From Luteitalea pratensis (lineage in GTDB: Bacteria; Acidobacteriota; Vicinamibacteria; Vicinamibacterales; Vicinamibacteraceae), in assembly GCF_001618865.1 (NCBI RefSeq), contig NZ_CP015136.1, positions 7,165,001 to 7,229,000 of the forward strand: a stretch of DNA of 64,000 nt. Reading direction: 5' to 3'. Every line of letters begins with the position of its first letter. Position 1 is the first letter of the stretch. Below, piece after piece: positions 1-64,000 of this stretch. The notes beneath the pieces were generated by a model. It was not told where the DNA came from. It made no database searches and was given only the letters and a program-made list of their open reading frames with translations. Both the position numbers and the translations under genes were made by a program.

Positions 1-21
1 CTGGTGGAGGCCATCCAGTGA
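1..21 (+). CDS. 3' end of an unidentified gene (truncated by window edge)
   Basis: The first seven codons read LVEAIQ followed by TGA. The stop overlaps the GTG start of the next gene in a GTGA arrangement, the usual sign of translational coupling. Nothing can be said about function from six residues, but the overlap suggests that the oxidoreductase, aldolase and shell-protein genes that follow are the tail of a longer operon extending to the left. Confidence 0.4.
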   Translation: MVEAIQ

Positions 22-1055
22 GCACCCCCATCAGTGACCGTCCGATCAAGGTCGGCGTCGTCGGCCTCGGCTTCATGGGCCTGACCCACATCAACGCCTA
101 CCGCAAGATCGCCGGTGTCGACGTGGTTGCCGTGTGCGATGCGGTGCGGCAGCCGGTCAACGGCGTACTGACGGGCATCGCCGGCAACGTCGCGGGCTCT
201 GACACCGTCGATCTCGGCGCGTCGGTGTGCGCATACTCGAAGATCGAGGATTTGCTCGCCGACGATGCGGTCGACCTGGTCGATCTGTGCCTGCCGACGC
301 CGCTGCACGTGCCCCAGACGCTGGCGGCCCTGCAGGCGGGCAAGCACGTGATCTGCGAGAAGCCGCTCGCGCGCACATCGGCGCAGTCGCGGCTGATTGT
401 CGACGCCGCGGCCACCGCGAAGACGTTCTTCATGCCGGCGATGTGCATGCGTTTCTGGCCGGGCTGGGCATGGCTGAAGGACCTCAAGGCCGCCGGCACC
501 CATGGCGACATCCTGACGGCGCGGTTCCGGCGCGTGTCGGCGCCCCCGGGATGGAGCCGTGACACCTACTTCAAGGGGGGTGATTCGGGTGGCGCGCTGT
601 TCGACCTGCACGTCCACGACACCGATTTCGTGCAGTACCTGTTCGGCCGGCCCACAGCCGTCTTCTCGACCGGCGTGAGCCGCTTCAGTGGCGCCACCGA
701 TCACGTGGTGACGCAGTACATGGTGCCTGGCGGCGCGACCGTGTATTCCGAAGGCAGCTGGCTGCTCGCGAGCGGATTCGCGATGTCGTACACGGTGATG
801 TTCGAGCGCGCGACCATCGACTACGACTCGGCGCGCGGCAACGCCGCCCTCCAGGTCTGGGAGGAAGGCAAGGAGCCGCAGGTGATCGTCCCCGAGGGGC
901 CCGATGGCTACGTCGGCGAACTGCAACACCTCATCACCGCGATCCGGACCGGCCAGGCGCCCTCCATCGTCACGGCGCAGGACGGCCTGAGCGCGGTGGA
1001 GATCTGCGAAGCGGAAGAGCGGTCGGTACAGACAGGCCAGGTCGTCACGCTCTGA
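18..1055 (+). CDS. Gfo/Idh/MocA family NAD(P)-dependent oxidoreductase
   Basis: A 345-residue cytosolic dehydrogenase of the Gfo/Idh/MocA family, which oxidises or reduces sugars, inositols and related polyols with NAD(P). The N-terminal Rossmann fold shows the dinucleotide motif GLGFMG near residues 16-21. The family EKP signature (CEKPLAR) lies near residue 114, where the lysine helps hydride transfer, and the C-terminal part matches the alpha/beta substrate domain. Length is normal for the family. The GTG start overlaps the previous stop codon. It is followed after 36 bases by a PLP enzyme and then a microcompartment shell gene, so it may handle an intermediate of that pathway; the substrate cannot be read from sequence. 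Confidence 0.88.
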   Translation: MSTPISDRPIKVGVVGLGFMGLTHINAYRKIAGVDVVAVCDAVRQPVNGVLTGIAGNVAGSDTVDLGASVCAYSKIEDLLADDAVDLVDLCLPTPLHVPQTLAALQAGKHVICEKPLARTSAQSRLIVDAAATAKTFFMPAMCMRFWPGWAWLKDLKAAGTHGDILTARFRRVSAPPGWSRDTYFKGGDSGGALFDLHVHDTDFVQYLFGRPTAVFSTGVSRFSGATDHVVTQYMVPGGATVYSEGSWLLASGFAMSYTVMFERATIDYDSARGNAALQVWEEGKEPQVIVPEGPDGYVGELQHLITAIRTGQAPSIVTAQDGLSAVEICEAEERSVQTGQVVTL

Positions 1056-1091
1056 TTCGGCTTTCCGGCGGTTCTCGGCTAGTCTCGCTCC

Positions 1092-2210
1092 GTGGCGAAC
1101 CTCACAGAACTCCAGACTCCGCTCGTGGTCGTCGACGCACCAGCCATGCGGCGCAACATCACCCGCATGGCCGAAGCCGCAGCCGCCGGCGGCAAGCTCC
1201 TACGGCCGCACGGCAAGACCCACAAGAGCGGCTGGATCGCCCGCGAGCAGATCGCCGCGGGAGCGGTCGGAATGACGTGCGCGAAGCCCGGAGAGGCCGA
1301 GGTCTTCGCCGCGGCTGAGATCCAGGACATCCGGATCGCCTATCCGATTTCGCCGACCTATGCGCCCCGTATCCTTTCGCTGATGGACGGCGTCCGCATC
1401 TCGACCATCGTCGATGATCTGGAAGTCGCAGGGGGGTGGTCCGACGCGATGGTGGCGGCGGGGCGCCGGCTCGAAGTGCTCGTCAAGATCGACGTCGGGA
1501 CGCATCGCTGCGGCGTGGACCCGCGGCAGCGCGACGCGCTCGGCTTCATCGAGCGGGTGAGCGGCATGCCGGGGCTCGACCTGCGCGGCCTGCTCAGCCA
1601 CGCGGGACATTCCTACGCGGCCGGCTCGGTCGAGGAGATTGCCGACGTCGCGCGAGCCGAGGCCGCCATGATGGCCGAGCTCGTCGAGGGATGCCGCGCG
1701 CGCGGTGTCGCGCTCGAGGAAGTGAGCGTCGGCTCGACGCCGACGGCGCTGGTGAGCGCGACCCTGGATGGAATCACCGAACTTCGCCCCGGCAACTATG
1801 TCTTCCACGACCGCACCCAGGTCGGCCTGGGAGTCGTCGACTGGCCCGGCTGTGCGCTGCGGGTCCACGCTTCGGTGACGACCTTCCCCGCGCCCGACCG
1901 GCTCGTACTCGACTGCGGGAGCAAGGTACTTTCCTCGGACGGCGCCCGCGGGTTCTCGGCCACGCCGGGGTTCGGGGTCATCCTCGGGCCCGACGGGCAA
2001 CCTGATCCGGGCCTGCTGATCGAGCGCTTGTCGGAAGAACACGCCGTCGTTCGCGTGACCGGCCCCACCCGCCTGCGCATCGGCGACCGGGTCACCGTCG
2101 TCCCCAACCACTCTTGCGTCGTCGCGAACCTCACGAACCTGTACGTGGTCGCCGAGGGCGACACGGTGCTCGAAACGTGCAAGGTGGACGCCCGGGGCCT
2201 GGTGAACTAG
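1092..2210 (+). CDS. D-threonine aldolase / D-serine dehydratase-like PLP enzyme (fold type III)
   Basis: A 372-residue enzyme with an alanine-racemase-type N-terminal barrel and a C-terminal D-serine-dehydratase-like domain. Members cleave beta-hydroxy D-amino acids to glycine plus aldehyde, or dehydrate D-serine, using PLP and a divalent metal. The PLP lysine is predicted as Lys42 in RPHGKTHKS. The metal site is visible as His340 and Cys342 in PNHSC near the C-terminus, matching the His-x-Cys pair of the family. It starts with GTG. The downstream BMC shell gene begins 12 bases after its stop codon, so an aldehyde-releasing aldolase next to a shell protein is an attractive pairing; whether this enzyme enters a compartment is inference, and no encapsulation peptide is obvious. 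Confidence 0.8.
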   Translation: MANLTELQTPLVVVDAPAMRRNITRMAEAAAAGGKLLRPHGKTHKSGWIAREQIAAGAVGMTCAKPGEAEVFAAAEIQDIRIAYPISPTYAPRILSLMDGVRISTIVDDLEVAGGWSDAMVAAGRRLEVLVKIDVGTHRCGVDPRQRDALGFIERVSGMPGLDLRGLLSHAGHSYAAGSVEEIADVARAEAAMMAELVEGCRARGVALEEVSVGSTPTALVSATLDGITELRPGNYVFHDRTQVGLGVVDWPGCALRVHASVTTFPAPDRLVLDCGSKVLSSDGARGFSATPGFGVILGPDGQPDPGLLIERLSEEHAVVRVTGPTRLRIGDRVTVVPNHSCVVANLTNLYVVAEGDTVLETCKVDARGLVN

Positions 2211-2222
2211 ACTCTGACCCCT

Positions 2223-2510
2223 ATGGCACCGCGTGACGTCGGCGAAGCGCTCGGCATGATCGAGACCCGTGGGCTGGTGGGCATGGTCGAGGCCACCGAC
2301 GCGATGCTGAAGACGGCCAACGTGACCTTCGTGAGCTGGCAGAAGGTCGACGCCGGGTTGGTGACGTCGATCGTGCGCGGCGATGTCGCGGCGGTGAAGG
2401 CCGCCACCGATGCCGGCGCTGCTGCCGCGCGTCGCGTCGGCGAGCTCGTCGGCGTGCACGTGATCCCGCGCCCCGCGGACGAAGTCGAGACGATCTTCCC
2501 GATCTCGTAG
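2223..2510 (+). CDS. BMC-H family bacterial microcompartment shell protein
   Basis: A 95-residue single-BMC-domain protein of the PduA/EutM/CcmK type. These form hexameric tiles with a central pore in the protein shell of a microcompartment. The whole domain is present: [18 protein letters not shown], the [15 protein letters not shown] strand-loop and the [21 protein letters not shown] end. Length is typical. No other shell gene (BMC-T or BMC-P pentamer) lies in the window, and a shell cannot close without pentamers, so these are expected to the left or elsewhere in the genome. It sits at the 3' end of a co-directional run with a dehydrogenase and an aldolase, consistent with the edge of a catabolic microcompartment locus of unknown substrate. 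Confidence 0.93.
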
Positions 2511-2525
2511 GCGATCCGACGCCCA

Positions 2526-2617
2526 CCGTCGACCTGACTTGGCCGCCGTAGCCTTGGCGAAGGTGGAAGGTCGACGGCTACGAAACTATGTGTAGGCGTC
2601 GACCTTCAGGTCGACGC
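2526..2617. repeat. Two GTCGAC-centred inverted repeats downstream of the BMC gene
   Basis: Two palindromes occupy the gap between the convergent BMC and YbjQ genes. One pairs CCGTCGACCT (2526-2535) with AGGTCGACGG (2568-2577) across a 32-base loop. The other is GCGTCGACCT (2596-2605), TC, AGGTCGACGC (2608-2617), a perfect 10-bp stem preceded by GTAG. The same core recurs near 32966, 33774, 37707 and 59434, so it is a dispersed element rather than a local operator. A secondary role as a bidirectional terminator is possible, but there is no T-run. Confidence 0.7.
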
Positions 2618-2668
2618 TGACGGCTCTTTCGGCGCGTCCGCCGAACGCGCTGCCCTCTCGCCGCCGCG

Positions 2669-2989
2669 TTACTCGATCACGACCGCGGTCCCGCTTGCGC
2701 TGACCATCAGCATGCTGCCGCCGTTGCCGATCGTCTCGTAGTCGAGGTCGACACCGATCACCGCATTCGCGCCAAGCGACGCGGCCTGCTGCTGCATCTC
2801 CTGCACCGCGATCTCCTTGGCCTTGCGCAGCTCCGACTCGTAGGCTGCCGAGCGTCCCCCGACGATGTCGCGGATGCCGGCAAACAGGTCGCGGAAGATG
2901 TTCGCGCCGAGGATCGCCTCGCCGCTCACGAGGCCGATGTACTTCACCACCTTCGCGTTGTCGAGCGCCGACGTCGTCGTCACCAGCAT
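2669..2989 (-). CDS. YbjQ / UPF0145 family protein
   Basis: A 106-residue protein matching the YbjQ (UPF0145) family along its whole length. Recognisable parts are the opening [21 protein letters not shown], the [24 protein letters not shown] block and the [18 protein letters not shown] segment. These are small oligomeric proteins of unknown biochemical role, sometimes annotated as heavy-metal binding on weak grounds; no cysteine or histidine cluster is visible here. It is a single gene on the minus strand, convergent with the BMC gene. Confidence 0.85.
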
Positions 2990-3050
2990 GCGTGCTCTCC
3001 TCGGAGAATACCCCGGCGCCCGATGTCGGTCGCCGGCAGGGCCTGACGTG

Positions 3051-3356
3051 CTACTTCTCGAACACCGCGTACTGCCCGACCAGACGTTCGGCCGTGCGCG
3101 CGCCGTCGACGTCCTTCTGTGTCACGCCGTTTGCGGTGTGCGTCCAGAAACGCACCGTCAGGCGCCGGTACTCGAGCACGAAGTCCGGATGATGATCCAC
3201 CGACTCGGCCTCGAACGCGAGGCGCGTGAGCACGGCGACCGCGTCGGGGAAGCTGGTGATGGTGAACTGTCGCTGGATCGCATTACCTTGCAGCGACCAG
3301 CCGGGCAAGGTGGCCAGGGCGGCGTTCAGTTGGGTGGAATCGAGGGGATCGGACAC
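3051..3356 (-). CDS. phhB: 4a-hydroxytetrahydrobiopterin dehydratase (pterin-4a-carbinolamine dehydratase)
   Basis: A 101-residue cytosolic enzyme that dehydrates the pterin carbinolamine formed by aromatic amino acid hydroxylases and so recycles the cofactor. The family signature is present as ESVDHHPDF (paired active-site histidines) followed by [18 protein letters not shown]. The GTG start at 3356 is chosen because it gives the normal family length and has a GAGG ribosome-binding site just upstream; the open frame continues to 3719 but that part is antisense to the next gene. No aromatic amino acid hydroxylase gene is in the window. It lies 17 bases downstream of the glycine oxidase gene on the same strand. 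Confidence 0.87.
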
Positions 3357-3373
3357 GGGATACCTCGCGGATG

Positions 3374-4483
3374 TCAGAGGTCGAACCGGGATGCAGAGAT
3401 GGCCGGCGGCACGACGGCCGACGACGTGCGGATGAGGTCGGTGACGAGATCGGCCGTGAGCGGCGCCAGCAGCGCGCCGTTGCGGAAGTGCCCGGTGGCA
3501 TACAGCAGGCCGGGCATGCGCTCCGAGGCGCCGATCAGCGGCAGGCCGTCGGGAGACCCGGGCCGCAAGCCGACCCGCACCTCCGTGAAGGTGGCGTCCG
3601 AGAGGTTCGGTACCAGGGCTTCGGCCGCCGCGCAGAGTTGCGACACGCCGCCGACGGTGGCCCGCGCATCGAAGCCGACGTGCTCGATGGTTGCACCCAC
3701 GAGCACTTCGTCGGCCCACGGCACCATGTAGATATCAGGCCCCCACAGCACCCGGCGCAGGCCGCGATCGACCATCTGCAGGCGCAGCAATTGTCCGCGC
3801 ACCGGGTGCGTGGGAATGACCGGATGCCCCTCCACCTGCAGGTGCATCGACCACGCACCCGAGGTCACGACGACGTGGGGCGCGTGGAACGTATGCGCGT
3901 GGGTCTCGACGACGACGTGTCGATCCTGGTGCGCGACGCGCTCGACACGCTCGGACTGATGACAGCGTGCTCCCTGGTGCAAGGAGGCGTGCAGCAATGC
4001 CTCCACCAGGTCGCGCGTCCGGACGGCGCCATGCGACTGGATCAACAGACCCGCACGCTGCGGTCGCACAAGCGGCTCGAGTTCGCGAACTTCTGCTTCG
4101 CCTTCGGCCAGTTGGCACGACACGCCCTGCGCGTGCAGGGACTCAGCAAGGTTCGCCAGCGCCACGGCGGCTTCATCGGTGCCGGCGACCTGCAGCGTGC
4201 CATTGCGGACGTAGGGCACGTCCATTCCCGAATCGCTGCGCACCCGATGGATGAAGGTGTCGTATCGCGCGAGGCTTTCGGCGCCGAGCTGCTGGAGGAT
4301 CGGATCGTGCGAGCCCTCGATATGCGGGCAGAGCATTCCGGCCGATGCCTGTGAGGCCCCGGAGCCGGGTGCGCCCGCGTCGATCATCAGCACGGCGGCG
4401 CCCTGGCGCGACAGCGCGTGGGCCACGGCGCATCCAATCAGTCCGGCGCCAACGACGATCACGTCAGACGACACGACGTTCAC
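3374..4483 (-). CDS. thiO: Glycine oxidase / D-amino-acid oxidase family FAD enzyme (ThiO-like)
   Basis: A 369-residue FAD-dependent amine oxidase of the DAO family. ThiO oxidises glycine to iminoglycine for the thiazole half of thiamine. The FAD motif VIVVGAGLIGCAVAHAL opens the protein, the GSGASQASAGML block follows near residue 45, and the C-terminal GHFRNGALLAPLTADLV is the motif typical of ThiO rather than of general D-amino-acid oxidases. Its GTG start overlaps the stop of the upstream lipoprotein gene (GTGA), which chooses this start over a much longer open frame. No other thiamine genes are nearby, so a general D-amino-acid or sarcosine oxidase remains possible. Confidence 0.8.
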   Translation of the reverse strand: MNVVSSDVIVVGAGLIGCAVAHALSRQGAAVLMIDAGAPGSGASQASAGMLCPHIEGSHDPILQQLGAESLARYDTFIHRVRSDSGMDVPYVRNGTLQVAGTDEAAVALANLAESLHAQGVSCQLAEGEAEVRELEPLVRPQRAGLLIQSHGAVRTRDLVEALLHASLHQGARCHQSERVERVAHQDRHVVVETHAHTFHAPHVVVTSGAWSMHLQVEGHPVIPTHPVRGQLLRLQMVDRGLRRVLWGPDIYMVPWADEVLVGATIEHVGFDARATVGGVSQLCAAAEALVPNLSDATFTEVRVGLRPGSPDGLPLIGASERMPGLLYATGHFRNGALLAPLTADLVTDLIRTSSAVVPPAISASRFDL

Positions 4484-5223
4484 CGACGGATGTCCCTGAA
4501 CTGCACTTGTGTCTGGTAGTCGGTCTGGAGGGCGCCCCCAGACGACGGGGCACGGGCGACCAGCCACTGGTAGCTGCCGGTCATGGTGCCGAGCGCCGCG
4601 TCGATCGTGGCACGCATGGTCGTCACCTCCACGCGCACGTTCTGCGCGCCGATGGGTCCGGAACCCGCGAGCGCCAACTGGTCGTTGGTCTGTACCTGCC
4701 CCGTCAGCGGCACCTGCAGTATCGGCTCGGCGGAGTCGGTGAGCACGGCCGTGAGCTGGTCGCCGTCCTGGCTGATCCGAAGGATAAGTGTGCCCGACGT
4801 GACCGCCCCCGGCACGCACAACGGCGATGTCGATGAGGCACTGCAGGTCAGTTGCAGCCGGGCGAGCCCGCCGCTCCAGGTGCCCTGGTAGTCCGGGACC
4901 ACCCGTAAGGCCAGGCTGCCCGACGACGTGCCAGAGGTGGCGGTTACCGTGACGCGGCCGGCACGGGCCGCGGTCGAAACGCCGGTAGGGCTGACCGTCA
5001 GCACGCTGCTGTCGGTACTCGTCCAGGTCGCGGTCGTCACCGGCGTGCCGCCGCTCCCGGTGACCACCAGCGTAGTCGTCTCGCCGGCACGCAATATGGG
5101 ACGCGTGGTCGTGATCTGCAGCGAGCCGCCTGACGGCGAGGTCGGCGTGGACGAGCTGTTGTCGCAGCCGGCAACAAGGAGGGCGAGCCCCGCGAGGACA
5201 GTGGCCACCAGGCGAGACGTCAC
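4480..5223 (-). CDS. Lipoprotein with bacterial Ig-like (BIG2) domain
   Basis: A 247-residue predicted lipoprotein. The N-terminus is a signal peptide ending in the lipobox LLVAGC followed by DNSSSTPTSP, so it should be lipid-anchored and exported. Residues about 30-100 resemble a BIG2-type immunoglobulin-like repeat (alternating TATWTSTDSSVLTV and GRVTVTATSG strands). The C-terminal part, from DYQGTWSGG onward, is a beta-rich domain with QWLVAR near the end and is not recognised. The GTG start at 5223 puts the signal peptide at the N-terminus; the frame is open further upstream but without exported-protein features. It overlaps thiO by four bases, an unexpected partner for a cofactor enzyme. 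Confidence 0.7.
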   Translation of the reverse strand: MTSRLVATVLAGLALLVAGCDNSSSTPTSPSGGSLQITTTRPILRAGETTTLVVTGSGGTPVTTATWTSTDSSVLTVSPTGVSTAARAGRVTVTATSGTSSGSLALRVVPDYQGTWSGGLARLQLTCSASSTSPLCVPGAVTSGTLILRISQDGDQLTAVLTDSAEPILQVPLTGQVQTNDQLALAGSGPIGAQNVRVEVTTMRATIDAALGTMTGSYQWLVARAPSSGGALQTDYQTQVQFRDIRR

Positions 5224-5262
5224 GCCGCGACTGTAGCAAGATGGGCAGGTCTGCGGAAGCCC

Positions 5263-5796
5263 ATGCGGATCATCACTGCTGCCGTTGCTCGCGCTGTCAT
5301 CGATGCCGGAATCCTGGCGGCGACGTATCCGGGTCATGATCCGGCGAGATGGGCATTGCCGTTGTTGGACCAGCTCGACGCACGCGCAACGGGGTGGCAG
5401 TTGGTGGAACTCGACACGCAGGCATTGGCCGGCTTGTGGTTACCACCACACTCCGGTGAAGCCTGTCACGGCGACTCGATATCACTCGGCGACGAGGGCG
5501 GGTCGAGTGTGATCCAGGCGCACGATTGGCTGATCGCTCACGCCGACGCCTATGCCGCGGCCAATCCGTCGTGCTGGGGACGGATCAAATTCGCGTCGAA
5601 GAGGCCGATGTCACCACTGGTGGTGTCAGCGGCGAGTGTCGGGGACCGTGTGAAACCGGAGCAGGCGGAGCTGGTGGTGGTGGACGGGCTGCACCGCGCG
5701 CTCGGCTTCTGGATGGCCGGGGAGCGACATTGCCAGGCCTATGCGCCGGTGCTGGACAGGGCCTTGCTGGACGGGTACGTGCTCAGCGGGGCGTAG
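5263..5796 (+). CDS. Hypothetical protein with ParB/sulfiredoxin-like motif
   Basis: A 177-residue protein without a confident family. The segment near residues 142-155, VVVDGLHRALGFWMAG, resembles the DG-HR loop of ParB/sulfiredoxin-like nucleotide-binding folds, preceded by PLVVS as in the matching beta strand. There is no signal peptide, membrane segment or HTH. It stands alone between a divergent lipoprotein gene and a convergent gene whose last 14 bases it overlaps. A nuclease or adaptor role is only a guess. Confidence 0.55.
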   Translation: MRIITAAVARAVIDAGILAATYPGHDPARWALPLLDQLDARATGWQLVELDTQALAGLWLPPHSGEACHGDSISLGDEGGSSVIQAHDWLIAHADAYAAANPSCWGRIKFASKRPMSPLVVSAASVGDRVKPEQAELVVVDGLHRALGFWMAGERHCQAYAPVLDRALLDGYVLSGA

Positions 5797-6364
5797 GTCT
5801 GGGCAGGTCCGGCTGACGCGGCTCCCGCGGTTGCGGATCGCGCGGCGTCACCCACGTGGCGGGCGGCACCGAAGAGCGAGTGTCTCGCGACGCGGGGATG
5901 TTCTTGCCGTCTTCTTGTCGTGTCACCCACGTCGCCGGCGGCGGCTCGATGTGGTGAGAACGATCGGTCTGGCGTCGGTGATGCCCTGGGCGAATGTCGT
6001 CGCGCAACTCCGGGACGACCGGCAGGCCGACAACGACCAGGCCGGGCATGTAGGTGACCGCGTCCTGATAGGCCTGCACGGGCTCGACGACCGTCTCTAC
6101 GTCTTCCAGCACCGGCTGACGGGCTCCCGTCCGCACGAGCGCAGTGATCACCCGCTCACTGAGGCCGTCACTCTTCAGGTCCTGGATGTCGGCAAAGCTC
6201 AAACGGAACCGCCCTCCGTCGGCATCGATGACGGCGATCAGGAGATCGTCGCCGAGGCCGGTCCGGTGCAGTTCCATGACGTCGCGCAGGGTGAGCTCAC
6301 CTGCAGCCGCCGATCGTGGCGTGAGCAGGAGCCCCGCCAGCAAGAATCCCAGGATCCGTGTCAT
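5783..6364 (-). CDS. Secreted hypothetical protein with duplicated PPATWVT motif
   Basis: A 193-residue exported protein of unknown function. It begins MTRILGFLLAGLLL and has a cleavable signal peptide ending near AAAG. Residues about 25-75 (ELTLRDVMELHRTGLGDDLL through GLSERVITALV) form a helical domain seen at the N-terminus of many secreted proteins of this kind, with repeated statements of 'effect on index' type helices. The C-terminal third is Pro/Arg-rich and contains PPATWVT twice, about 25 residues apart, suggesting an internal duplication. The start at 6364 has a strong GGGAGG ribosome-binding site six bases upstream, which decides it against a longer open frame. Confidence 0.6.
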   Translation of the reverse strand: MTRILGFLLAGLLLTPRSAAAGELTLRDVMELHRTGLGDDLLIAVIDADGGRFRLSFADIQDLKSDGLSERVITALVRTGARQPVLEDVETVVEPVQAYQDAVTYMPGLVVVGLPVVPELRDDIRPGHHRRQTDRSHHIEPPPATWVTRQEDGKNIPASRDTRSSVPPATWVTPRDPQPREPRQPDLPRPTPR

Positions 6365-6562
6365 GTCCAGCCTCCCCGAGGGGGCGCATGCAAGAGCCGA
6401 CCCCACCGGATGTGTCCCCGCCGGATCGCAATCGGTGTCCTGACGAGGTGTCAGGTCTCGCCTCCAGGGCGCATTTCCGGGTCGTGGGGTCCGCCGAGGG
6501 GCAGGCACGGTGTTTGCGGTGGGTGATGGCGCGCCGGCGGTCGCCGGCGGGAGCAAAAACTC

Positions 6563-7729
6563 ATGGAACAACGCGCCCTCCTTGCCTCGGCCCTCGTTCT
6601 CGGATGCGTCACCGCTGCCGGCGCCGGCGGTTACCTCGCCGTACGCCAGGTAAACGCACCGGCTCCCAGTACCGCCAGCCAGGCCGCCCTTTCTGAGGGC
6701 GACGAGGCCCCCGTGGAGGGCACGGTTGCCGAAATCGACGTACCCACTGCACCCGCCGAAGCCTCGCCAACGTCAGTGAGTCCCGCGCCCCCGGTCGCAA
6801 CGACGAGCAGCACTGCTCGCGCGTCGGAGTCACAGGTGTCGGCGCCTGCGGCCCCACGCCCCACGACGGCAGCACCAGCGGCGCGTAACACGACTCCGAG
6901 GTCGTCATCGGCGGCAGCGGCGCCAGTGCCTTCCTCGCCGCGACCGAGTGGATCGGCTTCTGTGGCGCGCTCGACTCCGCCTCCGCCGGCGCGGCCTCAA
7001 GCCCAGCCGGCGCCAGCGGAGGCCTCCACGCAGGCGAGCGGCGGTCCCAATGACAACTGGCCGTCGCGTGACTATGGCAGCGGTAACCGGGACACGGCTG
7101 GCGCCAGCCGCGACACGGACTCCTCCGCGACCCGCGCCGACAACTCGCTGCCGAGCCGGTCGCCCGTCAGCGAGCCTGCTCCTCCACCCGCGCCCGTCCG
7201 CCACCTGGAAACCGTGACGATTCCCGCCGACGCGGTGATCGGCGTCCAGCTCGAGACGAGCATCTCGACGGTCAAGGCCAAGGTCGAGGATCCGGTGCGG
7301 GCGCGCGTCACGCGCGACTTGATGGGCGGCGGCAACGTGGTCGTCCCTTCCGGTTCGCGCCTCCTCGGCAGCGTCACGCTCGTGGAGCAGGGTGGCAAGG
7401 TGAAGGAGCGCGCGCGCCTCGGCATCCGGTTCCACACGCTGGAGCTGGCTGATGGCACAGAGGTGCGGTTGCCGACCGAGACGATCTATCGCGAGGGCGA
7501 GTCGCCAGCCGGGAAGAGCGCGGCGAAGATCGGCGGCGCGACCATTGGCGGCGCGATTCTCGGCGCCATCGTCGGCGGCGGCAAGGGTGCGGCGATCGGC
7601 GCCGCCACGGGTGCGGGCAGTGGGACCGGGTGGGCCATGGCGGGCGATCGCCTGCCGGCCGAGCTTCGGTCCGGCCAGTCGCTGACGGTGCGCGTGTCTG
7701 ACAGCGTCAGCACCCAGGTCGAGCGGTAG
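6563..7729 (+). CDS. Secreted protein with VirB10/TrbI-like C-terminal domain and glycine zipper
   Basis: A 388-residue protein. Residues 1-30 form a signal anchor (LLASALVLGCVTAAGAGGYL). Residues about 35-215 are a low-complexity Ala/Pro/Ser/Thr linker. Residues about 217-320 resemble the VirB10/TrbI beta-barrel domain: an ETVTIPADAVIGVQL strand, the GGNVVVPSGSRLLGSV turn and the RFHTLELADGTEVRLP strand. The end holds a glycine-zipper stretch (GGATIGGAILGAIVGGG) of the kind that packs in membranes. No other type IV secretion gene is nearby, so this is probably a stand-alone envelope protein rather than a conjugation component. Confidence 0.65.
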   Translation: MEQRALLASALVLGCVTAAGAGGYLAVRQVNAPAPSTASQAALSEGDEAPVEGTVAEIDVPTAPAEASPTSVSPAPPVATTSSTARASESQVSAPAAPRPTTAAPAARNTTPRSSSAAAAPVPSSPRPSGSASVARSTPPPPARPQAQPAPAEASTQASGGPNDNWPSRDYGSGNRDTAGASRDTDSSATRADNSLPSRSPVSEPAPPPAPVRHLETVTIPADAVIGVQLETSISTVKAKVEDPVRARVTRDLMGGGNVVVPSGSRLLGSVTLVEQGGKVKERARLGIRFHTLELADGTEVRLPTETIYREGESPAGKSAAKIGGATIGGAILGAIVGGGKGAAIGAATGAGSGTGWAMAGDRLPAELRSGQSLTVRVSDSVSTQVER

Positions 7730-7748
7730 CCGACGCTATACTCGGCGC

Positions 7749-8192
7749 ATGGTGGCCGGTGTCGTCAACTACACGCAGGTCAATGCGTCCGTGGCGTGCG
7801 GCGGTGACACGCCGCGCGACGTCTTTCCCTCACTCGCAGAGCAGGGGTTCCGCGCCGTCGTCAACCTCAGGCTCGACGGTGAGCCCGGAGTGGCCGAAGA
7901 AGCGGCGGCGGTCGATGCGGCAGGGCTCCGGTATGTGCATTTGCCGATGACGCCAACGGCTCCGGAGTTCGAGACCGCCGAGCAGTTCCTCGACGTCGTC
8001 GCAGACCCATCCAACCAGCCCGTGTACATCCACTGCGCCTCGGCCAATCGCGTCGGGGGCGTCTGGGCGATCAAGCGCGTGGTGCAGGACGGGTGGAGCC
8101 GGGAGGCCGCACTCGCCGAAGGCCACGCCATCGGCCTCAAGAGCCCGGTGATGATCGATTTCGTACACCGATTCCTCGACGCGCGTGGCTGA
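7749..8192 (+). CDS. Protein tyrosine phosphatase-like / DUF442-like protein
   Basis: A 147-residue cytosolic protein with a phosphatase/rhodanese-type loop YIHCASANRVG near residue 97. The cysteine is followed by four residues and then arginine (Cys-x4-Arg), which fits the DUF442 and beta-lactamase-hydrolase-like branch better than classical Cys-x5-Arg phosphatases. The N-terminal part (FRAVVNLRLDGEPGV and YVHLPMTP) is the matching fold. Substrate is unknown. It overlaps the start of the following decarboxylase gene by eight bases if the GTG start of that gene is used. Confidence 0.7.
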   Translation: MVAGVVNYTQVNASVACGGDTPRDVFPSLAEQGFRAVVNLRLDGEPGVAEEAAAVDAAGLRYVHLPMTPTAPEFETAEQFLDVVADPSNQPVYIHCASANRVGGVWAIKRVVQDGWSREAALAEGHAIGLKSPVMIDFVHRFLDARG

Positions 8193-9699
8193 TCCAGGGC
8201 GGCGCGGTGATGACATGGCCGGGGTCGTGCCGCCCTTCCCGGACATCCCGAGGACGGTGGGGCCGCTGGGCGACATGCCCGCGGACGAGTTCCGCACCGC
8301 CGGTCATGCGCTCGTCGAGTGGATCGCGGATTACCTCCAACATGCGGAGCGCTACCCGGTGCTCGCGCAGGTGGCGCCCGGTGAGATCGCGCGGAGCCTT
8401 CCGGGACAAGCGCCCGAGCACGGCGAAGCGTTCGGCGACATCCTCGCCGATATCGACCGGGTAATCGTGCCCGGTCTCACGCACTGGAACAGCCCGACGT
8501 TCTTTGCCTACTTCTCGATCTGCGCCAGTGGTCCGGGCGTGCTTGCCGATTTCCTGTCGTCTGCGTTCAACCAGCAGGCGATGCTCTGGCGCACGTCGCC
8601 CGCAGCGACGGAACTCGAGGCCGTCACGCTCGGGTGGTTGCGGCAGTTGATGGGATTGCCCGACGCGTTCGAGGGTGTGATCTACGACACGGCGTCGATC
8701 TCGACGCTGCACGCGCTCGCCGCGGCTCGCGAACGCGCCCTCCGCGGCGTCCGCCGGACCGGGCTCGCGGACCGCGACGATGCTCGCGGCTTGCGTGTCT
8801 ATTGTTCGGACCAGGCACACTCGTCGGTAGACAAGGCGGTGATCCTGCTCGGCCTCGGGCATGAGGCCGTGGTGAAGGTCGCGACTGACGATGCGTTTCG
8901 CATGGATGTCGGGGCGTTGGCCGCGGCGATCGCGGACGATCGCGCGGCGGGACGCCATCCGCTGGCGGTGATCGCGACGACCGGGACGACGTCGACCACC
9001 AGCGTGGACCCCGTACCTGCCATAGCCGATGTGTGTGAGCGCCACGACGTGTGGCTCCACGTCGATGCGGCCTACGGCGGGGCCGCGGCCATCGTGCCAG
9101 GCATGGAGTGGATCCTTGCGGGTGCGGACCGCGCGGACTCGCTGGTAGTGAACCCGCACAAGTGGATGCTGACGCCATTCGACCTCAGCGTGCTGTTCTG
9201 CCGGCACATGGACCTGTTGCGCGAGGCGTTCTCGCTGGTGCCCGAGTACCTCACCACGAGCGAGGCACCCGAGGTGCGTAACCTCATGGATACAGGTGTG
9301 CAGCTGGGCCGCCGATTCCGCGCGTTGAAACTGTGGTTCGTGCTTCGCTACTTCGGCGCTGAAGGCATGCGTTCCCGGATCGCCGAACACCTGCGGCTCG
9401 CGCGCCTGTTCGCCGGGTGGGTGGATGAGACGCCGGGATACGAGCGGCTCGCACCCGTCCCGATGAGCGTGGTGTGCTTCCGCGTGTGTCCGCCATCGCT
9501 CCACGACGATCCGGCTGCGCTCGACGCCCTGAACGAGCGGCTTCTGCAGGCGCTCAATGCCACTGGCAAGATATTCCTGTCGCATACCAGGCTGCGCGGC
9601 GCTTACGCGTTGCGCGTGGCAATCGGCCATGCGCGCACCACCGAGGCGCACCTGGCGGCGGCGTGGCGACTGATTCAGGACACCGCCCTGGGCGCGTAA
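8185..9699 (+). CDS. PLP-dependent group II amino acid decarboxylase (aromatic-L-amino-acid/tyrosine decarboxylase-like)
   Basis: A 504-residue cytosolic decarboxylase of the group II family (DDC, tyrosine and related decarboxylases), which release CO2 from an amino acid to give an amine. Seen directly: the substrate-pocket segment HWNSPTFFAYF, the cofactor strand LHVDAAYGGAAA and the PLP lysine in NPHKWML near residue 330. Size is typical. The GTG start overlaps the previous gene; ATG 8215 gives a 494-residue alternative that begins closer to the family's usual N-terminus and may be the true start. The exact substrate (Tyr, Trp, Phe or Glu-like) cannot be read from sequence. Confidence 0.85.
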   Translation: MADPGRRGDDMAGVVPPFPDIPRTVGPLGDMPADEFRTAGHALVEWIADYLQHAERYPVLAQVAPGEIARSLPGQAPEHGEAFGDILADIDRVIVPGLTHWNSPTFFAYFSICASGPGVLADFLSSAFNQQAMLWRTSPAATELEAVTLGWLRQLMGLPDAFEGVIYDTASISTLHALAAARERALRGVRRTGLADRDDARGLRVYCSDQAHSSVDKAVILLGLGHEAVVKVATDDAFRMDVGALAAAIADDRAAGRHPLAVIATTGTTSTTSVDPVPAIADVCERHDVWLHVDAAYGGAAAIVPGMEWILAGADRADSLVVNPHKWMLTPFDLSVLFCRHMDLLREAFSLVPEYLTTSEAPEVRNLMDTGVQLGRRFRALKLWFVLRYFGAEGMRSRIAEHLRLARLFAGWVDETPGYERLAPVPMSVVCFRVCPPSLHDDPAALDALNERLLQALNATGKIFLSHTRLRGAYALRVAIGHARTTEAHLAAAWRLIQDTALGA

Positions 9700-9755
9700 T
9701 CCGCGCACCAGGCCCTTCCGCCGAGACGGCACCTCAATTGCTTGGAGATCCAGTG

Positions 9756-10334
9756 ATGCGTCGTGTCCTGACATTTGCGGTGTGCGGGTTGGTCGCCCTC
9801 GTACCACGCGCGGCGACCGCCGAGGTGCTGCTGACGCCGTTTGCCGGCGTGAGCTTCCTTTCTGAAGGAGACGAGAAGTTCGTCTACGGTGTCAGCCTCG
9901 CGTTCGGTGGCCTGATCGGGGTCGAGGCCGAGATCGCCAGGACCAACGTCGCCGACCAGGAACTGCTCGGCTCGACGGTGAACCTCGAGACGAAACTGAC
10001 GACCGGCATGGTCAACCTGCTGGTGAAGGTGCCGCTCGGGCCGGTGCATCCGTATGTGACCGGTGGACTCGGCGTAATCCGTGTCGCCGGCGAGGTCGCA
10101 GCGCCGGTGCTGGGCGCGCTGGAATTGAGTGGCGGTGAGTTCGGGATGAATTTCGGCGGTGGCGTGATCCTGTTCCCCTCGCATACGTTCGGGATCCGTG
10201 GCGACGTCCGCTACTTCCGCACGCTGGGCGACCTCACACTCGGGGACCTGACCGACTTCGGCGGGCTCGACGATCTGCCGATCCCGGAGTTCGACTTCTG
10301 GCGCGTCACTGGCGGCGTCACGCTCCGTTTCTGA
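9756..10334 (+). CDS. Outer-membrane beta-barrel protein (paralogue 1)
   Basis: A 192-residue exported protein. The signal peptide (FAVCGLVALVPRAATA) is followed by alternating strands typical of a small eight-stranded barrel: LLTPFAGVSF, PVHPYVTGGLGVIRVAG, GMNFGGGVILF and GIRGDVRYFRTLGDL, ending WRVTGGVTLRF with the C-terminal aromatic residue used by the BAM machinery. The ATG at 9756 is preceded by GGAG. It is followed by a paralogue with the same motif order. No enzyme function is suggested. Confidence 0.75.
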   Translation: MRRVLTFAVCGLVALVPRAATAEVLLTPFAGVSFLSEGDEKFVYGVSLAFGGLIGVEAEIARTNVADQELLGSTVNLETKLTTGMVNLLVKVPLGPVHPYVTGGLGVIRVAGEVAAPVLGALELSGGEFGMNFGGGVILFPSHTFGIRGDVRYFRTLGDLTLGDLTDFGGLDDLPIPEFDFWRVTGGVTLRF

Positions 10335-10449
10335 CGGGTCGGCGCCTCCAACGCGTGAGAACCGCGCCGGGACATCGTGCGTCACAACTGCAGGTCCGTG
10401 TGTCGCCACTGATGCGACGCGCGCGGCGGACCAGGAGGCGCCTCTTCAT

Positions 10450-11028
10450 ATGCACAAGATCCTGCTGACTTCTCTGGTAATGGCGGCGTTTGCCGCGTCG
10501 CCAGCCGCAGCCCAGACGACCGGTGGCCTGGTGACCCCGTTTGTCGGCGTCGCCACCGGCACCCCCATCGACGAGAACCGGACCGTGTACGGCGGCTCGA
10601 TCGGCGCGACCGGGAGCGTCATCGGCTTCGAGTTCGACTTCGGGTACTCGCCGAACTTCTACGAGATTGAAGACGACTTCGGCGAACTCGGCAGTTCGGG
10701 GAGCGTCTCGACCCTGATGGGCAACCTGCTCATCGGCCTGCCGCTCGGCAGGGTGCGTCCCTATGCGACGTTCGGCGCCGGCTTGATGCGGTCCAACCTG
10801 GACGTGTTCGACGTGTTCGATGACCTCGATCGCAGCGACTTCGGGGTCAACTACGGCGGTGGGGTGATGGCGTTCCTCACCGACCACGTCGGAATCCGGG
10901 GGGATATCCGGCATTTCCGTAGCCTGCAGAATGACGACCTGGACGACAGCTTCACGGATCCGGGCGACTTCGACCTGGGCGACTTCACGTTCTGGCGCGC
11001 GACTGCGGGCGTCGTCTTCAAGTTCTGA
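10450..11028 (+). CDS. Outer-membrane beta-barrel protein (paralogue 2)
   Basis: A 192-residue paralogue of the preceding gene and the same length. It has a signal peptide ending in AAAQT, then PLGRVRPYATFGAGLMR, GVNYGGGVMAF and GIRGDIRHFRSL, matching the other protein block by block, and ends in WRATAGVVFKF with terminal Phe. It is richer in Asp in the loops. A tandem duplication followed by divergence explains the pair. Confidence 0.75.
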   Translation: MHKILLTSLVMAAFAASPAAAQTTGGLVTPFVGVATGTPIDENRTVYGGSIGATGSVIGFEFDFGYSPNFYEIEDDFGELGSSGSVSTLMGNLLIGLPLGRVRPYATFGAGLMRSNLDVFDVFDDLDRSDFGVNYGGGVMAFLTDHVGIRGDIRHFRSLQNDDLDDSFTDPGDFDLGDFTFWRATAGVVFKF

Positions 11029-11057
11029 GCGCGGCCCGTCGTGATGAAATACGGCGC

Positions 11058-12218
11058 GTGCATCTGCCGCGCCGCATCACCGACATCCAGCCCCCGGTCA
11101 TCCCGATCCTCGGCGAGTGGATCCGCGCCAATCCGGGAACCATCTCGCTCGGCCAGGGCATCGTCTCCTACGGACCGCCGGCGGAGGTGCTGAATGCCGT
11201 GCAGGCGTTCGGGGGCCAGCTTGCCGAGCACCGCTATGGGCCCGTCGAGGGCCAGCCGGATCTGCTCGCCATCCTCCGCCACAAGCTGACGACCGAGAAC
11301 GGCCTCCCGCTCGACGGCCGCAAGGTCGTCGTCACCGCGGGCGGCAACATGGCATTCCTGAATGCCGTGCTGGCGATTACCGATCCCGGTGACGAGGTCA
11401 TCCTGCCGATCCCGTACTACTTCAATCACGAGATGGCGATGACGATGATCGGGTGTCGCACCGTGGGTGTGACGACCGACGCGAGATACCAGTTGGATCT
11501 CGCGGCGCTGCGTGCGGCCATCACCGCGCGGACGCGCGCGATCGTCACGATCTCCCCGAACAACCCGACCGGCGCGGTGTATCCCGAGGCGGATCTGCGG
11601 GCGGTGAATGCGCTCTGTGCGGAGCACGGGATCGTGCATGTCACCGACGAGGTGTACGAGTACTTCACGTACGGTGACGCGTGCCACTACTCGCCGGGGC
11701 GCGAGGCGTCAAGCCGGGCCCATACGATTTCGCTGTTCTCGCTGTCCAAGGCGTACGGGTTCGCGGGTTGGCGCATCGGCTACATGGTCGTGCCCGACGA
11801 GCTGTTCGATGCGGTCAACAAGATCCAGGACACCAACCTGATCTGTCCGCCGATCGTGTGCCAGGCCGCGGCCGCGGCCGCGCTGCGAGTGGGCCAGCCG
11901 TACTGCGCGCCTCACGTGGCGGCCCTCGACGTCGTTCGTCGCGAAGTGCACGACGTCCTCGCGGGGATTGCGGACATCGTGGAGGCGCCGGCGACCGAGG
12001 GCGCGTTCTATGTGCTCTTGCGGGTGCGCACGGATCTCGATGCGTTCACCCTGACGAGGCGCCTGATCGAGAGACACAAGGTCGCCGTGGTGCCGGGCAG
12101 TGCATTCGGCGTGACCGAGACGTGCGCGTTGCGGATCTCGTTCGGCGCGCTCGACCGCGAATCGGTCGCGGCCGGCATGGGCCGGCTGGTGGCAGGCCTC
12201 AGGGCGGAAGTCGGCTGA
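11058..12218 (+). CDS. PLP-dependent class I/II aminotransferase
   Basis: A 386-residue fold type I aminotransferase. The catalytic motif is SLSKAYGFAGWRIG, with the PLP lysine near residue 233. The SPNNPTGAVYP segment supplies the conserved Asn, VTDEVYEYF the cofactor Asp and Tyr, and LRISFG the C-terminal substrate-carboxylate Arg. Size and motif order fit the aspartate/aromatic aminotransferase group; the amino donor is unresolved. It starts with GTG shortly after the outer-membrane protein gene. Confidence 0.85.
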   Translation: MHLPRRITDIQPPVIPILGEWIRANPGTISLGQGIVSYGPPAEVLNAVQAFGGQLAEHRYGPVEGQPDLLAILRHKLTTENGLPLDGRKVVVTAGGNMAFLNAVLAITDPGDEVILPIPYYFNHEMAMTMIGCRTVGVTTDARYQLDLAALRAAITARTRAIVTISPNNPTGAVYPEADLRAVNALCAEHGIVHVTDEVYEYFTYGDACHYSPGREASSRAHTISLFSLSKAYGFAGWRIGYMVVPDELFDAVNKIQDTNLICPPIVCQAAAAAALRVGQPYCAPHVAALDVVRREVHDVLAGIADIVEAPATEGAFYVLLRVRTDLDAFTLTRRLIERHKVAVVPGSAFGVTETCALRISFGALDRESVAAGMGRLVAGLRAEVG

Positions 12219-12221
12219 CTG

Positions 12222-12485
12222 TCAGTGAGCCGCGGGCGTGCAGCCCTGGAAGATGTCCCAGGCACGGATGACGGCGCGCAGGGTTCGAGCGCGTCGTTCG
12301 CGACTGAGGTTGTCGCCCTCCGGGTGGAGGTCCGGGTGAGTCGCGCGCACGAGGTGCCGGTAGGCACTGCGCACGTCGGCGTCTGTCGCGGCGTCGGTCA
12401 GGTTGGCGCCCAGACGATTCAGGAGCGCGATGGCAACCTGCTCGCGCGGCGAGCGCCTCGGCCGCGCCACCGAGCCACCGCGCAT
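12222..12485 (-). CDS. J-domain (DnaJ-like) protein
   Basis: An 87-residue protein whose C-terminal two thirds look like a J domain: VRSAYRHLVRATHPDLHPEGDN holds the HPD tripeptide that stimulates DnaK ATPase, followed by a helix ending RAVIRAWDIFQG. Short free-standing J proteins of this kind are common. The ATG at 12485 is used here; GTG 12506 or ATG 12716 would give longer N-termini in the same frame, and none has a clear ribosome-binding site. It is convergent with the aminotransferase gene, with three bases between them. Confidence 0.6.
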   Translation of the reverse strand: MRGGSVARPRRSPREQVAIALLNRLGANLTDAATDADVRSAYRHLVRATHPDLHPEGDNLSRERRARTLRAVIRAWDIFQGCTPAAH

Positions 12486-12810
12486 GGTCCTGCGTGAATC
12501 GGCCACCGGGATCCCGCCCGCCGCAGGCGCTGCAGACGCCGGATGCGGATAGCGCAAGTGGACGAAAGGCGCAGAAATCACGCGCAATGGCTCGAGGCGA
12601 TGGGCCCAGGACGGGCTCGCGATGCGCGGCGCCGTCGGCCGGCCAGGCGCCGCCGGGGGCGGCGCGTCAGCCAGCTTCGAGCACAGCACGTCGGCAAATC
12701 CGATCCGGGCACCCATGCAGGAGGCATCGGCCGGGCGGCCATTCCCTTGAGGGCACGAAGGTCCGGCGGCACCGGCCGGGAGGTGGACGGCCCCTGATCT
12801 AGACTGCCGC
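12486..12810. other. Intergenic region between divergent J-domain and fucosidase genes
   Basis: About 325 bases separate the two divergent starts. The frame of the J-domain gene stays open through most of it (to ATG 12716), so part of this may be coding. No tandem repeat or strong palindrome stands out. Promoters for both genes should lie here but none is recognisable by eye. Confidence 0.4.
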
Positions 12811-14346
12811 ATGCGGTCGCCCACCTTCGCCCCGCCGATGAATGCTGCCGCGCCTCGGCTCCGCTGGTATCGGGCAGGCTGCGCGGCCGTGTGCATGGCG
12901 ACCCTGCTGTCGGCGGTGGCAGCTCGCGCACAGGCGCCGGTGGAACCGGTCCCGTCGGCGTCACAGCTCCAGTGGCAGCGCATGGAGTTCACCGCATTCG
13001 TGCACTTCGGCCCCAACGCGTTCACGGGGGCCGAGTGGGGCTCGGGCCGCGAACTGCCGGCGGTCTTCAATCCCACCGCGCTCGACGCGCGGCAGTGGGC
13101 ACGGACGTTCAAGGCCGCGGGAATGAAGGGCGTCATCGTCACGGCCAAGCACCACGACGGGTTCTGTCTCTGGCCGACGAAAGAGTCGGCCCACACCGTG
13201 GCCGCCAGTCCGTGGCGCAACGGCAAGGGTGACCTGCTGCGCGAACTCTCCGACGCGGTGCGTGCCGAGGGGCTGTCCTTCGGGGTCTATCTGTCACCGT
13301 GGGACCGCAATCATCCGAGCTACGGCACGCCGGAGTACAACGACGTGTTCGTGCGGATGCTCGAGGACGTGCTCTCCAACTACGGCGAGATCTTCGAGGT
13401 CTGGTTCGACGGCGCCAATGGCGAGGCGACCAATGGCAAGCGCCAGGTCTACGATTGGCCGCGGTTCCACGAGGTGGTCAGGCGCCTGCAGCCGCGTGCG
13501 GTCATCTTCAGCGATGCCGGGCCCGGCATCAGGTGGATCGGCAACGAGCGTGGCGAGGCGCCGCTGACCAACTGGGCGATGCTCGACCGGGACCGGTATG
13601 CGCCGGGTACCAGCCTCAGCATGGACCTGCCGGAAGGATCCGAACTCGGGAGGTTTTACGTGCCGGGCGAGTGCGACGTATCCATTCGGCCCGGATGGTT
13701 CTGGCGCGCCGCCGAGAACACGCGGGTCAAATCGCCGCGCGCGCTGCTCCGTCTGTACGAGGCATCGGTCGGGCGCAACTGCAACCTGCTGCTCAACGTG
13801 CCGCCAGACGACCGCGGGCTAATCCACGACAACGACGTCAAGGCCCTCGACGGCATGCGCGCGCTCGTCGACCGCGTCTACGGCGCGTCGCTGCTGCCAG
13901 CCGCGGCGAAAGCGGCTGCGTCATCGTCCATGCCCTCGCACGACGCGGCGGCCGTACTCGATGCCGACCTGGACACGTGGTGGGCACCGGCGGGTGACGT
14001 CAGGACGGGCACACTGTCGGTAGACATGGGTTCGCCGGTGAGGTTCGATCGGATCCGTCTCCAGGAATACATCGCGCTTGGCCAGCGCGTGTCGCTCTTC
14101 GAGGTCGAGGCATTGACCGGCGGCAGCTGGACCCGAGTGGCGACTGGCACGACGATTGGGCACACCCGCATCATCGCCACGGCGGTGACCACCGCGTCAC
14201 AGGTGCGGGTGCGTATCCACGATGCGCGGGGCGTGCCGATGATTGCCTCCCTTTCCCTCCATGACTCGTCGCTGGCCGACGTGGCGCGGCCGGCCGATGC
14301 GCCGGCGCACCAGGACGCCGCCGACTTCGATCCAGAACATCCATGA
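12811..14346 (+). CDS. Alpha-L-fucosidase (glycoside hydrolase family 29), secreted
   Basis: A 511-residue exported exo-glycosidase. A signal peptide (AAVCMATLLSAVAARAQA) is followed by the GH29 barrel: FTAFVHFGPNAFTG, MKGVIVTAKHHDGFCLW and EVWFDGANGE, in which the Asp near residue 200 is the expected nucleophile. The C-terminal 150 residues, from DAAAVLDADLDTWWAP on, resemble an F5/8-type carbohydrate-binding domain, as in family B fucosidases acting on alpha-1,3/1,4 links. ATG 12838 is an alternative start nearer the signal peptide. The stop overlaps the next start (ATGA), so the two products are probably made together. Confidence 0.87.
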   Translation: MRSPTFAPPMNAAAPRLRWYRAGCAAVCMATLLSAVAARAQAPVEPVPSASQLQWQRMEFTAFVHFGPNAFTGAEWGSGRELPAVFNPTALDARQWARTFKAAGMKGVIVTAKHHDGFCLWPTKESAHTVAASPWRNGKGDLLRELSDAVRAEGLSFGVYLSPWDRNHPSYGTPEYNDVFVRMLEDVLSNYGEIFEVWFDGANGEATNGKRQVYDWPRFHEVVRRLQPRAVIFSDAGPGIRWIGNERGEAPLTNWAMLDRDRYAPGTSLSMDLPEGSELGRFYVPGECDVSIRPGWFWRAAENTRVKSPRALLRLYEASVGRNCNLLLNVPPDDRGLIHDNDVKALDGMRALVDRVYGASLLPAAAKAAASSSMPSHDAAAVLDADLDTWWAPAGDVRTGTLSVDMGSPVRFDRIRLQEYIALGQRVSLFEVEALTGGSWTRVATGTTIGHTRIIATAVTTASQVRVRIHDARGVPMIASLSLHDSSLADVARPADAPAHQDAADFDPEHP

Positions 14347-15464
14347 ACCGACGACACGTGCTGCGCAGCCTGGTGGCGACGCCGATGGCGGCCGCGCTCG
14401 CCCGATCCTCCGTGGCGCAGGGGCCGGGAAGCGCTGCTGATCGCGTGATCGTGATTTCTCTCGACGGCGTCCGGACGCAGGAGATGTTCGGCGGCCTCGA
14501 CGTGACGATCCTTCAGCACGTGCTCGGGCCGAAGAAGCAGGCCGAGGCGCATCCGCTGTACGCGGCCTACTGGCGCCCGACGCGAGAGGCACGACGCGAG
14601 ACGCTGATGCCCTTCCTGTGGGGCACGCTCCTGAAGCGGCACGGGTCGATCGTCGGCGACCACGAGGCTGGCAGCGTCATGACCCTGGAGAACATGCAGC
14701 GCTTCAGCTATCCGGGCTATGCCGAGTTGATGACCGGCGCTCCCCACGACGAGGTCATCGACAGCAACGACAACCGCCGCTATCCGTTCGAGACGGTGCT
14801 GCAGTTCCTGCGGCGCGAGTTCGCGGCGACGCGTGAGCAGGTGGCGTGCTTCGGATCGTGGGACGTGTTCACGTCCATCCCTTCATCAACGGGTGGCGAC
14901 GTGTTCACCAATGCAGGATACGAGAAGTACGACGCGCCGGACGCACGCCTGCAGGCGCTCAGCGCCGCACAGTTCGAGACCGTGCCGCCGTGGGACACCG
15001 CCCGCTACGACCACTACACGTGGCAGTTCGCCATGGATCATCTGCTGCGCCACCAGCCACGGGCGCTGTGGATCGGCCTCGACGAAACCGACGATTGGTC
15101 GCACAACGGCCACTACGTGCGGGTGATCGAGTACCTGCACCGGTTCGACGGCTGGCTGGCCAGGCTGTGGACCCTCATCGAGACGACGCCCGGATTCCAG
15201 GGGCGCACGGCGGTGATGCTCGTGACCGATCACGGCCGCGGCAACACGACCGGGGACTGGAACAGCCACGGCAAGGATACCGAGGGCGCGCAGTACGTCT
15301 GGGCCGTGGTGGCCGCGCCGGCGTGGCCCACGCGCGGGGTCTGGAAGGCGGGGCATCCGCCGGTGTCGCAGAGTCAGGTGGCCGCGACCGTCGCGTCCCT
15401 GGTGGGCAAGGACTGGCGCCGGGCATCGCCGGCCGCGGGCGCGCCGCTACGGCCGCCGGCCTGA
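14343..15464 (+). CDS. Alkaline-phosphatase-superfamily hydrolase (sulfatase/phosphodiesterase-like), exported
   Basis: A 373-residue protein. The N-terminus (NRRHVLRSLVATPMAAALA) looks like a Tat or Sec signal. The body has the superfamily metal-site layout: VIVISLDGVRTQEMFGG at the start, WIGLDETDDWSHNGHY in the middle (Asp and His) and MLVTDHGRGNTTGDW near residue 295 (Asp-His), then a histidine in NSHGKDTE. There is no CxPSR sulfatase signature, so a phosphatase or phosphodiesterase is more likely. It overlaps the fucosidase gene by four bases and may act on the same decorated glycan, which is inference. Confidence 0.72.
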   Translation: MNRRHVLRSLVATPMAAALARSSVAQGPGSAADRVIVISLDGVRTQEMFGGLDVTILQHVLGPKKQAEAHPLYAAYWRPTREARRETLMPFLWGTLLKRHGSIVGDHEAGSVMTLENMQRFSYPGYAELMTGAPHDEVIDSNDNRRYPFETVLQFLRREFAATREQVACFGSWDVFTSIPSSTGGDVFTNAGYEKYDAPDARLQALSAAQFETVPPWDTARYDHYTWQFAMDHLLRHQPRALWIGLDETDDWSHNGHYVRVIEYLHRFDGWLARLWTLIETTPGFQGRTAVMLVTDHGRGNTTGDWNSHGKDTEGAQYVWAVVAAPAWPTRGVWKAGHPPVSQSQVAATVASLVGKDWRRASPAAGAPLRPPA

Positions 15465-15809
15465 TTTCGTATCGGGCCGTGAGGCCCGATGGCGACGCAT
15501 CGCCTCACCGAGTCCGTCGAGGTACCGGGTCCAGAACCCACGGTACTGATCGACCCAGTCGTCGATCTCCTGCAGAGGCTCGGGGACCAACGCATAGGTC
15601 CGGCGACGATCGGGTGCCACCACGACCGAGATCAACCCCGCTGCAAGCAGGATCGACACGTGCTGCGACACGGCACTCTTGGTCAGGGGCAGCAGCGCGT
15701 GCAGTTGTTGGAACGTCTTCGGCCCCTCGGCCAGCGCCTCGAGCAGCGTGCGGCGCGACGAGTCCGCAACGGCTCGGAAGGTGTCTGCCTGGCCAGCGGT
15801 GCGAGTCAC
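15447..15809 (-). CDS. ArsR/SmtB-family winged-helix transcriptional regulator
   Basis: A 120-residue DNA-binding protein. The winged helix is clear: RRTLLEALAEGPKTFQQLH, the recognition helix region LTKSAVSQHVSILLAAGLI and the wing VVVAPDRRRTYALVP. No metal-binding cysteine pair (as in ELCVC) is visible, so it belongs with the metal-independent ArsR regulators. Its last 18 bases overlap the convergent phosphatase-like gene. The target is unknown; a dyad 163 bases upstream of the start is a candidate site. Confidence 0.85.
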   Translation of the reverse strand: MTRTAGQADTFRAVADSSRRTLLEALAEGPKTFQQLHALLPLTKSAVSQHVSILLAAGLISVVVAPDRRRTYALVPEPLQEIDDWVDQYRGFWTRYLDGLGEAMRRHRASRPDTKSGRRP

Positions 15810-15971
15810 GGTGCGTCTCCTCTGCCCGATCCCGTCACTCCAATGCCGTGGGTCGGGGGTCGTGTTTCAGGCGGCGGCCCATTCGTTCGCGCCGAAGCAT
15901 CACCGCCGTGCCCTCCTGGGGCGCTCGGGTGTCGACAGGAGGGGGATGGGGTGTTGTGGTGAATCCTGGTT

Positions 15972-15988
15972 AGTGTTCAGTGAACACT
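15972..15988. promoter_or_regulatory. Perfect dyad AGTGTTCA-G-TGAACACT
   Basis: An 8-bp perfect inverted repeat with a one-base centre, too tight to be an RNA hairpin, lies just after the stop of the sigma-54 regulator gene and about 163 bases upstream of the ArsR start. This symmetry is what a dimeric winged-helix repressor would bind, so ArsR autoregulation is one reading. A short extra half-site (CACTGAAC) overlaps its right end. Confidence 0.4.
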
Positions 15989-15997
15989 GAACAACTC

Positions 15998-18679
15998 TCA
16001 GCTCGCATGCCCCTCATCCAGGCCCAGGCGACGTCGTTTCAGGTAGAGGCCCTTGCGCGTGATTCCCAGCAGGCGGGCAGTGTCGGCCTGGTTATGGCGC
16101 GACTGCTCCATCGCCCTGGCGATGGCGGCCCGTTCCAGGTCGTCGTACATCTCCTGCAGCGTCCGGTCCAGTTTCACATGCACCGACGTGCCGTCGGTTG
16201 CCGCCGGCGGGGACGCGGCAGCAGCGCTTCTGACGATCGGGGAGAGGTGGGCCTCGTCGACCAGTTCGTCTTCATCGCTGAGCGCCACGATGCGTTTCAA
16301 CTCGTTCGTGAGTTGGCGGACGTTGCCGGGCCAGTCGTACGCCGAGAGGCGTTCGAGGGCGCGCGGCGTCAGTTGCGGGATGAACTTACCGGCCTGCTTC
16401 GCGTGGACGGTCAGGAAGTGGTTGACGAGGGTCGGGATCTCCTCGCGCCTGTCGCGAAGCGGCGGGATCGTCAGCGACACCACGTTGAGGCGATAGAACA
16501 GGTCGTCGCGGAACTGCCCGTCGCGCACCAGTTCCGCGAGGCGCGCGTTGGTCGCGGCGATGACGCGGACGTTCACCTTCTGTGGCCGCTCCCCGAGCGG
16601 CTGGATCTCGCCGCTCTCGAGGAACCGCAGCAGCTTCGGCTGCAGGTCGAGGCTGAGTTCACCGATCTCGTCGATGAACAGCGTGCCACCCTCGGCCTGG
16701 CGGATGAGTCCCTTCGCGTCGCTGACGGCGCCGGTGAACGCGCCACGCCGATACCCGAACAGTTGCCCTTCGAGCATGTCGCGCGGAACGGCGGTGACGT
16801 TGAAGGGCACGAACGGCCCGCGCGCCTGTCCGGACAGGTCGTGCACTTCCTGAGCGACGACCTCCTTCCCTGTACCCGTCTCGCCGAGTATGAGAACGGG
16901 GCAGTCGCTTGACGCAACCCTGCGTATAGTTGAATGCAGTCGCCTCATCTCAGTCGAGATGTAAAGGCCTTTTCGACCCTCGGGCGCGACGTCGAGATCC
17001 CAGGAAAGAACCTTCCGTCGCGAGTCGGATTGCGCCTTCACGGCCGCTACTGCCAATCTGAGAACACTCATCAAGTGCGCGACTGTTTCCCGGGACGTAG
17101 CGTCTAAGAGCGGGACAACACGCAACGCGAACGTGTCAGCCCCTACAGTCCCGAGCGTCACTAGCTCGGACTCACTGCCTGGGCTCGGCAGTTTACGAAC
17201 ATCGGCTTCGCCGACAACTTTCATTCGTTTCAGTAGCCGTACCGCTTCACCACCGGCGAGATGTGGCTGCGGTAGAAGACCGCAAACGAATGAGAGATTC
17301 TCCGCAAGCTCAAAATGAAGCCGATGCCGGCGAGGCGAAACCACGGGCCCACTCAGTACGTCCGTGCCGAACAGGGACACCATGGCGACAGTCTGCCGAC
17401 CGTGGAACCGGTCGCCGGAAGCAAGGAAGACCCTAACGGAGCGGGCAATCTCGACCTGAAAACGACGATGATCTCTTTGATGCCCTGCCCGAATTGCTCG
17501 GGCCCGGGCAAGAAAGGCGAGAGTCTCCGCACTTGGATAGCGCACTCGCTCCACGACAGACACCGTGTCCGCGTCGGCACCATCACCGTCGCCGAGCAAA
17601 CAGGCGACTTCTGAACGAAGCAGGGTCAGCTTCGCCCAATTGATCTCATCGCCCCTCGCGTCGGCCGCCTCACGTGCCTGCGACAAAATATCGTATGCGC
17701 TTTGCGGCCTGTTCGTTAGGCGCGCCACTGTCGAGCGTGCTGGCGCAGAGTCAACCAGGAGAAATGTCAACTCGCTGAATGATGCGACGATCGCTTCGAT
17801 CTCTGCAGTCGCTTGTTGAGCCGCCTCAAGATCGCCAAGTGCGATTGCGATATTCGCAAGGGTGTCGAGAAGCGCGCCCCTAGACAGGGATACGGCAGGA
17901 ACGCCAGCCAACGTTTCGCAAGCGATTGACTTCGCGCGTTGAAAGTTGCCGCGTCGGCATTCTAGGAAGGAAAGGTTTGCCTGCGCGGCAAACCGCAGTG
18001 AGTTGAGTCCGTTGTCCTCGGCCACCTGCCGAGCCGACCTGGCGGATCTAGCTGCTTCCTTGTTTTGGGCAAGCAAGTACTCGGCGCCAGACAAAGCCAA
18101 TCGAGTGAATGCTTCGATCGAGGCGTTAGGCTCTGGTTGGAGGAGGCCCAGCGCAGAATGGAGTTCTGCTAGGGCGACACCCGGCAAACTCCGCTGTGCG
18201 TACGCTTGGCCCACGCGTGCATGAAGTGCAGCCATCAGTTGGGCGTCGCCGCAACGCAGCACCGCGCGCTTCGCGGAGGCCAAGGCCTGCTGGCTCTCGG
18301 CGAGACTGCGGTGACTTGTGAGAAGCGTGAAGCGGGAAAGCGCGGCGAGGGCGACTTGCTCGTACTCGCCTGCTGAATCACCCTCAACGATCACCCGCTC
18401 AAGGAGTGCCAAGGCTTCATCGACGTGGCCCGATGAGCCTAACAACTCTCCCTTTAGTCTACGAGCGAAGATGCGAAGACTAGCGTCAGCAGGCTCTTGC
18501 CCGAGTTGGGTGACGCCAGCACTCGCTGACGCGATCGCGCCAGCCTGTCGCTGAACATCGGCAATCAGCGCAATGCGAACGTCACTCGGCAAGGAAGCGG
18601 CACGAAGCCGACGTTCACAGTCTAGAGCATCCCCTGAGCGAAGTGCTCGCCGCAGCGGTGCGGGCAAGTGGAAAGGCAT
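15998..18679 (-). CDS. Sigma-54-dependent Fis-family activator with N-terminal helical (TPR-like) sensor
   Basis: An 893-residue regulator. Residues 1 to about 420 are all-helical with TPR-like repeats (for example EALALLERVIVEGD and GVALAELHSALGLL). A GAF-like stretch may lie near 440-530. The AAA+ domain has Walker A GETGTGKE (about 595-602), the sigma-54 contact loop GAFTGA (about 646-651), Walker B GGTLFIDEIGEL and the sensor region NVRVIAATNARL. A C-terminal Fis-type HTH (ADTARLLGITRKGLYLKRRR) binds DNA. The C-terminal half is about 75% G+C in a sampled line, but lines from the N-terminal half are about 48-58%, so the gene looks mosaic. It lies 72 bases downstream of the VWGD-repeat subtilase gene, on the same strand. 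Confidence 0.9.
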   Translation of the reverse strand: MPFHLPAPLRRALRSGDALDCERRLRAASLPSDVRIALIADVQRQAGAIASASAGVTQLGQEPADASLRIFARRLKGELLGSSGHVDEALALLERVIVEGDSAGEYEQVALAALSRFTLLTSHRSLAESQQALASAKRAVLRCGDAQLMAALHARVGQAYAQRSLPGVALAELHSALGLLQPEPNASIEAFTRLALSGAEYLLAQNKEAARSARSARQVAEDNGLNSLRFAAQANLSFLECRRGNFQRAKSIACETLAGVPAVSLSRGALLDTLANIAIALGDLEAAQQATAEIEAIVASFSELTFLLVDSAPARSTVARLTNRPQSAYDILSQAREAADARGDEINWAKLTLLRSEVACLLGDGDGADADTVSVVERVRYPSAETLAFLARARAIRAGHQRDHRRFQVEIARSVRVFLASGDRFHGRQTVAMVSLFGTDVLSGPVVSPRRHRLHFELAENLSFVCGLLPQPHLAGGEAVRLLKRMKVVGEADVRKLPSPGSESELVTLGTVGADTFALRVVPLLDATSRETVAHLMSVLRLAVAAVKAQSDSRRKVLSWDLDVAPEGRKGLYISTEMRRLHSTIRRVASSDCPVLILGETGTGKEVVAQEVHDLSGQARGPFVPFNVTAVPRDMLEGQLFGYRRGAFTGAVSDAKGLIRQAEGGTLFIDEIGELSLDLQPKLLRFLESGEIQPLGERPQKVNVRVIAATNARLAELVRDGQFRDDLFYRLNVVSLTIPPLRDRREEIPTLVNHFLTVHAKQAGKFIPQLTPRALERLSAYDWPGNVRQLTNELKRIVALSDEDELVDEAHLSPIVRSAAAASPPAATDGTSVHVKLDRTLQEMYDDLERAAIARAMEQSRHNQADTARLLGITRKGLYLKRRRLGLDEGHAS

Positions 18680-18751
18680 AGGTGCGAAGTGCTGCAGAGT
18701 CTACAGCACTTCGCAAACGCCGCCTTCTTGAGTATCTAAAGTTTGTGGTCG

Positions 18752-20482
18752 TTAGTCACCCCACACCAGTGTGTCACCCCACACCAGTGTGTCACCCCAC
18801 ACCAGTGTGTCACCCCACACCAGTGTGTCACCCCACACCAGTGTGTCACCCCACACCAGTGTGTCGCCCCACACCAGTGTGTCGCCCCACACCAGCGTGT
18901 CGCCCCACACCAGCGTGTCGCCCCACACCAGCGTGTCGCCCCACACCAGCGTGTCGCCCCACACCAGCGTGTCGCCCCACACCAGCGTGTCGCCCCACAC
19001 CAGCGTGTCGCCCCACACCAGCGTGTCACCCCACACCAGCGTATTCCCTTCAACCTTGGCAGCAAATGTCATCCCGCTGCGGTCGATCGTCTCGCCAGCG
19101 ATCTCGGTCGATGGCAGATTCTGCAATCCGAGTCGCGCCGCCGACACCGCCGACGCGACATTGATGGCACCAGCACCAGCCGCGGCCACACCCGCTCCCG
19201 CCACACGGCCGGCCGTCAGCTGTAGCAGGGCCTTCACCTGGTACGGCTTCAACGCCGGGTTCGCCTGCAGCACGAGCGCCGCCGCGCCGCTCACCATCGC
19301 CGCCGCCATGCTGGTGCCGGACAAGCGCAGGTAGAGACGCGCGCCCTGGCCACTGCGAACCGCACCCGCCTTCTCCGCGAGCGTGCTCTGCGCGGACGCC
19401 GACGAGACGATTCGACGGCCGGGGGCCGTGACGTCCGGCTTGAGGAAACCGTCGATCGCGGACAGGCCGCGCGAACTCGAATCGGCCACGCGGTCGTCGC
19501 TGCGTTCCGGCGTGCCCATCGTGTCGATCGCACCGACGGTGATCGCCGACGGGGCATTGCCCGGCGACGTGATGCCGTCGCGCACGCGGGTGCCGTCCGG
19601 CAGCGTGCCCCAGTTGCCTGCCGAGGCCACGACCACGAGCCCGGCGCGGCTGGCGCGCTCGACCGCCTGGACCAGCGGATCGTCCGCCCAGCTCTCGAGC
19701 ACCGGCTTGCCGAGCGAGAGGTTGATCACCCGCAGGCGATACGCGGCACGGTTGGCGACGGCCCAGTCGATCGCCGCGATGACGTCGCTCGTGCTGCCCT
19801 GGCCACGCTCGTCCAGCACCCGCAGGCTGACGATGTGTGCCCCCGGGGCGACGCCGCTGAAGCGCCCCTCGGGCGTCGTGACGTCGCCGGCCATGATCCC
19901 TGCCACGTGCGTGCCGTGGCCGTACGGGTCACCGTTGCGTCGCCCGCTCGCCACGAAGTCGACGCTCGCCACGACCCGCTGGCGCAGCGCCTCGTGCTGC
20001 GTGGCGACGCCGGAATCGATCAATACGATGCCCACACCCTCGCCGTTCACGCCGGGCAAGCCGAGGACGCCCGCCCACGCCTGGTCGGCGCCGAGCGACA
20101 CAACCTCGTTGGCCATGTGCGCCGAGACGGTCGCATCTTCTGCCACCACCGGCACGGTCGGATCGGCTGCGAGCCGTGCGAGGGCCGCAGCATCTGCCAC
20201 CTTGAGCACGCCGCCAGTCTCGAGCGTCTTCTCGAGGACCAGCCCGTGGCGCGCCGCGATGTCGCGTAGCTGCGCCTCGGTGCCCGACACGATGACCGCT
20301 CTCGCCTTACCGGCACCCACGCTCTCGGCCAGCCCGCGCGACAGGCGGGCGCGGTGGGCATCGGCCTGCAGCGGCGACGACAGCGCCAGCATGGCGAATG
20401 CCACCGACACCCAGACCACGGTGCGGGTGATGGCTGCGCGGGGGGAGGTACCGCGCACTTCGATCGAGCGGAGGGAAAACAT
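18752..20482 (-). CDS. Secreted subtilisin-like serine protease (S8) with 16 C-terminal TLVWGD repeats
   Basis: A 576-residue exported protease. After a signal segment (VVWVSVAFAMLALSSPLQA) come an inhibitor I9-like propeptide (about 60-120) and the S8 domain with catalytic Asp156 (VLIDSG), His192 (GHGTHVAG), oxyanion Asn290 (SAGNWG) and Ser391 (LSGTSMAAAM). Residues 481-576 are exactly 16 tandem copies of TLVWGD up to the stop codon. VWGD/VWGN-type repeats are known at the C-termini of secreted subtilases of soil bacteria, where they probably form a beta structure. The ATG at 20482 is preceded by GGAG. Overlapping frames of the repeat on the other strand are artefacts. Confidence 0.92.
   Translation of the reverse strand: MFSLRSIEVRGTSPRAAITRTVVWVSVAFAMLALSSPLQADAHRARLSRGLAESVGAGKARAVIVSGTEAQLRDIAARHGLVLEKTLETGGVLKVADAAALARLAADPTVPVVAEDATVSAHMANEVVSLGADQAWAGVLGLPGVNGEGVGIVLIDSGVATQHEALRQRVVASVDFVASGRRNGDPYGHGTHVAGIMAGDVTTPEGRFSGVAPGAHIVSLRVLDERGQGSTSDVIAAIDWAVANRAAYRLRVINLSLGKPVLESWADDPLVQAVERASRAGLVVVASAGNWGTLPDGTRVRDGITSPGNAPSAITVGAIDTMGTPERSDDRVADSSSRGLSAIDGFLKPDVTAPGRRIVSSASAQSTLAEKAGAVRSGQGARLYLRLSGTSMAAAMVSGAAALVLQANPALKPYQVKALLQLTAGRVAGAGVAAAGAGAINVASAVSAARLGLQNLPSTEIAGETIDRSGMTFAAKVEGNTLVWGDTLVWGDTLVWGDTLVWGDTLVWGDTLVWGDTLVWGDTLVWGDTLVWGDTLVWGDTLVWGDTLVWGDTLVWGDTLVWGDTLVWGDTLVWGD
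18755..19042 (-). repeat. 18-bp tandem repeat, 16 exact-length units, encoding TLVWGD
   Basis: Sixteen 18-base units without spacers. On the plus strand units 1-6 are GTCACCCCACACCAGTGT. Unit 7 changes CAC to CGC, units 8-15 also change AGTGT to AGCGT, and unit 16 returns to CACC while keeping AGCGT. This blockwise pattern of variants is expected from unequal crossing-over or slippage, so copy number is likely to vary between strains. The protein sequence is identical in every unit because all changes are synonymous. Confidence 0.95.
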
Positions 20483-20810
20483 CGTGCTGACTCCAGACAA
20501 GTGAAAGGGGAACCCTTCGAGGCTCCGACTCCTGGCCAGGTCTGCACGGCCAGGGGGGCAAACGGACACCTCGAACGTCTCGTTGCAATACACGTGGCGT
20601 GCCATGTTGCAGAAACTGCTGCTAACGTTGCTGTCTCGATGCGCCGAACAAGGTCAGCAGCCAGATCGGTCGACTGCCGAGACAACATCGAACTCGGCGC
20701 CCCGTACCTTCGATAGCAGCGCGCGCACCTTCACCAGTTGCCACCGGTCATGACGTGCACGGCGATCGGCCAAGATCTTGACCGCTGAAGCCAAGGAGTT
20801 GCCCTCTCGC
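20483..20810. promoter_or_regulatory. Divergent intergenic region (subtilase / ABC importer) with near sigma-54 element
   Basis: About 328 bases between divergent starts. TGGCGTG (20595-20601) and TTGCA (20607-20611) on the plus strand look like the -24 and -12 boxes of a sigma-54 promoter pointing at the ABC gene, but the spacer is five bases instead of the usual four. Nothing else recognisable was found; AAGGAG near 20792 is the ribosome-binding site of the importer gene. Confidence 0.3.
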
Positions 20811-22523
20811 ATGAAGCGTCTTGCCAGCGTCCTGCTTGTCCTGCTGATCGTCCTCGCTGGCCTGTGGATGCTGCGCGGCACGCGCGGCGTGAGTCGCGGC
20901 ACCCGCGCCATCGAGATCGTGGCGACGCTGCGTTCCGAACCGCGCAGCCTGAACCGGCTGCTCGCCGGTGACCGTGCGTCGCTCGTCGTGAGCCAGCTCA
21001 TCCATGAGCCGCTGGTGCGCGTGAATCATCTGACCCAGGCCATCGAGCCGGCGCTCGCCTCCTCCTGGACCACCCTCGACGACGGCCGACGCGTTCGGCT
21101 CGTGCTCCGCACCGGTGTGCGCTTCTCCGACGGCAGCGCAATCACCGCAGACGACGTCGTGTTTTCGCTCGCGGCCGTCTACGACCCGCGCCTTGCCAGC
21201 CCGCTGGTCGACTCCCTCACCGTCAACGGCGCACCGATCACCGCGCACGCCATCGACGCGCATACCGTCGAACTGCGATACCCGGCGCCGTATGGTCCGG
21301 GCGTCCGACCATTGCACGGCCTGCCAATCCTCCCCCGCCCACGCTACGCGCGCCTGGTCGCCGATGGCACACTCGCCGAGGCGTGGACGCCCACGGCCAC
21401 GCCCGCGGGCATGGTTGGCGCAGGGCCATTCGTCCTCGAACGCCACGAGCCCGGCATCGCCGTGCACCTTGCGCGCAACCCGCACTACTGGCGTATGTCC
21501 GAGGACGGGACACGGCTGCCACGCGCCGACCGCCTGCGCCTCGACATCGTGCCCTCCCAGGACGCCGAGATGCTGCGCCTGCGCGGCGGCGACGTCGACC
21601 TGATCACCGCGGAACTCCGTGCCGACGACCTCCCGGAAGCGCGCGCGCTTGCCGCCGATGGACGGCTGCAGCTGTTCGAGCTCGGCCCCTCGCTCGACGC
21701 CGACATGCTGTGGTTCAACCTGCGCCCGCCCTCACCCGGCGGCGAGCGATCGTCAGAGGACCGGCGGGCCTGGCTACGCCGGCGCGAGCTGCGCGAGGCC
21801 ATCTCGCACGCAGTCGATCGCGGCAGCTTCATCAACGCGGTGTACCGTGGGGCCGGCGTCCAGGTCTCGGGCATGATCACGCCCGGCAACCATGCCTGGC
21901 ACGCCGCCGACATCTCGCCACGCCCGTTCTCGCTCGCCATGGCGGGAGAGCAACTCGATCGCATCGGCGTCCGCGACCGCAACGGCGATGGCGTGCGCGA
22001 GGACGTGTACAACACCCCCGCGACGTTCACGCTGCTCGTGCAGCAGGGGCACACGGCGCGCCAGCGCGCGGCGGTGGTCCTGCAGGAAGCCCTCGCCAGG
22101 ATCGGCTTGAAGGTCGAGATCGCCAGTCTCGATGCGCGCGGCCTGCAGGAACGGATGGCAAATGGCACTTACGACGCCATCTACCACGCGCTGCCTGGCT
22201 CGGATACCGACCCCTCAGGCCTGATGGAGTTCTGGCTCTCGTCGGGACGCTTCCACCTCTGGAATCCCGCCCAGGCGGCGCCCGGCACCAAATGGGAGCA
22301 GGAACTCGATCTGCTGATGACCCGGCAACTGTCGATGATCGACGCGTCCGAACGGCAGCGCACCGTCATGCTGGCCCAGAAAGTGCTCGACCAGGAATTG
22401 CCCGTCATCGTCTTCGCGGTGCCGCGCGTGACGATCGCCACCAGTGCCCGACTCACGCACGTCGCGCCGGGACTGCTCGCGCCCCAGGTCCTGTGGAACG
22501 CCGCCGAGATCGGCGTGCGCTAG
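20811..22523 (+). CDS. ABC importer solute-binding protein, family 5 (oligopeptide/nickel type)
   Basis: A 570-residue exported binding protein of the DppA/OppA family, which captures peptides, nickel chelates or glycosides for import. The N-terminal MKRLASVLLVLLIVLAG is a signal or membrane anchor with no lipobox cysteine. The family features are the EPRSLNRLLAGD opening, ALASSWTTLDDGRRVRLVLR with FSDGSAITADDVVFSL, and the ELREAISHAVDRGSFINAVY block. ATG 20811 is preferred to the longer frame because AAGGAG precedes it. It is followed at once by two permease genes; no ATPase genes follow, so the energising subunits must be encoded elsewhere. Confidence 0.85.
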   Translation: MKRLASVLLVLLIVLAGLWMLRGTRGVSRGTRAIEIVATLRSEPRSLNRLLAGDRASLVVSQLIHEPLVRVNHLTQAIEPALASSWTTLDDGRRVRLVLRTGVRFSDGSAITADDVVFSLAAVYDPRLASPLVDSLTVNGAPITAHAIDAHTVELRYPAPYGPGVRPLHGLPILPRPRYARLVADGTLAEAWTPTATPAGMVGAGPFVLERHEPGIAVHLARNPHYWRMSEDGTRLPRADRLRLDIVPSQDAEMLRLRGGDVDLITAELRADDLPEARALAADGRLQLFELGPSLDADMLWFNLRPPSPGGERSSEDRRAWLRRRELREAISHAVDRGSFINAVYRGAGVQVSGMITPGNHAWHAADISPRPFSLAMAGEQLDRIGVRDRNGDGVREDVYNTPATFTLLVQQGHTARQRAAVVLQEALARIGLKVEIASLDARGLQERMANGTYDAIYHALPGSDTDPSGLMEFWLSSGRFHLWNPAQAAPGTKWEQELDLLMTRQLSMIDASERQRTVMLAQKVLDQELPVIVFAVPRVTIATSARLTHVAPGLLAPQVLWNAAEIGVR

Positions 22524-22526
22524 CGA

Positions 22527-23444
22527 ATGCGCCGCAGGTTGGTGGGCCGGCTCGTGTTCGCGCTGGTGCTCGCCGTGGTCGCCTTCGCGGGGGTGTACGT
22601 GCTCACGGACCTCGCGCCCGGCGACCCTCTCGAGGACGAGATGCGCTCCTCTTCGTCCGTTGATGCCAAACGCCATCAGCTCGGGCTCGATCGGCCGCTG
22701 CCGGTGCGCCTCGCCATCCGCATGGCCCGCCTGGCCGTGCTCGATCTCGGGACCTCGCTGCGGTATGACCAGCCGGTGCTCACCCTGGTCGCGCAACGTG
22801 CCACGACGACGCTGCAGGCTGGCCTCGCGGCGCTGCTGCTCGCACTGCTGATCGGCGTCCCGGCGGGCGTCCTGGCGAGCCGTTCGACATCACGGGTCGT
22901 GCGCCACGGCATTGCCGGGGTGTCCATCCTGCTGCTCTCGATCCCGGCGCTCGTCTTCGCGCTGCTGCTCGCCGTGATCGCCACGAGTGGCGGGCTGCCG
23001 TCCTTCGCCGTGATGGTGATCTCGCTGGCGCTCCCGGCCGCGGCGCTGATCGAGCGCCTGCAGGCACGCGGGCTCGACGGGGTGCAGCACGAGCGCTGTC
23101 TCGATGCCGCACGAGCGCGCGGGGTACCGCGGCGAATCATCACGTGGCGACATGCCTGGCCACTTTCGTTGCCAGCGGTCCTCGGCCTGGCCGGGACCAT
23201 CGCCGGCCAGTTGTTGAGCGGGGCGCTGGCCGTGGAACTCGTGACATCGCGCAGCGGACTCGGCCTGCTCACGTTCGAGGCCCTGCACGCGCGCGACATG
23301 GATCTCGCCGCCGGCTGCGCCGGGACCGTCGCGCTCATCGTCGGCCTGGTCGCGTTTTCGGCCGACGTCATCCAGGCCTGGATGGATCCGCGAATCGCGA
23401 TCCTCGACGACCAGGCCGCGCTGCCCGGTGGCGGTGCGCGGTGA
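22527..23444 (+). CDS. ABC importer permease (DppB-like)
   Basis: A 305-residue inner-membrane permease. An N-terminal transmembrane helix (LVFALVLAVVAFAGVYVL) is followed by the periplasmic loop with DLAPGDPLEDE and about five more helices. The cytoplasmic EAA loop is visible as DAARARGVPRRIITWRHAWP, where the ATPase docks. It starts four bases after the binding-protein stop and ends in a GTGA overlap with the second permease, as expected for a dpp/opp-type operon. Confidence 0.87.
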   Translation: MRRRLVGRLVFALVLAVVAFAGVYVLTDLAPGDPLEDEMRSSSSVDAKRHQLGLDRPLPVRLAIRMARLAVLDLGTSLRYDQPVLTLVAQRATTTLQAGLAALLLALLIGVPAGVLASRSTSRVVRHGIAGVSILLLSIPALVFALLLAVIATSGGLPSFAVMVISLALPAAALIERLQARGLDGVQHERCLDAARARGVPRRIITWRHAWPLSLPAVLGLAGTIAGQLLSGALAVELVTSRSGLGLLTFEALHARDMDLAAGCAGTVALIVGLVAFSADVIQAWMDPRIAILDDQAALPGGGAR

Positions 23445-24361
23445 ACGCAGCGCGAGTGGGGACGCTGCTCCTCGCCCTCATCGGCCTTGTGACCGCCGGT
23501 GCGCCCTGGCTCTCCACGAGCGATGTGTCGACACAGCATCCAGACCTGGCCCTGGCGCCGCCCTCACTTTCGCGACGCGTGCTCGTGGAACGCCTGCCAC
23601 CCACGTATCGCGTGCTCGACCAACGCCTGCCCATCACCTGGTTCTCGGGCTCACTCGTGCGCAGCGCCGATTCGGAGGAACCGCTGCTGCCGCTCGGCGC
23701 CGATTCGCTGGGCCGCGATCAATGGACGCGCCTGTTGCATGGCGCCAGGCTCTCGCTCGGACTGACACTCGCGGGCCTGGCCGGCGCCGTCTCGCTCGGT
23801 GCCCTGCTGGGCCTGGTGGCGGGAAGTGGCGGCTCATGGCTGGACACCACGGTGATGCGGCTCGCGGACCTGTTCATCGCCTGGCCGGCGCTGTACGTGG
23901 TGCTGGTCCTTCGGGCGGCGCTGCCGCTCACGATGCCCTTCGGTGCGCTGTTTGCGTTGATGACGGCGGTGCTGACGCTCGCCGGCTGGCCGATCGTCGC
24001 CCGGGCCGTGCGATCGGTCACCGCCGCGGAGCGCGCGCGCGAGTCGATCCTGGCCGCGGAGGCCGCGGGGGCGACTCCTGCCTGGATCATGCGGCGCCAC
24101 CTGCTGCCTGCCGCGGTGCCGGTTGTCGTCACCCAGGCCCTCCTGCTCGTCCCGGCTTTCATTCTCGCGGAAGCGACGCTGTCGTTCGTCGGCCTCGGCT
24201 TTTCCGAGCCCACACCCTCGTGGGGCACGATGCTGGTCGAGGCGGCGCAGCCGTTCACGCTCCGCCACGCGCCCTGGCTGCTCGCGCCCGCGGCGGCCAT
24301 CGCGCTCGTGACGTTGTCGGTGAATCTCATCGCCGCGCGGCGCCGTGACGTGAAGTTGTAG
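23441..24361 (+). CDS. ABC importer permease (DppC-like)
   Basis: A 306-residue second permease. It has the OppC/DppC N-terminal helix (GTLLLALIGLVTAGAPWL), a periplasmic stretch with PLGADSLGRDQWTRLLHGAR, then the membrane domain and the EAA loop (AAEAAGATPAWIMRRHLLPA). The GTG start at 23441 overlaps the preceding stop, which sets it within a much longer open frame. The typical dppD/dppF ATPase genes do not follow; a DapA-family gene comes next. Confidence 0.87.
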   Translation: MNAARVGTLLLALIGLVTAGAPWLSTSDVSTQHPDLALAPPSLSRRVLVERLPPTYRVLDQRLPITWFSGSLVRSADSEEPLLPLGADSLGRDQWTRLLHGARLSLGLTLAGLAGAVSLGALLGLVAGSGGSWLDTTVMRLADLFIAWPALYVVLVLRAALPLTMPFGALFALMTAVLTLAGWPIVARAVRSVTAAERARESILAAEAAGATPAWIMRRHLLPAAVPVVVTQALLLVPAFILAEATLSFVGLGFSEPTPSWGTMLVEAAQPFTLRHAPWLLAPAAAIALVTLSVNLIAARRRDVKL

Positions 24362-24394
24362 TCGTCGCCGCCGTGCGTGTAGGAAAATGCCGCC

Positions 24395-25333
24395 ATGCTC
24401 CGCGGTGTGTTTCCTCCCCTGCCCACGCCATTCACGGAGGACGCCCTCGACGAGGGCGTGCTGCGTGAAACGGTCGCCTCGTTGATGGAATCCAGGCTCA
24501 GCGGCCTGCTCGTGCTGGGGACCAATGGCGAGTCGTTCCTCATCGAGCCCGCCGAGGCCGATCGCATCGTCCGGATTGCCCGCGATGCGATGCCTGCCGG
24601 ACGCCCCCTGCTCGCCGGTACAGGATGCGATGCGACCCGGGCCACCATCGCGGCCTGCCAACGCGCCGCCGACCATGGCGCGACGCACGCGCTGGTACGT
24701 CCGCCGACGTCCTACACCCGCTTCATGACCCAGGACGTGCTGATGGCGCATTACGATCGGGTGGCCGACGCGAGCCCGATTCCGGTGCTGCTGTACAACC
24801 AGCCGGCGGTGTTCGGCGCAGAGATTGCCGCGTCGACCGTCGCCATCCTCGCGCGTCACGACAACATCGTCGGCATCAAGGACTCGAGCGGAAACATCGC
24901 GCACGTCAACGACGTGCTGGCGCGCGTGGCGGCCGAGTTCAGCGTACTCACCGGGGTGGCCGGCATCATGTACCAGGCCCTGCTCAGCGGCACCAGGGGC
25001 AGCATCGTCGCCGTGGCCAACGTGGTGCCGAACCTGTGCGTGGAGTTGTACGAATTCGTCATGACCGGCGAACTGCACAAGGCGCTGGCGCTGCAGCGCG
25101 CGCTCGCGCCGCTTGCCAATGCGGTGACGATGCAGCACGGGGTCGCGGGGCTGAAAGCGGCGATGACGCTCGCCGGCTACTCGGGCACCATTCCGCGCCT
25201 CCCACTCGAACCCGTCGCCTCAGAAGTCGAAGAGGAGTTGCGCGGCATGCTGCGCCACCTCGAACTGTTCACAGGGTGGACGCTCGAGAATCGCGGCGGC
25301 CGCCCGGACGGGCCGGCGGAGGCGCATCCGTGA
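24395..25333 (+). CDS. Dihydrodipicolinate synthase family aldolase (DapA/NAL superfamily)
   Basis: A 312-residue class I aldolase. The Schiff-base lysine is in GIKDSSGN near residue 162 and the catalytic tyrosine is in VLLYNQPAV near residue 135. The N-terminal GVFPPLPTPFTEDALDE and GTNGESFLI motifs are those of the superfamily. DapA itself usually has YNVP and TGGT-type motifs at these sites; YNQP and GTNGE suggest a sugar-acid, 2-oxo-acid or hydroxyglutarate aldolase rather than lysine biosynthesis. It lies between the importer and an EEP hydrolase gene, whose GTG start overlaps its stop. Confidence 0.82.
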   Translation: MLRGVFPPLPTPFTEDALDEGVLRETVASLMESRLSGLLVLGTNGESFLIEPAEADRIVRIARDAMPAGRPLLAGTGCDATRATIAACQRAADHGATHALVRPPTSYTRFMTQDVLMAHYDRVADASPIPVLLYNQPAVFGAEIAASTVAILARHDNIVGIKDSSGNIAHVNDVLARVAAEFSVLTGVAGIMYQALLSGTRGSIVAVANVVPNLCVELYEFVMTGELHKALALQRALAPLANAVTMQHGVAGLKAAMTLAGYSGTIPRLPLEPVASEVEEELRGMLRHLELFTGWTLENRGGRPDGPAEAHP

Positions 25334-26139
25334 GGCGTCTCCTCCTCGCGAGCGTGCTCCTGGCCGGGATGGTCACGGCCCTGGAGGGACAACAGGAGCG
25401 ACGGGAATTCCCGCCGACCACGGCACCCCTGTCGCGCGCGCTCACTGTCCTGACGTTCAACATCCACCATGCCGAAGACACCGACGGCAAGGTGGACGTC
25501 GGGCGAATTGCAAAGCTCATCCAAAACAGTCAGGCCGACATCGTCGGGCTTCAGGAAGTGGATCGCGGCGTCGAGCGCACGGCACGACGTGATCTCCTGA
25601 AGGAGATTGCCGACCACGCCGGCATGCGCTTCGCCTTCGGCAAGAATCTCGATCACCAGGGCGGCGACTACGGCAACGCGCTGCTCACGTCACTGCCGAT
25701 CGTGTCGGTGGGCAACAAGCGGCTGCCCAACACGGGCGGCGGCGAACAACGCGGGGTGTTGCAGGTGGTGGTCGACGTCGAGGGCACGCAGGTGCTGGTG
25801 CTGACCACGCACCTCGATCACCGCAAGGAAGACCCGCAGCGTGTGGCCAGCGCCGACGCCATCCTCGACATGGTGCAGGCGTTCGGCCCTGGTCCGGTCG
25901 TGGCCATGGGCGACTTCAACGACGTCCCTGGCAGCGCCACCTGGACGCGCCTGATGACGGTATTCACGGATACGTGGGCGGCGGTGGGCAGCGGCGATGG
26001 CTTCTCCATCCCCGTCGAGGCCCCTGCGAAACGTATCGACTGGATCCTGGTGAGGGGGGCCGAACCGGTCTCGGCCGAGGTCCTGAAGTCGGAGGCATCC
26101 GACCACTTGCCGGTGGTGGCCAGGGTGAAGCTCCGATAA
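25330..26139 (+). CDS. Secreted endonuclease/exonuclease/phosphatase-family hydrolase
   Basis: A 269-residue exported protein of the EEP fold. After a short signal peptide (RRLLLASVLLAGMVTA) the motifs are LTVLTFNIHHAED, VGLQEVDRG (metal Glu), LVLTTHLDH, VVAMGDFNDVPG and the C-terminal SDHLPVVA (catalytic Asp-His). Substrate may be DNA, a phospholipid head group or another phosphodiester; the sequence does not say. The GTG start overlaps the preceding stop codon. Confidence 0.83.
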   Translation: MRRLLLASVLLAGMVTALEGQQERREFPPTTAPLSRALTVLTFNIHHAEDTDGKVDVGRIAKLIQNSQADIVGLQEVDRGVERTARRDLLKEIADHAGMRFAFGKNLDHQGGDYGNALLTSLPIVSVGNKRLPNTGGGEQRGVLQVVVDVEGTQVLVLTTHLDHRKEDPQRVASADAILDMVQAFGPGPVVAMGDFNDVPGSATWTRLMTVFTDTWAAVGSGDGFSIPVEAPAKRIDWILVRGAEPVSAEVLKSEASDHLPVVARVKLR

Positions 26140-26287
26140 TTGCAGAAGTTCAGACGTTCAGAAGTTCATCAGCACCACCTGAGCGCTTCGACGGTTGGCG
26201 GTGTCCATGAAATTCTGCAATCCCTGCAATTCTGCAATTCCCAGCGGTAGGAAGGGCGGCCGACCCTCTCCGAGCGGCCGCCCGGGC
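26140..26287. repeat. Repeat-filled gap with palindrome between EEP and convergent secreted-protein gene
   Basis: The gap holds a period-8 run (CAGAAGTT, CAGACGTT, CAGAAGTT; 26144-26170), a TTCTGCAA-type run (26212-26240) and an inverted repeat GGGCGGCCG (26254-26262) with CGGCCGCCC (26275-26283), loop 12. The palindrome, with GGTAGG at its left and CTCTCCGAG in the loop, resembles the GGCCGGCTC-type elements elsewhere in the window. It could also work as a terminator for both convergent genes, though there is no T-run. Confidence 0.6.
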
Positions 26288-26292
26288 GGCTG

Positions 26293-26649
26293 CTAGTGCG
26301 CCATCTTGATCGAGCTGACGGCGATGATCATCTTGCCGTCCTTCTCGGTCACGTCACCGGTGGCTTCCACCTTGTGACCGGCAAACTCGATGAGCTTCGC
26401 GTTCTTGTTCTCGGTCCAGGCGCCGGTGACCTCGTAGATGCCCTTGTCGTTGGCCACGGCCAACGGCGAGCCCTTCTTCGCGCAGGAAGCCGCACAATCG
26501 GCATGGCCTTCGCTCGTCGCCTTTTCCGTGCCCTGCTTGGTGTTGCACGTCACGTCGACGAGCACGCCCGATACTGTCTTGGTCTCGGCCGACAGGCCCG
26601 TGCCAAACGCGAGAGTCGCCGCGGCGACGCCCAACATGAACTTCCGCAT
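26293..26649 (-). CDS. Small secreted protein of unknown function
   Basis: A 118-residue exported protein: signal peptide MRKFMLGVAAATLAFGTGLSA, then ETKTVSGVLVDVTC and DCAASCAKKGSPLAV, with three to four cysteines that may form disulfides or bind a metal. The end is a beta-rich domain (GHKVEATGDVTEKDGK) that resembles OB-like domains in similar small secreted proteins. The ATG at 26649 has an excellent AAAGGAG ribosome-binding site; the longer open frame starts inside the upstream region and is ignored. Confidence 0.72.
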   Translation of the reverse strand: MRKFMLGVAAATLAFGTGLSAETKTVSGVLVDVTCNTKQGTEKATSEGHADCAASCAKKGSPLAVANDKGIYEVTGAWTENKNAKLIEFAGHKVEATGDVTEKDGKMIIAVSSIKMAH

Positions 26650-26819
26650 GTCTCTCTCCTTTGCGCGGCCCAGTTGCGCCCCTCCATACCCTCTCGGTGA
26701 ATGGGGAAGCCGGCCGCATCGTGCCGTCATCGTCCCCGGGGGACCCGGAACCCGACGACGGAACCTGTCTGCAACGGCTTACGATGCGGAGTACTGGCCG
26801 GATTGTCAACTGTGACGCA

Positions 26820-26849
26820 TTGACAGCCCCGCTGGTCCCCGGCTACGCT
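26820..26849 (+). promoter_or_regulatory. Candidate sigma-70 promoter of the his leader
   Basis: A perfect -35 TTGACA (26820-26825) is followed after 18 bases by a weak -10 TACGCT (26844-26849). A start about seven bases downstream would lie almost on the leader ATG, giving a leaderless or nearly leaderless leader transcript. This fits poorly with ordinary initiation, so the true promoter may lie further upstream. Confidence 0.3.
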
Positions 26850-26858
26850 TTCGGGGTC

Positions 26859-26939
26859 ATGGCGTGCCGCAGCCAGCATCATCACCATCGCCACCAGGCC
26901 CACGCCCGTGGGACCGGTGATGGTCTGCGCGCCTGCTGA
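26859..26939 (+). CDS. hisL: Histidine-rich leader peptide of the his operon
   Basis: A 26-codon open frame with six histidine codons at positions 7, 8, 9, 10, 12 and 15 (HHHHRHQAH), ending at TGA 26937-26939. A run this dense, placed just before a Rho-independent terminator and then hisI, is the standard architecture of ribosome-mediated attenuation. Ribosomes stall on these codons when charged His-tRNA is scarce. No strong ribosome-binding site is visible before the ATG. The peptide itself has no expected function. Confidence 0.85.
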   Translation: MACRSQHHHHRHQAHARGTGDGLRAC

Positions 26940-26994
26940 ACACGACGTTCGCACTACCCGAACAACAGCACGCCTCCTGCAGCCTCGCTGGTCC
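26899..26994 (+). promoter_or_regulatory. his attenuator: pause hairpin and antiterminator pairing
   Basis: Strand 1 CCCAC (26899-26903, which includes the last His codon) pairs with strand 2 GTGGG (26908-26912), loop GCCC. Strand 2 also overlaps GGACCGGTGA (26911-26920), which can pair with TCGCTGGTCC (26985-26994): 10 continuous pairs with two G-U wobbles. That pairing takes away the left arm of the terminator (26983-26991). So a ribosome stalled on the His codons masks strand 1 and frees strand 2 for antitermination; without stalling 1:2 and 3:4 form. Drawn by hand; energies not computed. Confidence 0.72.
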
Positions 26995-27010
26995 ACCCAG
27001 CGGGGTTTTT
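26983..27010 (+). terminator. Rho-independent attenuator terminator before hisI
   Basis: CCTCGCTGG (26983-26991), loop TCCAC, CCAGCGGGG (26997-27005): a 9-bp stem with one G-U pair, followed by TTTTTGTGTTTT. It lies between the His leader peptide and hisI, 31 bases before the hisI start, and is one of the few hairpins in this GC-rich window with a real T-run, which supports a regulatory role. Confidence 0.88.
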
Positions 27011-27041
27011 GTGTTTTCAGGGGCTTTTCCAGGGATCCGGG

Positions 27042-27353
27042 ATGGACTTCGACAAGTTTCACGGGCTGGTGCCCGCCGTGGTGCAGGACGACGCGAGCAA
27101 CGAGGTGCTGATGGTCGGCTTCATGAACGCGGAGGCGCTGCAACGGACCCGCGAGACGGGGTTCGTGACCTTCTTCAGCCGTACCCGCAAAGCGCTCTGG
27201 ATGAAGGGCGAGACGTCGGGCAACCGCCTGAGGGTGGTCCGCCTGCTCACCGACTGCGACACCGACACCGTGCTGGCCCGCGTCGAGCGGCAGGGTGACG
27301 GCCTCGTCTGCCACCTCGGGACCGTCAGCTGCTTCACCCAGGAGATCGCCTGA
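27042..27353 (+). CDS. hisI: Phosphoribosyl-AMP cyclohydrolase
   Basis: A 103-residue enzyme of the third step of histidine synthesis, opening the adenine ring of phosphoribosyl-AMP. Seen: the [10 protein letters not shown] opening, [18 protein letters not shown] and the metal-site run [11 protein letters not shown], with further cysteines in VCHLGTVSC. The length shows a HisI-only protein, with no fused HisE pyrophosphatase domain. ATG 27042 is the first structural start after the attenuator. It is the first gene of an eight-gene run and sits two bases before hisG. Confidence 0.93.
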
Positions 27354-27355
27354 GC

Positions 27356-28240
27356 ATGCCGCCCCTTCGCCTCGGCATCCCCAAGGGTTCGCTGCAGGAC
27401 TCCACCGTGCAGCTGTTTGCGCGCGCCGGCTGGAACATCTATGTCAGCTCGCGCTCCTACTTCCCGGGCACCGACGACAGCGAGCTGGAGTGCATGCTGA
27501 TCCGCGCCCAGGAGATGGCCCGGTACGTGGCTGACGGCGTCATCGACGCGGGGCTCACGGGACAGGACTGGATCGCCGAGCAGCTCATCGCCTCCCGCGC
27601 CGAAGTCGTGCCGGTACAGGAACTGGTCTACTCGAAGCAGAGCTTCGGGACGGTCAAGTGGGTGCTCGCGGCGCCTGAGGACTCACGCTTCAAGACGCCC
27701 AAGGACTTCGCCGGCTGCACCATCGCCACCGAGCTGGTCCGTGTCACCCAGCAGTATTTCGAGGAACGCGGCGTAGATGTCACGGTCGAGTTCTCCTGGG
27801 GAGCGACCGAGGTCAAGCCGCCCGTGCTTGCCGACGGCATCGTCGAAGCGACGGAAACCGGCTCGACGCTGCGCGCGAACCGGCTGCGGATCATCGACAC
27901 CGTGATGGAATCCAAGACCCAGCTGATCGCCAATCCCGCGGCGTGGGCCGACGCCTGGAAGCGCACCAAGATCGAGAACATCGCCCTGCTGCTGCGCGCC
28001 GCGATCGAGGCGCAGGGTCGCGTCGGGCTGATGCTCAACGTCAGGCGCGAGGGGTTGGCGCGTTTGCTGGAGTTGGTGCCTGCGCTGCGCCGTCCCACGA
28101 TTTCGCCGCTGAGCGATGACGAGTGGGTGGCCGTGAACACGATCATCGAGGAGCGGACCGTGCGCGACCTGGTCCCGAAGCTCAAGTCTGCTGGCGCAGA
28201 GGGCATCGTCGAGTATCCCCTCAACAAGATCGTGATGTGA
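27356..28240 (+). CDS. hisG: ATP phosphoribosyltransferase (long form)
   Basis: A 294-residue first enzyme of histidine synthesis, joining ATP and PRPP. The catalytic part has [34 protein letters not shown] and the PRPP loop [14 protein letters not shown]. The C-terminal 75 residues ([21 protein letters not shown] to the end) form the regulatory ACT-like domain of the long form, which binds histidine, so HisZ is not needed. Stop and next start are only a few bases apart. The pathway therefore has both feedback inhibition and leader attenuation. Confidence 0.94.
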
Positions 28241-28242
28241 AC

Positions 28243-29556
28243 ATGCTGCCGATTCTCGAGTCCACCGACACCAGGGCGTTGCGGCGGTTGCTGGATCGCA
28301 CGCCGGACGATCACGCCCGGATCGAGCCGGCGGTGCGGGACATCCTTGGCGCGGTGCGCACGCGAGGCGACAAGGCGCTGGTGGAGTTCGCGCGCAAGTT
28401 CGACCGCCTCGAGGGACCGATCGAATTGTCACCCGCGGAGATCCATGCCGGCGCCGGGGACTGCCCCCGCGAAGTACGGGCGGCCATCCGCAAGGCAGCG
28501 CGACACATCCGGATGGTGGCCAGGGCGCAGGTGCCGGCCACATGGACGAAGCAGGTGGCGCCAGGGGTCAAGGTGTCCCAGCGCGTGGTGCCGCTCGAGC
28601 GCGTCGGCTGCTACGTCCCGGGCGGGCGTTACCCGCTGCCGTCGTCACTCCTGATGGCTGCGGTCACGGCACGCGCGGCCGGCGTGCCCGAAGTCATCGT
28701 GACGTGCCCGCGTCCGGACGCCTCGGTGCTCGCCGCGGCCGTCGAAGCGGGTGTGGACCGGATCTTCCAGCTTGGTGGCGCGCAGGCCATCGCGGCGCTG
28801 GCCTATGGCACGGCCACCGTGCCGCGCGTGGACAAGATCGTCGGACCGGGGAACGCGTACGTCGCGCTGGCCAAGGCGCTCGTGGCCCGCGACTGCGCCA
28901 TCGATTTCTTCGCCGGACCGAGCGAGATCGTCGTCGTCGCCAGCTCCGGTGATCCCGCGTGGATCGCCGCCGATCTGCTCGCGCAGGCGGAGCACGACGT
29001 CGATGCCCGCGCCCTCTTCCTCACGCCATCGCGCCGACTCGCGCAGCAGGTCGCGCGCGCGATCGAGGCGCAGCTGGCCGGACCCGATGCGCAGGGCACA
29101 CCGGCACGCGACTCACTCGCGCGCAATGGCGCGATCGTCGTGACCCGGACTATCGCGGAGGCGGCCGCGCTGGCGAACCGCATCGCGCCGGAACACCTCG
29201 TGGTCGACACGCCCGAACTCGGTGCGTCGATTCCGGTGGCGGGCTCGATCTTCGTCGGCGCCTGGACGGCGCAGGCCGCCGGTGATTACGCCATCGGCTC
29301 CAATCACGTGCTGCCGACCAGCGGCGCGGCGCGGTTCCGCGGCGGCCTGCACGCCTGGGATTTCGTGCGGGTCTCGACCGTCCAGCAACTCACGAAACGG
29401 GGCGTGGCGTTGGTCGGGCCGACCGCGGCGACGCTGGCTGATGCCGAAGGCCTGAAGCTGCATGCGGCATCGATCCGCGCCCGGCTCGGCATCGCACCGA
29501 AGGTTGGGCCGGTGAAAGCACGGGCCCGCCGTCCATCCGCGCGGAGCAGCCGATGA
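28243..29556 (+). CDS. hisD: Histidinol dehydrogenase
   Basis: A 437-residue zinc enzyme that oxidises L-histidinol to histidine in two NAD steps. It has QRVVPLERVGCYVPGGRYPLPSS, the NAD segment VDKIVGPGNAYVALAKALV, LAQAEHDVDARALFLTPS and GSNHVLPTSGAARFRGGLHAWDFVR, which carries substrate and zinc residues. ATG 28243 gives the usual family length; GTG 28237 would overlap the hisG stop and adds two residues. The C-terminal tail is Arg- and Ser-rich. It overlaps hisC by four bases (ATGA). Confidence 0.93.
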   Translation: MLPILESTDTRALRRLLDRTPDDHARIEPAVRDILGAVRTRGDKALVEFARKFDRLEGPIELSPAEIHAGAGDCPREVRAAIRKAARHIRMVARAQVPATWTKQVAPGVKVSQRVVPLERVGCYVPGGRYPLPSSLLMAAVTARAAGVPEVIVTCPRPDASVLAAAVEAGVDRIFQLGGAQAIAALAYGTATVPRVDKIVGPGNAYVALAKALVARDCAIDFFAGPSEIVVVASSGDPAWIAADLLAQAEHDVDARALFLTPSRRLAQQVARAIEAQLAGPDAQGTPARDSLARNGAIVVTRTIAEAAALANRIAPEHLVVDTPELGASIPVAGSIFVGAWTAQAAGDYAIGSNHVLPTSGAARFRGGLHAWDFVRVSTVQQLTKRGVALVGPTAATLADAEGLKLHAASIRARLGIAPKVGPVKARARRPSARSSR

Positions 29557-30797
29557 CCACTGCGCGAGCAGGCGATCGGGCCGGGACGTCCGGCTCCATG
29601 GAACGTCCTGGCACGGTGGCGCCAGCCGGTGCGAACCAGTACGAGTACGACCGTGCCGACGCGCCGGCCGACGCCCTGCGGCTGCACCTCAACGAGCACA
29701 CGGGCGGCTGCTCGGCCGCCGTCACCGAAGCCGTGGCGCGAGTCACGCGCGAGACAGTCGCGAAGTACCCGGACTACACGGCGGTCACGCGCGCCGTTGC
29801 CGATCACCTCGATGTGCCGACCTCGCGCGTGCTCCTCACCAATGGCCTGGACGAGGGCATCTTTGCCGTGGCGATTGCGCAGCTTCGGCCGCCAGGTGTA
29901 GCTGCCGGACTCGTCCGGCAGCCTGCGCGCGGGACAAGTCCCGCGCCTGCTCCTGTTTCGGCGAGCGGAACAGGTCGGAAGTCGCGAATCGTCGCGGGTA
30001 GCCTGCAGCCTGTCGCGTGTGGCCTGAACGAGGCCTTGATCCTGGAACCGGCGTTCGGCATGTACGCCGATGCCGTCGAGGCCGTCGGCGGCACCGTCGT
30101 GCGCGTGATGCCGGGAGCGGGCCTGTCGCTCGATCGCGAGGCGATCGCTGCGGCCGTCACGCCGCTCACCGGCGCGCTGTTTGTCGCCAGCCCAGGTAAC
30201 CCCAGCGGTATTTCGTTGACCTTGGCCGAGATCACCTGGCTTGCCTCGCTGTTGCCAGCTGGCGCGCTCCTGCTCCTCGACGAGGCCTATGTCGAGTTCG
30301 GCGGGGAGAGCTTCATCCCGCATCTCGACAGGTGGTCGAATGTCGTGGTCGGCCGAACGTTTGCCAAGGCTTACGGGTTGGCCGGCATGCGAGTCGGCGC
30401 GGTCGTGGCTCGCGAGGACGTCATCACCCGATTGCGACGCGTGCTGCCGCCCTACAGCCTGAACGTCTTCGTAGTCGCCGCCCTGGAAGCCGCCCTCGGC
30501 GACCGTGCCTACATGGACGACTACCGCGCCCAGGTGGCCGAGTCGAAGCGACTCCTGTACGACGCATGCGAGCGCTGGGGCCTGCCCTGCGTGAGGAGCG
30601 ACGCCAACTTCGTGCTGGTACGCGCGGGCGACAAGCGGCAGGCGCTGCTCGACGGCCTCCAGGCACGCAACATCTACATCCGCGATCGAGACCGGCAACC
30701 GGGCTGCGAGGGCTGCGTGCGCGTGACCACCGGTCTCGTGACCCACACGACGACATGCATCGCGGCCATGGAGGAGATCCTGTGCGCAAGGGCGTGA
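29553..30797 (+). CDS. hisC: Histidinol-phosphate aminotransferase with in-frame repeat insertion
   Basis: A 414-residue PLP aminotransferase of the seventh step. Family motifs are [33 protein letters not shown] and the PLP lysine in [14 protein letters not shown]. It is about 50 residues longer than usual HisC proteins. The excess lies between AIAQLRPPG and [13 protein letters not shown]: roughly 43 residues of low-complexity sequence encoded by three palindromes and a heptad repeat (29896-30028). In the fold this is the surface connection after the first cofactor-domain helix, so the enzyme may tolerate it. The N-terminus is also extended by Thr/Ala/Gly-rich sequence. It overlaps hisB by 16 bases. 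Confidence 0.92.
29896..30028 (+). repeat. Palindrome and heptad-repeat insertion inside hisC
   Basis: In order: GCTGCCGGAC-TC-GTCCGGCAGC (29901-29922, 10-bp perfect stem), GCGCGGGAC-AA-GTCCCGCGC (29927-29946, 9-bp perfect stem), CCTGTT/AACAGG (about 29951-29973) and a degenerate period-7 run GCCTGCA GCCTGTC GCGTGTG GCCTGAA (30001-30028). Elements with the same GGAC-AA-GTCC centre and GCCTGCA unit occur in true intergenic DNA near 55066 and 48808. The insertion keeps the reading frame. Confidence 0.82.
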
Positions 30798-31369
30798 TCG
30801 CGCGGCACACCCGCGAGACCAAGATCGACATCGCGCTGGGCATCGAGGGCAAGGGTCGCTACCAGGTGCATACCGGCATCCGGTTCTTCGACCACATGCT
30901 GGAGCTCTTCACGCGCCACGGCGCCTTCGACCTGACAATGACGGCAGACGGCGACCTCGACGTCGACCAGCATCACACCGTCGAGGACGTCGGGATCGCG
31001 CTTGGCGAGGCCTTCACGATGGCACTCGGCACGAAGGTGGGCATCAACCGCGCCGGCTATTTCCTGATGCCGATGGACGAGACGCTGGCAATTGCGGCGG
31101 TCGACCTCAGCGGGCGTCCGCACGCGGTCGTGGAACTCGGCGTCAAGGTGCGCCTCGTTGGCGACCTGCAGGTCGAGCTGTTGCACGACTTCTTCGAGGG
31201 CTTCGCCCAGGGCGCGCGCGCCAACGTCCACGTCAAGGTGATGTACGGCCGGTCCAGCCACCATCGCGTCGAAGCCGTGTTCAAGGCCTTCGCACGCGCC
31301 ATGCGCGTGGCCTGCGCGAAGGACAAGCAACTGGCGCGCATGCTGCCGAGCACGAAGGGGCTGCTGTGA
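30782..31369 (+). CDS. hisB: Imidazoleglycerol-phosphate dehydratase
   Basis: A 195-residue monofunctional HisB (no HisN phosphatase domain). Metal-binding histidine motifs are visible: [30 protein letters not shown] and [20 protein letters not shown]. It removes water from imidazoleglycerol phosphate to give imidazoleacetol phosphate. GTG 30782, preceded by GAGGAG, sets the start inside the hisC end; the longer frame upstream is antisense-like filler. It ends in a GTGA overlap with hisH. Confidence 0.94.
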
Positions 31370-32178
31370 TCGTCGCGCTCATCGACTACAAGGCGGGCAA
31401 CCTGACGTCCGTGCGCAAGGCCCTGGCCGCGCTCGGCGCGGAGATCCTGACGCCCGACTCTCCGGCAGATCTCGACCGCGCGGACGCGATCATCGTCCCC
31501 GGCGTCGGACACTTCGAGGCAACCGCAGCCCTCGACGCCGGGTGGCACAGCGCGATCCGCTCGCGGCTGGCCGCAGGTGTCCCGCTGCTCGGCATCTGTC
31601 TCGGGCAGCAATGGCTGTTCGAGGGCAGCGACGAGGCGCCCGACGTGCCCGGCCTGGGCGTGTTTCCGGGCCGCTGCGTGAAGCTGGACCCTGCGCGCGG
31701 GCTCATGGATGACCGGGCCCCCGGTGCCCGGTACCCGGTGCCCGGATCTTTGAAGGTGCCGCACGTCGGCTGGAACGCGCTCAAGCAGACAACCCGTTCG
31801 TCACGACTGCTCGCAGGCGTCCAGGACGAGGCGCAGGCCTACTTCACGCACTCGTACGTCGCGCCCGACAGCGACGCGACCGTCGCCATCACCGAGCACG
31901 GCGTGCCCTTCGCGAGCGTCGTCGAGCACGGCCTCGTGTTCGGCGCGCAATTCCATCCAGAGAAGAGTGGCGAGACGGGCCTGAAGATGCTCCGCAATTT
32001 TCTCGAGGTCGCAGAGGAAGGCCGGGCTCGGAGAGCCGGCCCTACCGGTGCGACTCAGCCACTCCCGACTCCCGACTTGTCCCGCCGAAGCCCTCGGGCG
32101 AAGGCGGCTGCCCGATTCCCGCCTGGATTCGACGGCCGAAGGCCGATTGACGAAGGCCGCTCCCGGGAGGTGCGCTGA
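31366..32178 (+). CDS. hisH: Imidazole glycerol phosphate synthase, glutaminase subunit (extended)
   Basis: A 270-residue glutamine amidotransferase subunit feeding ammonia to HisF. The nucleophile Cys lies in [15 protein letters not shown] and the His-Glu pair in [11 protein letters not shown]. Ordinary HisH is about 200-210 residues. Two additions account for the difference: about 15 residues ([15 protein letters not shown]) written by a GGTACCC-type heptad repeat just before the conserved VPHVGWN motif, and about 55 residues after LRNFLEVA written by dispersed palindromes. The frame stays open to a TGATG overlap with hisF, so coupling is kept. The internal insertion lies near the face that contacts HisF, so its effect would be worth measuring. 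Confidence 0.92.
31709..31755 (+). repeat. Heptad repeat (CGGTGCC/CGGTACC) inside hisH
   Basis: Successive units GGGCCCC CGGTGCC CGGTACC CGGTGCC CGGATCT repeat every seven bases within the coding sequence, just 5' of the codons for VPHVGWN. The same unit (GGTACCG or GGCACCG by strand) makes up intergenic arrays near 44357, 57770 and 59386, and nothing in the HisH family requires these residues. Confidence 0.8.
32014..32170 (+). repeat. Dispersed palindromes forming the hisH C-terminal extension
   Basis: Three pieces follow the last conserved HisH codon: a GGCCGGGCTC-GGA-GAGCCGGCCC palindrome (about 32020-32042) like those near 37664 and 62545; a CTCCCGA heptad (32061-32076); and GGCCGAAGGCCGATTGACGA (from 32134) like the one at 55099. 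All are read as protein up to the TGATG at 32176-32180. Confidence 0.8.
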
Positions 32179-32936
32179 TGCTGTCCAAGCGAATCATCGC
32201 GTGCCTGGACGTGCGCGACGGTCAGGTGGTCAAGGGCATCAACTTCGAGGGACTGCGCAATGCGGGCGATCCCGCCGAACTCGCGCGACGTTACAACGTC
32301 GAGGGTATCGACGAGCTCGTGATCCTCGACGTGACCGCGACGCTGGAGAAGCGGCGCACGATGGCGCGCACCGTCGCGACCGTCGCGAAGGAACTGTTCA
32401 TCCCGCTGGCAGTCGGCGGCGGCATCGCCTCCGAGGAGGATGCCGCGGCAGCGGTCGAAGCGGGGGCCGACAAGGTCAGCATCAACAGCGCCGCCGTCGC
32501 CAATCCCTCGCTCGTCACGTCCCTCGCGCGGCGCTACGGCTCGCAGGCCGTCGTCGTCGCGATCGACGCCAAGCTCGAAGGTAATCGCTTCGGCGTGTAC
32601 GTCCGCAGTGGATCCACGCCGACGGGGCGCGATGCCGTCGAATGGGCACGCGAGGCCGCCGATCGCGGCGCCGGCGAAATCCTGTTGACGTCGATCGACA
32701 AGGACGGCACGAGGAGTGGTTTCGACCTGCCGATGACCGCCGCCGTCTCGCGTGCCGTGAGCATCCCGGTGATCGCCTCGGGCGGGGCCGGCACCTTCAG
32801 CCATTTCTCGGATGTCTTCACCGAAGGCTGCGCCGACGCTGCCCTGGCCGCATCCGTCTTCCATTTCAGTGAACACGCCGTCAGCGAGCTCAAGGCGCAC
32901 CTCGACGCGCAAGGGATCCCGGTGCGCCTCCGGTAA
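32178..32936 (+). CDS. hisF: Imidazole glycerol phosphate synthase, cyclase subunit
   Basis: A 252-residue TIM-barrel cyclase that makes imidazole glycerol phosphate and AICAR. Catalytic Asp residues are in [15 protein letters not shown] and [13 protein letters not shown]; the phosphate sites are [12 protein letters not shown] and [13 protein letters not shown]. Length is standard with no insertion, unlike the neighbouring hisH. The ATG shares its A with the hisH TGA stop. Confidence 0.95.
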
Positions 32937-33050
32937 TTACCCGTCGCGCGGCGACCGAGAGTCATGCGTCGACCAAGGTCGACGCCTACGAACGCACCGC
33001 TCCCGGTTCCCGATTCCCGATTCCCGATTCCCGGTTCCCGATTCCTCCTA
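32937..33050 (+). repeat. hisF-hisA spacer: GTCGAC palindrome and TTCCCGA heptad array
   Basis: GCGTCGACC-AA-GGTCGACGC (32966-32985), followed by CTACG, is the dispersed GTCGAC element. After it, six units of period 7 (CGGTTCC, CGATTCC and similar, i.e. TTCCCGA with one or two substitutions) run from about 33003 to 33046 right up to the hisA start. No ribosome-binding site is visible for hisA, whose start is preceded by TCCTCCTA. This is the only long gap inside the operon. Confidence 0.82.
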
Positions 33051-33734
33051 ATGCTGATCCCCGCAATCGATCTCCGCGACGGCCAGGTCGTACAACTCGT
33101 CCAGGGCAAGCGGCTCGCGCTGGCCACCGACGACTGGCAGTCGTGGGTGGACAGGTTCCGGCCCTTTCCGAAAGTGCAGCTCATCGATCTCGACGCCGCC
33201 ATGGAGCGCGGCGCAAACGAGCCACTGCTTCGGAAGATCTGCGCCGAGAAGGCGTGTCGCGTCGGTGGCGGGATCCGGTCCATCGAACGTGCGCAGCACG
33301 TGCTCTCGCTCGGCGCGACGCACGTCATCGTGAGCTCGGCCCTCTTCAAGGGCGGGCATCTCGATCTCGAGTTCGCCGCACGATTGGCCGACTCGCTGGG
33401 ACGCGCGCGTGTCATCGCTGCCGTGGACAGCTCCCAGGGTGTCGTCACGATCCGCGGTTGGCAGGAGGCCACAAGGGTCACCGCGGTCGAGGCCGCCCGG
33501 GCGCTCGAGCCGTTCTGCGATGAGTTGCTCTACACCAACGTCGACACCGAGGGCCTGATGCAGGGCATCCCGATGGACGCGGTCCGCGCCGTTCGGGAGG
33601 CGACCAGCCGCCGCGTCGTCGCCGCGGGTGGCATCACCACCCAGCAGGAGATCGACGAGCTCGATGCCATGGGGGTCGATGCCGTCGTCGGCATGGCCAT
33701 CTACACGGGCCGCCTGGCACTCAGGCAACCCTGA
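33051..33734 (+). CDS. hisA: Phosphoribosylformimino-5-aminoimidazole carboxamide ribotide isomerase
   Basis: A 227-residue TIM-barrel isomerase, paralogous to HisF. The motifs are LIPAIDLRDGQVVQLVQGKR, LIDLDAAM, VGGGIRSIERA, LYTNVDTEGLMQG and VVAAGGITTQQEID, the Asp residues near positions 7 and 130 being the expected acid and base. It is slightly short for the family (usually 240-250). It is last in the run; hisE and a histidinol phosphatase are not in the window. Confidence 0.93.
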   Translation: MLIPAIDLRDGQVVQLVQGKRLALATDDWQSWVDRFRPFPKVQLIDLDAAMERGANEPLLRKICAEKACRVGGGIRSIERAQHVLSLGATHVIVSSALFKGGHLDLEFAARLADSLGRARVIAAVDSSQGVVTIRGWQEATRVTAVEAARALEPFCDELLYTNVDTEGLMQGIPMDAVRAVREATSRRVVAAGGITTQQEIDELDAMGVDAVVGMAIYTGRLALRQP

Positions 33735-33773
33735 GCCGCTGAACGCCGAGCAGGTCCGCGGCAGGCCCACATT

Positions 33774-33801
33774 CGTAGTCGCCGACCTTCAGGTCGACGG
33801 G
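33774..33801. repeat. GTCGAC-type palindrome after the his operon
   Basis: CGTAGTCGCCGACCTTCAGG followed by TCGACGG: the GTAG-x-CGACCTTCAGGTCGACGG element with a degenerate left arm. It matches the copies near 2596 and 59431 and lies between hisA and the peptidase gene, where it may end transcription. Confidence 0.7.
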
Positions 33802-33838
33802 CAGGATCGCGACGCGTCGTGATGCTACGCTTCCGGGC

Positions 33839-36277
33839 ATGTTCCTGTCTTCGTGGCGTGGCCCCGTCGGGCTGGTGGCGCTCGGCGGCCTGGTGTTGGC
33901 CGGCTGTGCACGCACCGATCGGTTCAACGTCCGGAACGCACACGCGCACGTCGAGCGGCTCACCGCCTCGGGCAGCCGCTGGAGCGGCACCCCTGCCAAC
34001 GAGAAAGCCCGCGCCTATCTGATCGAGACCCTCCAGCTGTACGGGTTCGACGTACGGATACAGGAGGCGGACGCGTCCTGGCGCGAGGCCGGTGTCACGA
34101 CTCGCGTCGCCAACATCATTGCGATCAAGCCCGGGCAGCAACAGGACGCCATCGCCATCGTGTCGCACTACGATTCGGTGGCCTGGGGCCCGGGCGGCGG
34201 TGACGATGCCCTGGGGACGGCGGTGGCGCTGGAGTCGGCACGCGTGCTCGGGGCGAGGACAGCTCCGCGCTACGCGCTGATGCTGCTGATCACGGACGGC
34301 GAGGAGCACGGCATGATGGGCGCGCGTGCGCTCGTGGACGATCCCGAGATCCGCGCGCGACTGAAGACCTTCATCAACCTCGAGTCGATCGGCACCGACA
34401 GCCCGTTCGTGCTGTTCGAGACCGGCCCGGGCACGAGTCCGGCGTTGCGCGCGTGGGCCGCCGCATCGAGGCCGAGGGGCGGCTCGTACATGCAGTCGAT
34501 CTACGATGCGCTGCCCAACGACACGGACTTCTCGATCCTGAAGCAGTTGCCTGGCGTTTCCGGCATCAACCTTGCCGCGACTGGCGACGGATACACGTAT
34601 CACACCGATCGCGACCGTGCCGATCGCGTCACCACGCGTGTGCTGGCGCGGGCCGGACAGGTGGTGCTCGACGTAGTCGATGGCCTCGACGCGCGCGCCT
34701 CGCTGACACCGGATCCCCGCCCCTCCGTGTACTTCTCCCTGCTCGATCGCGTGGCGTTTGTCGGGTCCTTGCGGACGGCGGTCGTCCTCGGCTGGATCAT
34801 CGCGATACTCGGCGTGCTGTCGTGGGTCGCGACCCTGCGCCACCTGACGAGGAGTGGCGGTGTCGGCAACCTGCTCACGACCGGACTGTGGGCGCTCATC
34901 GCATCGGGGGCCGTGCTGGGCGCGCTCGTGGCCGCGGTGTGGCTGGTTCGCACTGGGCGGGCCGAGCTTCACCCGTGGTTCGCGGCTCCGTGGCGGCTCT
35001 TCACGTTCATGACCGTGATGGTCGTGACGGTCACCTGGATGGTGCGGCGCCTCGCGTCCGTGGCCCCCGCGGCTTTCAAACCCGATGGCACGCCGTTCGG
35101 CGTCTGGTTCGCGGCGCTGCCCGCGTGGGTCGCACTGCTGATCTTCGCGCTGCGCCATGCGCCGGGCGCGTCGTACCTGATGTCGATCCCGATGCTGGCC
35201 GTGGTCGTGCTCGTCGTCCCGACCTCGTGGCTCGTCGGAAGCGAACCTACGCCGAGGACGTGGCCCGCGCGAGTCGGCAGCATCCTCGTGGTCATCATCA
35301 CGTGGATGCTGTGGGCACCGGACCTGCTCACGCTCCTGCCGTTTGCCGTGACGCTGCTCGGGCGCATGCCCATCGTCACGCCGACGTGGGCGTACCCGTC
35401 CGTCTTCTTCCTGGCCGGCATCGTGCTCTGGCCGCCAGTTCTGGCCGTGCTCGTCGGCCGCATGCGCTGGCGTGTCGCACACGGGATTGCCGCCGGCACG
35501 TTGATGTTCGCGCTGGTCGTGACCGGTGTCCTCGCCTGGGTGGCGCCGGCGTTCACGGTCGAACGGCCGCAGCAGCGCTCGGCCCTGTTCGTGGACGATC
35601 GCATCCGCGGTGCGGCGAGCTGGGAACTGCACGGCAACGAGCCTGGCGTGGACATCGGCCCAGGTGCGCCAGCCAACGTCGCCTGGCAGGTGGCCGAACG
35701 ATCATCGGTACCCGGCAGCGAGATCGACCGGAAGGCGCACCTGTTCCGCGCCAGTGTGCCGCCACCAGCCACGGCCGTTCCCGCCACGATCATGGCGACC
35801 ATCGTGCGCCGGCCCGGCGACGCCGACGTCGAGATCACCGTGACGCCGCGTGACGCGGAGTGGCAAGCGGTCGCGATCGTGTTGCCCGATTCCATCGTGC
35901 CGACCAGGTCCACGCTGGCTGGCCGGACGCGAGCTGGACGCTGGCAGGCCTGGCACACGACGATGCCGAGCGATGGGATCACGTGGCGGGGAACGGTGCC
36001 GGCAAGCCAGGCCGATCGACTCGCGGGCACCGAAGTCTGGATTGCGCGGGTGCGCCTGCCCGATGCCGTCGACGGCGAGCGCGTGCCGGCGTGGCTGCGC
36101 GCGCCACACACCGCGTGGATGACACAGCACGTCGTGATGTTGGGACTGGCCTTCAACGAGTCGACGGAAGCGCCAGCACCGATGACGCCCTTGACGCTGC
36201 CGCTGCCGTCGGCGACGCCCTCGGTCGCTTCGCCGCTGCCACCCGCCGCGACGCCCAGCGGCCGGGTGCCTCGATGA
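33839..36277 (+). CDS. M28-family metallopeptidase with C-terminal membrane domain
   Basis: An 812-residue protein. The N-terminus has a lipobox LVLAGC (Cys23), so it may be lipid-anchored. Residues about 30-280 are a zinc aminopeptidase of family M28: His110 in IVSHYDS, the Asp of GGGDDALG and Glu155/156 in TDGEEHG are ligands or catalytic. About eight transmembrane helices follow (from VVLGWIIAILGVLSWV to LMFALVVTGVLAWVA), then a beta-rich C-terminal domain of about 250 residues. The peptidase-plus-membrane order resembles ERMP1/Fxna-like proteins. It overlaps the next gene by four bases. Confidence 0.82.
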   Translation: MFLSSWRGPVGLVALGGLVLAGCARTDRFNVRNAHAHVERLTASGSRWSGTPANEKARAYLIETLQLYGFDVRIQEADASWREAGVTTRVANIIAIKPGQQQDAIAIVSHYDSVAWGPGGGDDALGTAVALESARVLGARTAPRYALMLLITDGEEHGMMGARALVDDPEIRARLKTFINLESIGTDSPFVLFETGPGTSPALRAWAAASRPRGGSYMQSIYDALPNDTDFSILKQLPGVSGINLAATGDGYTYHTDRDRADRVTTRVLARAGQVVLDVVDGLDARASLTPDPRPSVYFSLLDRVAFVGSLRTAVVLGWIIAILGVLSWVATLRHLTRSGGVGNLLTTGLWALIASGAVLGALVAAVWLVRTGRAELHPWFAAPWRLFTFMTVMVVTVTWMVRRLASVAPAAFKPDGTPFGVWFAALPAWVALLIFALRHAPGASYLMSIPMLAVVVLVVPTSWLVGSEPTPRTWPARVGSILVVIITWMLWAPDLLTLLPFAVTLLGRMPIVTPTWAYPSVFFLAGIVLWPPVLAVLVGRMRWRVAHGIAAGTLMFALVVTGVLAWVAPAFTVERPQQRSALFVDDRIRGAASWELHGNEPGVDIGPGAPANVAWQVAERSSVPGSEIDRKAHLFRASVPPPATAVPATIMATIVRRPGDADVEITVTPRDAEWQAVAIVLPDSIVPTRSTLAGRTRAGRWQAWHTTMPSDGITWRGTVPASQADRLAGTEVWIARVRLPDAVDGERVPAWLRAPHTAWMTQHVVMLGLAFNESTEAPAPMTPLTLPLPSATPSVASPLPPAATPSGRVPR

Positions 36278-37599
36278 GCGTGACGCGCAAGTCCTGGCTC
36301 GATCATCTCGGCCTGGGACGCCCGGAGCTGCGCGCCTGGGCGTTCTACGACTGGGCCAACTCCGCGTTCCTGACGACGATCGTCGCGGCAGTCTTTCCCG
36401 TCTACTACAACAACGTCGCCGCGAAGGGTCTGACGCCGGAGACGGCGGCCTTCAACTTCAGCATGGCCACCACCATCGCGCTGGCCGTCAGCGCGGTCAT
36501 CGCACCGATACTCGGGGCGATTGCAGACCATCGGCCGTACAAGAAGCCCTTCCTCGTCGGTTTCATGGTGATCGGCGTGATCGCCACGATGGCCATGGCG
36601 TCGATCGGCGAGGGCGACTGGGCACTGGCGATCGGGTTGTTCATGGTGGCGAACGTCGCGGTCAGCGGCTCGATCGCGTTCTACGACTCGCTGCTGCCGC
36701 ACATCGCCGCGCCCGAGGAACTCGACAAGGTGTCGTCGTCCGGCTTTGCGCTCGGCTACCTGGGTGGAGGCCTGCTGCTGCTCGTGAATCTCGCGTGGAT
36801 CCTGCAGCCGGAGCGCTTCGGCATTCCCGACGTGGGCGTTGCGACGCGCCTCGCGTTCTTCAGCGTTGGGGTCTGGTGGCTCGTCTTCTCGATCCCGCTG
36901 ATGCGCACGGTGGCCGAACCGGCGTTGCCGGGTGGCGGCCATGACTCCATCTCGGCGGCCACGCGGCATGCCCTGGCCGACCTGCACGAGACATTCACGC
37001 ACCTGCGCAAGTATCGCCAGGCCTTCCTGATGCTGCTGGCGTTCCTGATCTACAACGACGGCATCGGCACGATCATCCGCATGGCGTCGCTGTATGGCGC
37101 CCAACTCGGGATCGCGGAGCACCACCTGATCGCGGCCTTGCTGCTGGTGCAGTTTGTCGGCGTGCCGTGTGCGTTCGGGTTCGGGTGGCTGGCGAGCCGC
37201 ATCGGCGCCAAGCGAGCCATCTGGCTGTCGCTCACGGTCTACACGTTCATCAGCATCCTCGGCTACTTCATGCGGACGGCCGTGCATTTCTACGTGCTCG
37301 CCATCCTGGTCGGGACGGTACAGGGTGGCAGCCAGGCGCTGTCGCGCTCACTGTTTGCGAGCATGATCCCGCGCGAGCGCTCCTCGGAGTTCTTCGGGTT
37401 CTTCGCCGTCACGGAACGGACGGCGGGCATCCTCGGTCCGCTGACCTTCGCGGCCGCCATCGCCCTGACCGGCTCGAGCCGCGGCGCGATCCTCTCGGTG
37501 ATCGCCTACTTCATCGTCGGCGCGCTGATCCTGGCGCGCGTGGACATCCAGGCGGGGCAGGCGGCCGTTGAACGTCGAACGCTGAACGCTGAACGCTGA
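36274..37599 (+). CDS. MFS transporter, UMF1/Atg22-like
   Basis: A 441-residue inner-membrane transporter with about 12 helices. The N-terminal WAFYDWANSAFLTTIVAAVFP is the hallmark of the UMF1/Atg22 family, which exports amino acids or other small solutes, and YGAQLGIAEHHLIAALL is in the middle half. Coupling by ATGA to an aminopeptidase-type gene hints at handling of peptide breakdown products. The last codons (RRTLNAER) are written by a GAACGCT heptad repeat, so the original C-terminus was probably a few residues different. Confidence 0.82.
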   Translation: MSVTRKSWLDHLGLGRPELRAWAFYDWANSAFLTTIVAAVFPVYYNNVAAKGLTPETAAFNFSMATTIALAVSAVIAPILGAIADHRPYKKPFLVGFMVIGVIATMAMASIGEGDWALAIGLFMVANVAVSGSIAFYDSLLPHIAAPEELDKVSSSGFALGYLGGGLLLLVNLAWILQPERFGIPDVGVATRLAFFSVGVWWLVFSIPLMRTVAEPALPGGGHDSISAATRHALADLHETFTHLRKYRQAFLMLLAFLIYNDGIGTIIRMASLYGAQLGIAEHHLIAALLLVQFVGVPCAFGFGWLASRIGAKRAIWLSLTVYTFISILGYFMRTAVHFYVLAILVGTVQGGSQALSRSLFASMIPRERSSEFFGFFAVTERTAGILGPLTFAAAIALTGSSRGAILSVIAYFIVGALILARVDIQAGQAAVERRTLNAER

Positions 37600-37740
37600 A
37601 GGCGCAAGGCCGAGAACGCCGCCGGAACCCGAAACCCGAAACCCGGCACCCGGCCAACGAAACGGCCGGCTCGGAGAGCCGGCCCTACCTACCGACGCGG
37701 GCGAGTCCGCCGACCTGAAGGTCCGCGGCTACAAACGGCG
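37565..37740. repeat. Heptad arrays and two palindromes between MFS and transglutaminase genes
   Basis: GAACGTC GAACGCT GAACGCT GAACGCT (37570-37597) overlaps the end of the MFS gene. ACCCGAA-type units (37627-37654) come next, then GGCCGGCTC-GGA-GAGCCGGCC (37664-37684, 9-bp perfect stem) followed by CTACCTACC, and a GTCGAC-type element with CTGAAG centre (about 37707-37731). Nothing here looks like coding sequence. Confidence 0.8.
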
Positions 37741-37767
37741 CGGGGCGCTCGAACAACGACACGCAGC

Positions 37768-38739
37768 CTACTGCTGCTGTTGCTGCTGCTGCTGTTCCTG
37801 GTCCTCGTCGACCAACGGCGGCTCGATTTCGGGTTCGGGCGCGGACCAGTAGAGCGCGGGCATCACGTCGGACGGCGCGATCGGGGCGTCGGTCGTCTGG
37901 ACGCGGACGGCGACACCGAGCTCGCCGCGGGCGTTGCCCTTGAAGGACCCGCGGGTCGGCGGCACGTCGTGGTAATCACGGCCGACGGCGACCCTGATGT
38001 GGCGGTCCATCGCCAGCGTCCTGTTGGTGGGATCGATGCCAACCCAGCCGAGCGACGGCAGCCACGCCTCGACCCACGCGTGCGATGCGCCGTCGACCGA
38101 GCGCTCGTCCGCCCTGTTGTCGTGGAACAGGTAGCCGCTCACGTAGCGGCACGGGATTCCCACGCTGCGCACGAGCGCGATCATCACGTGCGCGAAGTCC
38201 TGGCACACCCCTCGGCGTGCCGCGAGCGCCTCGTCGATGGGCGAGTCCACGCTCGTGGATTTCGGCGCATATTCGAAGGCGTCGTACAGCTTGTGCTTGA
38301 GGCCGCGGACGAGCGAGAGCGGATCGATATCGCGGGAGAGCCCGAGTTCCTGCCCGAATGCCATCAGCGCCTCGGTCGGGCGGGCGAAGAACGAGGGCTC
38401 CAGGAACTCGAAGAACCGCTCACGCGTACCGCTGTCGTCAAGCAGCGCCCACGTGGATCGATCGCAGCTCGCGGGGATGGCGATGTCGGCCACGAACTCC
38501 ACCACCGACTCGGCCACGACCGTCAACTCACGATGGCGCGCCTGCACGTCGAAGTGGTGCACGACGTTGCCCTCGGGATCCTGGTACGCGAACACCCGGG
38601 AGCGTGGCGTCGTGGCGAGTTCGAAGCGCAGGCACCGCTGCACGCTCTCGGTGCGCGGCTGCATGCGGACTTCCATCACGCTCTCGCTCACGGCGGCGTC
38701 GTAGCGGAAGTGGGTCAGGTGGTAGACGGTGTATCGCAT
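37768..38739 (-). CDS. Transglutaminase-like cysteine protease family protein
   Basis: A 323-residue protein. Residues 1-140 are the beta-sandwich N-terminal domain common in bacterial transglutaminase-like proteins (MRYTVYHLTHFRYD). The triad is Cys in RRGVCQDFAHVMIAL, His in DGASHAWVEAWLP and Asp in GIDPTNRTLA. It probably makes or cleaves isopeptide bonds on an unknown peptide. The C-terminus is acidic and ends in a run of eight glutamines (CAG/CAA microsatellite). With the alpha-E and ATP-grasp genes it forms a widely conserved trio predicted to build a peptide-type modification. Confidence 0.87.
   Translation of the reverse strand: MRYTVYHLTHFRYDAAVSESVMEVRMQPRTESVQRCLRFELATTPRSRVFAYQDPEGNVVHHFDVQARHRELTVVAESVVEFVADIAIPASCDRSTWALLDDSGTRERFFEFLEPSFFARPTEALMAFGQELGLSRDIDPLSLVRGLKHKLYDAFEYAPKSTSVDSPIDEALAARRGVCQDFAHVMIALVRSVGIPCRYVSGYLFHDNRADERSVDGASHAWVEAWLPSLGWVGIDPTNRTLAMDRHIRVAVGRDYHDVPPTRGSFKGNARGELGVAVRVQTTDAPIAPSDVMPALYWSAPEPEIEPPLVDEDQEQQQQQQQQ
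37771..37797 (-). repeat. CAG trinucleotide microsatellite (poly-Gln tail)
   Basis: Plus-strand CTGCTGCTGTTGCTGCTGCT continues into GCTG, giving eight glutamine codons (one CAA) just before the TAG stop of the transglutaminase gene. Slippage here would change the tail length without shifting the frame. Confidence 0.8.
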
Positions 38740-38756
38740 CGATGCTCAGCTCAATG

Positions 38757-38840
38757 AGAATGCCGAAATGCTGCGAATGCCGGGAATGCCGAGCGCGGTC
38801 GCGTTTGGCATTGCGGCATTCGCGGCATTCCGGCATTTGA
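38757..38840. repeat. Inverted AATGCCG / CGGCATT repeat array
   Basis: Left half (38757-38796): units of 8-10 bases around AATGCCG. Right half (38806-38838): units around CGGCATT, the reverse complement. The halves can fold back on each other as a large imperfect hairpin between the transglutaminase and alpha-E genes. The same CGGCATT units recur near 59519. Confidence 0.75.
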
Positions 38841-38867
38841 CGCGAGCTCGAATTGCGAGGGCGAGCG

Positions 38868-39827
38868 TCATGCGCTTTCGCTCTCGAGTTGGTACGAAAT
38901 GTAGTTCTGGTACGTGGCGTGATGAATCAGCCGACACTGGCGACGCACGTGTTCCAGGGTCTGCGTCAGGTCGCCGTGCAGCAGTTCCTCGATCTGTACG
39001 AACTGCAGGGAGGCACGCAGCAGGCCGGCGAGTCGCTCGACGCGTGCCGGATGCGTCCGCCCGGACAGCAGCGCCAGCCGCTTCAGTGATTCCTCGATAC
39101 GGTCGGCGGAGAAACGGAGCGAGCGCGGGAACTGCGCGTCGAGCACCAGGAAATCGACGACGTGCAAGGGACGGATCGACGCCGAGTGCGCGCGCACGTA
39201 GGCGTCAAACGACGCGCAGCACCGCAACAGCGACAACCACTCGACGTACTCGGTCGCCTCGACGCCAGTCCGCAGGCTGTCGTGGAACTCGCGCAGGTGC
39301 ACGTCGAGCAGCATCGACGTGTTGATCGATCGCTCGAGGAAGCGGGCGAGCTCCATGTATTGCCAGCCCTCGCCACGGACCATGGTGGAGTTCATCATGC
39401 CCTTGAACAGGTACACCGAATGGCGTACGTCCCGAAACAGATCCTCGGGCTGTTCCCGCCAGCCGTGGTCCTCGCACGCCGCCTGCAGCCGCAGATACAG
39501 GCGGTTCAGCTCCTCCCACATGTCGACGCTGATCTGTTCGCGCACCTGGCGCGCGTTCTCGCGGGCGTAGGACACACACGCCAGCAGCGACTCCTCGCGA
39601 TCGCCCACCGTCAGGTCGACGGCGAGCCGCGGGAACTCGACGAGCCCGGCGCGCTGGGCGTCCAGGGCCTGCAGCGCGCTCAGGATGCGCACGCCCTGTC
39701 GCGACTGCGACTCCGGCGTGCGGTCGGGCGCCAGCGTGACGCTGATTTCGAGCAGCCGCGCGGTGTGCTCGGCGCGCTCGAGATAGCGACTCAGCCAGTA
39801 GAGGTGGTCGGCAACGCGAGAGAGCAT
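38868..39827 (-). CDS. Alpha-E domain protein
   Basis: A 319-residue helical protein matching the alpha-E family, which is nearly always next to a circularly permuted ATP-grasp and a transglutaminase. The opening MLSRVADHLYWLSRYLERAEHTARLL is the family signature; RDVRHSVYLFKGMMNSTM and QYMELARFLERSINTS follow. Its role is unknown, probably as the partner or substrate carrier of the ATP-grasp enzyme. ATG 39827 has GAGGGTGG five bases upstream; an in-frame ATG at 39845 would overlap the preceding stop. Confidence 0.87.
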   Translation of the reverse strand: MLSRVADHLYWLSRYLERAEHTARLLEISVTLAPDRTPESQSRQGVRILSALQALDAQRAGLVEFPRLAVDLTVGDREESLLACVSYARENARQVREQISVDMWEELNRLYLRLQAACEDHGWREQPEDLFRDVRHSVYLFKGMMNSTMVRGEGWQYMELARFLERSINTSMLLDVHLREFHDSLRTGVEATEYVEWLSLLRCCASFDAYVRAHSASIRPLHVVDFLVLDAQFPRSLRFSADRIEESLKRLALLSGRTHPARVERLAGLLRASLQFVQIEELLHGDLTQTLEHVRRQCRLIHHATYQNYISYQLESESA

Positions 39828-39841
39828 TTGGCCACCCTCAT

Positions 39842-41314
39842 TCATTCGAGCACCCACGTGTCCTTGCTGCCGCCCCCCTGCGACGAGTTGACGACGAGCG
39901 ACCCGCGCCGCAGCGCGACACGCGTCAGCCCGCCGGGGACGATGACGGTCTGCTGGCCAGCCAGGATGTAGGGGCGCAAGTCGATGTGCCGGGGCTCGAT
40001 GCGGTCGTCGATGAAGCACGGCGCGCACGATAGGTCGAGCGTCGGCTGCGCGATGTAGTTGCGAGGGTTGGCGATGATGCAGTCGCGGAACTGGGCGCGC
40101 TGCTCCGCGGTGCTGTGCGGGCCAATCAGCATCCCGTAGCCGCCGGACTCGCCCACCGCCTTCACGACCAGCTGGTCGAGGTGCTGCAGCACGTGATCGC
40201 GCTGCACGGCATCGTCCAGGAGGTAGGTCTCGACGTTGCGCAGGATCGGATCCTCGTCGAGATAGAACTTGATCATCGCGGGCACGTACGCGTAGACCGC
40301 CTTGTCGTCGGCGACGCCCGTGCCGATCGCGTTGCCGAGCGAGACGTTGCCGGCGCGATAGGCATTGAACAGGCCCGTGACCCCCAGCTGCGAGTCGGCC
40401 CGGAACGCGAGCGGGTCGACGAAGTCGTCGTCGACGCGCCGGTAGATGACGTCGACGCGCTGTGCCCCCGACGTCGTCCGCATGTACACCACGTTGTCGT
40501 GGACGAAGAGGTCGCGCCCCTCGACCAGCTCGATGCCCATCTGCCGCGCCAGAAACGCGTGCTCGAAGTAGGCCGAGTTGAACACACCGGGCGTGAGCAG
40601 GACGACGGTCGGATGCGGACGGCCCTGCGGCGACAGGTCGCGCAAGGTGCGCAGCAGCGCCTGCGCATAGTGATCGATCGGCCGGACGCTGTAGCGCGCG
40701 AGCAGGCGCGAGAACGTGCGCTTCATCACCGCGCGATTGGCAAGCATGTACGACACGCCGCTCGGCACGCGCAGGTTGTCCTCGAGGACCGCGAACTGCC
40801 CGTCGGCCAGGCGCACGAGGTCGGTGCCCGCCACCGAGACGTAGCAGTCGCCGGCGACGCGCAGGCCGCGCATTTCCCGCCGGTAGTGCGGGCAGCTGAA
40901 GACGAGCTCGCGCGGGACGACGCCGGCGCGCAGGATGCGGCCGTCATGGTAGATGTCGCGCAGGAACAGGTTGAGGGCGGTGATGCGCTGGGTCAGTCCC
41001 CGTTCGAGCTGCTCCCACTCCGCGCTGGTGATGATGCGGGGCAGCAGATCGTAGGGGAAGATGCGCTCGGTCCCGCGGCTGTCGCCGTAGACGGTGAACG
41101 TGATGCCCTGGTGGAGGAAGGCGCGATCGGCGACCTGCTGCCGGCGCTGCAGTTCGGTGACCGGCAGCGTCCCGAGCTGCTCGAAGAGCGCGGCGTAGTG
41201 GGCGCGCGGCTGCCCGGCCGCGCCGAACATTTCGTCGTAGGCGCGTCCCAGCGAGTAGTCGTCGAACAGCGGCGCCCGTGGAATGGACATCCCGCTCGGC
41301 TCGGCCGTCGGCAT
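39842..41314 (-). CDS. Circularly permuted ATP-grasp type 2 protein
   Basis: A 490-residue ATP-dependent carboxylate-amine ligase-like protein. Family blocks are [60 protein letters not shown] and [17 protein letters not shown]. Such enzymes probably activate a carboxylate with ATP and join it to an amine. The trio order here is ATP-grasp, alpha-E, transglutaminase on the minus strand, with the first two almost overlapping. The proteasome-like peptidase gene that sometimes joins this cluster is absent. Confidence 0.88.
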
Positions 41315-41404
41315 GCGACAGTAGAGCAGCCCCGGGGCACGTGGCGCAAGGCCGCGCGCTCACTTAATCTGAAAAAGCGCCCAAGGTCGATAACGGGGGC
41401 CCGA

Positions 41405-41436
41405 GGCGTCAAGCGTCAGGCGCCAATCGTCAATCG
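41405..41436. repeat. CGTCAAG-type heptad array
   Basis: CGTCAAG CGTCAGG CGCCAAT CGTCAAT repeats every seven bases from 41408. It runs into the stop region of the RskA-like anti-sigma gene, whose last codons (IGKAD) lie in the same strand of DNA, so the array touches the 3' end of that gene. Confidence 0.65.
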
Positions 41437-42293
41437 GCCTTGCCGATCAGCACGATTTCGCCTGTCGGCGCCGGCACGCCACCGGCCGGCTCGACTGACA
41501 CGGCCATTCCTGCAGGCGGCGGCAGGGACACGGGCGTATCGAACACGATCGACGTTCCGCCCGACGCGTCAGGCCGGAAGATCCCCGCACTGATTGGGGC
41601 GCCGCTCGTCAGGACCCACAGCTGATAGGTCCGACCCTCCGGCAGGTCCGGCAGGCGGGTTGCGGTCAGCACGAGCCCCTGGGCCCGGCTCCAGAAGGCA
41701 CGGGCCGCGGCGCGAGGCGCGCCCTTCTGTCCCGCCAGATCCACCCGACGCAGGTCCGCGGCCGTCAGGATTGAGGTCTCCGCCTGAGCGCGCGCGAGCC
41801 GGGTGCGATTGACCCTTGCCTCGGCCTCGGTGGTCGCCAGCCGCGCGGCCGTCGCGTCGAGGTCGGCCTGGAGGCGCTCGACCTGGCTGCGCAACTGCAG
41901 TGCGTACACGCCCAGCCCCAGCGCCAGGATGGCGGCCGCGGCGGCAGCCAGCCAGCCCACGGACAGACCGCTGCCGACGACGGGGCCACTCGACTTCGGG
42001 GGGAAGTCGACGCCGATCGGGACGGCCGTCCGGGTCGTGGCAGGGGTGTGGCCGCGATCGACGGCATGCCCTGTCACGGCAAGGACGCGGTCACGAAGGG
42101 AGGCCGGTGGCTCGACGACGGGGGCGGCGAGGGCCAGTAACCCGAGCGACTCACGCAGCGCGCGGAACTCCGCCAGGGCGTCCGGGTCGCCGGCAAGCCA
42201 TGCCTCGATCGCCGGCCGCTCCGACTCGGGCAGCGTGCCGAGTGCGAGCTCAGCGAGGGCGTCATAGCGGGGATCGGTCCCAGACGACGTCAT
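41430..42293 (-). CDS. Anti-sigma factor, RskA-like
   Basis: A 287-residue membrane protein that would hold the neighbouring sigma factor inactive. The N-terminal cytoplasmic part (ELALGTLPESERPAIEAWL) lacks the His-x3-Cys-x2-Cys zinc motif, so it is a zinc-free anti-sigma domain. A transmembrane helix (WLAAAAAAILALGLGVYAL) is followed by a coiled-coil-like stretch (QVERLQADLDATAARLATTE) and the periplasmic RskA domain (ARAFWSRAQGLVLTATRLP, TYQLWVLTSG). Its start overlaps the sigma-factor stop (ATGA). Confidence 0.86.
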   Translation of the reverse strand: MTSSGTDPRYDALAELALGTLPESERPAIEAWLAGDPDALAEFRALRESLGLLALAAPVVEPPASLRDRVLAVTGHAVDRGHTPATTRTAVPIGVDFPPKSSGPVVGSGLSVGWLAAAAAAILALGLGVYALQLRSQVERLQADLDATAARLATTEAEARVNRTRLARAQAETSILTAADLRRVDLAGQKGAPRAAARAFWSRAQGLVLTATRLPDLPEGRTYQLWVLTSGAPISAGIFRPDASGGTSIVFDTPVSLPPPAGMAVSVEPAGGVPAPTGEIVLIGKAD

Positions 42294-42922
42294 GCGTGAC
42301 CCTCCGGCGTGTCCGGTGTGTGCCCCGGTGAGGGCAGTGCCGCACGCAGGCGCAGCAGGCCTACCCGGATCCTCGTCTTGATCGTACCGAGCGGCTGGTC
42401 GAGGCGCTCGGCGACTTCGGTGTGCGTCAGGCCCTCCTGGAATGCCAGCTCGATGGCCATGCGCTGCGCGTCTGGCAAGGCGTCGAGAGCCGCACGCACG
42501 CGCGAGATGTCGTCTGCGGTCAGCAGCGCGAGGTCCACCGGCGGCGCCGCGTCCGCGGCATCCCGCAAGGCCGACGGATGGTCGCTGTCGAGGGGCGGCT
42601 GTCCACGCCGCGCCCTCAGGCGATCGATCGCGCGGCTGCGCGTCATCATCAGCAGCCACGCCACCACCACGCCGCGCGTCGTGTCGTACCGCGACGCCTG
42701 CCGCCACGCCTGGGCGAAGACGTCCTGGACGATTTCCTCCGCGTCGCCCTCGTCGCGCAGGATCCGGACCGCGAGGGAGAACATCGCCCGTCCGTGCCGG
42801 TCGTAGAGCTCCGCCAGCGCGCCACCGTCGCCGGCGGCCATGCGCCGCATCGCGTCCGCATCGGCCTCGCTGGACTGCCGAGGCTCGTCGGTCTGGGCGG
42901 CGAGGGCGAAGAGTAACCACAT
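42290..42922 (-). CDS. ECF RNA polymerase sigma factor (SigK-like)
   Basis: A 210-residue sigma-70-family factor. Region 2 is LAELYDRHGRAMFSLAVRILRDEGDAEEIVQDVFAQAWRQ in outline, with the AWLLMMTRSRAIDRLR end; region 4 is LDALPDAQRMAIELAFQEGLTHTEVAERL with GTIKTRIRVGLLRLR. It is co-transcribed with its anti-sigma factor. MWLLFALAAQ at the N-terminus is unusual and a start at an internal Met (near 42845) is possible. The signal it senses is unknown. Confidence 0.88.
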   Translation of the reverse strand: MWLLFALAAQTDEPRQSSEADADAMRRMAAGDGGALAELYDRHGRAMFSLAVRILRDEGDAEEIVQDVFAQAWRQASRYDTTRGVVVAWLLMMTRSRAIDRLRARRGQPPLDSDHPSALRDAADAAPPVDLALLTADDISRVRAALDALPDAQRMAIELAFQEGLTHTEVAERLDQPLGTIKTRIRVGLLRLRAALPSPGHTPDTPEGHA

Positions 42923-42999
42923 CAGCCCGTACGCCTTTCTCTACGCACGACGACCAAGTCTAGATGTCGTGGGGCGAATCACCAAGGACTGGACGCGGA

Positions 43000-44265
43000 T
43001 CAGAGGAAGGTCAGCCCTGCGTTCCTGAAGTCGCCGTCGAGCACGGACTGGGAGTTGGTGCCGAGCCAGCTGTCCAGCACACGGGCGTACACGGACCTGA
43101 AGTCGGTCTGGTAGCGGATGTCGCCGTTGTTGCTCTCGAGCGTGGGGTTGCCCGGGGTGTCCCGCAGGTCCGGTGCCGTGCCATAGAGGCCGCCGTTGAC
43201 GCCGCCGCCGAGCAGCATCATCGTGCTCGCCGCGCCATGATCGGTCCCCTGGCTGCCGTTCTCGTAGACACGCCGCCCGAACTCGGAGAACTGCAGCACG
43301 AGCGTGTCGCTCAGCAGGCCCTGGTTGCGTACATCCGTGTAGAACGCCAGCAGCGCGTCGTCCATTGTCGCCATCAGCCGGTAGTAGGCGCCGTTCTCCT
43401 GGTTGGGATTCTGGGAGGCATGCGTGTCGAAGCCGCCTGTCTGCACCCAGAACACGCGGGTGCCGATGCCGCGCACCATCGACCCGGCCACGGCCCGCAG
43501 TGCGCTGCCCAGCCCGGTGCCCGGATAGGTCACCGTCGGCGCGTACTGCGCCACCGATGCGACGCGATCGAGGGTGTCGAAGGCGGCGCGCGCCGTGCCC
43601 GAGACGAACGACAGGTGCGGGCGATCCACGGGGACGTGCGAGGCGATGCGGGTGGCGGCCTGACGCGCGAACAGCGCCTCATTGCCAGAGTTCGGGCTGC
43701 TGAACGCGTACGTGCGGGGGTCGGGAATGGCGGGCACGCCGACGAAGCGCGAGAGGAGCGTCCGCGGCGTCTCGCGCACCGTGTTCCAGCCCGTGAGCGG
43801 GTCGAGCGGCTGCGGCAGCAGTTCGAGGTACCGGCCGAGCCAGCCCGGGCCCGACGGATTGCCGGGATCGGCCGTCGACCAGATGTCGGTGCCGAGGAAG
43901 TGCGAGCGGCTCGAATTCGGATAGCCACTGCGCTGGACGACAGCGAGACGGCCGGCGTCAAACACCTGCTTGAGGCCGATCAGTCGCGGGTGGAGCCCCA
44001 CCGTGGTGCCGCTCGTGTCGGTACCGATCTGCAGAACGTTACTCGTCGGCAAGGCGATCGTCGGTCGGCGCTGGTAATAGCCGGTGTTGCCATAGGGCAC
44101 CACCATGCTCAGCGCGTCGTTGCCGCCGCTCAGGTACAGCACGACGAGGTTTCGCGCGCGTGCGCCCTGGGCGCGGGCGATGTCCGAGAGGAACGCCGGC
44201 GCGGCGAAGCTCACGGTGAAGGCAGCGACGCCTCCCTTGATGAACTGCCGACGATTGGAGGTCAT
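43000..44265 (-). CDS. DUF1501 domain protein, Tat-exported
   Basis: A 421-residue protein with a twin-arginine signal (NRRQFIKGGVAAFTVSFAAPAFL). The DUF1501 features are LVVLYLSGGNDALSMVVPYGN, SRSHFLGTDIWSTADP, FWVQTGGFDTHASQN and LQFSEFGRRVYENGSQGTDHGAAS, a sulfatase/phosphatase-fold family of unknown substrate. It is downstream of the DUF1800 gene on the same strand, the usual pairing in Acidobacteriota and Planctomycetes. The start codon lies inside a GTCATGA/CTCATGC heptad array. Confidence 0.88.
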   Translation of the reverse strand: MTSNRRQFIKGGVAAFTVSFAAPAFLSDIARAQGARARNLVVLYLSGGNDALSMVVPYGNTGYYQRRPTIALPTSNVLQIGTDTSGTTVGLHPRLIGLKQVFDAGRLAVVQRSGYPNSSRSHFLGTDIWSTADPGNPSGPGWLGRYLELLPQPLDPLTGWNTVRETPRTLLSRFVGVPAIPDPRTYAFSSPNSGNEALFARQAATRIASHVPVDRPHLSFVSGTARAAFDTLDRVASVAQYAPTVTYPGTGLGSALRAVAGSMVRGIGTRVFWVQTGGFDTHASQNPNQENGAYYRLMATMDDALLAFYTDVRNQGLLSDTLVLQFSEFGRRVYENGSQGTDHGAASTMMLLGGGVNGGLYGTAPDLRDTPGNPTLESNNGDIRYQTDFRSVYARVLDSWLGTNSQSVLDGDFRNAGLTFL

Positions 44266-44372
44266 GAGTCATGCCTCATGCCCGGTAATGCCTGATGCCT
44301 GATGCCTGATGCCTCATGCCGATTCCGTTCTCCGGGCTCCGGGCTCCGTTCCCCGGTACCCGGTACCCGGAT
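44262..44372. repeat. Heptad arrays at the DUF1501 / DUF1800 junction
   Basis: Units GTCATGA GTCATGC CTCATGC (44261-44281), then CCTGATG three times and CCTCATG (44290-44318), then CTCCGGG repeats (44331-44349) and GGTACCC units (44356-44372). The DUF1501 start codon (44263-44265) lies in the first run and the DUF1800 stop comes three bases after the last. Confidence 0.8.
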
Positions 44373-44374
44373 GG

Positions 44375-45859
44375 TCATACGAACTGGTACTCCGGCGACG
44401 CGAGCACGAGATGCGTCACACCAGCCGCCTTGGCCAGCAACTCGGTGTCCGATCCGGTCCAGTTCGTACCAGCCCGCAGGTAGCCAAGCAGTTCGTTGTA
44501 TGGCGGCGGGTCGAAGGGCATCGTCGACAGCCGGTCCAGCGTGTACGACAGCACCGACTCCGGTGACCCCTTGGAGGGCCGGGCCGCATCGCGCAGGTTG
44601 AAGCGCTGATTCTGTGTCAGGGTCGCGGCGAAGTTCATTCGCGCAAGCATGCCGCCGGTCGAAAACCACCCCGCGCCCGTCTCCCAGCCGTTGACGTCGG
44701 GCGGCTCGAACAGCGTCTGCCCCATCGCCACCAAGGGCGACAGCGCTCCGTCCACGGAGAACCCTGCCCAGCCGGTCTCCTTGATCGACTTCACGACGAA
44801 TTCAACGGGCCATGCGTAACGCGTGTAGTAGTTGGACTCGTCCTGGAAGTCGGGCGACAGCAGCACCTGCAGTACCACGCGGCGCATGTCGAAGTTGGTG
44901 GTGTAGAAGGTGTTCGCAATGCGATCGACGAACGACTGCGGCGCCGGCTGCAGCTCGCTGACGAAGAAGGCGTAGAGCTTGCGCGCCAGCCGCGGGCCAG
45001 TCTGCGGATGCCGGCAGCAGGCGAGCAGGAAGTCGAGCCCCTCCTGTTCGCCGCTCGACGTGATCGTGCGACCGCCGCCGGGGTAGATGTCGAACGAGAA
45101 CGTCTTGCTCGCGGTGTCGTGGCGATCGGCGCGATACAGGTAGTTGTACGACAGCGTCGCGTCGTTGACGTTGTTGGCCCCGCGCCCGGCGACATTCAGG
45201 TTCCATCCGGTAAAGACCCGCGCCGCCGCCTTGACATCGTCTTCGGTGTAGTTGTTGGGCGCCGCGTCGGAGGGACGGATGCCCATCGTGAACAGCTCCA
45301 TCACCTCCCGCGCGAAGTTCTCCTGCGACGTCCCGCGCACGTTGAGCCGGCCGTCGAGCCACACCAGCATCGCGGGGTCGCGCGCCACCGAGACGAGCAG
45401 GTCGTGGAAACTGCCAAGCGCGTTGGCCCTGAACGTCTCGATCTGGCCCGGCGGACTGTTGGCCGGACCGTTGTAGGTCTCGCTCGCCGCCAGCATCCGG
45501 GTGGCAACGGTGCCGCCGTAGGTCTCGGAGATCTTCTGGTGCGCGGTGGCGAAGTGATGGTGCCAGAAGAGCGCCATCTTCTCCTGCAGCGGGCGCCTCG
45601 AATGGACCATCCGGAACAGCCAGCGCTGGCGCGCGTCGGCAATCGACGTGTCGGGCGAGAACTGGCCGCGCGTGGTCACGCCGACATGTCCCGGCACGCC
45701 GATCCGCGCGTCCACATCGTCTGGCGCCTGCTCGTAGAAGACGAGGAGATCGACCGCCGCCTGGTACCCGATCTGGGCCAGTTCGGCGACCTCGTCCGGG
45801 CTCCCGCCGAATCCGGCGCGCCTCAGGAGGTGCTCGATGCGGTCGTCTCGTCGCGCCAT
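44375..45859 (-). CDS. DUF1800 domain protein
   Basis: A 494-residue protein of the DUF1800 family. Visible family features are RIEHLLRRAGFGGSPDEV, FWHHHFATAHQKI with paired histidines, GTSQENFAREVMELFTMGIR and KAAARVFTGWNL. Its function is unknown; it is found with DUF1501 and is thought to act in the cell envelope. ATG 45859 is chosen because the longer frame would need a TTG at 45883. No signal peptide is obvious, which is common in the family. Confidence 0.88.
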   Translation of the reverse strand: MARRDDRIEHLLRRAGFGGSPDEVAELAQIGYQAAVDLLVFYEQAPDDVDARIGVPGHVGVTTRGQFSPDTSIADARQRWLFRMVHSRRPLQEKMALFWHHHFATAHQKISETYGGTVATRMLAASETYNGPANSPPGQIETFRANALGSFHDLLVSVARDPAMLVWLDGRLNVRGTSQENFAREVMELFTMGIRPSDAAPNNYTEDDVKAAARVFTGWNLNVAGRGANNVNDATLSYNYLYRADRHDTASKTFSFDIYPGGGRTITSSGEQEGLDFLLACCRHPQTGPRLARKLYAFFVSELQPAPQSFVDRIANTFYTTNFDMRRVVLQVLLSPDFQDESNYYTRYAWPVEFVVKSIKETGWAGFSVDGALSPLVAMGQTLFEPPDVNGWETGAGWFSTGGMLARMNFAATLTQNQRFNLRDAARPSKGSPESVLSYTLDRLSTMPFDPPPYNELLGYLRAGTNWTGSDTELLAKAAGVTHLVLASPEYQFV

Positions 45860-46062
45860 GAATGCAGGGTCCCGAGAGAGCAAGGTTCGTTCCCGACCCC
45901 GGGAACCGCGCAGACTTCAGGCGTTTTGCGATGCTGCCACACTTCTGCAACAAACGATACGAGCCCGCCGGCGCCCAAACGGGCAACGGCGAGCTCACAA
46001 GTGTCAGAGGCTCGACAGCCTTGGCAGCCGTCGGCCGAGTGCCTACTCGCCTCGCGACATCG

Positions 46063-48747
46063 TCAGTGCTTGCCCAACGCGAGGAGGTTGGCCATGAGGG
46101 CATACGCCCCATCGGTACCGGCCGGCAACTGCCGCCACAGGTTCAAGCCGACGTAAATCCAGCGCCCCTGCCCCACGGTCGCCTCCACCAGCGCGCCGCG
46201 CTTCGGACCGGGGTTGTTCGGGAACGGATCGGCCATCTCCAGGAGGTCGACGTAACGCTTGTCGGCCGCCTCGGTTCCGAAGAAGTACAGCCCGCGCTCC
46301 TGCACCCACCCCTTCCAGGCCGCGTCGCCGATCTTGTTCGGCGTATTGAACACCGGGTGCGTGGGCACCAGCACGTTCACCGGCGCGCTCTCGTCGGTAA
46401 CTCGGTCGGCCGAGTAGCGCCCGAACGGCCCGGGGTTGGGCGACGGCCGGCCCACCGTCCCGGGGTAGGGCCCGTACTGCGCCTCGTTGAACTCGAACTT
46501 GTTGTACTGGACGACGACCGTGCCGCCCTTCGCCGCGTAGTCGATCAGCCGCTGGTTGTACGCACGCAGGTCGCCGCGCCGCTCGTAGGCGCGGACGCCG
46601 GTCATCACCACCGTGTACTTGGACAGGTCGGCGGATGCCAGCTGCTCCGGTGTGAGGAACTCCACCGTCGCGCCGAGTTGTGTCAGGGCCGGCGGCACCT
46701 GGTCGCCGACGCCGACGATGTAGCCGACGGTGACGCCGGTCACCGGCTGCAGGTCGAGCACCTTCAGCGTCCCGACGGCGTTGGTCACGAGGTGGCGGCG
46801 ACGGATGTGCGGGTATTCGATCGCCTCGTAGCCCCGATCGAAGGACCGGCCCTCGCGGGTCGCGATGGCCTTCACGTCGTAACGCCCCGGCCTGGTGCCG
46901 CTCGGCGGCGTAATCGCGAAGTGCACCTGCCGCGCTTCGTCCTCGCGTGCAAAGGTGATCGTTTCGTTTGCCGGCGACGACGCCCATCCGGCCGGCAGTT
47001 GCAGCTTCACGTCCGCGGCGCCCGCCGACTTGCCGTGATTGATGACGGTGACGCTGATGTCACGCGCGACCCCACCACCCGGGAATGCCACGACCTCGGC
47101 GCCGAGGTTGACCGCCAGCGCGGGCACCACGAGCAGTTCCTGGCGCTTCTCGCCGCTGAACACATTGCCCTCGTGGCGGAACTGCACGGGATAGGTCACC
47201 AGCTGCTCGAGACCGCCGACCGTCAGCGTGACCTTCGCGGTGAACGGTGTCGGCTCGAACGGGAGACCGAACGGGGCCGCCGGATCGAAGTCGTAGAAGT
47301 CACGATCCGGCAGCCGCTTCCAGTAGGCCGTGGTCAGCTTCGCCGCCGGGGGAATGCCGAGCGTCGCCTCGCAGGCGTACGGCTTCAGGCCCTCGATGGG
47401 CGCGGCCGTGCAGGCAGCGGTCCCGTCCAAGCCGGTGAACTCCACGGCCTTCACCGCCACACCGTCGGGCGCACCCGAAAACGCACGCAGCGTCACCTTC
47501 GTCGTCTGCCCGCCCACGACCAGTCCGTCGTCGGCCAGCAGATCGACGCGTAGGCCCGACGCCAGCCGCAATGCCGCTTCGGCTTGCCGCTCTTTCTGTT
47601 CGAGACGGAAGTCCGCCTCCTCGCGCGCCGACGCCTCGGGCTGCATGTTCCCGAGCTGGGCGCGCAGCGCCCGCACTGTCGTGAGCACCTGGGGGAGCGC
47701 TGATCGCGCCCCGGCGACTCCCTTGGTCTCGAACGCGATCTGCGCGTTGCGCACCTGCCCCTCGAGCGCCTCGATGGCAAGGCCAAGAGCAGGCGACCCG
47801 CCCTTGCCGTATCGCGCCAGGCTGCGCAGCCCGGTATCGATGCCGGCAAACAGGTCCTTGTTCTGGTCCGCCTTCGGGATGGTCAGGATGGAGTCCTCGA
47901 GCACATACGCGCGCGACTGGGGACCCGGCAGCGAATAGAGCTGGGGCATCCCCTGGCACATGTGCATGCTGCGCGCCTCGCCCCCGAGTTCGTTGTAGGT
48001 GCGGCCGAGCAGCGGATCGAACTGGTTGCCGTCGACGCGGCAGATGTCGTCTGGTGTCACCGAGCTCACCGACGGACCGAAGCCGCCCGTGTAGTAGAAC
48101 TTCGAGGCCTGCCACGGCTTCAGCCCGGCGGCAATCTGCTCGGGAAACTTGCTCGCGTCACCCGCCGCGCGAAATGCCTCGGCGGAGATGGCCGACGATG
48201 CCTGGTGATGCTGGCCGCCGCCCTGGGTGTGGTCCCACACGAAGCCGACGATGACGTCGGGCCGGATCTTTCGAATCCAGTAGACGTAGTCCTCGAGGAT
48301 CTTGTCGCGGTGCCACCGCTCGTAGGTCTCGTCACGGCTGAAGGAGAAGCCGAAGTCCACCGCGCGCGCGAAGTACTGCTCGGCGCCGTCGACCCGGTGT
48401 GCCGCAAGCAGTTCTTCGGTGCGCAGGACGGCCAGCGACTCGAAGATCTCCGGGCCGATCTCGTTCTGGCCACCGTTGCCGCGGGTGGCGGTGACCAGCG
48501 TCGTCCGCATCCCCCGCTGAAACCGGTACAGCGCGAGCAACGCGTTGTTCTCGTCGTCGGGGTGCGCCGTCGTCATCATCAGGCTGCCGACCGTGCCGAG
48601 CTGCCGGAGGACGAGGCCGAGTGCCGCGATATCGGGATGTTCGCCAACAGGCTGGAAGCGGTACTGCGTATGCACTGGCACCGTCAGTGCCAGCAGCAGC
48701 GCCGCACAGGTGACGCGGACAAGAGAGCGAGGTGTCAGTCTAGGCAT
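46063..48747 (-). CDS. Secreted PIG-L family deacetylase, large multidomain
   Basis: An 894-residue exported protein. After a signal peptide (SLVRVTCAALLLALTVPVHTQ) the deacetylase domain carries the zinc motif TTAHPDDENNALL and the second histidine pair in GGGQHHQASSAIS. PIG-L enzymes remove N-acetyl groups from GlcNAc-type sugars. The middle contains a NEW3-like beta domain (LGAEVVAFPGGGVARDISVTV), and the C-terminal 300 residues resemble an amidotransferase-like fold (YTVVMTGVRAYERRGDLRAY). ATG 48747 is used; a few upstream codons could also start it. Confidence 0.85.
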   Translation of the reverse strand: MPRLTPRSLVRVTCAALLLALTVPVHTQYRFQPVGEHPDIAALGLVLRQLGTVGSLMMTTAHPDDENNALLALYRFQRGMRTTLVTATRGNGGQNEIGPEIFESLAVLRTEELLAAHRVDGAEQYFARAVDFGFSFSRDETYERWHRDKILEDYVYWIRKIRPDVIVGFVWDHTQGGGQHHQASSAISAEAFRAAGDASKFPEQIAAGLKPWQASKFYYTGGFGPSVSSVTPDDICRVDGNQFDPLLGRTYNELGGEARSMHMCQGMPQLYSLPGPQSRAYVLEDSILTIPKADQNKDLFAGIDTGLRSLARYGKGGSPALGLAIEALEGQVRNAQIAFETKGVAGARSALPQVLTTVRALRAQLGNMQPEASAREEADFRLEQKERQAEAALRLASGLRVDLLADDGLVVGGQTTKVTLRAFSGAPDGVAVKAVEFTGLDGTAACTAAPIEGLKPYACEATLGIPPAAKLTTAYWKRLPDRDFYDFDPAAPFGLPFEPTPFTAKVTLTVGGLEQLVTYPVQFRHEGNVFSGEKRQELLVVPALAVNLGAEVVAFPGGGVARDISVTVINHGKSAGAADVKLQLPAGWASSPANETITFAREDEARQVHFAITPPSGTRPGRYDVKAIATREGRSFDRGYEAIEYPHIRRRHLVTNAVGTLKVLDLQPVTGVTVGYIVGVGDQVPPALTQLGATVEFLTPEQLASADLSKYTVVMTGVRAYERRGDLRAYNQRLIDYAAKGGTVVVQYNKFEFNEAQYGPYPGTVGRPSPNPGPFGRYSADRVTDESAPVNVLVPTHPVFNTPNKIGDAAWKGWVQERGLYFFGTEAADKRYVDLLEMADPFPNNPGPKRGALVEATVGQGRWIYVGLNLWRQLPAGTDGAYALMANLLALGKH

Positions 48748-48804
48748 GTGTCTTGCGCGAAGCATACGACGGGGCTGGAGCGATCACCCGCCCCGTGGTG
48801 AGGA

Positions 48805-48841
48805 AGCCTGCAGGCTGCAGCCTACAGCCTGCAGGCTACGT
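48805..48841. repeat. GCCTGCA heptad palindromic array
   Basis: GCCTGCA GGCTGCA GCCTACA GCCTGCA GGCTAC: period seven and close to a perfect palindrome overall. It lies between the TonB receptor stop and the divergent PIG-L start. The same units are found in the hisC insertion (30001-30028). Confidence 0.75.
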
Positions 48842-48842
48842 G

Positions 48843-51776
48843 TCAGAAATAGAGCTTGAACCCGAGCTGGAACTGGCGCTGCTCGTAGCCAGCGGTCGGC
48901 TGCAGCTGATCGCTGCTGGTCGGCAGCGTGGTCGTGGGCTCACCCAATGCGTTGGTCGGGATGATCCGATTCACCGCGGACGTCTGCACCGTGTTGAACA
49001 GGTTCTTGAACTCCGCGGCAACCTCGAGCCGGCGCGCCGCGCCGAGCGGGATGAAACGCGAGAAACGCGCGTCGACGTTGTAGCGGGCCGGCAGGTAGAG
49101 CGAATTGCGGCCCACGAACAGCGGCCGGTCGGCAAGCACACCGTCGCCGTTCAGGTCCGTCGCGCTACGCAGGTTGAGGGGCAGGCCCGAGTTCAGCTGC
49201 AGCATCAGACCGAGCTGGTTGTGATTCACGATCGCGCCCGCGATGCCGTCGACGTCGAACGTCGGCTGCAGCACCACGCTGCCGGCGAAACTGTGGCGGG
49301 TGTCGAGCAGGTTCGGGCCGCGATCGTGTTCGAGGTTGGTCGGGTCGCCCACGCCGTCGTCGCCCTGTACGGAGAGCGCCGAGGTCAGCGGCGCGTTGTC
49401 CGTGCCCTTGCCGAGCGTGTAGTTGACGTCGAACTGGATGCCGCCGCTCAGGCGCTTGCCGAACTGCAGCATCAGGGCGTTGTACGTCGAGTCGCCCGCC
49501 GACTGCACGACGTTGATCTGGTTGAAGCGGGGATCGAGACGGGTGTCGGCGTTGATCGTCGAGCTGAAGACCGGGCGGCCGTCGGCCAACTGGCTCACGG
49601 GGTTGATCGGGTTGATGTTGACGATCACAGGCAGCAGGTCGCCCTGCACATACGTGTAGCCGACAGACCCGTAGAAATTCTGGCCGAAGGCGCGCTCGTA
49701 CTGGACGTTGTTCTGCCAGGTGCGCGCGACCTGGAAGTCTGGGTCGACGGTGGTGATCGACTGTCGCGGCAGCGTGAAACCCGGAGGCAGGTCGGCCAGC
49801 GACGCCGGGAACGCCGGTGCGTTGGCGGCCGAGCCGGCCAGCGTCACGTTGATGCGTTCGGGGTTGCCGTTGGCCTGGATGGCGGTCTCGTAGGCTCCGA
49901 GCAGCATCTGGTCGTACATGATGCCCGAGCTGGCGCGAATGACCTGGCGCTTGTCGGCGCCGAACGTGTAGGCAAGGCCAAAGCGCGGGCCGACATTGTT
50001 GCCGTCGTCGGCATAGTCCTGCGAGTAGAGGAACGGCGCGTTGGGGTCGCCGTCAGGGTAGTCGTAGAAGTCGTAGCGCAGGCCGTAGATGAACTTCAGG
50101 TTCTGCGACACGCGCCAGTCGTCCTGCACGAAGAAGCTGTAGCCCGACGACTTCATCGTGAAGTCGGGGTTGCCGATCAGCTGCTGGTAGTTCGTGTAGC
50201 TGCGCGGATTGGTGCCGTTGTTGGCGGCCAGGTAGGCGTCGATGCTCGGGAACGTGTACAGCTGCAGGAGCGTGGAGGTCCGCTTGTCGTCGATCAACTG
50301 CATGTCGCCGCCGAACTTGTAGCTGTGGTTGCCGCGAACGTAGCTGAAGTTGTTCACCACCTGGAAGATGCCCTGCGTGAAGCCGAAGCCGGCATCGGCC
50401 GTGGTGGCAATCGGACCGCCGAAGTTGGCGATGCCGGGAATGTTGACCGCCGGACCCGTGCCCGAGAGATCGTTGCCGCCGCGACTCTGCACGCGGCGCG
50501 CGTACTGCACCCGGAATTCGTTCAGCATCTGGCTGCCGAACGACGACACGAGCTGCCCGGAAGTGCTTTCCATGGCGTCCAGGAAGTCGGTGGTGCGCTC
50601 GATCGTGTTGAGGCCGCCGGCGATGTTGTTCGGCGAGTCGTTGCGGAAGATGATCGTCCGGCCCGTGAGCCGGTGATTCTGCGCGAGCTGGTAATCGCCC
50701 TTGCCGATGAAGAACCGGGCGGTCTGTTCGCGCGGTACGACGCCGGGCTGCGCCGCGAGGCCAATCCTGGCGGCGTTCTCCGGCAACACCGTGATCACGC
50801 TCTGCGAGGAGAGGTCACGGTAGGTGCTCTCGAATCCCGTGAAGAAATGCAGCTTGTCCTTCAGGATCGGTCCGCCGAGCTCGGCCGTCAGCGTGTCGAC
50901 CTTCGTGTCCGGACGGGTCTGGTCGGTGCGCGGCCCCTGGAAGAAGAACGGGAAGGCGCTGAAGTCCTTGCGGCGGAACCGGTACGCGCCCGCACCGCGA
51001 AACTGGTTGGTGCCCGACGGCGTGATCGCGTTGTAGACCAGGCCGGTCGTCTGGCCGAACTCGGGCGCATAGCCACTGGTGACGACCTTCACTTCCCGCA
51101 CCATCACCTCGGACACCGGCAGCAGGCGAAGGCCCGCGCGATCCTTCTGCGTGTTGGTGTTGCCGTCGATCTGGTAGTTGATACGCAGCAGCGTGCCATT
51201 GGCGGCAAACCGCGGCACGCCGAACTCCGAGTTCTCGAACCCCGTCACACCGGGCTGCAGCAGCGCGAAGTTGTACGGGTTGCGCGAGACGAGGGGCAGG
51301 TTCTTCACCTCGTTCTCGTTCAGGTTGCGACCGGCGTCCACCTTGGCCGTGTCCACGACCGGCGCGTCGGCGGTGACCGAGATGACTTCGCTCAGGTCGC
51401 CGACCTCGAGCCGGACGTTGACATTGGCCGTCTGGCCCGCGCCGACCGTCACCCCCACCTGCTCGAACTTCTTGAACCCCTGGAGTTCAGCCGCGACCCG
51501 GTACGCGCCCAGCGGCAGCAACGTCGCCCGATACAGGCCACTCTCGTTGGTGACCACCGATCGCGTGGTGCCAGTCTCGGTGTTGAACACGGTGACCGTG
51601 ACCCCCGGCAGCACAGCGCCGGAGTTGTCGACCACCGTGCCTTCGATGGCCCCGTTGGCGGCCGTGGACTGCGCGTGAGCCGACGCCGCACCAAGCAGCG
51701 CGGTGATTGCGACGAAGACCGCCGCCAGGCGGCGCCGGTAGCGTCGCCGCGAAGAAGTCGTCTGTGCCGACAGCAT
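48843..51776 (-). CDS. TonB-dependent receptor with carboxypeptidase regulatory-like domain (Oar-like)
   Basis: A 977-residue outer-membrane receptor. Order: signal peptide (LAAVFVAITALLGAASAHA); an Ig-like carboxypeptidase-regulatory domain (GAIEGTVVDNSGAVLPGVTV through VSVTADAP-like end); a plug domain (PLVSRNPYNFALLQPGV, INYQIDGN); a 22-stranded barrel; and a C-terminal QLGFKLYF with final Phe. These Oar-like receptors are expanded in Acidobacteriota and often import carbohydrates or oligomers. There is no SusD-like partner. The 5' region contains TATACT and a 14-bp palindrome. Confidence 0.9.
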   Translation of the reverse strand: MLSAQTTSSRRRYRRRLAAVFVAITALLGAASAHAQSTAANGAIEGTVVDNSGAVLPGVTVTVFNTETGTTRSVVTNESGLYRATLLPLGAYRVAAELQGFKKFEQVGVTVGAGQTANVNVRLEVGDLSEVISVTADAPVVDTAKVDAGRNLNENEVKNLPLVSRNPYNFALLQPGVTGFENSEFGVPRFAANGTLLRINYQIDGNTNTQKDRAGLRLLPVSEVMVREVKVVTSGYAPEFGQTTGLVYNAITPSGTNQFRGAGAYRFRRKDFSAFPFFFQGPRTDQTRPDTKVDTLTAELGGPILKDKLHFFTGFESTYRDLSSQSVITVLPENAARIGLAAQPGVVPREQTARFFIGKGDYQLAQNHRLTGRTIIFRNDSPNNIAGGLNTIERTTDFLDAMESTSGQLVSSFGSQMLNEFRVQYARRVQSRGGNDLSGTGPAVNIPGIANFGGPIATTADAGFGFTQGIFQVVNNFSYVRGNHSYKFGGDMQLIDDKRTSTLLQLYTFPSIDAYLAANNGTNPRSYTNYQQLIGNPDFTMKSSGYSFFVQDDWRVSQNLKFIYGLRYDFYDYPDGDPNAPFLYSQDYADDGNNVGPRFGLAYTFGADKRQVIRASSGIMYDQMLLGAYETAIQANGNPERINVTLAGSAANAPAFPASLADLPPGFTLPRQSITTVDPDFQVARTWQNNVQYERAFGQNFYGSVGYTYVQGDLLPVIVNINPINPVSQLADGRPVFSSTINADTRLDPRFNQINVVQSAGDSTYNALMLQFGKRLSGGIQFDVNYTLGKGTDNAPLTSALSVQGDDGVGDPTNLEHDRGPNLLDTRHSFAGSVVLQPTFDVDGIAGAIVNHNQLGLMLQLNSGLPLNLRSATDLNGDGVLADRPLFVGRNSLYLPARYNVDARFSRFIPLGAARRLEVAAEFKNLFNTVQTSAVNRIIPTNALGEPTTTLPTSSDQLQPTAGYEQRQFQLGFKLYF

Positions 51777-51812
51777 GAGTCCTGACTCCTGGATGATTGG
51801 GGTATGACGGCA

Positions 51813-51826
51813 CTCCCGGCCGGGAG
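51813..51826. promoter_or_regulatory. Perfect palindrome CTCCCGGCCGGGAG upstream of the TonB receptor
   Basis: A 14-bp perfect palindrome lies about 40 bases upstream of the TonB receptor start, downstream of a TATACT hexamer (on the minus strand near 51850). It could be an operator. No matching -35 is obvious and high GC makes chance palindromes fairly likely. Confidence 0.3.
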
Positions 51827-51927
51827 ACGCCTCGGGCCGAGTATACGACCGCGTTGCGGCCTATTTCATAGAAACGACCGTCATAGCGGAGGCGTTGCGC
51901 AACCTCGAGTCGACACACCCGGATTCG

Positions 51928-53103
51928 CTATCGGCTCGTGACGACCAGGGCGTCGCTGACGGGGCGCGGTCCGGTCAGGTCCGAAGGGCGGTTCACCACC
52001 TCCCCACGAACGACCATCGTCGTCGATCCGCCGCCATCGAGGTTGAGGGCGTCGGTGGCACCGAGTCGTGCAAGCAACACCTGCATCTCGCTGAACGACA
52101 TGCCGATGGCGCGGTCGGGCTGTCGGCCGTCGATCGTGATCAGCCACCACGAGCCCCGTCCATCGCGCGCAATGACGGTGCGCGGGTGAGCTGACGTCTC
52201 GAATCCTTTCGACAGTCGCTCGACCGCCCACTCCCGCAGGGGTCGGCCCTCCTGGAGCAGGAGGCCCGCGCCGCCGACGAGGGTGCCCGCGCGTGTCCAT
52301 TCGCGCACGTGCCGGCCGCTGCGGACGTCGAGCGACTCGCGCACCTCGACCGATGGCGCCTGGTCGAATCCGGCAAGCGCGGGCGGAGCGACGTGCCCGC
52401 CATACGACAGCACGTAGCCGGTGAGTGGGATGGGCGCGTTGCCGTCGGTCGTTGTCCGCCTCGCCCGAAGCGGGGCGCCGTCGATCGTCCACTCCAGCCC
52501 CCCCGGCGTGTCGGTCGATGCGCCCGAGGCCGGCGTGTACAGCGCCAGGCGCCCGGCCCCGCGGATGGTGTCGACACCGTCGATTCGCACGGTGCGCCAC
52601 TGCGTGCCGCTCCGGAACCGCAGCCGCACGCGAGCGCTGACCTGATCGAAATGCCCGTCCAGGCGGCCGGCCCGGTCGAACAACGCGACCGCGCCGCGTG
52701 CACGCCCGGTGTCACTCAGCAGCCGGCCATCGATCTTGAGCAAGCCGTTGGGATCGCCTGTGGGTGCGAAGAAGCCGGCGTTGACGGCCGCGATGGCCTG
52801 CGTGCGGCGAGCGATGTCCAGAACGGTCGCACGCGCCGGCATTTCGCTACCTGCCAACGCCGACGCCAGCCGGACCCGAGAAGGGTCCAGCCGAAGCAGT
52901 CGCAGGGACCGTGGCGCAACTGGCCGGGCCGGCTCGCCAGGCACCACGAAGGCACGATCGCCGTCCACGCGGAACAGTTCGACCCCATCGCCAACGCGCT
53001 CGGCCCGCCCCAGAAAGGACAGGTCGGCATCGACGGCCGCACGGGCCGGCGGCCAGGGAGTGACGAGAATCAGGCCGCACAGGAGGACAATGGGCAGGCG
53101 CAC
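51928..53103 (-). CDS. Phosphodiester glycosidase (NAGPA-like), exported
   Basis: A 391-residue exported protein with a GTG start and a signal peptide (LPIVLLCGLILVTPWPPARA). The C-terminal domain carries AVNAGFFAPTGDPNG and DALNLDGGGSTTMVV, both signatures of phosphodiester glycosidases, which unmask N-acetylglucosamine-1-phosphodiesters. The N-terminal 60 residues are not assigned. It is divergent from the PilT-like gene with only 12 bases between starts, so the two must share or overlap promoters. The start may lie a little elsewhere because the frame is open upstream. Confidence 0.82.
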   Translation of the reverse strand: MRLPIVLLCGLILVTPWPPARAAVDADLSFLGRAERVGDGVELFRVDGDRAFVVPGEPARPVAPRSLRLLRLDPSRVRLASALAGSEMPARATVLDIARRTQAIAAVNAGFFAPTGDPNGLLKIDGRLLSDTGRARGAVALFDRAGRLDGHFDQVSARVRLRFRSGTQWRTVRIDGVDTIRGAGRLALYTPASGASTDTPGGLEWTIDGAPLRARRTTTDGNAPIPLTGYVLSYGGHVAPPALAGFDQAPSVEVRESLDVRSGRHVREWTRAGTLVGGAGLLLQEGRPLREWAVERLSKGFETSAHPRTVIARDGRGSWWLITIDGRQPDRAIGMSFSEMQVLLARLGATDALNLDGGGSTTMVVRGEVVNRPSDLTGPRPVSDALVVTSR

Positions 53104-53115
53104 GGGGAAATCATA

Positions 53116-54333
53116 GTGGCCGAATCCGACATCGATCGCCTTATCGACGAATTGCACGGGCATCACGCGACGACGACCGACTTGACGACACAGCTCATGT
53201 CCGCGGCCGACGTCGAGGCCGCCGACGAGGAGAGCCGGCTCGGAGCCGACGACGTCGTCAACGCGACCACGGGCACGAATCGGCTCGAGGCGTGGCTGCG
53301 ACAGGTCGTCCTGCGCGGCGGCTCGGACCTGCTGCTGGTGGTGAACGCCCCGCCGTCGGCACGCATCGACAAGCGCATCGTCCCGATGGCCGACGATACG
53401 TTGGCCGGACCCGACATCGAGCGTGCCGTGCTCGCCGCGGTGCCGCCCCATGCGCGTGAGATCTACCAGCGCGAGGGCATCGCCGATGCGTCGTTCAGCC
53501 TGGCGGGTGTCGGCCGCTTCCGCGTCAACCTGCACCGCGAGCGCGGCCGGCCGGCGGCGACGATCCGCGCGCTGCCACGCAATGTGCCGCGGCTGTCGAC
53601 GCTCTCGCTGCCGCCGCAGGTGGAGCACCTGGCGCAACTCACGCGCGGCCTCGTGCTCGTCGGTGGTGGAACAGGATCGGGCAAGTCGACGACGCTGGCG
53701 GCACTGGTCGACGAATTGAATCGACGCGAGGCACGTCACATCATCACCATCGAGGACCCGATCGAGTACGAGCACGCCCACCGTCGCTCACTCGTCGAGC
53801 AGGTCGAGATCGGGGTCGACGCACCGGATTACCCGACGGCGCTGCGCGCTGCCCTGCGGCAGATGCCCGACGTGCTGATCGTCGGCGAGATGCGCGACGC
53901 GGAATCGATGCGGCTGGCACTCACCGCCGCCGAGACGGGCCATCTCGTCATCTCGACACTGCACACGACGGACGTCACGTCCACCGTCGCCCGCATGGCC
54001 GATTCGTTCCCCGTCGAGCGGCAGGCCACGATCCGCCAGGAGATCTCGCTGGCGCTCAGCGCGGTGTTGATCCAGGCCCTGCTGCCGCGCGTGTCTGGCG
54101 GACTCGTGCCCGCCGTCGAACTGCTGATGGTGCAATACGGCGCGCGGCAGCACATCCGCAAGAACCAACTCCATCACCTGCACCAGGAGATCACGTTGAC
54201 GCGCCGCTTCGGATCGCTGACGTTCGAGGAATCGCTCGCGTCACTCGTGCGGGCCGGTCATCTCGACGCCGAAGTCGCACGCGAACGCGCCGCGCATCCC
54301 GAGGAGTTGAGCAGGCTGATGGAGCCCAGCTAG
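53116..54333 (+). CDS. PilT/PilU-family type IV pilus retraction ATPase
   Basis: A 405-residue hexameric ATPase. The N-terminal domain (LEAWLRQVVLRGGSDLLLV) is followed by Walker A GGTGSGKSTT (about 183-192), the Asp box ITIEDPIEYEH, the Walker B QMPDVLIVGEMRD and the His box ETGHLVISTLHT. It fits PilT/PilU rather than the assembly ATPase PilB because of length and the missing zinc loop. The start at GTG 53116 is uncertain (ATG 53197 gives 378 residues). No other pilus genes are in the window, as is common for PilT. Confidence 0.82.
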   Translation: MAESDIDRLIDELHGHHATTTDLTTQLMSAADVEAADEESRLGADDVVNATTGTNRLEAWLRQVVLRGGSDLLLVVNAPPSARIDKRIVPMADDTLAGPDIERAVLAAVPPHAREIYQREGIADASFSLAGVGRFRVNLHRERGRPAATIRALPRNVPRLSTLSLPPQVEHLAQLTRGLVLVGGGTGSGKSTTLAALVDELNRREARHIITIEDPIEYEHAHRRSLVEQVEIGVDAPDYPTALRAALRQMPDVLIVGEMRDAESMRLALTAAETGHLVISTLHTTDVTSTVARMADSFPVERQATIRQEISLALSAVLIQALLPRVSGGLVPAVELLMVQYGARQHIRKNQLHHLHQEITLTRRFGSLTFEESLASLVRAGHLDAEVARERAAHPEELSRLMEPS

Positions 54334-54337
54334 GCGC

Positions 54338-55051
54338 ATGCCGTTCCTGACAGCCCGCTGGGAACATCTGGTGCTCCTCAACTACGTGTGCCCGGCCGCG
54401 CTCCTCGAGCCCCTCGTGCCGGCGGGCACCACCCTGGACACGTGGGAAGGCGAGGCGCTGGTCAGCCTCGTCGGCTTTCTTTTCTCGGACACGCGGCTGC
54501 TGGGCTTGCCGGTGCCGTTTCACCGCACGTTCGAGGAGGTGAACCTCCGGTTCTACGTCCGCGGGCCGGCGCCGGACTTCCGGCGTGCCGTCGTGTTCAT
54601 CCGCGAGCTCGTGCCGCGATGGGCGATCGCGGCGGTCGCCAGGGGCATCTACAACGAACCGTACCTCTCGGTGCCGATGCGCCATCGTTGGTCGCTCACC
54701 AAGGACGGAGGCAAGATCTCCTACCGTTGGACGCATGCCGCGGCGGATTTCGAGATCGGCGCGCGCGTCAGCGGCGCACCGGCGCCGCTGCAGGAGGACT
54801 CGGAATCCGAGTTCATCACCGAACATTACTGGGGCTACACACGACAGCGGGATGGACGCACGCTGGAGTACCAGGTGGAGCATCCCCGCTGGCGCGTCTG
54901 GACCGCCAGCGAGTGCTGGTTCCGTGGGCCCGCCGCGTCGCTGTACGGCCCGGCATTCGGCGCGGTGCTGTCGGTCGAGCCGCGGTCGGCTTTCGTCGCC
55001 GTCGGATCGCCGGTCGTCGTCCACCACGGCCGCCGCCTCGTCACGTCCTGA
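54338..55051 (+). CDS. DUF2071 / YqjF family protein
   Basis: A 237-residue protein of the YqjF (DUF2071) family, with FLTARWEHLVLLNYVCPA, VSLVGFLFSDTRLLGLPVPFHRTFEEVNLRFYV in outline and FITEHYWGYTRQRDGRTLEYQVEHPRW. The fold resembles acetoacetate decarboxylase-like proteins; no catalytic lysine can be assigned and function is unknown. It follows the PilT-like gene by four bases. Confidence 0.8.
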   Translation: MPFLTARWEHLVLLNYVCPAALLEPLVPAGTTLDTWEGEALVSLVGFLFSDTRLLGLPVPFHRTFEEVNLRFYVRGPAPDFRRAVVFIRELVPRWAIAAVARGIYNEPYLSVPMRHRWSLTKDGGKISYRWTHAAADFEIGARVSGAPAPLQEDSESEFITEHYWGYTRQRDGRTLEYQVEHPRWRVWTASECWFRGPAASLYGPAFGAVLSVEPRSAFVAVGSPVVVHHGRRLVTS

Positions 55052-55059
55052 CAGGGCAG

Positions 55060-55126
55060 CCACCGCCGGACAAGTCCGGTGGCTACACATCGTCCGCAGG
55101 CCGAAGGCCGACTGACGAAGGCCGCG
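55060..55126. repeat. GGACAAGTCC palindrome and GGCCGAAGGCCGA element
   Basis: CCGGAC-AA-GTCCGG (55066-55079), followed by TGGCTAC, shares the GGAC-AA-GTCC centre with the hisC insertion. Twenty bases on, GGCCGAAGGCCGACTGACGA plus AGGCCGC (55099-55125) matches the element in the hisH extension with one difference in its middle. They fill the gap between convergent genes. Confidence 0.75.
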
Positions 55127-55154
55127 CGATGAAGGGCGGCCTGGACCGTTCTGC

Positions 55155-57119
55155 CTATGGCGTCATGCCCGCGTCCATCGCCGGGTTCCGATCGTGGAAG
55201 TCGAACGGTCGCAGGGCGAACTCGTGCCAGAGCACGGGCATCACTGGCCACTCCTCGGCGCGAACCATGTGGTGCATGCCGAAGGTGTACCAGAGCACCA
55301 CGTCGGTTGAGGTAATCGATCGATTCCCCTTCGTGTAGGCGGGCAGCCCCTGGCCGGGCGTGCTGAGCGTCGGGTAGTCGCCGGCGGCGTAGCGCTCCGA
55401 CGCGGCATAGGGCGTGACCCACAGGTGATGGTTGATGAACCCGGCCCGCTGCCGCGCCACGTCGTCGGGCGTGAGCAGGGTGTGGATCGAGTGCGCCGGC
55501 AGCAACTGATAACTCGTCGGATATCCGACGTGGTTCTCCTGCTGGCTCGTCACGCGCCACAGAGCCGGCGCGTGCATGTCCATCGCCAGCTGCGCAGCCT
55601 GCTCGGTGTCGATCCTCCTGGTCTCCGTGACCCAGATGCTGCGGCGCGGGTGATCGGGCGGCAGTGTCCTGGCAACGATCGCATCCTGGACGAACTGGTT
55701 GGTGGGTCCGTCGACGTCCATGTCGAGCCGGAAATTGAAGTAGTGATCGTGATTGATAGCCACGACGTGGTCCTCGACGAAGCGCCCGTATGCGTCGGCC
55801 CTTGAACTCGGCCCATTTGTGGACGCCACTCGCGCGTCCTTCGCGGTCGTCATCTTGGTCTCGACGATGCCGGTGGCGCCGAGGGCGACCTTGATCTGTC
55901 CGTCCGGGAGGAAGCGCCAGTCCACCACGTAGTCGTAGTTGCCGATCGTGGCAATCATGCGCACGACGAGCTCGCGCTGGGGGCGCCCTTCGTCGCTGTG
56001 CCGCCAGATCATGTCGCCACCAGTGCGCTCGAAGATGCACGCCACGCGCGGCTTGTCCTTCGGCCAGCCGGCGTCCTCCGGCACAACGCTGTCGATGTAG
56101 GTGGCGTACGCGGGGCAATCGACGCCGGGGCTGAGCGAGTCGGCCAACCCGCCCGCCGAGAACTCGCCGGCGTCGATGAAGGTCCGCACGTACCAGTCCT
56201 TCTGCGGTGACATGTACGGCACGAAGATCTCGGACAGGTGGCCTTCGTAGAGCACTGGCCGCTCCCGGTCGCCATCGCGCCACGTGGCGGTGGACACGAT
56301 CATGCCGACCCGCGAATCAGGCCGTACGTGGAATCGCCAGCGATCCCACGACACCATGTGCCCCTTCAACGTGTAGCCGGGGCCGGCTGGCTGACGGACT
56401 TCGAGTGGGGTGGCGTGCTCGCGCAAGGCACCCACCGCGGCCCTGTCGAAATCGTTGCCGCCAGGTACGGCGGGCACCGGTTCGTCGTCGGTGAACTCCA
56501 GGATCTCCTTCGCGTGCATGTCCATCACCACGACGAGACCCTCGATCCGGCGCGCCCAGGTATTGCGATAACCGGACCGCTGCCGGCAGGAGAGCACACC
56601 GAGTCGCTTGCCGGCGTATTTCGGCTCCTCGAAGTTGCCGGGCGGCACCGCGATGCACGTCACGAACTGCGCGTTGGTGATGCCGCGTTTCTTCAGGGCC
56701 TCCGCAAAGCGAGGGTCCTTCATCGCCTTGTCGACGACGTCGGCGCCGAACTCGCTTTCGAGCCACATCGGCTGCACGCCCTTGCGCTCGGTCCACGACA
56801 CGAGCCTCTTGCCGGTGATGTCCACCGTCGCCTCGAAGACGGCCGGGCCCTGCGAAATGACGACCTCCGCGGAGCGGGACATCGGCGCCCCAGGCTTCCA
56901 CGCCCACACCGCCGCCTTGTCCGGAGCCTTGAGTGACAGGCGCGTGAACCGTGTCGCGTCGGTCAACTTGCCTGCCTGCTGGAAGATCTCGAGCACCGCG
57001 AAGTGCTCCTGGCGCGACAGCGGGTCGAGCGGGTGCAGCGCCGCTTGCGCCTGCGCTGCCGGTGAGACGACGACAGACACGGCAACGCAAAGACATGCGA
57101 CACGCAAGGCGCGGAACAT
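55155..57119 (-). CDS. Copper-containing primary amine oxidase, exported
   Basis: A 654-residue quinoprotein that oxidises primary amines to aldehydes with release of ammonia and hydrogen peroxide. The topaquinone motif is IGNYDY, predicted cofactor Tyr395; the catalytic-base Asp is in FIDAGEFSAGG near 315. Copper histidines are the His-x-His of INHDHYFNFRLD and a third in GMHHMVRAEEWP. A signal peptide (VACLCVAVSVVVSPAAQAQA) directs it to the periplasm. ATG 57119 has AGGAGGG just upstream, which decides it over the longer frame. This enzyme is uncommon in this kind of neighbourhood. Confidence 0.9.
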   Translation of the reverse strand: MFRALRVACLCVAVSVVVSPAAQAQAALHPLDPLSRQEHFAVLEIFQQAGKLTDATRFTRLSLKAPDKAAVWAWKPGAPMSRSAEVVISQGPAVFEATVDITGKRLVSWTERKGVQPMWLESEFGADVVDKAMKDPRFAEALKKRGITNAQFVTCIAVPPGNFEEPKYAGKRLGVLSCRQRSGYRNTWARRIEGLVVVMDMHAKEILEFTDDEPVPAVPGGNDFDRAAVGALREHATPLEVRQPAGPGYTLKGHMVSWDRWRFHVRPDSRVGMIVSTATWRDGDRERPVLYEGHLSEIFVPYMSPQKDWYVRTFIDAGEFSAGGLADSLSPGVDCPAYATYIDSVVPEDAGWPKDKPRVACIFERTGGDMIWRHSDEGRPQRELVVRMIATIGNYDYVVDWRFLPDGQIKVALGATGIVETKMTTAKDARVASTNGPSSRADAYGRFVEDHVVAINHDHYFNFRLDMDVDGPTNQFVQDAIVARTLPPDHPRRSIWVTETRRIDTEQAAQLAMDMHAPALWRVTSQQENHVGYPTSYQLLPAHSIHTLLTPDDVARQRAGFINHHLWVTPYAASERYAAGDYPTLSTPGQGLPAYTKGNRSITSTDVVLWYTFGMHHMVRAEEWPVMPVLWHEFALRPFDFHDRNPAMDAGMTP

Positions 57120-57221
57120 GGTCGACCCTCCTGGGGGACAGTGGAACGGGGTGGGCTGCGTACGGATTAGACGCGAGGCAGCCGTTACGAAGCAACTCTC
57201 TCGCATCAGAATGAGTGCGCT

Positions 57222-57299
57222 TCAGGTCTCAGGTCTCAGGCTTCAGGCCGCGGGCCAGGTCTCAGGGTTGGCGTGAGACCTGAGACTTGAGACCTGACC
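57222..57299. repeat. Inverted heptad arrays (GGTCTCA / TGAGACC) at the methyltransferase 3' end
   Basis: GGTCTCA GGTCTCA GGCTTCA GGCCGCG GGCCAGG TCTCAGG (57223-57264) and then GTGAGAC CTGAGAC TTGAGAC CTGACC (57272-57299). The two halves are reverse complements and can fold back. The last codons of the methyltransferase gene (KSQVSRQP) are written by it. Confidence 0.78.
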
Positions 57300-57756
57300 T
57301 GTGCTTCCGCAGCAGTTCGTACAGCACCACGCCGCCTGCCGTCGCGACGTTCAGCGAGCCCTTCACACCCTGCATCGGGATGCGGACGTGCACGTGGCAG
57401 CGGGTCGCCACCTCCGCGGCCAGGCCCTCGACCTCGTGGCCGAAGAACACGGCCACCGGCCAGCGCGGGGCCCAGTCGTACAGATCGACGCCTCCGGGTG
57501 TCGTCTCGATTGCCGCAAGCTGCCCGCCGGCGCGCTCGAACGCATCCATCCACGTCGGCAGGTCGTCCACACCCACCCACGGCACGCTGTCCTCGGCCCC
57601 GAGCGCCGTCTTGGCGATCTCCTTGCGCGGCGGGCGTGCAGTGATGCCCGACAGGACCACCTCGCGGACGCCCGCGCCATCGGCGGTCCGGAAGAAGGAC
57701 CCGACGTTGTACAGGCTGCGCACCTGGTGGAGGACGACGGAGACGGGGAGGGTCAC
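57262..57756 (-). CDS. SpoU/TrmH-family RNA 2'-O-methyltransferase
   Basis: A 164-residue enzyme with all three SPOUT motifs: RSLYNVGSFFRTADGAGV, WPVAVFFGHEVEGLA and RIPMQGVKGSLNVATAGGVVLYELL. It transfers a methyl group from SAM to the ribose of a tRNA or rRNA nucleotide and works as a dimer through the knotted domain. TrmL-like or TrmH-like; the target is not determined. GTG 57756 is used since the longer frame is made of GTACCGG heptads. Its last eight or so residues come from heptad DNA. Confidence 0.86.
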   Translation of the reverse strand: MTLPVSVVLHQVRSLYNVGSFFRTADGAGVREVVLSGITARPPRKEIAKTALGAEDSVPWVGVDDLPTWMDAFERAGGQLAAIETTPGGVDLYDWAPRWPVAVFFGHEVEGLAAEVATRCHVHVRIPMQGVKGSLNVATAGGVVLYELLRKHRSGLKSQVSRQP

Positions 57757-57765
57757 GGCGTCTAA

Positions 57766-57848
57766 AGGGTACCGGGTACCGGGCACCGGGTACCGGGTAC
57801 CGGGTAAGGAATCGGGAATCGCTCGCGTTAGGCGTTAGGCGTTAGGCG
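57766..57848. repeat. Three heptad arrays between methyltransferase and sulfatase
   Basis: GGTACCG units (57769-57804, including GGCACCG variants), then AATCGGG twice (57810-57823), then GCGTTAG four times (57825-57851 with the last as GCGTTAA). The region sits directly upstream of both divergent starts. Each array has period seven with few substitutions. Confidence 0.82.
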
Positions 57849-57868
57849 TTAATGAGTACACTCGGCCT

Positions 57869-59356
57869 ATGCGCCTCCTGAAGATCCTTGCCACTGGGAT
57901 CGCCGTGGCGGTGGCGGGGCTGGGGCTGATGCGCGCCGAACAGCCTGCGCCGCAGCCGCAAGCGCCTCGGCGGCCGAACTTCCTGTTCCTCTTCGCCGAC
58001 GACATGCGCGCCGACACGATTGCCGCGCACGGCAACCCGCACATTCGAACGCCTACACTCGACGACCTGGCCCGCCGCGGTTTCAGCTTCCGCAACGCGT
58101 ACGTCTTCGGCGGCGACAGCGGCGCCGTGTGCGTCGCGAGCCGCGCGATGCTGATGAGCGGTCGCACGCACTTCCATGTGGAGACAACCACGCTGTCCAA
58201 CGCGCCGCTCCTGCCAGAGCTGCTCGGTCGGGCCGGCTACGTGACGTTCGGCACCGGCAAGTGGCACAACGGCGAAGCCTCATGGCTGCGTGCGTTCCAG
58301 CGGGGGCGCACGGTGATGTTCGGCGGCATGTCGGACCACACGAAGGTGCCCGTGAAGGATCTCGGGCCCAACGGCCAGCTGACGGCGGCACGCGTCGAGA
58401 CCACCTTCTCGAGCGAGCTGTTTGCCGATTCCGCCATCGCGTTCCTGCGCGAGCACAAGGGGCCGGCGCCGTTCTTCGCCTACGTCGCCTTCACCGCCCC
58501 GCACGACCCTCGCCAGCCCCCGCCAGCGTTCCGTGAGGCCTACTACGACAGCCTGCCGCCGCTGCCGGCGAACTTCCTGCCGCAGTTCCCGTTCGACAAC
58601 GGCGCCATGCGTGGTGGCCGCGACGAGAACCTCGGCGCGTGGCCACGCACCGAGGCCTTGGTGCGCGGCCAACTGGCCGAGTACTACGGCATGGTGACGC
58701 ACCTCGACGGCCAGATCCGCCGCATCCTCGATGCGCTCGAGGCGTCAGGGCACGGAGGCGACACCATCGTGGTGTTCGTTGCCGACAACGGCCTCGCCCT
58801 CGGCAGTCACGGACTGCTTGGCAAGCAGAGCGTCTACGAGCACAGCACGCGAGTCCCGATGATGATCACCGGGCCTGGTGTGCCGGCCGGCCGGAGCAGC
58901 CAGGCCTTCTCCTACGTGCACGATCTCTTCCCGACGATCACCGGACTGGCAGGTGTCGCGTCGCCAGCGGGCGTCGAGGGTTCGTCGCTGCAGCCCGTGT
59001 GGGAGGGTCGTGTCGAGCGCACGCGCGACTCGCTCTTTCTCGCGTACATGGCCACGCAGCGGGCAGTGCGCGACGAGCGCTGGAAGCTCATCGCCTACCC
59101 CAAGCTTGGGCACCTGCAGTTGTTCGACCTGCGCGGCGACCCGCATGAAATCACGAACCTGATCGAGCGGCCCGAGTACGCCGGTGAAGTGGCACGCCTG
59201 CAGGCACTGATGCGCACGTGGCAGTCGCGGCTGGGGGATGCGGCACCTGTTCCCGCCACGAACCGTCAGCCGCCAGGTATCGATCTGACCGGCACGGCCC
59301 GCGAGCCCGATCAATGGCAGCCGGACTGGATCGTCAAGAAATACTTCGGCGGGTAG
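57869..59356 (+). CDS. Secreted sulfatase (formylglycine type)
   Basis: A 495-residue exported sulfatase. The signal peptide (KILATGIAVAVAGLGLM) precedes the metal-site NFLFLFADDMRADT. The formylglycine site is Cys88 in GAVCVASRAMLMSGR; the usual Cys-x-Pro-Ser-Arg has Ala in place of Pro here, as in some family S1 subgroups. FGTGKWHNG and VVFVADNGLALGSHG supply further metal ligands. It removes sulfate from an unknown sulfated polysaccharide or glycoside and needs an activating maturase encoded elsewhere. Confidence 0.87.
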   Translation: MRLLKILATGIAVAVAGLGLMRAEQPAPQPQAPRRPNFLFLFADDMRADTIAAHGNPHIRTPTLDDLARRGFSFRNAYVFGGDSGAVCVASRAMLMSGRTHFHVETTTLSNAPLLPELLGRAGYVTFGTGKWHNGEASWLRAFQRGRTVMFGGMSDHTKVPVKDLGPNGQLTAARVETTFSSELFADSAIAFLREHKGPAPFFAYVAFTAPHDPRQPPPAFREAYYDSLPPLPANFLPQFPFDNGAMRGGRDENLGAWPRTEALVRGQLAEYYGMVTHLDGQIRRILDALEASGHGGDTIVVFVADNGLALGSHGLLGKQSVYEHSTRVPMMITGPGVPAGRSSQAFSYVHDLFPTITGLAGVASPAGVEGSSLQPVWEGRVERTRDSLFLAYMATQRAVRDERWKLIAYPKLGHLQLFDLRGDPHEITNLIERPEYAGEVARLQALMRTWQSRLGDAAPVPATNRQPPGIDLTGTAREPDQWQPDWIVKKYFGG

Positions 59357-59382
59357 TTGCACGCGCCGATCGTGGATCGGGC

Positions 59383-59560
59383 ACCGGACACCGGGCACCG
59401 GGCCGCTGGGACAGGGGGTTACGCCTAACGTAGCCGTCGACCTTCAGGTCGACGGATCGGGAGTCGGAATCGGGAATCGGGAATCGGGAATCGCCGAGCG
59501 GGATGTCGGGGTGGTTGCTTTCGACATTCCGGCATTCGCGGCATTCCGGCATTGCGCGGC
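59383..59560. repeat. GTCGAC palindrome, AATCGGG and CGGCATT arrays
   Basis: GGCACCG GACACCG GGCACCG (59385-59405), the perfect palindrome CCGTCGACCT-TC-AGGTCGACGG (59434-59455) preceded by GTAG, four AATCGGG units (59468-59490) and CGGCATT-type units (59519-59551). It is the densest mixture of the repeat families found in the window, in a 232-base gap. Confidence 0.82.
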
Positions 59561-59588
59561 TCTTGGACGCCGGTGCTAGGCTGCCGGC

Positions 59589-60920
59589 ATGGCCCAGCCT
59601 GACGGCGCACGCCGATTCCGGTTCCGACTCCCATCTGCCCTCCTGACCATCGCGTTCACGCTGCCGTCGGTCGTGCCAGAACCTGCACGCGCGCAGCGCG
59701 TGCCAGCGGGTCCGGCCGACACTGTCGTGCTCCTCGCGCCCGATCGGGTGTTTGTCGGCACCGAAGACACGGCACATGCCGGCTGGGTGGTGCTCGTGCG
59801 CGGCGATCGCATCGCCGCTGTGGGTCCGCGTGATGGGGTGACCGTGCCCGCGGATGCGCGTCGTGTCGAACTGCCCGGGGCGACGCTGATGCCCGGCATG
59901 ATCGAGGGTCACACCCACCTGTTCTTGCACCCGTACGACCAGACCCCGTGGAACGACCAGGTGCTCAAGGAGTCGCTCAGCCTGCGCACGGCGCGAGCAG
60001 TCAACCACGCACGGGCAACGCTACGCGCCGGGTTCACGACGGCGCGTGACCTCGGCACCGAAGGCGCGGGCTTCGCCGATCACGGTCTGAGACAGGCGAT
60101 CGAACAGGGGATCATCCCTGGACCCCGGCTCCTGATCGCATCGAAGGCCATCGTCGCGTCTGGTAGCTACGGGCCCGCGGGTTTTGCAAGCGAGTGGGAG
60201 GTACCGCAGGGAGCCGAAGAAGCAGACGGCGCCGACGGACTGACGAAGGCGGCACGCACCCAGATCGGGCATGGCGCCGACTGGCTCAAGGTCTACGCCG
60301 ACTATCGCTGGGGCGTGAACGGCGAGGCGCGGCCGACCTTCACCGAAGCGGAACTCCGCACACTCGTCGAGGTGGCGGCAGCAAGTGGCCGGAAGGTCGC
60401 TGCCCATGCCGCGACCACCGAGGGGATGCGGCGCGCAGCGATGGCGGGCGTTGCGACGATCGAGCACGGCGACGCTGGCACGCCCGACGTCTGGCGGCTG
60501 ATGGCCGACCGGCAGATCGGCTTCTGCCCTACGCTCGCCGCCGTCGAAGCGACGGCCCGATACGCGGGCTGGAAGCCCGGCCAGGCCCAGACGCCGCGCA
60601 TGGTCCAGAAACGCGAGGGACTCCACGCGGCGATTGCCGCCGGCGTGCCGATCTGCGTGGGCGGAGACGCGGGCGTGTTCGCGCACGGCGAGAATGCCTG
60701 GGAGATCGAACTGCTCGTTGCGGCGGGGATGTCCCCGGCGGCCTCGCTGCGCTCGGCCACGAGCGGCAACGCGCGGATCCTCGGCCTCGATGACAAGCTG
60801 GGCGCGATTCGAGAGGGGTTGCTGGCCGACCTGGTGGCCGTGGAGGGCGACCCACTTCGCGAGATCGGCGCGGTGCGTCGAGTCCGGATGGTGATGCAGG
60901 CAGGCCGCGTCGTGGAGTAG
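59589..60920 (+). CDS. Metal-dependent amidohydrolase (prolidase-type), exported
   Basis: A 443-residue hydrolase. The signal segment (LPSALLTIAFTLPSVVPEPARA) precedes a TIM-barrel metal site: MIEGHTHLFLH, the carbamylated-Lys candidate in ADWLKVYAD, HAATTEGM, TIEHGDAG and the Asp in CVGGDAGVF. This set fits the Xaa-Pro dipeptidase/imidazolonepropionase-like branch that cleaves peptides or amides. It is followed by a 315-base gap and then a second amidohydrolase of a different subfamily. Confidence 0.85.
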   Translation: MAQPDGARRFRFRLPSALLTIAFTLPSVVPEPARAQRVPAGPADTVVLLAPDRVFVGTEDTAHAGWVVLVRGDRIAAVGPRDGVTVPADARRVELPGATLMPGMIEGHTHLFLHPYDQTPWNDQVLKESLSLRTARAVNHARATLRAGFTTARDLGTEGAGFADHGLRQAIEQGIIPGPRLLIASKAIVASGSYGPAGFASEWEVPQGAEEADGADGLTKAARTQIGHGADWLKVYADYRWGVNGEARPTFTEAELRTLVEVAAASGRKVAAHAATTEGMRRAAMAGVATIEHGDAGTPDVWRLMADRQIGFCPTLAAVEATARYAGWKPGQAQTPRMVQKREGLHAAIAAGVPICVGGDAGVFAHGENAWEIELLVAAGMSPAASLRSATSGNARILGLDDKLGAIREGLLADLVAVEGDPLREIGAVRRVRMVMQAGRVVE

Positions 60921-61235
60921 CGCCTGGGCGGCACGCCGCGGGCGCGATGGGCGCTCGGTCGCGGGCAGCGCCCAGTCGATTTTCGGATTCGTCTGGTCCC
61001 ACACGCCCACGCGGTGGCGCGCGCGTCGGGCCTGAGCCGCCCTCGGGGAGGGCGGCCCAATCCTGTTGAACGGTCCTGGCCGCCGACAAAATGGGGAGGC
61101 GTGGAGTGCAGGAGGCCGCGGGAGCGAGCGTCAACGATTCGTTGGCCGCAGCCTCACGCCGGCGTCAGGTGTCTGCCCACAATCGGGATCTACACTACGG
61201 CCCGACCGATGTCCCGCTCACGAGGTGAACTGTCC
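60921..61235. other. Gap between the two amidohydrolase genes, with hairpin
   Basis: About 315 bases with no convincing gene. The best structure is GCCGCCCTC-GGG-GAGGGCGGC (61036-61056), a 9-bp perfect stem with a three-base loop that could terminate the first gene; no T-run follows. GAGGTGA near 61222 is the ribosome-binding site of the next gene. Confidence 0.5.
61036..61056 (+). terminator. Candidate terminator hairpin GCCGCCCTC-GGG-GAGGGCGGC
   Basis: Perfect 9-bp stem about 115 bases after the upstream amidohydrolase stop. Without a T-run it would need Rho or only stabilise the transcript end. Confidence 0.4.
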
Positions 61236-62534
61236 ATGCACGCTCCGCGATTCCGCGTCCTGGCCGCCCTGGCCGTCCTTCTGGTGATGGTCATGCGTGT
61301 CGAGGCGCAGGCCACCTACGACGTGCTGCTCAGGGGTGGGCACGTCATCGACCCACGCAACGGCATCGACGCCGTCATGGACGTCGCCGTGGCGGGCGGG
61401 AAGATCGCCGCGGTACGGGCGGGCATCGACCCGGGCACGGCAAAGCAGGTCGTCGACGTCGGCGGCCTCTATGTCACGCCGGGGCTGATCGACCTCCATG
61501 TCCACGTTTTCGCCACGACCGGTGTCCGCGGCGCCTGGGCGGGGGACAGCAGCGTCCTGCCAGACGGCTTCAGCTTCCGGACCGGCGTCACGACGATGGT
61601 GGACGCCGGAAGCTCCGGGTGGCGCAACTTCGAGGACTTCCGGCGCACCGTGATCGACCGCGCCAGCACACGTGTCCTCGCCATGCTCAATATCGCCGGG
61701 TTCGGCATGCTGACCGACGTGCCGGAGCAGAACATCCACGACATGGACGCAAAGGCCACCGCGGACATGGCCGGTCGCCACCGCGACGTCGTGGTCGGCA
61801 TCAAGTCGGCCCATTACCAGGGCCCCGAGTGGGTGTCCGTGGACCGCGCCGTGGAAGCGGGTCGCACCGCCGGCGTGCCGGTCATGGTCGACTTCGGCTA
61901 CTTCCGCGAGGAGCGGCCGTACTACAAGCTCGTAGGCGAGCACCTGCGGCCCGGCGACATCAGCACGCACATGTTCCGCGGTCCAGTTCCTTACGTGGAT
62001 GCCGATGGCAAGGTGCTCGACTACCTGACGCAGGCACGCGCGCGGGGCGTGCTGTTCGACGTCGGCCACGGTGGCGGCAGTTTCGTCTTCCGCACAATGG
62101 TGCCGGCTACGCGTGCCGGCTTCTATCCGGACACCATCTCGACGGACCTGCACACCGGCAGCATGAACGCCGGGATGACCGACATGCTGATGACGATGTC
62201 GAAGTTCCTCGTCGTGGGGATGCCGTTGCAGAAGGTGGTGCAGGCGTCGACCGACACGCCCGCCAGGGTGATCAAGCGCCTGGAGCTCGGCCACTTGTCG
62301 GTGGGAGCCGAAGCCGACATCGCGGTGCTGCGGGTGCTCGATGGGCGCTTCGGGTACGCCGACGGCGCCCGCGGGACGCTGGCAGGCGATCGACGGCTGG
62401 CCTGCGAGATGACGCTGCGGGCCGGTCGCGTCGTCTGGGACTGGAACGCGCGATCGGGAACGGACTATCGCGAACTGCCGCCGACCTACGGCGTGCGCGA
62501 CGTCGACCGCATCATCGTGCCGCCGCGCCCGTAA
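61236..62534 (+). CDS. Amidohydrolase / deacetylase family protein, exported
   Basis: A 432-residue hydrolase with signal peptide (RVLAALAVLLVMVMRVEAQA). Metal motifs are LIDLHVHVF, VGIKSAHYQGPEW with the bridging lysine candidate, ISTHMFRG, FDVGHGGGSF and TISTDLHTG. The order resembles deacetylase-type (Atu3266-like) amidohydrolases acting on N-acyl amino acids or related amides. ATG 61236 is chosen for its GAGGTGA ribosome-binding site and signal peptide; the frame upstream is filler. Confidence 0.85.
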   Translation: MHAPRFRVLAALAVLLVMVMRVEAQATYDVLLRGGHVIDPRNGIDAVMDVAVAGGKIAAVRAGIDPGTAKQVVDVGGLYVTPGLIDLHVHVFATTGVRGAWAGDSSVLPDGFSFRTGVTTMVDAGSSGWRNFEDFRRTVIDRASTRVLAMLNIAGFGMLTDVPEQNIHDMDAKATADMAGRHRDVVVGIKSAHYQGPEWVSVDRAVEAGRTAGVPVMVDFGYFREERPYYKLVGEHLRPGDISTHMFRGPVPYVDADGKVLDYLTQARARGVLFDVGHGGGSFVFRTMVPATRAGFYPDTISTDLHTGSMNAGMTDMLMTMSKFLVVGMPLQKVVQASTDTPARVIKRLELGHLSVGAEADIAVLRVLDGRFGYADGARGTLAGDRRLACEMTLRAGRVVWDWNARSGTDYRELPPTYGVRDVDRIIVPPRP

Positions 62535-62542
62535 CGGGAGCG

Positions 62543-62569
62543 GTAGGGCCGGCTCTCCGAGCCCGGCCG
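62543..62569. repeat. GGCCGGCTC-type palindrome, inverted copy
   Basis: GGTAGGGCCGGCTC-TCC-GAGCCCGGCC is the reverse of the elements at 32020 and 37664, with a one-base bulge. It lies between convergent genes, as do several of these elements. Confidence 0.7.
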
Positions 62570-62578
62570 ATCCAGGCC

Positions 62579-63447
62579 TCAGCGTGCAGCGCGACCCTGC
62601 TGGAATTGGGCGAGGATCGCGCGTGTCTCGGCGATCCGTTGCACGATCCCGTCGCGCCCGCGCGAGAGCTGGTCGTTGACGGCGGTGCCGGGCGTGGCCA
62701 GCTCGGTCTCGATCTCGCGGAGGTAGCTCTCGGACAACTGGAGGTATCGCTGCGCCGTCGCCGGGTTCTCGAACCCCGTGCCGTTGGCACGTACGTAGAC
62801 CGGGGTCGTGTGGGCGGCCTGGGTCGGGCCGCCACGCGCTCGCGCCGGAATCCAGAGCCCATGGGCGCCGACGCGCAGATCGTGCGTCAGGCGCAGCCGC
62901 TCGCTCGACTGCCCCGGCTCCTGCACCGACACCGTCTTCACGACCTCGCCGTGCACCACCAGCTCGAGGTCGCGCAACGGCACATCGGTGGCATGTCCCC
63001 TCGCCTCGACGACGACGTGCACTCGTAACCCTTCGACAACGCGATTCGGTACGTCCCCGGCGGTAGCCGCACCTCGAACGGGGCATCGACGTAGAACGCG
63101 CCATCCGGCTGGGTGGCGTAGCCGCCGGCCTGGTCGTCGTGTCCCCCCATGATGGCGAGGGCTTCCTTCGGCACGCCGAGCGCTTCTCCTGGAAGAGTCA
63201 GCGCGCCCAGCGGTGCCTTGCTGATCGGCCGCCCGTCGTCGTCAGTGATGCGGACGCGCACCGGCGTCGGCGTCGCCGAGCCACGCTCGACCACCGTGAC
63301 GCGCAGCCGGCCGTCGGTGGCTGCCGACGCCGTGTAGAAATACAGCGCCGCCAGGACCACGCCCGCCGCCATCGGCAACAGCGCGCCGGCCCGACCGCGA
63401 ACGCGTCGGCGACCAGACGGGACGGATGGAACGGAGGTATCGATCAT
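62579..63447 (-). pseudogene. Frameshifted secreted protein with carboxypeptidase-like domain
   Basis: One gene split over two frames. The 5' part (from 63447) has a membrane anchor (GALLPMAAGVVLAALYFYTA) and a beta-rich domain (LRVTVVERGSATPTPVRVRITDDDGR, PGTYRIALSKGYE), which ends early at 62938 in Cys/Arg/Ser-rich sequence. The 3' part, open from 63022 to 62579, starts VHVVVEARGHATDVPLRDLELV and fits directly after KGYE; it continues with HTTPVYVRANGTGFENP and a helical end. A one-base change near 63022 would restore a protein of about 285 residues resembling CehA/McbA-type accessory domains. It starts in an ATGA overlap with the HupE-like gene. Confidence 0.72.
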
Positions 63448-63968
63448 TGCATGCGCTCCACGAACCACAGACCTGACAGTCCAAGCACTGCAGAGGACGC
63501 GTACCGCACGACCCGCGGGTGCCAGGACGATCTCGTGATGGCGATGACGAGTGGCATCGCGACGGCCACGACGGCGACTTGACCGATCTCCACGCCGACG
63601 TTGAACGCAAGCACGGCAGCGAACCACTGGCGTGCCGGCAGGTCGAGCACGTCGAGCATGCCCGCGAAGCCGAAGCCGTGAATGAGACCGAAGCCGAAGG
63701 CGGTCGGCCACCGCGACCGGTGCGGATCGCCGATCAGGTTCTCGAGCGCGACGTACGCAATCGTGACGGCAATGGCCGGCTCGACGAAGCCCGCCGGCGG
63801 ATTCACGATTCGCACCGCCGCCAGGATCAGCGTGATGCTGTGCGCGACGGTGAACGCCGAGGCGATGCCGAGCCGCGATCGCCAGGTGCCACCGGCCAGG
63901 AGCAGGCACCCGAGGAACACCAGGTGGTCGTAGCCGGCGAGGATGTGTTCGATGCCGAGCAGCAGCAT
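63444..63968 (-). CDS. HupE/UreJ-like membrane protein (partial or right-edge)
   Basis: At least 174 residues of an integral membrane protein. MLLLGIEHILAGYDHLVFLGCLLLAGG is the HupE/UreJ_2 signature, in which histidines may bind nickel or another metal. About six helices follow, including FGFGLIHGFGFAGML with another histidine. The frame stays open to the window edge, so the true start and any signal peptide may be outside. It overlaps the next gene (ATGA), implying a shared function, perhaps metal or small-molecule uptake. Confidence 0.72.
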   Translation of the reverse strand: MLLLGIEHILAGYDHLVFLGCLLLAGGTWRSRLGIASAFTVAHSITLILAAVRIVNPPAGFVEPAIAVTIAYVALENLIGDPHRSRWPTAFGFGLIHGFGFAGMLDVLDLPARQWFAAVLAFNVGVEIGQVAVVAVAMPLVIAITRSSWHPRVVRYASSAVLGLSGLWFVERMQ

Positions 63969-64000
63969 CGCTCGCGTCGACCCGCCGGAGCGACACCGTC

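Follow-up and report, generated by a model that had tools for sequence, protein, structure and literature searches.

The window analysed here, a 64,000-nucleotide stretch of the genome of Luteitalea pratensis, a member of Acidobacteriota, Vicinamibacteria, Vicinamibacterales (bases 7165001–7229000 of a single contig of 7,480,314 bases), carries a his operon whose genes lie on one strand in the order hisI-G-D-C-B-H-F-A. Between a promoter-like pair of boxes and hisI lie a short open reading frame (ORF) rich in His codons and an intrinsic terminator, and folding predicts further RNA structures that rival one another. The features are as follows, with the basis of each in brackets.

26820..26825, + strand: −35 box TTGACA, 18 nt 5′ of the −10 box (sequence; relatives)
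26844..26849, + strand: −10 box TACGCT, its end 9 nt before the leader ATG (sequence; relatives)
26859..26939, + strand: leader ORF of 26 codons, six of them His (translation, relatives, strand and shuffle controls)
26869..26932, + strand: 1:2 structure, 26869–26899 with 26904–26932, rivalling the antiterminator if the ribosome is absent (folds)
26877..26903, + strand: putative regulatory His codons 7–10, 12 and 15 (translation)
26899..26912, + strand: small hairpin CCCAC/GTGGG, a possible pause hairpin and an alternative inside the 1:2 region (centroid fold)
26911..26920, + strand: predicted antiterminator 5′ strand, within the leader ORF (fold, stalled-ribosome energies, relatives)
26985..26994, + strand: predicted antiterminator 3′ strand, which shares bases with the terminator 5′ arm (fold, stalled-ribosome energies)
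26981..27010, + strand: intrinsic terminator, stem 26981–27007 and T-run to 27010 (terminator scan, fold; relatives)
27042..27353, + strand: hisI (PRA-CH) (ORF, domain match)
27356..28240, + strand: hisG (ORF, domain match)
28243..29556, + strand: hisD (start judged by eye within ORF 28123–29556)
29553..30797, + strand: hisC, aminotransferase class I/II (superfamily; name from context)
30332..31369, + strand: hisB (IGPD) (open frame; true start inside)
31366..32178, + strand: hisH (GATase) (superfamily; name from context)
32178..32936, + strand: hisF (His_biosynth) (superfamily; name from context)
32964..33734, + strand: hisA (His_biosynth) (superfamily; name from context; start uncertain)

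Translation of 26859–26939 gives MACRSQHHHHRHQAHARGTGDGLRAC-stop, with His at codons 7–10, 12 and 15, just as the first-pass annotation of this DNA had described its 26-codon leader. Across Vicinamibacterales, HisI is matched in 130 of 162 genomes; the upstream region was taken for all 130 loci (30 + 80 + 20) and is usable at 128 (L148 ends after 102 bases, L273 has none). A short ORF with at least three His in eight codons lies 5′ of hisI at 124 of the 128 usable loci (106/110 plus 18/20, the second batch also admitting CTG starts). Such a leader was not found at L014, L018, L019 and L279 (genomes G134, G132, G135 and G133), which are all four genomes of genus g79, and this looks like a single loss. 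In a separate count, with each ORF taken from its first start and limited to 70 codons, 103, 100 and 90 of the 128 loci carry at least three, four and five His in eight codons on the forward strand, against 9, 1 and 0 on the reverse strand and 4–10, 0–2 and 0–1 in five shuffles. The peptides differ widely across the order while the His run, promoter distance and terminator are kept; within genus g1 the tail GTGDGLRAC is alike in 5/5 loci (L001–L005).

All arms quoted in the first-pass annotation lie where it had placed them (CCCAC at 26899, GTGGG at 26908, GGACCGGTGA at 26911, TCGCTGGTCC at 26985, CCTCGCTGG at 26983 and CCAGCGGGG at 26997), as does the T-run, and our folds redraw the pairings. 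The terminator that it gave as 26983–27010 has a stem of 11 pairs, 26981–26991 with 26997–27007, and its antiterminator of ten pairs (26911–26920 with 26985–26994) is longer, the whole of 26911–26994 forming a single hairpin of −35.7 kcal/mol. The pause stem CCCAC/GTGGG is present when 26895–26960 is folded by itself and also in the centroid, and is absent from the full-leader minimum-energy fold. There the larger 1:2 structure stands in its place, an interrupted stem of 25 pairs in which the His codons are joined to the antiterminator 5′ strand. This 162-nt leader fold reaches −68.0 kcal/mol compared with −55.5 ± 3.9 for shuffles (z −3.2; 1/200 shuffles equally good). It also pairs 26861–26867, just 3′ of the leader start codon, with 26968–26974 in the spacer before the terminator, a contact that could hinder ribosome reloading after termination.

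For the untranslated leader of the window, the terminator state (1:2 plus terminator) has an energy of −68.0 kcal/mol and the antiterminator state −56.5, a cost of 11.5 kcal/mol. Stalled ribosomes were represented by placing the A site on a His codon and masking the RNA as far as 12 nt beyond the first base of that codon. The antiterminator and terminator states then compare, in kcal/mol, as −49.6 versus −48.0 at codon 7, −49.6 versus −44.6 at codon 8, −49.1 versus −42.0 at codon 9, −46.5 versus −41.0 at codon 10, −44.3 versus −38.7 at codon 12 and −33.1 versus −32.1 at codon 15, so that a stall at codons 7–10 or 12 favours the antiterminator by 1.6 to 7.1 kcal/mol and one at codon 15 by 1.0. 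A ribosome at the stop codon leaves zero antiterminator pairs, and only the terminator is possible. The comparison of 1:2+3:4 with 2:3 energies, which the first-pass annotation had offered as a check on its model, therefore comes out in that model's favour: the terminator state wins without translation and the antiterminator wins with a ribosome on the His codons.

The same arrangement recurs in relatives. A terminator hairpin with a T-rich tail lies 3′ of the leader at 102 of 106 loci of the order, a count in which the hairpin at L028 overlaps the leader ORF. Folding was scored at 101 loci, excluding L160 (wrong ORF picked) and L026, L028, L110 and L118 (script found no terminator). To represent a half-made transcript, the RNA was folded from the boundary of a ribosome halted at the second His of the run up to the terminator loop, with the 3′ arm not yet made. 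In it the terminator 5′ arm pairs with leader-ORF bases at a mean probability of 0.79, compared with 0.32 with a shuffled spacer. This pairing is at least 0.5 at 98/101 loci against 1/101 for shuffled spacers, and it ranks in the top three of 41 at 67/101 loci (7.4 expected). Once the ribosome has reached the stop codon, upstream pairing of the arm in relatives is 0.28. At full equilibrium with a stalled ribosome, terminator probability falls below 0.5 at 23/101 loci versus 1/101 by shuffle mean, and the terminator forms at 97/101 with the ribosome at the stop and at 96/101 with no ribosome, 19/101 loci behaving as expected in all three states. The equilibrium test is stricter than the mechanism demands, and the half-made-transcript test was added after it; because equilibrium suppression of the terminator is confined to those 23 loci, and the full three-state behaviour to 19, most loci would need a kinetic decision.

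Aligned relatives (90 of the 101 loci after a length filter, 89 distinct rows) support the terminator helix: 96.6% of its cells are paired and its two-sided changes number 58, a level reached by 0/200 shuffles. RNAalifold on this order-wide alignment found the terminator only, not the antiterminator, which was counted with pairs set by hand from the consensus. Its core is paired in 71.1% of cells, against at most 44.8% for slid versions, with two-sided changes in 8/10 pairs (matched by 7/500 shuffles); its outer part, at 59.7%, is no better than the 58.5% of a +2 slide. Covariation in these sequences thus lends modest support to the antiterminator. Conservation in close relatives, on which the first-pass annotation had staked its reading, holds for each part, the His-rich ORF (124/128), the terminator (102/106) and the stall-dependent antiterminator (98/101).

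Upstream of the leader, TANNNT ends 6–11 nt before some in-frame leader start at 100/106 loci (89/106 for the nearest leader start), a spacing seen before the hisI start at 0/106 and before other ATG or GTG codons at 13/2080; 9 nt is the most frequent distance (44/106 loci). At 51/106 loci a box matching TTGACA at 5 of 6 positions stands 32–34 nt 5′ of the leader start. Shine–Dalgarno (SD) cores precede the leader start at 7/106 loci versus 38/106 for hisI, and a generic sigma-70 promoter scan listed no promoter at the leader. A −10 box so placed corresponds to a transcription start at or beside the start codon. Because the spacing is conserved at 100/106 loci and at none before hisI, translation of the leader most likely takes place on a leaderless mRNA, with a transcript start predicted from sequence. 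The near-absence of space between promoter and ATG, which had been called odd, is itself conserved and would be accounted for by a leaderless start. Within this genome, the perfect pattern (TTGACA plus TANNNT directly before ATG) occurs at seven sites versus 0 in a reversed control, and the his leader is the only one of the seven with a His-type short ORF. The other six sites (L249–L254) are candidate leaderless genes. Within about 1.5 kb before trpE, leuA, pheA and ilvB, the four genes of this genome that were checked, no comparable leader for Phe, Trp, Leu or Ile/Val turned up at the thresholds applied.

Of 297 Acidobacteriota genomes, 183 have a HisG match. Among 44 loci examined outside the order and class (L204 and L206–L248), 30 carry a short ORF with four or more His in eight codons before hisG, weakly so at L243 and L248; in the other 14 (L228, L229, L231, L233–L240, L244, L245 and L247) no His leader was found. 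One is also present in six named records from further acidobacterial lineages (L055–L059 and L062). Among outside leaders, at loci picked for having a His leader, a −10 box stands at 5–11 nt in 29/31 analysed, and where a terminator is present a stall-dependent antiterminator is predicted in 24/29, against 0/29 by shuffle mean. A search to 9 kb upstream at 20 loci, partly from the same genomes, returned a His leader with a terminator or −10 box at eight (L288–L291, L294, L295, L299 and L300; of these, three have no terminator and L291 is a weak case) and nothing on the reverse strand; the 12 loci without a His leader within 9 kb belong to families f40, f33, f36, f50, f55, f25 and f26. Since 30 of the 44 outside loci have the leader and others do not, the element, as judged from sequence, is common across Acidobacteriota yet not universal. 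At hisG loci of records titled as other phyla or simply 'bacterium', 0/37 showed a His leader with a terminator (L060, L061, L063–L065 and L067–L098, several with little upstream sequence; L033, which has the leader and probably belongs to Vicinamibacterales, is not among the 37). L033 (VFYY01000076.1) is titled Acidimicrobiia and bears an Acidobacteriota-type his leader; its title is probably wrong.

A tandem form occurs in family f30, where two His-rich leaders, each with a terminator behind it, stand in series before hisG in 4/4 genomes with a HisG match (G175, G188, G198 and G218, four of the six of that class, G188 judged by eye; loci L242, L288, L289 and L302, last 560 bases). In G218, folding gives each of the two leaders an antiterminator that pairs with the arm of its own terminator. 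GAGG lies shortly 5′ of the start of the first leaders, and the 5′ region is longer in G188, G198 and G218, so these first leaders are not clearly leaderless.

We conclude, with a probability of roughly 0.9, that the element controls the his operon by ribosome-mediated transcription attenuation, with a leader peptide read from a leaderless mRNA. Its leader ORF is rich in codons for the amino acid that the operon makes, a terminator stands before the first gene, and computation predicts a mutually exclusive antiterminator. The first-pass annotation had likewise read it as a ribosome-mediated attenuator with the logic of hisL, and the His leader, the terminator, an antiterminator that in our calculations depends on ribosome position and the his genes directly 3′ all uphold that reading. 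Transcription would begin at the ATG at 26859 or a few bases away, and a ribosome would load on the bare 5′ end and trail the polymerase. With His-tRNA charged, it would pass the His and tail codons and cover or unwind 26911–26939, letting the terminator at 26981–27010 form and ending transcription before hisI. When His-tRNA is scarce, the ribosome would stall on codons 7–15 and leave the tail codons from 26911 free ahead of it; these could pair with the emerging terminator 5′ arm, block the terminator and allow transcription of the his genes. In the absence of a ribosome, the 1:2 structure would sequester the tail codons and the terminator would form.

The same attenuator could in principle operate with its leader read by SD initiation, on a transcript that starts farther upstream. 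The SD-like core in 7/106 leaders, the GAGG and longer 5′ region of the f30 first leader and the absence of any promoter at the leader from the sigma-70 list would all fit such an arrangement. However, the −10 box keeps its leaderless distance at 100/106 loci, compared with 0/106 at hisI and 13/2080 elsewhere, and 29/31 leaders analysed elsewhere in the phylum share that geometry; we regard an upstream start as unlikely.

We give very little credence to the idea of a functional small protein (metal-binding, for example) as the product of the His-rich ORF, with a terminator that merely ends its transcript: the shared tail GTGDGLRAC of the genus g1 loci is what such a protein might show, but across the order the peptides vary while the His run, promoter distance and terminator are maintained, complementarity between the tail codons and the terminator arm far exceeds that of shuffles, and the ORF always adjoins his genes in the loci examined. 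Even less credible to us is a riboswitch that binds a metabolite or, in the manner of a T-box, a tRNA, and in which the His run is incidental. A terminator with an antiterminator is, taken alone, compatible with other 5′ regulators; yet the His run is beyond chance, the computed switch is tied to ribosome position, and Rfam 15 run over the whole window returned 0 matches at gathering score, whether to the his leader, T-box or other riboswitches. A permissive scan of 26800–27100 gave three low-scoring matches to unrelated families, far below gathering score. Because no Rfam 15 family matches, annotation based on Rfam would miss the element.

Taking the element as a leaderless ribosome-mediated attenuator, we lean, with less assurance than for the locus itself, towards a wider view in which leaderless His attenuation is an old, standard his control in much of Acidobacteriota: loading at the 5′ AUG would time the switch, the tail codons would serve as the antiterminator strand, and the tandem form of f30 would act as a two-step histidine gate. 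If true, leaderless translation-coupled attenuation extends to a large, little-studied phylum and implies efficient leaderless initiation and tight transcription–translation coupling there, for both of which the element offers a natural reporter. Zheng et al. (PMC3160421) give an average of 13.3% predicted leaderless genes in three Acidobacteria genomes.

Ribosome-mediated his attenuation is classical, and its Rfam family is His_leader (RF00514). In enteric hisL the His run sits near the peptide end; here it is mid-peptide, and the antiterminator 5′ strand lies in the ORF tail. Further differences are the lack of an Rfam match, the leaderless geometry and hisI as first gene. What is shared with the his operons of E. 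coli and Salmonella (PMC3896937) is a leader peptide with His codons, a terminator before the first his gene and an antiterminator formed upon stalling. A literature search mostly outside subscription papers found no account of this attenuator in Acidobacteria, which does not prove priority, and the word 'acidobacteria' has 0 occurrences in PMC9413887. In the parts of the sources available, His-leader attenuators are proposed in Firmicutes (the Bacillus cereus group, Eubacteriales and Erysipelotrichales, and hisS/hisZ leaders of bacilli; PMC9413887, PMC2965389), which likewise combine a His peptide, terminator and antiterminator outside Proteobacteria, and those parts describe no leaderless start. 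A search on tandem attenuators found no case of two for one amino acid; Salmonella mgtCBR is reported to have two leader ORFs with attenuators in a single 5′ region (PMC3641672), a tandem arrangement like that of the f30 His leaders (not of the window) on a different operon. Leaderless precedents come from Actinobacteria: a leaderless leader peptide with terminator, antiterminator and anti-antiterminator hairpins is described at ilvBNC of Corynebacterium glutamicum (PMC11857589), and cysteine attenuation is reported for poly-Cys leaderless ORFs of mycobacteria. The predicted leaderless leader of the window would resemble these systems, which differ in phylum and amino acid. The principle is thus already known, and what looks new is the host range and the predicted leaderless architecture.
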